From positions 1 to 34,972 of the forward strand of contig NZ_JAQGLS010000165.1 in NCBI RefSeq assembly GCF_028292805.1: a DNA stretch of 34,972 bases, read 5' to 3'. Positions 1 through 34,972 of the stretch are shown piece by piece (positions within the stretch are counted from its first letter, which is position 1; every line of letters starts with the position of its first letter). Both the position numbers and the translations under genes were made by a program. The notes under the pieces were generated by a model that saw nothing but the letters and a program-made list of their open reading frames with translations, ran no database searches and was not told the DNA's origin. The stretch comes from Ramlibacter sp. (lineage in GTDB: Bacteria > Pseudomonadota > Gammaproteobacteria > Burkholderiales > Burkholderiaceae_C).

Positions 1-433
1 GGAAGAAGACCCGTCCGATCAGGCTCAGAACGGGGTTGCCCAGGTAGCGGTGCAGGAACGGCATGGCGCCGGGTGCGATTCCGCCCTTGAAACGGTTGCC
101 CATGACCAGGTCGGCGCCGGCGCGCAGGCGGGCGAGGAACGGGTCCAGGCTGGAAAAATCGTAACTCTCGTCGCTGTCGCCCACGACGACGAAGCGGCCG
201 TTGGCGGACCGGATGCCGGCTGCAAGGGCGGCGCCATAGCCACGTTCGGGCACTTGGACGACGCGCGCGCCGGCTTCGCGGGCGAGCGATTGCGACCCAT
301 CGGTCGATCCGTTGTCGGCGACCACCACCTCACCGGTGATGCCGGAACAGGTCAGGAACGCCTTCGCTTGCGCGACGCACCGTGCGACGGTGCGGGCCTC
401 GTTGAGGCAGGGCATGAGGATGGTGAGTTCCAT
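1..433 (-). CDS. Family 2 glycosyltransferase (partial, C-terminus beyond window edge)
   Basis: Reverse-strand reading from ATG at 433: MELTILMPCLNEARTVARCV...GEVVVADNGSTDGSQSLAREAGARVVQVPERGYGAAL...VVVGDSDESYDF...; GT2 N-terminal fold, NGSTDGS and DSDxSYDF motifs. Confidence 0.85.
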   Translation of the reverse strand, partial: MELTILMPCLNEARTVARCVAQAKAFLTCSGITGEVVVADNGSTDGSQSLAREAGARVVQVPERGYGAALAAGIRSANGRFVVVGDSDESYDFSSLDPFLARLRAGADLVMGNRFKGGIAPGAMPFLHRYLGNPVLSLIGRVFF

Positions 434-443
434 GGGGAGGATG

Positions 444-471
444 AAAAAGGAGCGGCCGAGGCCGCTCCTTT
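444..471 (-). terminator. Rho-independent terminator downstream of pilA
   Basis: Minus strand reads AAAGGAGCGGC-CTCG-GCCGCTCCTTTTT: 11-bp stem, 4-nt loop, T-run; lies between pilA stop (516) and the GT2 start (433). Confidence 0.75.
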
Positions 472-515
472 AGACAGATCCTGGAGAAATCCGGCTCTGT
501 GTAGTGAGCTTACGC

Positions 516-986
516 TCAGCCGCCGCGGCAGGAGCCCGGCAGGTACTTCGACGGGATCGTCGTGCCCGTGCCACCGCAGATCCACTTGCCGATGGCCGTG
601 CCGATGGTCGGGGCGGTGCCGCCGGTCGCCGCTTGCGGGATCAGGGTCAGCTCCTTGCCGTCGACGTCGGAGCCAATGCCGGTGTTGGCCGTCACGGTGA
701 TCACGCCGGTGTCGCCCTTGGTGGCGACCTTGGTCACGTAACGGCTCACCGTCGACGTGGTGTTCTCGCAGCCGAAGCCGTTGTCCGAAGCCAGCGACGT
801 GGCGGACTGGAAGTACTCCGTGATCGAGGTGCGGCAGCCGGATGCGGCCAGGATCAGTTCAGAGACCTTGGCACGCTTGGTGTAGTCCTGGTAAGCGGGC
901 AGCGCGACGGCGGCCAGAATGCCGATGATCGCGACCACGATCATCAGTTCGATCAGGGTGAAACCCTTTTGCAGTTGACGCTTCAT
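516..986 (-). CDS. pilA: Type IV pilin, major pilin PilA-like
   Basis: [43 protein letters not shown]...; class III signal peptide/prepilin motif G|FTLIE, four Cys in the C-terminal part. GGAG upstream of ATG at 986. Confidence 0.95.
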
Positions 987-1025
987 GAAAAACTCCGGTT
1001 GTTGATGAGAAGAAGCAACCAGGTA

Positions 1026-1043
1026 GTGCAAGTGCTGTGCCAA
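1026..1043 (-). promoter_or_regulatory. Sigma-54 (-24/-12) promoter of pilA
   Basis: Minus strand TTGGCACAGCACTTGCAC matches TGGCAC-N5-TTGC(A); about 40 nt upstream of the pilA start. Confidence 0.85.
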
Positions 1044-1090
1044 GGCGTTTCGTGAACTTATCGGCACTTGCGGGGCGAAAACGGAGCCTG

Positions 1091-1130
1091 GCCTGACAGG
1101 CGTGTCGGACGTTCTGACAAACCTGTCAGA
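1091..1130 (-). promoter_or_regulatory. Candidate PilR-type enhancer (repeated TGTCAG / CTGACA elements)
   Basis: Minus strand TCTGACAGGTTTGTCAGAACGTCCGACACGCCTGTCAGG, upstream of the sigma-54 promoter; P. aeruginosa PilR sites are TGTC-based repeats. Confidence 0.45.
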
Positions 1131-1133
1131 CGC

Positions 1134-3539
1134 CTACTTGATGCAGACCGAGCGGACCTGCTTCAGGTCGGTCAGGCCCATCATGATCTTTTCCATGCCG
1201 TCCATCTTCAGCGTGCGCATTCCGCTGCCGACGGCCGACACGAAGATGTCGGCGACGCGGGCGCGCTCCTGGATCAGCTTCTTGACGTCTTCGTCGGCGA
1301 TCAGCAGCTCGTGCAGGCCGACCCGACCCTTGTAGCCCGTCTTGTTGCAGCTGTCGCAGCCGGCCGCGCGGTAGAACTTCAGCCGGCCCTCGCCGCCGCC
1401 ATACAGTTCGATCCAGCTTTCGAGAAGCTTTTGCTCCTCGCCGCGGCGGTCGACCTTCCAGACGGCGGTGTGCTGCAAGTCCTGCGCGTACTCGGCCAGG
1501 AAGGTGCGGATTTCGGCCTGGTCGGGAAAATAGCTTTCCTTGCAGTCGCACAGGCGCTTGGCCAGTCGCTGCGCCAGCATGCCGAGCAGCGCATCGGCGA
1601 AGTTGAACGGGTCCATGCCCATGTCCAGCAGGCGCGTGATGGACTCGGGCGCCGAGTTGGTGTGCAGCGTCGAGAACACCAAGTGCCCGGTGAGCGAGGC
1701 TTCCACGCCCATCGCCACGGTTTCCTTGTCGCGTGACTCGCCGACCATGATGATGTCCGGGTCGGCGCGCAGGAAGGCTCGCATCACCAGCGCGAAATCG
1801 ATGCCGGCCTTCTTGTTCACCTGCACCTGGCGCAAGCCCTTCTGGGTGATTTCCACCGGGTCTTCGGCCGTCCAGATCTTGGTGTCGGGCGTGTTCAGGA
1901 ACTTGAGCACCGAGTGCAGCGTCGTCGTCTTGCCGGAGCCGGTGGGGCCACAGACGTAGAACAGGCCGTAGGGCTTGCTGACCGTCTTTTCCAGGTTCAC
2001 CCGGTTGTGCGGCGTCAGCCCCAGCTTCTCCAGCGGGATCGGCTCGCCGGCCGCCAGGATCCGCATCACCACGTCCTCGACGCCGCCGGCCGACGGGATG
2101 GTGGCCACCCGCAGCTCGATGTCCAGGGGGCCGTACTTCTTGAACTTGATCTTGCCGTCCTGCGGCTTGCGCTTTTCGGAGATGTCCAGGTCGCACATGA
2201 TCTTCAGCCGGGTGACCATCGCCTGGCGAAAGTGCGAGGGCACCTCGATGTAGGGGATCAGCGAGCCGTCGATGCGAAACCGGATCCCGGTCTTGGCCTT
2301 GCCTGGCAATGGCTCGATGTGGATGTCCGAGGCGCGCTGGTTGTAGGCGTCGACGATGATGCGGTTGACGAACTTGACCAGCTCGTTGTCGGCGGCGGCC
2401 GATTCGAGCGAGCCTTCCTCGGCCTCGTCGTCCATCGGGCCGCTCAGGTCGGCCAGCATGTCCTCGACCGAGTCGCCCGCGTCGATCGCGCCCCACAGCT
2501 GCGCCACCGTCTCCTCGAAGTCGGCCTGCGTCGTCACGCGCCAGGCGAACTTGCTGGTGCGCGGGAAGATCTGCGGCAGGATGCGCGAGTTGCGCACCGC
2601 CTCCGGGTCGACGCACATCACCACCAGACCGTCCGGGGACTCCTCCAGCGGCACCCAGCCCTGCTCGGTGATGAAATCGCGCTTGAGCGCGCCCACCAGC
2701 GCCTCCAGGCGGATGCGGCCGCTGTTGAACGGCTCGTACGGCACGCCGAAGAACTTCGACAGCGACGGGCCGATCTGCGCTGCCCGGATCGAATAGTCCG
2801 CCATCAGCACGCGCTCGACCGGCTGCGCCGCTTCGCGCGCCTTCTTCACCGCCCGCACCAGCTCGTCCGGCGTCATCACGCCGTCCGCCACCAGGCCGTC
2901 GTACTTGGTCGCCTTGCGGCGGGCGCCGTCCTCGGCCCGCTGCATGCGCTGGCGGATCGCCGTGGCCAGCGTCTTGCACAGCTGGGTGGCGCCTTCGAGC
3001 TCGAGGTCGCCGAACGGCTGGTCGCTCTTGTTGTTGATGACCTGCAGCACGCCGTGCAGCACCTCGCCGTCGAGGATGGGCAGCACCAGCATCTGCTTGG
3101 TGCGGTAACCCGAGCGCTTGTCGACTTCCTGCAGGAAGGTCAGGGCCCGGTGGATCCGCTTGAGGGCCTCGTCGTCGTAGACGTCGGCGATGTTGACCAG
3201 CTGCCGTGCCATCGCGACGTAGCCCGCGATCGACTGCGGGCTGATCGGCAGCTTCAGGTCGCGGCTGGTGTTCAGGCCGGTCTTGACCTTGGAGATGATG
3301 GCGCTGCGGTCTTCGTTGATCGCGTACAGCGTCAGGCGGTCGGCGTTGAACAGCTTGCAGATGTCCTGGCTGGACTCAAGCATGATCTCCGCGATGTCTT
3401 CGGTGGCGTGGATCCTGGTGGTGACGGCCTGCAGCTGGCGGTAGAACAGCGCCTCGAACAAGACGCCGCGCTTGTCCGGCGGCAGCTGCTGCGAATTGAG
3501 GAATTCCTCCTCGGTATCGCGTTTCAGAACTGCGCTCAC
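1134..3539 (-). CDS. GAF-domain-containing GspE/PulE/PilB-family secretion/pilus ATPase
   Basis: 801 aa; N-terminal GAF-like region, MshEN-like middle, Walker A GPTGSGKTTTLH, Walker B-like DPDIIMVGESRD, FSTLHTN, C-terminal Zn-type cysteines (CDC...GCDSCNKTGYKGR). GTG start at 3539. Confidence 0.9.
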   Translation of the reverse strand: MSAVLKRDTEEEFLNSQQLPPDKRGVLFEALFYRQLQAVTTRIHATEDIAEIMLESSQDICKLFNADRLTLYAINEDRSAIISKVKTGLNTSRDLKLPISPQSIAGYVAMARQLVNIADVYDDEALKRIHRALTFLQEVDKRSGYRTKQMLVLPILDGEVLHGVLQVINNKSDQPFGDLELEGATQLCKTLATAIRQRMQRAEDGARRKATKYDGLVADGVMTPDELVRAVKKAREAAQPVERVLMADYSIRAAQIGPSLSKFFGVPYEPFNSGRIRLEALVGALKRDFITEQGWVPLEESPDGLVVMCVDPEAVRNSRILPQIFPRTSKFAWRVTTQADFEETVAQLWGAIDAGDSVEDMLADLSGPMDDEAEEGSLESAAADNELVKFVNRIIVDAYNQRASDIHIEPLPGKAKTGIRFRIDGSLIPYIEVPSHFRQAMVTRLKIMCDLDISEKRKPQDGKIKFKKYGPLDIELRVATIPSAGGVEDVVMRILAAGEPIPLEKLGLTPHNRVNLEKTVSKPYGLFYVCGPTGSGKTTTLHSVLKFLNTPDTKIWTAEDPVEITQKGLRQVQVNKKAGIDFALVMRAFLRADPDIIMVGESRDKETVAMGVEASLTGHLVFSTLHTNSAPESITRLLDMGMDPFNFADALLGMLAQRLAKRLCDCKESYFPDQAEIRTFLAEYAQDLQHTAVWKVDRRGEEQKLLESWIELYGGGEGRLKFYRAAGCDSCNKTGYKGRVGLHELLIADEDVKKLIQERARVADIFVSAVGSGMRTLKMDGMEKIMMGLTDLKQVRSVCIK

Positions 3540-4327
3540 AGCTCGAATTCCTGTCCCGCGCGCAGCCAGCGGATGTCATGCGTCACGTTGAGGCCGAAGG
3601 GTTGCGTCTGGTCGAACTTCTGGATCTCCGCCATGATCAGTTCGGTTTCGGCCGGCTTGGTGTGCGTGATGTAGATCGGGAACAGCCTGCCCTTGTCGAT
3701 GCAATCGAGCTCCTCGGCCAGCGCCAGCGGCGACAGGTGCAGGCTGCGGTGGGCCAGGTCCTGCTCGCGGTTGCTGAAGGCCGTCTCGATCACCAGCGCG
3801 GCGACGTCCATCTGGTTCAGGCGGCGCCAGAACGCCGGGTTGCGTTCGGTGTCGCCAGTGAACACCCAGGCGCCGTCGGCGCCGCTGACGGCATAGCCGC
3901 AGGCCGGCACCGTGTGCACGGCCGGCAGCACCTCGATGGTCTTGCCGTTCAACTCCAGCAGCTGGCCCACCTGGATTTCGTGGAAGCTGATGAACGGCGA
4001 ATGCGGCGACGGGATCCGGCTGAAGTCGGGCCAGATCACGTTGTTGAAGATGTGCGCCTGCAGCGCCGCGATGGTCCCGGGCAGGGCCGAGATGCGGATC
4101 GGCGCGGTCAGTTGCGAGGCGACGGCGTCGATCATCAGGGGCAGCGCCGCGATGTGGTCGAGGTGGGAGTGCGTCAGCAGCACGTGCCGGATGCGGCGCA
4201 TCTCGTCGAGCGTGAGGTCCCCCACGCCGGTGCCGGCGTCGACCAGCACGTCATCGCCCACCAGGAAGGACGTGGTCCTGCAGTCCTTGGCGATCGCGCC
4301 GGAACAACCCAGCACACGCACCTTCAT
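3536..4327 (-). CDS. Metallo-beta-lactamase-fold hydrolase, class II cyclic-nucleotide phosphodiesterase-like
   Basis: MKVRVLGCSGAIAKDCRTTSFLVGDDVLVDAGTG...THSHLDHIAALP...HTVPACGYAV...FTGDTERNP...THTKP; HxHLDH motif. TGA stop overlaps the downstream GTG start (GTGA). Confidence 0.8.
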   Translation of the reverse strand: MKVRVLGCSGAIAKDCRTTSFLVGDDVLVDAGTGVGDLTLDEMRRIRHVLLTHSHLDHIAALPLMIDAVASQLTAPIRISALPGTIAALQAHIFNNVIWPDFSRIPSPHSPFISFHEIQVGQLLELNGKTIEVLPAVHTVPACGYAVSGADGAWVFTGDTERNPAFWRRLNQMDVAALVIETAFSNREQDLAHRSLHLSPLALAEELDCIDKGRLFPIYITHTKPAETELIMAEIQKFDQTQPFGLNVTHDIRWLRAGQEFEL

Positions 4328-4333
4328 GGGATC

Positions 4334-4412
4334 AGCCTCGACCGAGCCGCCGCAAGGAGGCTGAAGCCCCCCCGGGAGGCAGCGAACGCGTGTGAGCGTG
4401 GGGGCTCATTTC
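4334..4412. repeat. Intergenic REP-like GC-rich palindromic element
   Basis: GCCGCCGCAAGGAGGCTGAAGCCCCCCCGGGAGGCAGCGAACGCGTGTGAGCGTGGGGGCTCATTTCAG; internal AGCCCCC...GGGGGCT and AGGCTGAA.../TTTCAGCCT inverted repeats in a non-coding gap. Confidence 0.5.
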
Positions 4413-4423
4413 AGCCTTTTGGT

Positions 4424-6667
4424 TTATTTCGTCTCGAAGTTGGTCGCGCCGTCCCAGGTGGGGTCGAATGGCAGCAATCTCATCGAGGCTACACGTTCGG
4501 CGTACAGCTCGTAAAGGTATTTTTTGGCGTTCAGGCGTTGCAGGTTGAGCATGTACAGATCGCACTGTTCCCACTCCTGGTTCCGGTAAGCCTTCAGGAA
4601 AGCCGCCCAGGTGCGCAACTGGTCGCCCAGGGCCTTGTCCATGCCTTCGGCCGGCGCCAGCGGAGTGAAGATGCCCACCGCCTGCTCCTTGCCCTTGACC
4701 CGCACCCGGTCCAGTTCCTGCCAGACGAATTCCGGCGCCGCCTTGCGGGCCGTCTCGCTGGCCACGATTTCCACACCGTACGCCTTGGACAGCCCCTCGA
4801 GCCGGGAGCCGAGGTTGACCGCGTCGCCGATCACCGTGTAGCTGCGGCGAATGTCCGAGCCCATGTCGCCCACGCACATGGTGCCGGTGTTCAGCCCGAT
4901 GCCGACCCCGATCTCCGGCAGCCCCTTGGCGCGGTGCTCCTCGTTGATCTGCCGCATCGCCTCGGACATCTGCATCGCGCACTTGGTGGCCAGCGCCGCG
5001 TGCCCGGGGGTCTCCACCGGCGCTCCCCAGAAGGCCATGACACAGTCGCCCATGTACTTGTCGATGGTGCCGCGGTTGGAGCGGATCAGGCCCGTCAGCC
5101 GGCTGAACACCGAGTTGAGCAGCTCCTGCAGCTGCGTCGGCTCCATTCGCTCGGACATCTTGGTAAAGCCGCGCATGTCGCAGAACATCACTGTCAGCTC
5201 CTTGCTGGCCGCCTTCATGCTGTAGCTGTCGGGGTCCTTGACCATCTCGTCGACCAGCTCCGGCGGCACGTAGGTGCCGAACAGGTTGGCCAGATCGCGC
5301 TTGTGGCGGCTCTCCACGAAGTAGCCGTAACTCATGTTCAGGGCGAAGGCCAGGCCCGCCATCGCCAGCGCCGAGGCCAGCGGCAGCACCAGCCCCTGCC
5401 CCAGGAACAGGTAGAAGTTCAGCGCCACCACCAGGGCCACGACGCCGGCGCTGACCAGCACGGCGACGCTGGCGGACAGCAGCGGCAACGAGAACGCCAG
5501 CGCCAGGCCGGCCGCCAGCAGCAGCGCCACTTCGTAGCCGATCGCGTAGTCCGGCTTGACCAACACCTTGCCGTCCAGCAGCGCGGAGATCACGTTGGCG
5601 TGCGTCTCCACCCCGGGATAGGTTTCGCCCACCGGCGTCACCCGCAGATCGAGCAGGCCGGGCGCGGTGGTGCCCACCAGCACGATCTTGTCCTTCAGGC
5701 TGCCGGCGGGCAGCCGCTTGGCCAGCACGTCGGTCGCCGAGACGTAGCGAAACGAGCCGCCGCCGGCGCCGCCCGGGCCGCGGTACGGCACCAGCGCCGC
5801 CACCCGGTCGTCGACCGGGATGGAGAGCGATTTGCCGCCCAGGCGCAGGTCGATGCTTTCCAGCCCGGTGTAGCCACGCCCGGAGATCCCTTCCCTGGGA
5901 AAGCCCGGATGGACCGTCGGCATGCCCATCATCGCCCGGTACATGGCCAGCGACAGGGCCTCGTAGAAGGCGCCCTTGTACTCGGCCACCAGCGGGATCG
6001 AGCGCACCTTGCCGTCGCCGTCGGTGATCGAGTTGAAGTAGCCCGCCAGCGGCGCCGCGCCGGCGATCTGCCCGATGTTGGAGCCGAAGCCGTTCCAGCT
6101 GGTGAAGGCGATGCGGCGCCCTTGCAGGCTCTCGCGCGTCATCACCGGCGCCGGCAGCACGCCGTTGGTGCGGCCTTCGCGATCGCTGGTGAAGTAGTAG
6201 CCCAGGACGACCGGACGCTGTTGCAGCGCCCGGGCAAAGGTGGCGTCGTAGTCCAGGCTGGCCTGCAGCCGCGCGAGGCGCTCGCCGAAGCCGGGCGCGT
6301 CCTTGAGTTCGCCCTGCGCCAGCTGCCGCAGGCGCTTGAGGCCCGAGCTTTCGTCGGGCTCGGCGAACACCACGTCGAAGCCGAGCAGCGCCACCTGCTG
6401 GCGGTCGAACAGTTCGTCCACCAGCTGCGCCAGCCGGTTGCGGGCCCAGGGCCAGCGGCCGACCTCGGACAGGCTCTTTTCGTCGATGTCGACGATCACC
6501 ACGCGCTCGTCCAGCGTCCTGGGCATGGTCGCCCGCAGTCGGCCGTCGTAGATGATGTCGTCGAGCCGCTGCAGCACGCCGATGGGCAGCACGTTGATCG
6601 CGTGCAGCAACGCGAACACCAGCGGCACCAGGGTGATCGCGATGCGTGACCAGTGTCTGGAAAGCAA
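4424..6667 (-). CDS. CHASE2-domain class III adenylate/guanylate cyclase
   Basis: 747 aa; CHASE2 pattern VVIVDIDEKSLSEVGRWPWARNRLAQLVDEL, several TM segments, cyclase domain ELTVMFCDMRGFT...DKYMGDCVMAFWGAP...RRSYTVIGDAVNLGSRLE. TTG start at 6667 is tentative. Confidence 0.92.
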   Translation of the reverse strand: MLSRHWSRIAITLVPLVFALLHAINVLPIGVLQRLDDIIYDGRLRATMPRTLDERVVIVDIDEKSLSEVGRWPWARNRLAQLVDELFDRQQVALLGFDVVFAEPDESSGLKRLRQLAQGELKDAPGFGERLARLQASLDYDATFARALQQRPVVLGYYFTSDREGRTNGVLPAPVMTRESLQGRRIAFTSWNGFGSNIGQIAGAAPLAGYFNSITDGDGKVRSIPLVAEYKGAFYEALSLAMYRAMMGMPTVHPGFPREGISGRGYTGLESIDLRLGGKSLSIPVDDRVAALVPYRGPGGAGGGSFRYVSATDVLAKRLPAGSLKDKIVLVGTTAPGLLDLRVTPVGETYPGVETHANVISALLDGKVLVKPDYAIGYEVALLLAAGLALAFSLPLLSASVAVLVSAGVVALVVALNFYLFLGQGLVLPLASALAMAGLAFALNMSYGYFVESRHKRDLANLFGTYVPPELVDEMVKDPDSYSMKAASKELTVMFCDMRGFTKMSERMEPTQLQELLNSVFSRLTGLIRSNRGTIDKYMGDCVMAFWGAPVETPGHAALATKCAMQMSEAMRQINEEHRAKGLPEIGVGIGLNTGTMCVGDMGSDIRRSYTVIGDAVNLGSRLEGLSKAYGVEIVASETARKAAPEFVWQELDRVRVKGKEQAVGIFTPLAPAEGMDKALGDQLRTWAAFLKAYRNQEWEQCDLYMLNLQRLNAKKYLYELYAERVASMRLLPFDPTWDGATNFETK

Positions 6668-6712
6668 GTTCAGCTTGGCAAACTCGTGGCGAGCGGCGCC
6701 GCGCCGCGGCGG

Positions 6713-7405
6713 TCAGTCGACCTGGAGGAACTGCATCTGGGTGCCGGCCAGCTCCAGCATGTCCCCGTCCTTGAGGATCACCGGTTCGGGGCCGATGGCG
6801 GCACCGTTCAGCGTGGGCTTGTTGGAGCCTTCGACATGGGCGACCACGAAGCCGTGCGAGCGCCTGGTGATGGCGGCGACCGCCACCCCCGGCTTGCCGA
6901 TGGTGGTGACCACCTTGACCAGCGGCACCTCGCGGCCGGCCGCGGCCCCGGACAGCACCTTGATGCTGGCATGGTGGGCGGCGTCGGCGCCCACCATCAC
7001 GGTGGCCGACGGCATGCCGGCCGCGGCGACAATGCCAGGCACCGGGGCGGCCGGTTTCGGCATCGGCGGCACCATTCCCGCCTTCATGATCATGGTCTTT
7101 TCGAACGTGGCGCCCGGCACCTCGTTGATGAACTTGATCTTGTATTTGCCGATCTCGACCGTGTCGTTGTTCTGCAACAGCTGCTTCTTCACGGCCTTGC
7201 CGTTGACGTAAGTGCCGTTGGTGCTGTTCAGGTCTTCGAGGTAGACCTCGTTGCCGGTCAGCTGCAGCACCGCGTGCTCGCCGCTCACCGCGAGGTTGTC
7301 GATGACGATGTCGTTGTACGGCCGGCGCCCCAGCGTCGTGCGGTCCTTCGTCAGCTGAACTTCCTTGATGACGACACCGTCGATCGAAACGATCATTTTC
7401 GGCAT
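6713..7405 (-). CDS. FHA-domain protein (two FHA-like halves)
   Basis: TTLGRRPYNDIVIDNLAVSGEHAVLQL...LEDLNSTNGTYVNG; second half VVTTIGKPGVAVAAITRRSHGFVVAHVEGSNKPTLNGAAIG...LKDGDMLELAGTQMQFL. AGGAG before ATG at 7405. Confidence 0.9.
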   Translation of the reverse strand: MPKMIVSIDGVVIKEVQLTKDRTTLGRRPYNDIVIDNLAVSGEHAVLQLTGNEVYLEDLNSTNGTYVNGKAVKKQLLQNNDTVEIGKYKIKFINEVPGATFEKTMIMKAGMVPPMPKPAAPVPGIVAAAGMPSATVMVGADAAHHASIKVLSGAAAGREVPLVKVVTTIGKPGVAVAAITRRSHGFVVAHVEGSNKPTLNGAAIGPEPVILKDGDMLELAGTQMQFLQVD

Positions 7406-7454
7406 GGTCGACTCCTGTTGTGAATGCAAGACCGCTTGACCCGTAGCCCGGGAA

Positions 7455-8240
7455 CTATTGACCCAGCCAGCGCGAGATCAATCCGCGCTTCCTGGTGCCG
7501 CTGTTGGCCAGGGCCAGCAGCACCGAGATGTTGTCCCGGCCTCCATTGGCGTTGGCGCCGTCCACCAGCTGCACCGCTTTCTCCTCCAGCGTGCCGGGTG
7601 CCGCCAGGATGCGCGCGATCGCGCCATCGTCGAGCATATCCGACAGGCCATCCGAACACATGAGATACAGATCGCCGGGCTCCACGCGGTGCTCGTTGAC
7701 CTCCAGCAGGACGGCGTCCTCGACCCCCAGCGCCCGTGTCACCAGGTTTTTGTTGGTCGAGGTGGCCGCCTGCTCCGGCGTGATCAGCCCGGCGTCCATC
7801 TGCTCTTGCAGCAGCGAATGGTCCTTGGTGATCTGGTCGAGCGCGCCGGCGCGCAGGCGATAGCAGCGGGAGTCGCCGATGTGCCCCAGCATCAGCCGGC
7901 CGTCCTGGAACACGCCCACCACCAAGGTGGTGCCCATGCCGCTGTACTGCGGGTTGGAATTGGCGGCGTTGAAGATCGAGCGGTTGGCGTTGTCGACGCA
8001 GATCTCCATCGCCCGGCGCACTTCGCGGCCGTTGGCGTGCCGGCCGGCCTGCGCCAGCCAGCGCCCGAGTTCCGACTTGATGAAGGTCGTGGCCATGCCG
8101 CTGGCGATCTCGCCGGCGTTGTAGCCACCCATGCCGTCCGCCAGAATGCCCAGGCGGGTCGGCTCGTCGAAGGTGACGGAATCCTCGTTGTTTTCGCGGG
8201 CAAGTCCGGGATCGGTGCGGAGGCAAAACTCGTAGTTCAT
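7455..8240 (-). CDS. PP2C-family Ser/Thr protein phosphatase
   Basis: DPGLARENNEDSV...ILADGMGGYNAGEIAS...GMGTTLVVG...HIGDSRCYRLR...DHSLLQEQM...LMCSDGLSDML...GGRDNISVLL; canonical PP2C motifs. Confidence 0.95.
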   Translation of the reverse strand: MNYEFCLRTDPGLARENNEDSVTFDEPTRLGILADGMGGYNAGEIASGMATTFIKSELGRWLAQAGRHANGREVRRAMEICVDNANRSIFNAANSNPQYSGMGTTLVVGVFQDGRLMLGHIGDSRCYRLRAGALDQITKDHSLLQEQMDAGLITPEQAATSTNKNLVTRALGVEDAVLLEVNEHRVEPGDLYLMCSDGLSDMLDDGAIARILAAPGTLEEKAVQLVDGANANGGRDNISVLLALANSGTRKRGLISRWLGQ

Positions 8241-8250
8241 AGTTCGCGGG

Positions 8251-11100
<2,850 letters not shown>

Positions 11101-11225
11101 GCATGCCCGCGCCGCCTGGGTCAGGGGCGCGGGCCACTTGCGTTGACGGTAGCAGAGGCCCTCGCCACGGACAAGCTACTTTGCCCCGGACCTTCTACTT
11201 TTTGTTGCAAATCCGCGAGACAGGC

Positions 11226-11936
11226 TCAGGGCGCGGCGGTCGGCACCTGTTTGCGAGGCAGCAGCTTGCCGATCGCCAGCACCAGCAGCGCGCCAAAGGC
11301 GGCGGCGCCGTACTCCCAGGCCTTGGAGGCGGGCAGGTAAGGCTTGAGGCCCGGGTCGGTGAAGATCATCTGGCCGGCGATCCAGCCCAGCAGCATGCCG
11401 CCCAGCACGATGATGATCGGGAACCGGTCCATCAGCTTGAGCACAATCTGGCTGCCAGCCACGATGATGGGGATCGACACCAGCAGGCCGAAGATCACCA
11501 GCGGCAGCTGATGCTGGCCCGCGCTTTCGGCGGCGCCGGCGATGGCCAGCACGTTGTCGACGCTCATTACCAGGTCGGCGATGATCACCGTCTTGACGGC
11601 CGCCCACAGCTTGTCGCTCGACTGGATGTTGCCGTGCTCGTCGTGGTCGTCCTGCGGCAGCAGCAGCTTGACGCCGATCCAGACCAGCAGAATGCCGCCG
11701 ACCAACTTCAGGTACGGGACCGACAGCAGGGCCAGTGCGAAGGCGATCAGAACGACCCGCAGCACGATGGCGCCCATGGTGCCGTAGATGATGCCCAGCT
11801 TGCGCTGCTTGGGCGGCAAGCCGCGGCAGGCCAGCGCGATCACGACCGCGTTGTCACCGCCGAGCAGGATGTCGATCAGGATGATCTGGCCCACCGCGAC
11901 CCAGAAGGCCGGGGTGAGGAATTCCATGAAGTCCAT
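11226..11936 (-). CDS. TerC-family integral membrane protein
   Basis: MDFMEFLTPAFWVAVGQIILIDILLGGDNAVVIALACRGLPPKQR...IIADLVMSVDNVLAIAGAA; TerC GGDNA and SVDNV motifs. Confidence 0.93.
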   Translation of the reverse strand: MDFMEFLTPAFWVAVGQIILIDILLGGDNAVVIALACRGLPPKQRKLGIIYGTMGAIVLRVVLIAFALALLSVPYLKLVGGILLVWIGVKLLLPQDDHDEHGNIQSSDKLWAAVKTVIIADLVMSVDNVLAIAGAAESAGQHQLPLVIFGLLVSIPIIVAGSQIVLKLMDRFPIIIVLGGMLLGWIAGQMIFTDPGLKPYLPASKAWEYGAAAFGALLVLAIGKLLPRKQVPTAAP

Positions 11937-11956
11937 TGCTTGTGTGCCTGTTGTTC

Positions 11957-11996
11957 TAAAACGAAAGAGCCGATTGTCGGTCAGGACAATCGGCTC
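11957..11996 (-). terminator. Rho-independent terminator of sucCD
   Basis: Minus strand GAGCCGATTGTC-CTGACC-GACAATCGGCTC followed by TTTCGTTTTA; 12-bp perfect stem just downstream of sucD. Confidence 0.85.
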
Positions 11997-12018
11997 CGGG
12001 GCGTGGCTGCCCCCGGTC

Positions 12019-12912
12019 TTACAGAAGTGCCTTGAGCAGCTTGGCCATCTCGGACGGGTTGCGGGTCACCTTGAAGCCGCACTCTTCCATGATCGCCAGC
12101 TTGGCATCGGCCGTGTCGGCGCCGCCCGAGATCAGCGCGCCGGCGTGGCCCATGCGCTTGCCGGGAGGGGCGGTGACGCCGGCGATGAAGCCGACGACGG
12201 GCTTTTTCATGTTGTCCTTGCACCAGCGGGCGGCTTCCGCCTCGTCCGGGCCGCCGATCTCGCCGATCATGATCACCGCGTCGGTTTCCGGATCGTCGTT
12301 GAAGGCCTGCATCACGTCGATGTGCTTCAACCCGTTGATCGGGTCGCCGCCGATGCCCACGGCGCTGGACTGGCCAAGACCGATTTCGGTCAGCTGTGCC
12401 ACGGCTTCATAGGTCAGCGTGCCGGAGCGCGAGACCACGCCGATCCGGCCCTTGCGGTGGATATGGCCGGGCATGATGCCGATCTTGATCTCGTCGGGCG
12501 TGATCAGGCCGGGGCAGTTGGGGCCCAGCAGCAGCGTCTTTTTGCCGCCCCGAGCTTCCTTTTGCTTCATACGGTTGCGCAGCTCCAGCATGTCGCGCAC
12601 CGGGATGCCTTCGGTGATGCAGATCGCCAGGTCCAGGTCGGCCTCGACGGCTTCCCAGATGGCGGCGGCGGCGCCGGCTGGCGGCACGTAGATCACGGAC
12701 ACCGTGGCGCCGGTTTCCTTGGCCGCTTCCTTGACCGAACCGTAGATCGGGATGCCGAAGATCTTCTCGCCGGCCTTCTTCGGGTTCACGCCGGCCACGA
12801 AGCATTCCTTGCCGTTCGCGTATTCCTGGCACTTTTCCGTGTGGAACTGGCCGGTCTTGCCGGTGATGCCCTGGGTGATGACCCGGGTGTCCTTGTTGAT
12901 GTAGATCGACAT
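12019..12912 (-). CDS. sucD: Succinate-CoA ligase, alpha subunit
   Basis: MSIYINKDTRVITQGITGKTGQFHTEKCQEYANG...LLGPNCPGLI...GRIGVVSRSGTLTYEAV...GHAGALI; SucD. Confidence 0.98.
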   Translation of the reverse strand: MSIYINKDTRVITQGITGKTGQFHTEKCQEYANGKECFVAGVNPKKAGEKIFGIPIYGSVKEAAKETGATVSVIYVPPAGAAAAIWEAVEADLDLAICITEGIPVRDMLELRNRMKQKEARGGKKTLLLGPNCPGLITPDEIKIGIMPGHIHRKGRIGVVSRSGTLTYEAVAQLTEIGLGQSSAVGIGGDPINGLKHIDVMQAFNDDPETDAVIMIGEIGGPDEAEAARWCKDNMKKPVVGFIAGVTAPPGKRMGHAGALISGGADTADAKLAIMEECGFKVTRNPSEMAKLLKALL

Positions 12913-12922
12913 GTCTGTTTCC

Positions 12923-14089
<1,167 letters not shown>

Positions 14090-14246
14090 GAGGTGTCTCT
14101 CGGGAGTCGATTCGGGTGGAGCTGCGTCAAGGGGCGCCGACATTCAGGCCGCGCAGCAGAGCGCAGCCTTCAACTGTATCATGCTGCAATGCACCATCCC
14201 TGCCTGTCCCACAGTGGCGGGAGCTGCCTTTGAACAGGAATTGACG

Positions 14247-15167
14247 ATGCCCAAGGTCTTCATCGACGGCGAAGCCGGAACCACCGGCCTGCTGATCCGC
14301 GAGCGGCTCCAGACCATGCCCGAGGTGGAAGTGGTCAGCATCGCGCCGGACAAGCGCAAGGATCCGCAGGCCAAGCGCGAACTGATGGCGGGCGTCGACC
14401 TGGTCGTCTTCTGCCTGCACGACGACGCGGCACGCGAATCGGCCGCCATGATCGACGCCATCGGCCACGCCGGCGGCAACAAGCCCCGCATCATCGATGC
14501 GTCGAGCGCGCACCGCACGGCCGACGGCTGGGTGTTCGGCTTTCCCGAGCTGGCGCCGGGCCAGCGCGAGGCGGTGGCCAAGGCCGAACGGGTGAGCAAC
14601 CCTGGCTGCTACGCCACCGGCGCCATCGCGCTGGTGCGGCCGCTGGTCGACGCCGGCATGCTGCCCACCGATTACCCCGTGGTGCTGCCTTCGGTCAGCG
14701 GCTATTCGGGCGGCGGCCGCGCCATGATCGAGGCCTACGAAGGCGGCAAGGCGCCGGCCTTCGAGCTGTATGCGCTGGGTCTGCAGCACAAGCACCTGCC
14801 GGAGATCATGAAGTACACCGGCCTGGTGCGGCGGCCGATCTTCGTTCCGGCGGTCGGCAACTTCAAGCAGGGCATGCTGGTGCAGTTGCCGCTGCACCTG
14901 AACACGCTGCCGGGCAAGCCGACGCCCGACGACGTGGAGAACGTGCTGCGCCGCCACTACCAGGGCAGCGAATGGGTGACGGTGGCGGAGCCGACGGCGG
15001 ACGGCAAGCTGCAGCCCGAGGCGCTGAACGACACCAACAGGATGGAGCTGCGCGTGTATCGCAACATGGACTACTCGCACGTGGTGCTGGTGGCGCGGCT
15101 GGACAACCTGGGCAAGGGCGCCAGCGGGGCGGCGGTGCAGAACCTGAAGCTGATGCTTTCACTTTGA
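14247..15167 (+). CDS. argC: N-acetyl-gamma-glutamyl-phosphate reductase (type 2)
   Basis: [22 protein letters not shown]...[21 protein letters not shown]...[18 protein letters not shown]; short argC type. Confidence 0.93.
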
Positions 15168-15195
15168 AACGCTGCGGGCTTCCAAAGCGGCCTGA

Positions 15196-15657
15196 TCAGT
15201 TGGGGCGTTCGTCGTCGTCCGGCGAGTTCAGCACCTTGCGGATCACCTCGCCGCCGAACCCGCGCGCGGCCAGGAAGCGCCCTTGCTTGGCCCGCTGCGC
15301 CGCATCCGCCGGCAGCTCGCCAAAGCGCCTGCGCCAGACCTCGCGGGCCCGCTCGAACTCGGTGGCACGCAGGCCGGCCACGGCGGCCGCCACCTTCTCG
15401 GCGTCCAGCCCCTTGGCCTGCAGTTCCTGCCTGATGCGGCCGGCGCCGAGCCGGCCGGCGCGCCGGTGCAGCACCGAATCGACCACCCGCTGCTCGTTGA
15501 TGAAGTCCTTGGCCTGCAGTTCGTCCAGGGCCTGCTTCAACGTGCCGGGCTCTTCCTCGTGGCTGGCCAGCTTGCGCTCCAGCTCCTGGCGCGAATGCTC
15601 GCGCCCGGCCAGCAGCCGCAGCGCACGACCCTTCAGCGAGGGCTTGGCAAAGCCCAT
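15196..15657 (-). CDS. recX: Regulatory protein RecX
   Basis: SLKGRALRLLAGREHSRQELERKLASH...ALDELQAKDFINEQRVVDSVLHRRAGRLGAGRIRQELQAKGL; 6 bp downstream of recA. Confidence 0.93.
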   Translation of the reverse strand: MGFAKPSLKGRALRLLAGREHSRQELERKLASHEEEPGTLKQALDELQAKDFINEQRVVDSVLHRRAGRLGAGRIRQELQAKGLDAEKVAAAVAGLRATEFERAREVWRRRFGELPADAAQRAKQGRFLAARGFGGEVIRKVLNSPDDDERPN

Positions 15658-15663
15658 GCGGCG

Positions 15664-16725
<1,062 letters not shown>

Positions 16726-16787
16726 CTTGGTTTCTCCTTGGGAATCAATAGGTTGGCGTTTTTTCATCCAGTGGATTTAAGCACAGG

Positions 16788-16803
16788 CTGGATGCATGGC
16801 CAG
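16788..16803 (-). promoter_or_regulatory. Candidate LexA (SOS) box upstream of recA
   Basis: CTGGATGCATGGCCAG = CTG-N10-CAG, upstream of recA in the recA/marR divergent intergenic region. Confidence 0.5.
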
Positions 16804-16868
16804 TACTTTAACGATCCCGATGCGCGGAGGAAACAGGTTTTTTCGTCAGTTTGACTTACGATGTAGCC

Positions 16869-17342
16869 ATGAGCTCCGAAGAAGGCTGGCGCCTGACCCA
16901 TCTCGGCCGCTTGCTGGGGCACGCGATGCGGCGCTTCGACGCGCGCGTGCTGCACCTGATGGCCCACAACATCGACGTGCCGCTGGCGCTGTCCAACCTG
17001 GCCGCGCGGGCCCAGATCAGCGCTGCCCACATCCACATCACCCGCCACCTGGCCCTCAGGGGCAGCCGCCTGACCGAGCTGGCGGAACGCGCCGGCATGA
17101 GCAAGCAGGCGATGGGCGACCTGGTGGACCAGTGCGAAGCCTGGGGCCTGGTCACGCGCGAGCCCGATGCGCGCGACGCCCGCGCCCGGCTGGTGCAGTT
17201 CACGCCCACCGGCCTGTTGTGGCTGCAGGCCTTCAAGGAGGCCGTGGTGGTGGCGGAGCGGGAGTTTCGCGAGGAGGTGGGCCATGACGTGGCGACGGTG
17301 GTCAAGATCGGGCTGGAAGCCTATGCGGGCGGCGCCGGCTGA
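16869..17342 (+). CDS. MarR-family transcriptional regulator
   Basis: Winged-helix region SRLTELAERAGMSKQAMGDLVDQCEAWGLVTREPDARDARARLVQFTPTG. Confidence 0.85.
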   Translation: MSSEEGWRLTHLGRLLGHAMRRFDARVLHLMAHNIDVPLALSNLAARAQISAAHIHITRHLALRGSRLTELAERAGMSKQAMGDLVDQCEAWGLVTREPDARDARARLVQFTPTGLLWLQAFKEAVVVAEREFREEVGHDVATVVKIGLEAYAGGAG

Positions 17343-17436
17343 AAGCGCACGATCCACGTCAGTGCCGCGCCGACTCCAGCGCCTAGAATTCGCCGCAAAC
17401 GAGCGCCCGCCATGAGGCGCGCACCAGGAGACAAGC

Positions 17437-18108
17437 ATGCGGATCCTCATCGCGGAAGACGACCAGGTGCTGGCCGACGGCCTGCTGCGCAGCCTGCGTG
17501 CCGCCGGTGCCGCCGTCGACCACGTCGCCAGCGGCAGCGAAGCCGACGCGGCGCTGATGACGAACAACGAGTTCGACCTGCTGATCCTCGATCTCGGGCT
17601 GCCGAAGATGCACGGGCTGGAGGTGCTGCGCAAGCTGCGCGCCCGCGGCTCCAGCGTGCCGGTGCTGATCCTGACGGCGGCCGACGCGATCGAGGAGCGG
17701 GTCAAGGGCCTGGACCTGGGCGCCGACGACTACATGGCCAAGCCGTTCGCGCTGTCGGAGCTGGAAGCGCGGGTGCGGGCGCTCACGCGCCGCGGCATGG
17801 GCGCCTCCAGCAGCACCATCAAGCACGGCCCGCTGGTGTACGACCAGGCCGGCCGCGTCGCCAGCATCGACGGCAAGATGGTGGAGCTGTCGGCGCGCGA
17901 GCTGGGCCTGCTGGAGGTGCTGCTGCAGCGCGCCGGACGCCTGGTCAGCAAGGATCAGCTGGTCGAGCGCCTGTGCGAGTGGGGCGAGGAGGTGAGCAAC
18001 AACGCCATCGAGGTCTACATCCACCGGCTGCGCAAGAAGATCGAGAAGGGACCGATCCGCATTGCCACGGTGCGCGGGCTGGGCTACTGTCTGGAGAAGA
18101 TTCCCTGA
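17437..18108 (+). CDS. OmpR-family response regulator (TctD/QseB-like)
   Basis: MRILIAEDDQVLADGLLRSLRAAG...FDLLILDLGLPKMHGLEVL...ILTAAD...GADDYMAKPF...NAIEVYIHRLRKKI...IRIATVRGLGYCL. Confidence 0.95.
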   Translation: MRILIAEDDQVLADGLLRSLRAAGAAVDHVASGSEADAALMTNNEFDLLILDLGLPKMHGLEVLRKLRARGSSVPVLILTAADAIEERVKGLDLGADDYMAKPFALSELEARVRALTRRGMGASSSTIKHGPLVYDQAGRVASIDGKMVELSARELGLLEVLLQRAGRLVSKDQLVERLCEWGEEVSNNAIEVYIHRLRKKIEKGPIRIATVRGLGYCLEKIP

Positions 18109-18146
18109 CCTGCGCCCTTCCCGCGCAGGCGGGCTGACGAAGGCGC

Positions 18147-19619
18147 ATGAAACTGTTCCAGCGCGAGCAACGCTCGCTGTTCGGCGAGATCCTCGACTGG
18201 ATGCTGACGCCGCTGCTGCTGCTGTGGCCAGTCAGCCTGGCGCTGACCTGGCTGGTGGCGCAAAGCATCGCCGGCAAGCCGTTCGACCGGGCGCTGGAAT
18301 ACAACGTGCAGGCGCTGGCCCAGCTGGTGACGGTGCAGAACCAGCGCGCGGTGTTCTACCTGCCGCAGCCGGCCCGCGAGATCCTGCGCGCCGACGATTC
18401 CGACCACGTGTACTACCAGGTGCTGGGGCCGAAGGACGAACTGCTCAGCGGCGAGCGCGACTTCCCGGCGCCGCCGCAGGACGAGTGGCCCGTCGTCGGC
18501 GAGACGCGGCTGCGCGACGCCGAGATGCGCGGGCTCGACGTGCGGGTGGCCTACACCTGGGTGCGGGTCGACCTGGCGGGCGCCCAGCCGGCGCTGGTGC
18601 AGGTGGCCGAGACGCGCGAGAAGCGCTCGGTGCTGGCCACGGAAATCATCAAGGGCGTGATGCTGCCGCAGCTGGTGATCCTGCCGCTGGCGGTGCTGCT
18701 GGTGTGGCTGGCGCTGGTGCGCGGCATCAAGCCGCTGTCGGAACTGGAAGAGCGCATCCGCGCCCGCAAGCCCGACGACCTGAGCCCGCTGGACGAAAAG
18801 GTGGTGCCGCTGGAGGTGGCCCCGCTGGTGTCGTCGGTCAACGACCTGCTGCGGCGGCTGAAAGACTCGATCGCCACCCAGAAGCGCTTCCTGGCGGACG
18901 CGGCGCACCAGCTGAAGACGCCGCTGGCGGGGCTGCGGATGCAGGCCGACCTGGCGCAGCGCGAGCACTTCAACGCCGACGAGCTGAAGCAGTCGCTCAA
19001 GCAGATCGGCCGCTCCAGCATGCGCGCCACCCACACCGTCAACCAGCTGCTGGCGCTGGCCAGGGCCGAGAGCAGCGGCAAGGCGCTGGTGCGCCAGCGC
19101 TGCGACCTGGCGGCGCTGACGGTGGAGGCGGTGCGGGACACGGTGCCGCGCGCCATGGACAAGCACGTGGACCTGGGCTACGACGGCGCCCAGCCCGGGA
19201 GCGCCGGGGTCTGGCTGCAAGGCAACCCGACCCTGCTCAAGGAAATGATCCGCAACCTGCTGGACAACGCGGTGGCCTACACCCCGTCGACGGCACGGCA
19301 GCCCGGGGTGGTGACGGCGCGGGTGCTGGCCGACCCGTTCGGGTCGGTGCTGGTGCTGCAGGTGGAAGACACCGGGCCCGGCATCGCCAAGAGCGAACGC
19401 GAGCTGGTGTTCCAGCCGTTCTACCGCGCGCTCGGGACCAACGTGGACGGCTCCGGGCTGGGGCTGCCGATCGTGCGCGAGATCGCCCACCAGCACAAGG
19501 CGGAGATCACCCTGGAGGATGCGCGTGCGGGCCAGCTGCCTCCGGGCACGCGGGTGACGGTGCGGTTCCAGGTGAGCTTGGCCGCCGACCGTGCCAGCGA
19601 AGCGGTCGAAACGGCATAG
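18147..19619 (+). CDS. Two-component sensor histidine kinase (TctE-like)
   Basis: Two TM segments, H-box FLADAAHQLKTPLAGLRMQADLA, N-box NLLDNAVAYTP, EDTGPGIAKSE, GSGLGLPIV. Confidence 0.95.
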   Translation: MKLFQREQRSLFGEILDWMLTPLLLLWPVSLALTWLVAQSIAGKPFDRALEYNVQALAQLVTVQNQRAVFYLPQPAREILRADDSDHVYYQVLGPKDELLSGERDFPAPPQDEWPVVGETRLRDAEMRGLDVRVAYTWVRVDLAGAQPALVQVAETREKRSVLATEIIKGVMLPQLVILPLAVLLVWLALVRGIKPLSELEERIRARKPDDLSPLDEKVVPLEVAPLVSSVNDLLRRLKDSIATQKRFLADAAHQLKTPLAGLRMQADLAQREHFNADELKQSLKQIGRSSMRATHTVNQLLALARAESSGKALVRQRCDLAALTVEAVRDTVPRAMDKHVDLGYDGAQPGSAGVWLQGNPTLLKEMIRNLLDNAVAYTPSTARQPGVVTARVLADPFGSVLVLQVEDTGPGIAKSERELVFQPFYRALGTNVDGSGLGLPIVREIAHQHKAEITLEDARAGQLPPGTRVTVRFQVSLAADRASEAVETA

Positions 19620-19707
19620 GTGCCGTCATAGCCGCCTCGCGCCGCAATCCAGACCGGCACCGCATCACCGGGGCATCGATCCCGGCTCGAGCCCGCGATG
19701 GCAGCCT

Positions 19708-20364
19708 TCAGGGCTGGTAGACGTTCAGCTCCAGCCGCTCGCGCGCCATCGCCCGCTGCAGGCCCGGCAATCCGGCGATCTTCTGCACGTGCGCCCACAG
19801 CGCGGTGTAGCCGGTCGGGTCGATCTTGGCGTAGCCACCCCAGCGCAGCAGCGTCAGCGCGTACGCATCGAGCGGGCCGAAATGGTCGCCGCCCAGGAAC
19901 GGCTGGCCGGCCGCGGCCGCCTTCTGCGCCATCGCCTCGATCTCGGCCAGCAGCCCGGCATAGACCTTGGCGTTGAACGCCTTCAGTTCGGCCTGCGCCT
20001 GGGGCGACTCGGCGAACTTGTACGGCATGAACACGTGGGTGAAGGTCGGATGCACCGTGTTGTTCATCCAGGCCAGCGTCTCCAGCACGCGGGTGCGCGC
20101 CAGCTGCTGGCGCGGCAGGAACTGCTGGTCGGGAAATTTCGCGTCCAGGTGCTGGACGATGGCCAGGATCTGCGTGATGGCCTGCTCGCCGTCAACCAGC
20201 ACCGGCACCTGGGCCCGCGGGTTGACGGCGGTGAAAGCCGGCTGCTTTTGCTCGCCCTTGTGCAGCTTGACCAGCACGGCCTCGAACGGCTGGCCGCTGT
20301 TTTCCAGCAGGGCATGCGGCACGAACGAACAGGCGCCGGGGGCGAAATACAGCTTCAAGGCCAT
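19708..20364 (-). CDS. Glutathione S-transferase family protein
   Basis: MALKLYFAPGACSFVPHALLENSGQPFEAVLVKL...NPRAQVPVLVDGEQAITQILAIVQHLD; GST N-terminal thioredoxin fold and C-terminal region. Confidence 0.93.
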   Translation of the reverse strand: MALKLYFAPGACSFVPHALLENSGQPFEAVLVKLHKGEQKQPAFTAVNPRAQVPVLVDGEQAITQILAIVQHLDAKFPDQQFLPRQQLARTRVLETLAWMNNTVHPTFTHVFMPYKFAESPQAQAELKAFNAKVYAGLLAEIEAMAQKAAAAGQPFLGGDHFGPLDAYALTLLRWGGYAKIDPTGYTALWAHVQKIAGLPGLQRAMARERLELNVYQP

Positions 20365-20379
20365 GGGGATCTCCGGTGA

Positions 20380-21036
20380 TCAGCGGCAAGGTCGCAAGGG
20401 GCGGGTGGCGAGGGCGGTGCGCAGCTCGTCCAGGCGCGGGCGCAAGGCATCGTCCACGGCCGGCAGCAGCAGCCGCTGGCCGCGCAGCTGGGGCCGCTCC
20501 TGCAGCACGCGGGCGGTGCGCACGCCGCGCTCGGTCAGGGTTTCCATCTGCCGCACGGCCGCGGCTTCGGTGGGGTGGCCGCCCAGCGACAGCCCCGGCT
20601 CCAGTTCGGAATTGGACAGCGGCTCGGAGGAAATGCCCAGCTGGCGCAGCTCGGCCCGCTTGCGCGCCACCTGCTCGACGCCGGGGTACTTGCCCATGTA
20701 GACGATCCAGCGCGCCGGCTCCAGCACCGGCTCGAAGCTCCAGGCCCCGGCCGGCCAGCGCCCCAGCAGCGGCCGCAGCGCCGTCACCAGCGGCTCGTCG
20801 AGCGGGCCGGCCTGCAGGCATTCGGGCGGCTGCGGCGCCTGCGCCAGCGCCGCATCGAGGCGGCGCAGCTCTTCCGGCCGCAGCAGCCGCACCGCCTCCG
20901 GGTGCAGTTGCTGGTTGAGCCGCTGCGGCTCCGACTGCTGCGTCGGACCCACGCCCCAAGGCAGCAGCAGCCCTTGTGACCAGGCGTAGAAGCCGCCGTT
21001 GGCCAGCAGCAGGAGCAGGACGGTCAGGCGCAGCAT
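20380..21036 (-). CDS. Membrane-anchored SPOR-like domain protein
   Basis: N-terminal hydrophobic anchor LRLTVLLLLLANGGFYAW; C-terminal WIVYMGKYPGVEQVARKRAELRQLGIS...LGGHPTEAAAVRQMETLTERGVRTARVL resembles SPOR. Confidence 0.65.
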   Translation of the reverse strand: MLRLTVLLLLLANGGFYAWSQGLLLPWGVGPTQQSEPQRLNQQLHPEAVRLLRPEELRRLDAALAQAPQPPECLQAGPLDEPLVTALRPLLGRWPAGAWSFEPVLEPARWIVYMGKYPGVEQVARKRAELRQLGISSEPLSNSELEPGLSLGGHPTEAAAVRQMETLTERGVRTARVLQERPQLRGQRLLLPAVDDALRPRLDELRTALATRPLRPCR

Positions 21037-21042
21037 GGGCTC

Positions 21043-21831
21043 TCAGGAACGCGGTGAGGAGGCACCGGCCGGACGCACGCTCACTTCGGAGCTGCTGATG
21101 GCCTGCATGCCGGCCGCAGTATGCACCAGCAGGCTGCCGACCTCGGTCACGCCGTGGGCGGTGCCGGTGGTGCCGTCGCTCAGGGTGACCGGCCGGTCGC
21201 GCAACGCGTCGCGGGCCTGGAAGCGGGCCTGGAACGGGGCGAAGCCGAACTGCTCGAACGCCTGCAGCGCCAGCACCAGCGGGCCGGCCAGGCGCAGCAA
21301 GGTGCTGCCGGCGTCGGCGTCGGGATCGAGTTCCGCCACCGCCGCCGGCGGGGTCGACAAGCCCTGGGCGGGCCGCGGCGCGATGTTCAGGCCGACGCCG
21401 ACCACGGCATAGCGGCCGCCGCCGGCGCTGCCCTCGCCGAAGCTCGCGGTTTCGATCAGGATGCCGCCCAGCTTGCGGTCACGCAGCCACAGGTCGTTCG
21501 GCCACTTGAGCTGGACGGCGGGGTCCAGGCTTTCGGCTATGCTGGCGCCCACTGCCAGGGAAAGCCCCGACCAGTCAGCGCCCGCCAGCGACAGACCCAG
21601 CGAAAAGGTCAGCGACGCCCCGGCCTCGCCGTGCCAGTTGCGGCCCAGCCGGCCGCGGCCGGCGGTCTGGCGCTCGGCCACCAGCAGCACGGGATCGGTC
21701 CGGCCGGCCCGGACCCGGCGCATCAGTTCGGAATTGGTCGAGTCCAGTTCCGGCAGCACTTCGACGGTGAAGCCGGGCAGCAGGGGCTCCACCTGCTGCC
21801 AGATCGCTTCCGCCGGCCAGCGGATCGCCAC
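21043..21831 (-). CDS. birA: Biotin--[acetyl-CoA-carboxylase] ligase, monofunctional BirA-type
   Basis: LDSTNSELMRR...AERQTAGRGRLGRNWHGEAGASLTFSL...LKWPNDLWLRDRKLGGILIE...GVGLNI; no N-terminal HTH. GTG start at 21831 immediately follows the SET gene stop (tentative). Confidence 0.88.
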   Translation of the reverse strand: MAIRWPAEAIWQQVEPLLPGFTVEVLPELDSTNSELMRRVRAGRTDPVLLVAERQTAGRGRLGRNWHGEAGASLTFSLGLSLAGADWSGLSLAVGASIAESLDPAVQLKWPNDLWLRDRKLGGILIETASFGEGSAGGGRYAVVGVGLNIAPRPAQGLSTPPAAVAELDPDADAGSTLLRLAGPLVLALQAFEQFGFAPFQARFQARDALRDRPVTLSDGTTGTAHGVTEVGSLLVHTAAGMQAISSSEVSVRPAGASSPRS

Positions 21832-21833
21832 GC

Positions 21834-22310
21834 TCAGCGGCGCCGCTTGGGTGCCAGCAAGGTGCCGCGGCATTCGGGGGCGCCGCACCAGCAGGGATAC
21901 TCGGCCTTCAGTTTCTTGGTATACGGCTCGTCGATGATCAGGCCGTAGTCGTAGTTGAGTTCCTCGCCCGCCGCTATGTTGCGCAAGCTCTTGATGAACA
22001 CCCGCCCGCCGTCCTCGTCCGCCTCGCAGTTGGGGGCGCAGGAGTGGTTGATCCAGCGCGAGGCGTTGCCGCCGTGGGCTGCATCGATCACCCGGTCTTC
22101 GTCGATATGGAAGTAGAAAGTATGGTTCGGATCTTCGGGATTCCAGGGATGGCGGCGCTGCGCCTCCTTCCAGGAAATGATCTCGCCCACGTATTCGATG
22201 AGGGTCTCGCCTTCCGGGATGTCCCGAAGCGCGAAGACCCCCTTGCCGTGCACGCCGGACTTGCGGACTTGGATGCGGCGGTTGGTCTTGGGGGCGGACT
22301 TGGCGGGCAT
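21834..22310 (-). CDS. SET-domain protein-lysine methyltransferase
   Basis: IQVRKSGVHGKGVFALRDIPEGETLIEYVGEII...ASRWINHSCAPNCEADEDGGRVFIKSLRNIAAGEELNYDYGL...CWCGAPECRGTLL; SET NHSCxPN and ELNYDY motifs plus post-SET CxCGxxxCRG. Confidence 0.93.
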   Translation of the reverse strand: MPAKSAPKTNRRIQVRKSGVHGKGVFALRDIPEGETLIEYVGEIISWKEAQRRHPWNPEDPNHTFYFHIDEDRVIDAAHGGNASRWINHSCAPNCEADEDGGRVFIKSLRNIAAGEELNYDYGLIIDEPYTKKLKAEYPCWCGAPECRGTLLAPKRRR

Positions 22311-22335
22311 GTTGAAATTTCTGTTAACTTGAATT

Positions 22336-22371
22336 CGTACACGTGCGCGCATGCGCGTGCGCGTACATGCG
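22336..22371. other. 36-bp strictly alternating purine/pyrimidine tract (Z-DNA-prone)
   Basis: CGTACACGTGCGCGCATGCGCGTGCGCGTACATGCG, uninterrupted RY alternation, mostly CG and CA/TG steps, in the SET/topB divergent intergenic region. Confidence 0.9.
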
Positions 22372-22408
22372 GGAAAAGCCGCGATTGTAAGAACACCTGG
22401 GAACGTCC

Positions 22409-25369
22409 GTGACGACCAAGACATTAGTGATCGCCGAGAAACCATCCGTGGCGCAGGACATCGTCCGCGCGCTGGCGCCGGTGGCGGGCAAATTCGACAA
22501 GCACGACGAGTACTTCGAGAGCGACGGATACATCGTCACCAGCGCCGTCGGCCACCTGGTGGAGATCCACGCGCCCGAGGAATTCGACGTCAAGCGCGGC
22601 AAGTGGAGCTTCGCCAACCTGCCGGTGATTCCGCCGTACTTCGAGCTCAAACCCGTGGACAAGACCAAGACGCGGCTGAACGCGGTGGTCAAGCTGGCCA
22701 AGCGCAAGGACGTGGGCGACCTCGTCAACGCCTGTGACGCGGGGCGCGAAGGCGAGCTGATCTTCCGGCTGATCGAGCAGTACGCCGGCGGCGCCAAGGG
22801 GCCGCTGGGCAAGCCGGTGCGCCGGCTGTGGCTGCAGTCGATGACGCCGCAGGCCATCCGCGACGGCTTCGACAAGCTGCGCAGCGACCAGCAGATGCAG
22901 GGCCTGGCCCACGCCGCCCGCTCGCGCTCGGAGGCCGACTGGCTGGTGGGCATCAACGGCACCCGCGCCATGACGGCGTTCAACTCGCGCGACGGCGGCT
23001 TTTTCCTGACCACCGTCGGCCGGGTCCAGACGCCCACACTGGCCATCGTGGTCGAGCGCGAGGAACAGATTCGCAAGTTCATCAGCCGCGACTACTGGGA
23101 GGTGCACGCCAGCTTTCTGGCCGAGGCGGGCGAATACCCGGGCAAGTGGTTCGACCCGGCCTGGAAGAAAGACCCGGAAGACGCCGAAAAGCGGGCCGAC
23201 CGCCTGTGGGACCAGAAGCAGGCCCTGGCGATCGCCGAGGCGGTACGCGGCAAGGCCGCCAGCGTCACCGAGGAGTCCAAGCCGACCTCGCAGGCGCCCC
23301 CCGGCCTGTTCGACCTGACCTCTCTGCAGCGCGAGGCCAACGGCCGCTTTGGCTACTCGGCCAAGACCACGCTGGCGCTGGCGCAGTCGCTGTACGAGCG
23401 GCACAAGGCCCTGACCTACCCGCGGACCGACTCGCGCCACCTGCCGCAAGACTACGTCAAGGTGGTGCAGGACACCATGGGCATGCTGGCCGGCAGCGGC
23501 ATGGGCCACCTCGCGCCGTTCGCGGCGCAGGCTGTCAAGGAAGGCTACGTCAAGCCGGTCAAGCGCGTGTTCGACGATGCCAAGGTCAGCGACCACTTCG
23601 CCATCATCCCCACGCTGCAGGCGCCCAGCGGCCTGTCCGAGGCCGAGCAGAAGCTGTACGACCTGGTGGTGCGGCGCTTTCTGGCAGTGTTCTTCCCCAG
23701 CGCCGAGTACATGGTCACCACCCGCATCAGCCAGGCGGTGGGCCATCATTTCAAGACCGAGGGCAAGGTGCTGGTCAAGCCGGGCTGGCTGGCCATCTAC
23801 GGCAAGGAAGCCGCGGCCGAGGTGGAAGACGCCAAGGAAGGCGACAAGGGCCAGAACCTGGTGCCGGTCAAGCCGGGCGAGATGGTGCGCAGCGAAACGG
23901 TCGAGGCCAAGGGCCTGAAGACCCGGCCGCCCGCGCGCTACAGCGAAGCGACGCTGCTGGGCGCGATGGAAGGCGCCGGCAAGTTCGTGGAAGACGACGA
24001 ACTGCGCGAAGCCATGCAGGAAAAAGGCCTGGGCACGCCGGCCACGCGGGCCGCCACCATCGAAGGCCTGATCAACGAAAAGTACATGCTGCGCGAAGGC
24101 CGCGAGCTGATCCCCACGGCCAAGGCGTTCCAGCTGATGACGCTGCTGCGCGGTCTGGGCGTGGAGGAGTTGAGCAAGCCCGAGCTGACCGGCGAGTGGG
24201 AATACAAGCTGGCGCAGATGGAGCACGGCAAGCTGTCGCGCGACGACTTCATGCGCGAGATCGCCGAGATGACGGCGCGGATCGTGCAAAAGGCCAAGAC
24301 CTACGACCGCGACACGGTACCGGGCGACTACGCCACCTTGAAGACGCCCTGCCCGAACTGCGCCGGCGTGATCCAGGAAAGCTACCGCCGCTTCAACTGC
24401 ATCGGCGGCAACGGCAAGGAGCCGTGCGGCTTCTCCTTCACCAAGATCCCGGCCGGGCGCGCCTTCGAACTCGACGAGGTCGAGCAGTTCCTGCGCGACA
24501 AGCGCATCGGCCCGTTGCAGGGCTTTCGCTCCAAGGCCGGCTGGCCATTCACCGCCGAACTGGCGCTGGTGTTCGACGAGGAAGACAAGAACTGGAAGCT
24601 GGAGTTCGACTTCGGCGAGGACAAGAACGCCGAGTCGGGCGAGATCGTCGACCTGTCGGCGCTGGAGCCGCTCGGGCCTTGCCCCAAGTGCGGCGCCCGG
24701 GTGTTCGAGTGGGGCAGCAACTACGTGTGCGAGCGGGCCGTGCCGACGCACGACCATCCCACCCCCAGCTGCGACTTCCGCAGCGGCAAGATCATCCTGC
24801 AGCAGCCGGTGGAGCGCGAGCAGATGGCCAAGCTGCTGGCCACCGGCAAGACCGACTTGCTGGACAAGTTCGTCTCGATGCGGACCCGGCGCTCGTTCAA
24901 GGCCTTCCTGGCCTGGGATGCGGAAGCCGGCAAGGTGAACTTCGAGTTCGAGCCGCGCGCCTCCAAGTTCCCGCCGCGCAAGGGCGCGCCGGCCAAGGCG
25001 CCGCCGCTGAAGGCGACGGCCAAGGCGGCCAGGACCGTGGCCGGCAAGAAGGTCGCGGCCAAGAAGGTCGCCCCCGCGAAGAAGGCGCCGGCGGCCAAGA
25101 AGGCCGCGGCCCCGAAGGCGCCGCGCAAGACCGGCGCCGGCTTGCGCCCGAGCGCCGAGCTGGCCGCCGTGATCGGCAGCCAGCCGGTGGCCCGCACCGA
25201 GGTGATCAAGAAGATCTGGGACTACATCAAGGCCAACGGCCTGCAGGACAGCGTCAACAAGCGCGCCATCAACGCCGACGCCAAGTTGAAGCCCGTGTTC
25301 GGCAAGCCGCAGGTGACGATGTTCGAGCTGGCCGGCATCGTCGGCAAGCACCTGACGGCGGTGGAGTGA
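22409..25369 (+). CDS. topB: DNA topoisomerase III with histone H1-like basic tail and C-terminal SWIB domain
   Basis: MTTKTLVIAEKPSVAQDIVRALAPV...NACDAGREGELIFRL...ALTYPRTDSRHLP; Zn-binding Cys clusters; Lys/Ala-rich tail AKAPPLKATAKAARTVAGKKVAAKKVAPAKKAPAAKKAAAPKAPRK; then SWIB-like LAAVIGSQPVARTEVIKKIWDYIKANGLQDSVNKRAINADAKLKPVFGKPQVTMFELAGIVGKHL. Confidence 0.96.
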   Translation: MTTKTLVIAEKPSVAQDIVRALAPVAGKFDKHDEYFESDGYIVTSAVGHLVEIHAPEEFDVKRGKWSFANLPVIPPYFELKPVDKTKTRLNAVVKLAKRKDVGDLVNACDAGREGELIFRLIEQYAGGAKGPLGKPVRRLWLQSMTPQAIRDGFDKLRSDQQMQGLAHAARSRSEADWLVGINGTRAMTAFNSRDGGFFLTTVGRVQTPTLAIVVEREEQIRKFISRDYWEVHASFLAEAGEYPGKWFDPAWKKDPEDAEKRADRLWDQKQALAIAEAVRGKAASVTEESKPTSQAPPGLFDLTSLQREANGRFGYSAKTTLALAQSLYERHKALTYPRTDSRHLPQDYVKVVQDTMGMLAGSGMGHLAPFAAQAVKEGYVKPVKRVFDDAKVSDHFAIIPTLQAPSGLSEAEQKLYDLVVRRFLAVFFPSAEYMVTTRISQAVGHHFKTEGKVLVKPGWLAIYGKEAAAEVEDAKEGDKGQNLVPVKPGEMVRSETVEAKGLKTRPPARYSEATLLGAMEGAGKFVEDDELREAMQEKGLGTPATRAATIEGLINEKYMLREGRELIPTAKAFQLMTLLRGLGVEELSKPELTGEWEYKLAQMEHGKLSRDDFMREIAEMTARIVQKAKTYDRDTVPGDYATLKTPCPNCAGVIQESYRRFNCIGGNGKEPCGFSFTKIPAGRAFELDEVEQFLRDKRIGPLQGFRSKAGWPFTAELALVFDEEDKNWKLEFDFGEDKNAESGEIVDLSALEPLGPCPKCGARVFEWGSNYVCERAVPTHDHPTPSCDFRSGKIILQQPVEREQMAKLLATGKTDLLDKFVSMRTRRSFKAFLAWDAEAGKVNFEFEPRASKFPPRKGAPAKAPPLKATAKAARTVAGKKVAAKKVAPAKKAPAAKKAAAPKAPRKTGAGLRPSAELAAVIGSQPVARTEVIKKIWDYIKANGLQDSVNKRAINADAKLKPVFGKPQVTMFELAGIVGKHLTAVE

Positions 25370-25372
25370 GGG

Positions 25373-26260
25373 CTATTCCCCCCGCCGCCCCAGCAGCAGC
25401 GCCTGCCGCAGCAGCCGGTTGGCCCGGTCCCGGATATGCCCCGGCAGGCTGCGCTTGGGCCGCGGCCTGGCCTTGGCGGCCACGCAGGCACCCATGAAAT
25501 CCATCAGGATGGCGCGGTCGTCCAGCGAGTCGCTGCCCGGCTGCAGGAATTCGGGGTGCCACTGGGTGGCCGCGATGTAGCCGCGGTGGCCCGGCCGCCG
25601 GATCGCCTCCGGCACGCGGTCGGGCAGGCTCCAGGCCTCCACCTGGAAGCCGGGCGCCAGCCCCTTGACCGCCTGGTGGTGGATGCTGTTGACGCGACCG
25701 CGCTCCAGGCCCGGGTACAGCTGGGCCAGCCGCGATCCGGCCACCAGCTCGATCTCGTGGAAATTCTGGTCGTAGGTGACCGCGTCGCGGTGCTGCAGCG
25801 TCTGGGGATGGTCGTGCTGGGTCGCGATGTCCTGGTAAAGCGTGCCGCCAAACGCCACGTTGATCAACTGCAGGCCGCGGCAGACGCCGAAGATCGGCTT
25901 GCCGGCCTGCTCGAAAGCCTCCACCAGCGCCAGGTCGTACAGGTCGCGGATGCGGTCGCCGATCCAGGCCTCCTGCAGCGGCTCCTCGCCGTAGCTGCCC
26001 GGCCAGACGTCGGCGCCGCCGTGCATCACCACGCCATCGAGCCATTGCGCATAGTGCGCCAGCTTGACGTCGCCGCGCGCCGTCTCCCCGGTCGGGCAGG
26101 GAATCATCACCACCAGCGCGCCGGCCGACATCAGCCAATGGGCGATCGACTGCTCGACGTACTGAAGCGTCTTGTTGGTGAACAGCGACCGGGTCGGGTC
26201 GGCGTGCAGGAAGCAGGCCGAGAGGCCGATCTTGAGTCTGTTGGAAGGCATTGCCGTCAT
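25373..26260 (-). CDS. Gamma-glutamyl-gamma-aminobutyrate hydrolase-like (peptidase C26, PuuD-like), copy 1
   Basis: RLKIGLSACFLHAD...LDGVVMHGGADVWPGSYGEEPL...GKPIFGVCRGLQLINVAFGGTLYQDI...SIHHQAVKGLAPGF...ATQWHPEF; class I GATase-like Cys/His motifs. Confidence 0.9.
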   Translation of the reverse strand: MTAMPSNRLKIGLSACFLHADPTRSLFTNKTLQYVEQSIAHWLMSAGALVVMIPCPTGETARGDVKLAHYAQWLDGVVMHGGADVWPGSYGEEPLQEAWIGDRIRDLYDLALVEAFEQAGKPIFGVCRGLQLINVAFGGTLYQDIATQHDHPQTLQHRDAVTYDQNFHEIELVAGSRLAQLYPGLERGRVNSIHHQAVKGLAPGFQVEAWSLPDRVPEAIRRPGHRGYIAATQWHPEFLQPGSDSLDDRAILMDFMGACVAAKARPRPKRSLPGHIRDRANRLLRQALLLGRRGE

Positions 26261-26363
26261 TCTTGTGCACGCAGCGCCTGGCGGCTGTCGGACGGCGGCG
26301 CGAGGCTTGTCAACCGCCACCATCCAATCACGCGCCGCGTGCATTTTGCACGGCGGCTTCGCA

Positions 26364-27737
26364 CTACTGCGTGCGCAAGTGCCAGGCCTTGGGCCGCGTG
26401 AACGCCTGGATCCCGTACTTCGACAAGGTCAGCCCGATCCCGGAGTCGCCCATCCCGCTCCACGGCAGGCGTGGACTGACGCGGTCGCAGCAGTTCCAGT
26501 ACACGCTGCCCGCGTTCACCTGCGCCAGCAGCGCCCGCGCGCGCTGCTCGTCGCGCGTGTAGACCCCGGCGGTCAATCCGTAGCGGGTGTCGTTCATCAG
26601 CCGCACCGCTTCGGCGTCGTCGACCACCTTCTGGATGCCGATCACCGGGCCGAAGCTTTCCTCGCGCATGACGTCCATGGTGTGGTCCACGTTCACCAGC
26701 ACGGTGGGGTCGAACCAGTTGCCGGCGCCGATGCGGCGCTCGCCGCCGGCCACCAGGTGCGCACCCTTGGCGATGGCGTCCTCGACCTGGCTCTCCAGCA
26801 CGTCCAGCTGCGGGGCCCGGGTGACGGCGCCGATATAGGTGTCGTCGTTCATCGGGTCGCCCCGGCGCATGCTGCGCACGGCCTCGACGAAGGCCGCGAC
26901 GAAGGCGGCGTGGATCTTCTCGTGCACGTAGATGCGCTCCACCGAGCAGCAGCTCTGGCCGGTGTTGTACATCGCCCCGTCCGCCAGCGACTCGGCCGCC
27001 GCTTTCGGGTCGGCGTCCTCGCAGACATAGGTCGGGTCTTTGCCACCCAGTTCCAGCTGCAGCTTGACCAGGCGCCCGGCCAGGGCTTTGGCGATGCGCT
27101 TGCCGGTGGCATGCGAGCCGGTGAAGAACACCCCGTCGACGTTCTGCTCCAGCAGCGCCGTGCCGACCTCGCCGCCGCCCACCAGGGTGACCATGACGGC
27201 GCGCGGCACGCCGGCTTCGTCCAGCAGGCGGGCGATCTCCAGGCCGGTGAGGGTGGCGTATTCGGACGGCTTGTAGAGCACCGCGTTGCCGGCCAGCAGC
27301 GCCGGCAGGATCACGTTGCAGCCGACGAACCAGGGATAGTTCCAGGCCGAGATGTTGGCCACCAGGCCCAGCGGCGCGTGCTGGATCTGCTCTTTCATGC
27401 CGCCTTCGTCGAACACGGTTTCGGCGGCGATCGCCGCTTCGGTCTCGGCCAGGAAGAAATCGATCCGCGGCAGCAGGCCGTTCAGCTCGTTGCGCGACAT
27501 CCTGATCGGCTTGCCGGTCTCGCGCGTCATGGTGGTGGCCAGCTGCTCGAGATCGCGCACCACGCCTTCGCGGAACTTGCGCACGCAGGCCATCCGGCGC
27601 TCCAGCGGCAGCGCGGCCCAGGCGGGCTGGGCCGCGCGCGCGGCGGCGGTCTTGGCCGCGACTGACTCGGCGTCGTCGGCCGGCAGCGCGATGATCAGTT
27701 CGCCATCGGCGGGGTTGTGGATGGAGAGTGTGGTCAT
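26364..27737 (-). CDS. NAD(P)-dependent aldehyde dehydrogenase
   Basis: ISAWNYPWFVGCNVILPALLAGNAVLYKPSE...FFTGSHATGKRIAKAL...LELGGKDPTYV...NTGQSCCSVERIYV...EESFGPVIGI; ALDH superfamily motifs. Confidence 0.95.
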   Translation of the reverse strand: MTTLSIHNPADGELIIALPADDAESVAAKTAAARAAQPAWAALPLERRMACVRKFREGVVRDLEQLATTMTRETGKPIRMSRNELNGLLPRIDFFLAETEAAIAAETVFDEGGMKEQIQHAPLGLVANISAWNYPWFVGCNVILPALLAGNAVLYKPSEYATLTGLEIARLLDEAGVPRAVMVTLVGGGEVGTALLEQNVDGVFFTGSHATGKRIAKALAGRLVKLQLELGGKDPTYVCEDADPKAAAESLADGAMYNTGQSCCSVERIYVHEKIHAAFVAAFVEAVRSMRRGDPMNDDTYIGAVTRAPQLDVLESQVEDAIAKGAHLVAGGERRIGAGNWFDPTVLVNVDHTMDVMREESFGPVIGIQKVVDDAEAVRLMNDTRYGLTAGVYTRDEQRARALLAQVNAGSVYWNCCDRVSPRLPWSGMGDSGIGLTLSKYGIQAFTRPKAWHLRTQ

Positions 27738-28505
27738 TGGGTTCTCGCCGCGCGGGCGGCATCCAGGAAGTCGCGTAGCAGCGGCGTGTCGTCCACCACG
27801 CCCAGTTCCGGCCGGTGGAACTCCGGATGCCATTGCACGGCCGCGATCCAGGCGTCGCCGACGTGCCGGATGGCCTCGATCACGCCATCGTCGGGCGACA
27901 TCGCCTCGGCCACGAAGCCCGGCGCCAGCTGCTTGATGCCCTGGTGGTGCACGCTGTTGATTTTGTGGCGGCCGCCTTCGAGCAAGCCGGCCAGCCGGGT
28001 GCCGGGCAGGATGTCCACCGGGTGGAAGTTCAGGTCGTAGGCCACCGCGTCGCGGTGCACCCGGGCGCCCGGTTTCTGCGTCGCGATGTCCTGGTACAGC
28101 GTGCCGCCGTGCGCCACGTTGATCAGCTGCAGGCCACGGCAGATGCCGAACACCGGCTTGCCGGCGGCGACGAAGGCCTTGACCAGCGCGATCTCGTACG
28201 CGTCGCGCGTGCGGTCGCCGCTCCACTCCGGCCGCAGCGGTTCCTCGCCGTAGCTGCCCGGCCAGACGTCGGCACCGCCGTGCATCACCAGGCCGTCGAG
28301 CCACTGCGCATACGCGCCGACCTCGACCTTCCCGCGGAAGGTTTCGCCCTGCAACGACGGGATCATCACCGGCAATGCGTCTTGCGACAGCACCCAGTGC
28401 GCCGTCGATTGCTCGATCCACAGCAAGGTCTTGGACGGCGCCGCCTTGCGCTCGCCGTCCGGGTGAAAAAAGCAGGCGGAAATGCCGATCTTCAGGCGCT
28501 CGCTC
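27734..28505 (-). CDS. Gamma-glutamyl-gamma-aminobutyrate hydrolase-like (PuuD-like), copy 2
   Basis: MSERLKIGISACFFHPD...LDGLVMHGGADVWPGSYGEEPL...GKPVFGICRGLQLINVAHGGTLYQDI...SVHHQGIKQLAPGF...AVQWHPEF; stop overlaps ALDH start (ATGA). Confidence 0.9.
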
Positions 28506-28515
28506 ATCGGGGCTC

Positions 28516-29649
28516 TCACATGGCCGCCGCGAACATCCGCTCGAAATCCGCCGGCGTGCACGGGCGCGCGTTGGTCTGGTGGCAGATGTCCTGGAAGGCG
28601 ATCTCCACCAGCTGCGGAATCTGCTCCCTGGTCACGCCGTGGGAAGCCAGCGTGCCGCCAATGCCGATGCTGACCTTGAGCTCCTTCAGCCACGGCACCA
28701 AGGCCTTGCCACCGCCCGCCACCTTGCAGACATGCGCCAGCTCGTCGAACTTCTCGGGCGCCGCCTCGTGGTTCCAGGCCAGCACGGTATCGATCATCAG
28801 CGCGTTGGCCAGGCCGTGATGCAGGTCGCACACCGCGCCCAGCGCGTGGGCGCAGGCGTGCACCGCGCCCAGGTCCTTCTGGAAGGCGATCGCGCCCATC
28901 ATCGACGCCATCATCATGTCGCTGCGCGCCGCCAGGTTGCCCGGCTCCCTGACCGCGGTGACGATGGAGCGCGCCGCGATGCGCGTGCCCTCCAGCGCGA
29001 TGCCGTCGCACAGCGGATGGTAGGCCGGCGACAGGTAGCTTTCGATGTTGTGCGTGAGCGCGTCCATGCCGGTGGCGGCGGTCACGTGCGGCGGCAAGGC
29101 CAGCGTCAGCTCCGGATCGGCGAACACCTTGCGCGCCAGGATCTTGGCGCTGAACACCACGCGCTTGAGGTGCGTGTCGTCCTCGCTGACGACCGCGGAG
29201 CGACCCACTTCGGAGCCGGTGCCGGAGGTGGTCGGCAACGCGACGAACCAAGGCAGCGCATTGGTGATGGGCCGTACCTCGGGATGGTCCCACACGTACT
29301 CGATGATGTCGCCTTCATGGGTGGCGGCCACGCCCACCACTTTGGCGACGTCCAGCGCCGCACCGCCGCCAAAGCCGATCACGCAGTCGGCGCCATGCGC
29401 CTTGTAGGCGGCGGCGCCGGCCATCACCTGGCTGGCCGTCGGGTTGCCGAACACGCCGGAGAACACGGCCACGTCGAGACCCTGCAGCTGGGCCTGGAAC
29501 TCCGCCAGCACCGGCAGCGCGCCCAGGGCGCGGTCGGTGACGATCAGCGGGCGCTTCAGGCCCTGCTCGCGCAGGTGGCCCGCGACCTCCTTGCGGGCGC
29601 CGACGCCGAACTGGATGGGGGTGGGAAAGGCGAAGTTGGACAGGCTCAT
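28516..29649 (-). CDS. Iron-containing alcohol dehydrogenase
   Basis: PTPIQFGVGARKEV...CVIGFGGGAALDVAKVV...LPTTSGTGSEVGRSAV...GMDALTHNIESYLS...HACAHALGAVCDLHHGLANA; Fe-ADH metal/NAD motifs. Confidence 0.95.
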   Translation of the reverse strand: MSLSNFAFPTPIQFGVGARKEVAGHLREQGLKRPLIVTDRALGALPVLAEFQAQLQGLDVAVFSGVFGNPTASQVMAGAAAYKAHGADCVIGFGGGAALDVAKVVGVAATHEGDIIEYVWDHPEVRPITNALPWFVALPTTSGTGSEVGRSAVVSEDDTHLKRVVFSAKILARKVFADPELTLALPPHVTAATGMDALTHNIESYLSPAYHPLCDGIALEGTRIAARSIVTAVREPGNLAARSDMMMASMMGAIAFQKDLGAVHACAHALGAVCDLHHGLANALMIDTVLAWNHEAAPEKFDELAHVCKVAGGGKALVPWLKELKVSIGIGGTLASHGVTREQIPQLVEIAFQDICHQTNARPCTPADFERMFAAAM

Positions 29650-29852
29650 TGGGTCTCGGTGAGCAAAAGGGCCATGTGGATCTCGCTCAGGGCGCGGCCA
29701 TCGACGCTGATGGCGTGCGGCTCCAGGCCGCCGCGAAAACCAGCGCGCTCCGGGCGCCGCCGATGCTCGCGCAAGCCGCGCAGGCCGCGCAGGCGCAACT
29801 GGCGGAACGCCTCGGCGTCCGCCGGCACCAGCCTGCGCAGTTCCACGGTCAT
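29646..29852 (-). pseudogene. Internally deleted GNAT-family acetyltransferase remnant (68 codons, still open)
   Basis: MTVELRRLVPADAEAFRQLRLRGLRGLREHRRRPERAGFRGGLEPHAISVDGRALSEIHMALLLTETQ: GNAT-like N-terminus joined directly to GNAT-like C-terminus (ERAGFR..GLEPHAI.VDGR...EIHMAL), no acetyl-CoA core. Overlaps neighbours at both ends (TGATG, ATGA). Confidence 0.65.
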
Positions 29853-31219
29853 CAGATGATCTCGAAGTAGCGTTTCAATTCCCAGTCTGTCACGCCGTCC
29901 TGCCACTGGCGCCAGGCCCAGTCGCGGGTGGCGGCGAAGTGGTCGACGAAGGCGTCGCCGAGCCAGTCACGGGCGATCTCCGATCTTTCGAAAGCGCGCG
30001 TGGTTTCGATCAGCGTGCGCGGCGCCCGCGGGATGTGCTCCGAGCCCTGGTTGGTGCCGGTGATCGGCGGCGCAGTGAGCTTCAGGCCTTTCTCAACGCC
30101 GTGCATGCCGGCCGCGATCACGGCCGCCATCGCCAGGTAGGGGTTGACGTCGGCGCCGGGGCAGCGCGTTTCCAGCCGGGTGGCCTTGGGCGAGCCGGCC
30201 AGCACGCGGAAGCTGGCGGTGCGGTTGTCCATGCCCCAGGTCGGCTTGACCGGCGCCCAGAAGCCGTCGACCAGCCGCTTGTAGCTGTTGATGGTGGGCC
30301 AGATCATCGGCCCGAAGTCCATCATGCAGGCCACCTGGCCGGCCAGGTAGCTCTCGAACAGCGGGCTCATCTTGCGCGGGCTGTCGGCGTCGTAGAACAG
30401 GTTGGTCTTGCCGTCGGTCAGGCTCTGGTGGATGTGGCCGCTGCAGCCCGGGTACTTCTGGCTCCACTTGGCCATGAAGCTGGGCATGATGCCGAAACGC
30501 TTGCCGATCTCGCGCGCGCCGGTCTTGAACAGCACCGCGCGGTCGGCCTGCTCCAGCGCACTGGAAAAGGCGATCGCCACTTCGTAGGTGCCCGGCCCGG
30601 TCTCGGTGTGCAGGCCCTCGATGGGCACCTTGAAGGCCAGCATCTCGTCCATCAGCGCGTTGAAAAACCCGGGGTTGTCGGCCATGCGCAGCACCGAGTA
30701 GCCGAACATGCCGGGCGTGATCGGCTCCGGCGGGCTGCCGTTCTTGGCCGCCCAGCTATGAATCGTTTCGCGGAAGTTGAACCACTCGAATTCCATGCCG
30801 GTCATCACTTCGAAGCCGAGTTTCTCGGCCCGGGCCAGCACGCGCTTCAAAGTCTGGCGCGGGCACACCGGGTGCGGCGAACCGTCGGCCAGCACGAACT
30901 CGCCCAGGAAGAACGGCACCTCGTTGTCCCACGGGACCTTGCGCGCGGTGCCCAGGTCCACGCTGGCCAAGGCATCGGGAAAGCCGTGCTGCCAGCCGGT
31001 GACCTGCGCGTTGTCGTAGGTCACGTCCTGACTGTCCCAGCCCAGCACCACGTCGCAAAAGCCGAAGCCGCCGCTGGCGGCGCCCTCGAACTTGTCGATG
31101 TGCAGGTACTTGCCGCGCAGGATGCCGTCGATGTCGGTGACGGCGACCTTGACCTTGTTGGCGCCCTCCTTCCTCAGCTGGGTGAGGGCGGGATGGGGGG
31201 TCTCCTTGCTGCTGGCCAC
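29852..31219 (-). CDS. Glutamine synthetase family protein (gamma-glutamylamide synthetase, PuuA/IpuC-type)
   Basis: VKVAVTDIDGILRGKYLHIDKFEG...GMEFEWFNF...GPGTYEVAIAFSSALEQADRAVLFKTGAREI...FMAKWSQKYPGCSGHIHQSL...NRTASFRV...ETRCPGADVNPYLAMAAVIAAG. GTG start at 31219 with GAGGAG upstream. Confidence 0.92.
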   Translation of the reverse strand: MASSKETPHPALTQLRKEGANKVKVAVTDIDGILRGKYLHIDKFEGAASGGFGFCDVVLGWDSQDVTYDNAQVTGWQHGFPDALASVDLGTARKVPWDNEVPFFLGEFVLADGSPHPVCPRQTLKRVLARAEKLGFEVMTGMEFEWFNFRETIHSWAAKNGSPPEPITPGMFGYSVLRMADNPGFFNALMDEMLAFKVPIEGLHTETGPGTYEVAIAFSSALEQADRAVLFKTGAREIGKRFGIMPSFMAKWSQKYPGCSGHIHQSLTDGKTNLFYDADSPRKMSPLFESYLAGQVACMMDFGPMIWPTINSYKRLVDGFWAPVKPTWGMDNRTASFRVLAGSPKATRLETRCPGADVNPYLAMAAVIAAGMHGVEKGLKLTAPPITGTNQGSEHIPRAPRTLIETTRAFERSEIARDWLGDAFVDHFAATRDWAWRQWQDGVTDWELKRYFEII

Positions 31220-31338
31220 GGGCTGGAACTCCTCACGATTTGCTGCGCTAGCGGTGCATCCATCTTGACAGCCTTCGCGCTTTTCGTGGGAGCCCGACAG
31301 CGCCCCATGCACGCGTCGGGCGCTGGTAGAGTGCCCGC

Positions 31339-32193
31339 ATGTCCCATCCTGCCTCGCAGCGCATCGAAGCCGCCCTGGCCGGCGCCCGCTGCGCCCTGCT
31401 GCTGGGCGAGCTGCCGCAGATGCACACGCAACTGGTGCACGCGCTCGACGCCCTGGCCGAAGTCACGCGTGAAGGGCTGGTGCCGGTGCAGGAGCGCCCG
31501 CCCGTCGACTGGGACGAGGCCACGGCGATCCGGCTGGTCTGGCAGGTGCTGGCCCGGCTCAAGCTCGAGCAGTGCCGCGTCTTTCCCTATGCCGGCACGC
31601 TGCTCGGCCTGGAACGCAACGGCCGCCTCTTGCCCAACGACAAAGACATCGACCTGGCGGTCTGGCTGGAAGATTTTTCACTGGCCGGCCGCGTGCTGCA
31701 GCAGATGGGCCTGCAGCGCGCCACCGAGGTGCCGCCGTTCGACAACATGACAACCTGGGTCGATCCGGCCAGCGGCCTGTCGGTCGAGCTGTTCGGCCTG
31801 CTGCGCGACCCGGTGCGCGAACGGGTCCAGGGCGGCGTCTGGCTGTACGGCCGCCCGCCTGGCTGGCAGCGGGTGCTGCACCTGCCCTGGTTCGAGCTGG
31901 TCGAGCGGGCCAGCCCGGCCGGGCCCACTTGGTGGCCGGCCGAACCACCAGCGCTGCTGGAGGCTTTCTATGGCGACTGGCGCACGCCGCGGCCCGAATG
32001 GGACTCGCAGGTGTCGAACCGCGCGCTGCAGGAAATCAACCTGAGCTGGCACTGCTGGTCGCTCAAGAGCCTGTCCGAGCGCTGGTTGACCGGCGACCTG
32101 GCCAGCACGCTGCGGCTGCTGGAGCAGATCGCGATGCGCTGCGGCGACACCCCCCAGCTGCGCCAGTGGCGCGAGGCGCTGATGCCGCGGTGA
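31339..32193 (+). CDS. LicD-like nucleotidyltransferase-fold protein
   Basis: VFPYAGTLLGLERNGRLLPNDKDIDLAVWLEDFSLAGRVLQQMGL resembles the LicD/fukutin G(T)LLGxxRxGxxxPxDxDIDxxV signature. Confidence 0.65.
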   Translation: MSHPASQRIEAALAGARCALLLGELPQMHTQLVHALDALAEVTREGLVPVQERPPVDWDEATAIRLVWQVLARLKLEQCRVFPYAGTLLGLERNGRLLPNDKDIDLAVWLEDFSLAGRVLQQMGLQRATEVPPFDNMTTWVDPASGLSVELFGLLRDPVRERVQGGVWLYGRPPGWQRVLHLPWFELVERASPAGPTWWPAEPPALLEAFYGDWRTPRPEWDSQVSNRALQEINLSWHCWSLKSLSERWLTGDLASTLRLLEQIAMRCGDTPQLRQWREALMPR

Positions 32194-32214
32194 CGCCAGC
32201 GCAGCCGGCGCAAA

Positions 32215-32616
32215 GTGAGCGTCCTCATTCCGGCGGCCGGCAGCGGCCAGCGCCCGGGCCTTGGCCCCAATGCGCTGCTGGCCATGGCCGGCCGGCCGCT
32301 GCTCGACTGGGCGGTGGACCAGGCGCTGCCGCGCGGCGCCCTTCGCGTCGAAGTCGGCGCCACCGGCCAGCAGAGCGTCGGGCGGCTGGGAACGGGCGCC
32401 GCGCCTCTGGTTCGCCGCTGTGGAACGGGGCCAGCCCGTTCGCCTCGCTGGAGTTCGCGCGCAGCGTGCCGGCGGCGTCTGCAGCGCAACATCAAGCTGA
32501 CCACGCCCGACGACTGGCTGCTGGCGCAGGCCCTGCACCAGCGCCTGCGCGGCGGATCTGTCCGCCTGCGGTCGAGCTGCCGCGATTGCGGCCGCTGCGC
32601 TGGCGCCGTAGGATGA
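32215..32616 (+). pseudogene. Degenerate IspD-like cytidylyltransferase
   Basis: N-term VSVLIPAAGSGQRPGLGPNALLAMAGRPLLDWAVDQAL and C-term NIKLTTPDDWLLAQAL (same frame) are IspD-like; a middle-like segment LWNGASPFASLEFARSV is in another frame; total length far too short. Confidence 0.7.
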
Positions 32617-32645
32617 AGGCTCCTCACGTTGCTGGAGGGTCTGCA

Positions 32646-34700
32646 GTGGGAACTCATCGCGACATTGCCGCCCGGCGCACGCTGGCCCTCGTGGGGCCGG
32701 GTGCCGCAGGCAAGACCAGCCTGGCGGAAGCCTTGCTGTGGAAGGCCGGGGCGATTGGCGCGCCCGGCAGCGTGGAAAAGGGCAACACCAGCTCGGACCA
32801 CGACCCGCTGGAAAAACGCTGGCTGCGCTCGCTCAACACCAGCCTGCTGCACTTCGAGCACCGCGGCGTCCACACCCACCTGATCGACACCCCGGGCGCG
32901 CCCGACCTGCTCGGGCAGTCGTTGCCCGCGCTGGAAGCGGTGGAGACGGCGGCCATCGTGATCAGCGCGGCCACGGGCATCGAGCCGATGGCGGCGCGGA
33001 TGATGGAATGGGCGAAGCAGCGCGAGCGCGACCGCATCATCGTCATCACCAAGATCGACACCCAGGGCGCCGACCTGCAGGGGCTGGTGGCGCAGATCCA
33101 GGCCGCCTTCGGCCGCGAATGCCTGCCCGTCAACCTGCCGTCGCAACGCGGCGAGCGGGTGCTGGACTGCTTCTGGAACATGAAGGCCGACGGCCCGCCG
33201 ACCGACTTCTCGTCGGTGGAGCAAGCGCATCGCGCTCTGGTCGAACAGGTGGTCGAAGTCGACGCCGCGTTCGTCGAGCGCTACCTGAACGACGGCGACG
33301 TCGCCCCGCAGGAACTGCACGCGCCGCTGGAGCAGGCCCTGCGCGAAGGCCACCTGGTGCCGATCTGCTTCGTCTCGGCCCGCACCGGCGCCGGCGTGAC
33401 GGAACTGCTGGAAGTGATCGAGCGGCTGCTGCCGGATCCGAGCGAGGGCAATCCGCCGGCCTTCCTGGAAGGCGAAGGCGAGCAGGCGAAGCCGCTCGAG
33501 GCGCTGCCGGACCCGGCCCTGCACGTGCTGGCGCATGTCTTCAAGGTGACGCAAGACCCTTACGTCGGCAAGATGGGCGTGCTGCGGGTGCACCAGGGCA
33601 CCATCACGCGCGACAGCCAGCTCTACGTGGGAGACGGCCGCCGCCCTTTCAAGGTGGGCCACCTTTTCATGCTGCAGGGCAAGGAGCTGACGGAGGTGGT
33701 CAGGGCGGTGCCGGGCGACCTGTGCGCGATCGCCAAGGTGGAGGAACTGCACTTCGACGCGGTGCTGCACGACGCCGCCGAAGACTCCCACATCCATCTC
33801 AAGCCGCTGGAATTCCCGGTGCCGGTGCACGGGCTGGCGATCGAGCCCAAGCGCCGCGGTGACGAGCAGCGCCTGCACGACATCCTGCACAAGCTGGTGA
33901 GCGAAGACCCGTGCCTGCGGCTGGAGCACGTGGCCAGCACCAACGAAAGCGTGGTCTACGGCCTGGGCGAGCTGCACCTGCGCACGCTGCTGGAGCGCCT
34001 GACCGAGGTGCACGGCTGCCAGGTGAACACCCGGCCGCCGCGCATCGCCTACCGGGAGACGGTGATGGCGGCGGCCGAAGGCCACCACCGCCACAAAAAG
34101 CAGACCGGCGGCGCCGGCCAGTTCGGCGAGGTGTTCCTGCGGGTGGAGCCGCTGCCGCGCGGCAGCGGCTTCCAGTTCGTCGACGAGGTCAAGGGCGGCG
34201 CCATCCCGCACAACTTCATCCCGGCGGTCGAAAAAGGCGTGCGGCTGGCAATGGAACAAGGCGTGGTGGCCGGCTATCCGGTGGTCGACCTGAAGGTGGT
34301 GGTGTACGACGGCAAGCACCACACGGTCGACAGCAAGGAGATCGCCTTCATCACCGCCGCCCGCAAGGCGCTCGCGGCGGCGGTGCAGGCGGCGCGGCCC
34401 TGCGTGCTGGAGCCGATCGTCGACGTCGAGATCACCGCGCCGGAGCAGAACATGGGCGACATCACCGGCGACCTCGCGGCGCGCCGCGGCCAGGTGAGCG
34501 GCACCCAGTCCGGCGCCACCGGCGCGCTGACGGTGCTGGCGCAGGCGCCGTTGTCGGAGCTGGCCAGCTACCAGTCGCGGCTGAACTCGCTGACCGGCGG
34601 GCAGGGCCGCTACACCCTCTCCTTTAGCCACTACGAGCCGGTGCCGCCGACGGTGCAGGCGCAGCTGGCGTCGCAGCACAAGGTGCGCGACGAAGGCTAG
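32646..34700 (+). CDS. Elongation factor G-like protein (EF-G paralog)
   Basis: TLALVGPGAAGKTSLAEALL...HLIDTPGAPDLLGQS...IVITKID...YGLGELHLRTLLERLTE...QTGGAGQFGEVFLRVEPL...ITAPEQNMGDITGDLAARRGQV...; EF-G domain layout. GGAGG before GTG at 32646. Confidence 0.92.
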   Translation: MGTHRDIAARRTLALVGPGAAGKTSLAEALLWKAGAIGAPGSVEKGNTSSDHDPLEKRWLRSLNTSLLHFEHRGVHTHLIDTPGAPDLLGQSLPALEAVETAAIVISAATGIEPMAARMMEWAKQRERDRIIVITKIDTQGADLQGLVAQIQAAFGRECLPVNLPSQRGERVLDCFWNMKADGPPTDFSSVEQAHRALVEQVVEVDAAFVERYLNDGDVAPQELHAPLEQALREGHLVPICFVSARTGAGVTELLEVIERLLPDPSEGNPPAFLEGEGEQAKPLEALPDPALHVLAHVFKVTQDPYVGKMGVLRVHQGTITRDSQLYVGDGRRPFKVGHLFMLQGKELTEVVRAVPGDLCAIAKVEELHFDAVLHDAAEDSHIHLKPLEFPVPVHGLAIEPKRRGDEQRLHDILHKLVSEDPCLRLEHVASTNESVVYGLGELHLRTLLERLTEVHGCQVNTRPPRIAYRETVMAAAEGHHRHKKQTGGAGQFGEVFLRVEPLPRGSGFQFVDEVKGGAIPHNFIPAVEKGVRLAMEQGVVAGYPVVDLKVVVYDGKHHTVDSKEIAFITAARKALAAAVQAARPCVLEPIVDVEITAPEQNMGDITGDLAARRGQVSGTQSGATGALTVLAQAPLSELASYQSRLNSLTGGQGRYTLSFSHYEPVPPTVQAQLASQHKVRDEG

Positions 34701-34875
34701 CGCAGCGCATCGCCGCGCTCGCAAGCCCGCTACGCTGGCAAAGCACCCCCTCTTTCGCGCAGTCCGCCAGGCACGGGTGGGCGCCAGCTCCGCCGTTCGA
34801 GGCTCGGCCAGGCTGCGACGCGCGCAGGACGCGGGGCTGCAGCAGCACGACGCCTGAGCCTTGGAGCCCAGGCTC

Positions 34876-34972
34876 CTAGTTGCGAGCGCCCCGGCCCGGG
34901 CCGTCGTCGCCACGCTGGCCACGCCCGCCGCGGCCGTCGTCGCCCCGGCCGCCACGCTCGGCACGTTCGGCC
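34876..34972 (-). CDS. C-terminus of an Arg/Gly-rich (RGG-type) protein, possibly a DEAD-box RNA helicase (partial)
   Basis: Minus strand ending ...AERAERGGRGDDGRGGRGQRGDDGPGRGARN*; RGG-rich tail; rest lies outside the window. Confidence 0.45.
   Translation of the reverse strand, partial: AERAERGGRGDDGRGGRGQRGDDGPGRGARN

Follow-up and report, generated by a model that had tools for sequence, protein, structure and literature searches.

The window analysed, a 34,972-nucleotide stretch of Ramlibacter sp. DNA, carries the gene for DNA topoisomerase III (topB) and, divergent from it, a small gene for a SET-domain protein followed by a birA-like open reading frame (Table 1). The SET protein is 94% identical to that of R. 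terrae and 92% identical to that of R. pallidus. In TopB, the C-terminal SWIB/MDM2 domain sits after a lysine/alanine-rich linker. Between the two divergent genes lies the sequence CGTACACGTGCGCGCATGCGCGTGCGCGTACATGCG, a perfect purine-pyrimidine alternation that is ended by T22335 on one side and by G22372 on the other. The first-pass annotation had described 36 bp of unbroken alternation at this site, which re-examination bore out; of the two distances that it gave, the 37 bp to the topB start (a GTG) stands, while the 26 bp to the SET start (an ATG) becomes 25 bp when measured.

Table 1. Features of the topB-SET region (positions within the window)
Feature	Position	Strand	Remarks
birA-like biotin--protein ligase ORF	21043..21888	-	Downstream of SET; ORF overlaps SET end; true start uncertain
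SET-domain protein gene	21834..22310	-	158 aa; divergent from topB; Pfam
Predicted extended -10 box of topB, TGTTAACTT	22322..22330	+	Motif from 108 loci; family consensus TGnTAnnTT then GAA
Z-DNA-prone alternating Y-R tract, 36 bp	22336..22371		18 Y-R steps: CG, CA/TG and TA; family-conserved
Predicted -10 box TACAAT toward SET-birA (ATTGTA on + strand)	22384..22389	-	Motif from 108 loci; nearly invariant in family
topB, DNA topoisomerase III	22409..25369	+	Toprim + Topoisom_bac + C-terminal repeats + SWIB domain; Pfam

Pattern searches of the whole 3.83-Mb genome, on which all genome-wide statements about this strain are based, identified the tract as the longest Y-R alternation present and the sole run of at least 24; the second-longest run within the window measures 13. 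With an order-2 Markov model of the window, 1.7e-5 runs of at least 36 are expected by chance per 3.83 Mb, and the same model is accurate for shorter runs (27.7 expected and 27 observed at lengths of at least 10). Tandem Repeats Finder reported no tandem copies of one unit over the tract, as a dinucleotide microsatellite would contain, and no Rfam family was found in the window.

Motif searches in 108 loci uncovered a candidate promoter element on either side of the tract. The SET-side motif, T[TC]TGnTAnnTTGAA, points toward topB and has the form of an extended -10 (TGnTAnnnT), with frequencies of 0.65 and 0.99 for the two bases of TG, 0.98 and 0.96 for those of TA and 0.98 for the final T. 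The topB-side motif, TACAAT, points toward SET-birA. A strict facing pair of -10 boxes is found in 75 of 130 loci. The boxes have no clear consensus -35, and a sigma-70 consensus scan called no promoter or terminator near the tract. From the orientation of the two motifs we infer that the promoters point toward each other across the tract, where both transcripts would be expected to begin, the start sites themselves being predicted.

Distribution of the tract and its association with topB

The family considered here is, by its named members, Comamonadaceae in the NCBI sense or the GTDB family containing Comamonadaceae. An alternating tract, with differing letters, is found in nearly every SET-topB gap of the named relatives compared (Ramlibacter, Caenimonas, Limnohabitans, Rhodoferax, Curvibacter, Polaromonas, Delftia, Comamonas, Hydrogenophaga and others). 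Among congeners, 33 of 40 have a Y-R run of at least 28, and nearly all of the runs listed lie at the topB-SET locus. A TACAAT-anchored pattern matched in 75 of 151 family genomes (67 of 126 genera), in single copy in all but one, and 28 of the 30 matching loci that were read were topB-SET; the reversed control of this pattern gave no match. When topB upstream regions were drawn from 130 family genomes, runs of at least 15 were present in 96 of the 110 genomes with adjacent SET and topB, as opposed to none of 110 equal-length controls from SET-coding sequence (median longest run 23.5 versus 9, control maximum 13), and in 7 of 9 genomes with a gene intervening between SET and topB; the loci are related by descent, so that these counts are not independent, and they span more than 60 genera. 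The lack of an alternating tract in orthologous regions had been named in advance as evidence that would speak against the first-pass proposal of a supercoiling-sensing tract, and the opposite was found. The tract is no chance feature of a single genome.

Across the 151 genomes, 60 of the 96 distinct long runs (at least 25, with one boundary type) lie no more than 1.1 kb from topB. Another recurrent long run, CGCACGCGCGCGCGCGTGCACAC, found in G179 (L317), G085 (L318), G211 (L319) and G207 (L320), was set aside as protein-coding: it encodes the peptide MWELRTRARVHTSS, in an enzyme that by eye resembles a GH15 glycosidase. In genome G017 (L005) an assembly break between contigs C316 and C331 falls inside the SET gene beside the tract, so that the tract shares a contig with a fragment of SET while the greater part of SET is on the other.

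Outside the family, the anchored pattern was absent from 195 genomes of the same order, and a sample of the class gave 3 matches in 184. Upstream of topB in these outside genomes no tract was present, the longest run having a median of about 8 and a maximum of 14. Within the family, the tract has been lost in roughly a tenth of the genomes; together with its loss from two SET-less genomes (see below), this indicates that it is not essential.

In the window the SET frame is open to position 22445, so the tract might be taken to code for an N-terminal extension of SET. However, the distance to SET and topB keeps no fixed reading phase, in-frame stops intervene in many relatives, and SET homology begins after the tract. 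The variable phase and the stops led to the rejection of this extension, which we regard as next to impossible.

Genomes in which the gene order differs make it possible to ask which of the two genes the tract accompanies. Six genomes lacking SET were found. A run of 17-21 persists at topB in three of them (G130, G199, G086), a fourth (G100) has a broken tract there, and the remaining two, from one genus (G201, G088), have lost it. Relocation of SET by 8 kb in G136 has left a once-interrupted tract at topB and none at the moved SET. In about nine genomes another gene lies between tract and topB; in seven of these the tract adjoins SET and heads the topB-ward unit. Taken together, the loss or relocation of SET and the intervening genes support assigning the element to the transcription unit of topB and viewing SET-birA as sharing it. 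The tract is thus a feature of a topoisomerase gene's promoter region that stays with the topoisomerase gene, as expected of a supercoiling-homeostatic promoter.

Some further observations concern these variant loci. On inspection by eye, a birA-like gene appears in the place of SET in the SET-less genomes, and the gene between tract and topB (L155, L173, L177, L187, L205, L256, L259, L278) is in some cases thioredoxin-like, with a CPFC motif. At two SET-less loci of one genus (L233, L243), about 60 bp of GC-rich sequence separates the tract from the ATTGTA box.

Pattern of sequence change and predicted Z-DNA competence

Comparison of nearest relatives, in which alternation was not required of the second sequence, gave a transition to transversion ratio of 78:17 within the tract versus 135:177 in the flanks (p=1.6e-11), and a ratio of even to odd indels of 78:9 versus 150:188 (p=2e-15). 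Positions in the tract body conserve their purine or pyrimidine class, with little base preference within the class. The object of conservation is, on this comparative evidence, alternation rather than letters. A neutral microsatellite, in which slippage in a CG/CA-rich repeat and CpG deamination regenerate the alternation, would account for part of the pattern, since slippage alone could produce the predominance of even-length indels and alternation survives every transition. Transversions, however, are depleted relative to the flanks, the tract stays rich in GC even where the locus has 47% GC, no tandem unit is detected, and one fixed locus has been kept in more than 60 genera; we consider such an origin very improbable.

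The most base-specific positions are six bases at the topB edge (CGCGCG or CGCGTG, then AGA), in a positional analysis whose outermost nine positions alternate by construction. Base-specific information of this kind, together with the restriction of the tract to one family, speaks for the alternative that an unknown family-specific protein binds the tract, by shape or as a degenerate Y-R sequence and possibly in B-form, and regulates topB and SET-birA. Against such a site, the body mainly keeps the purine/pyrimidine class, tract length ranges from 17 to more than 50 bp across the family, and no fixed half-site recurs. A protein site is an unlikely explanation, albeit the least unlikely of the alternatives considered here.

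Not all alternating steps are used equally. The Y-R steps of the family tracts are CG (49%), TG (32%), CA (14%) and TA (5%), in keeping with the dominance of CG and CA/TG that had been noted in the Ramlibacter tract. TA steps number 76 of 1370 (5.5%), whereas 275 (20%) would be expected if the letters followed the flanks, and even the AT-richest loci have 6 of 82 versus 30 expected. Tract GC does not correlate with genome GC (rho 0.07, n.s.). Since alternation alone would permit TATATA, the avoidance of TA favours Z-DNA energetics over a role in flexibility or spacing.

The energetics were approached with a two-state B-Z model that includes phase and a junction penalty and uses approximate Z-Hunt-type dinucleotide energies. 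Of all sites in the window, the tract flips most easily in this model, its predicted onset (sigma about -0.039) falling at physiological superhelicity, and the orthologous gaps flip more easily than their coding controls in 107 of 110 cases. A Z-Hunt-type score had been proposed as a check of the first-pass annotation's Z-DNA candidate; the tract ranks as the top site of the window. With alternation running well over a dozen bp, free letters, TA avoidance irrespective of genome GC and the best predicted B-Z energetics of its neighbourhood, the Z-DNA reading of the tract is well supported by sequence comparison. The conservation pattern suggests that evolution preserves the ability of the tract to flip into left-handed Z-DNA, perhaps to sense the twisting of DNA.

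One aspect of composition is not predicted by a strand-symmetric Z model: read in the topB direction, TG steps outnumber CA steps 435 to 198 (loci L149-L282). Transcription-linked deamination is one possible cause. The asymmetry would also fit selection on RNA or on early transcription, whereby the tract, as the start of both mRNAs, would act through a hairpin, promoter-proximal pausing or sense-antisense pairing. Y-G steps are pause-prone; furthermore, the start sites are predicted at the edges of the tract, and the SET-side leader in the window has a somewhat better fold than its shuffles (z -1.7). The topB-side leader, in contrast, does no better than shuffles (z -0.39), hairpin energy in 79 tracts is just slightly under that of Y-R-step permutations (mean z -0.32, s.e. 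0.13), and hairpins require neither unbroken alternation nor avoidance of TA. Such RNA-level selection seems less probable still than a protein site, though more probable than neutral slippage.

Proposed working of the element and comparison with known systems

Weighing these data, we lean toward regarding the tract as a Z-DNA-competent structural element, under selection and acting in cis in the topB promoter, that is placed between two facing promoters and would couple topB expression to topology. Kept as a Z-competent alternation of CG, TG and CA steps, the tract would provide the first transcribed bases of both units, with the extended -10 (TGnTAnnTT) firing into topB and TACAAT into SET-birA. 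Under ordinary torsion it would remain B-form. As negative superhelicity rises in the domain, it would flip to left-handed Z, absorb several turns, and confront both start sites with a barrier and a pair of B-Z junctions; the flip, the absorption of turns and the junctions are expected from established Z-DNA physics. The junctions may then alter initiation or escape and change the firing of topB and SET-birA, the outcome being TopB expression coupled to DNA topology. A homeostatic loop would raise topB expression as negative supercoiling increases; a simple block to elongation would lower it. It seems conceivable, because the two promoters face each other, that the tract would instead buffer torsion between converging polymerases. 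The leading hypothesis, already raised by the first-pass annotation and partly supported here, is that supercoiling drives the control of topB. The more far-reaching proposal, of a family-wide, vertically conserved Z-DNA torsion switch that acts as a protein-free sensor coupling transcription of topoisomerase III (and SET-birA) to local supercoiling, is put forward tentatively, as a possibility that may well prove too strong.

Whether Z-DNA has a selected role in bacteria is, to our knowledge, an old open question. In the present case, one orthologous site keeps Z-competence in more than 60 genera despite the turnover of its letters, beside a gene whose product acts on topology, and the tract constitutes a defined, portable element for direct tests of Z-DNA and torsion in gene control. 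A literature search that covered chiefly openly accessible journals returned no prior report of the tract at topB.

Supercoiling-responsive topoisomerase promoters are known from the homeostasis of gyrase and topA (Menzel and Gellert 1983, as cited in PMC9825172), with further cases in the gyrA promoter (PMC6170449) and in Streptomyces topA/gyr (PMC5055605). The locus studied here resembles these in pairing a topoisomerase gene with a promoter proposed to read DNA topology. It differs in that the known cases concern gyrase and topoisomerase I, whereas the gene here is topB and the response is predicted; nor do the consulted passages of the three articles describe a long conserved alternating tract for the gyrase or topA promoters. 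Z-DNA-forming sequences near transcription starts have been reported for mouse genes in the SIBZ study (PMC3024258) and by human ChIP-Seq (PMC5066173). Common to those cases and to ours are alternating Y-R sequences beside start sites that negative superhelicity is predicted to flip; however, the mouse and human cases are eukaryotic and statistical, whereas a single orthologous site of a bacterial family is involved here, with alternation conserved and letters turning over. Finally, a survey of alternating R-Y sequences in prokaryotic genomes, beta-proteobacteria included, counted the same kind of pattern and found it suppressed genome-wide (PMC4060949). Topoisomerases are not mentioned in that survey, and it is against this genome-wide suppression that the single conserved site at topB stands out.
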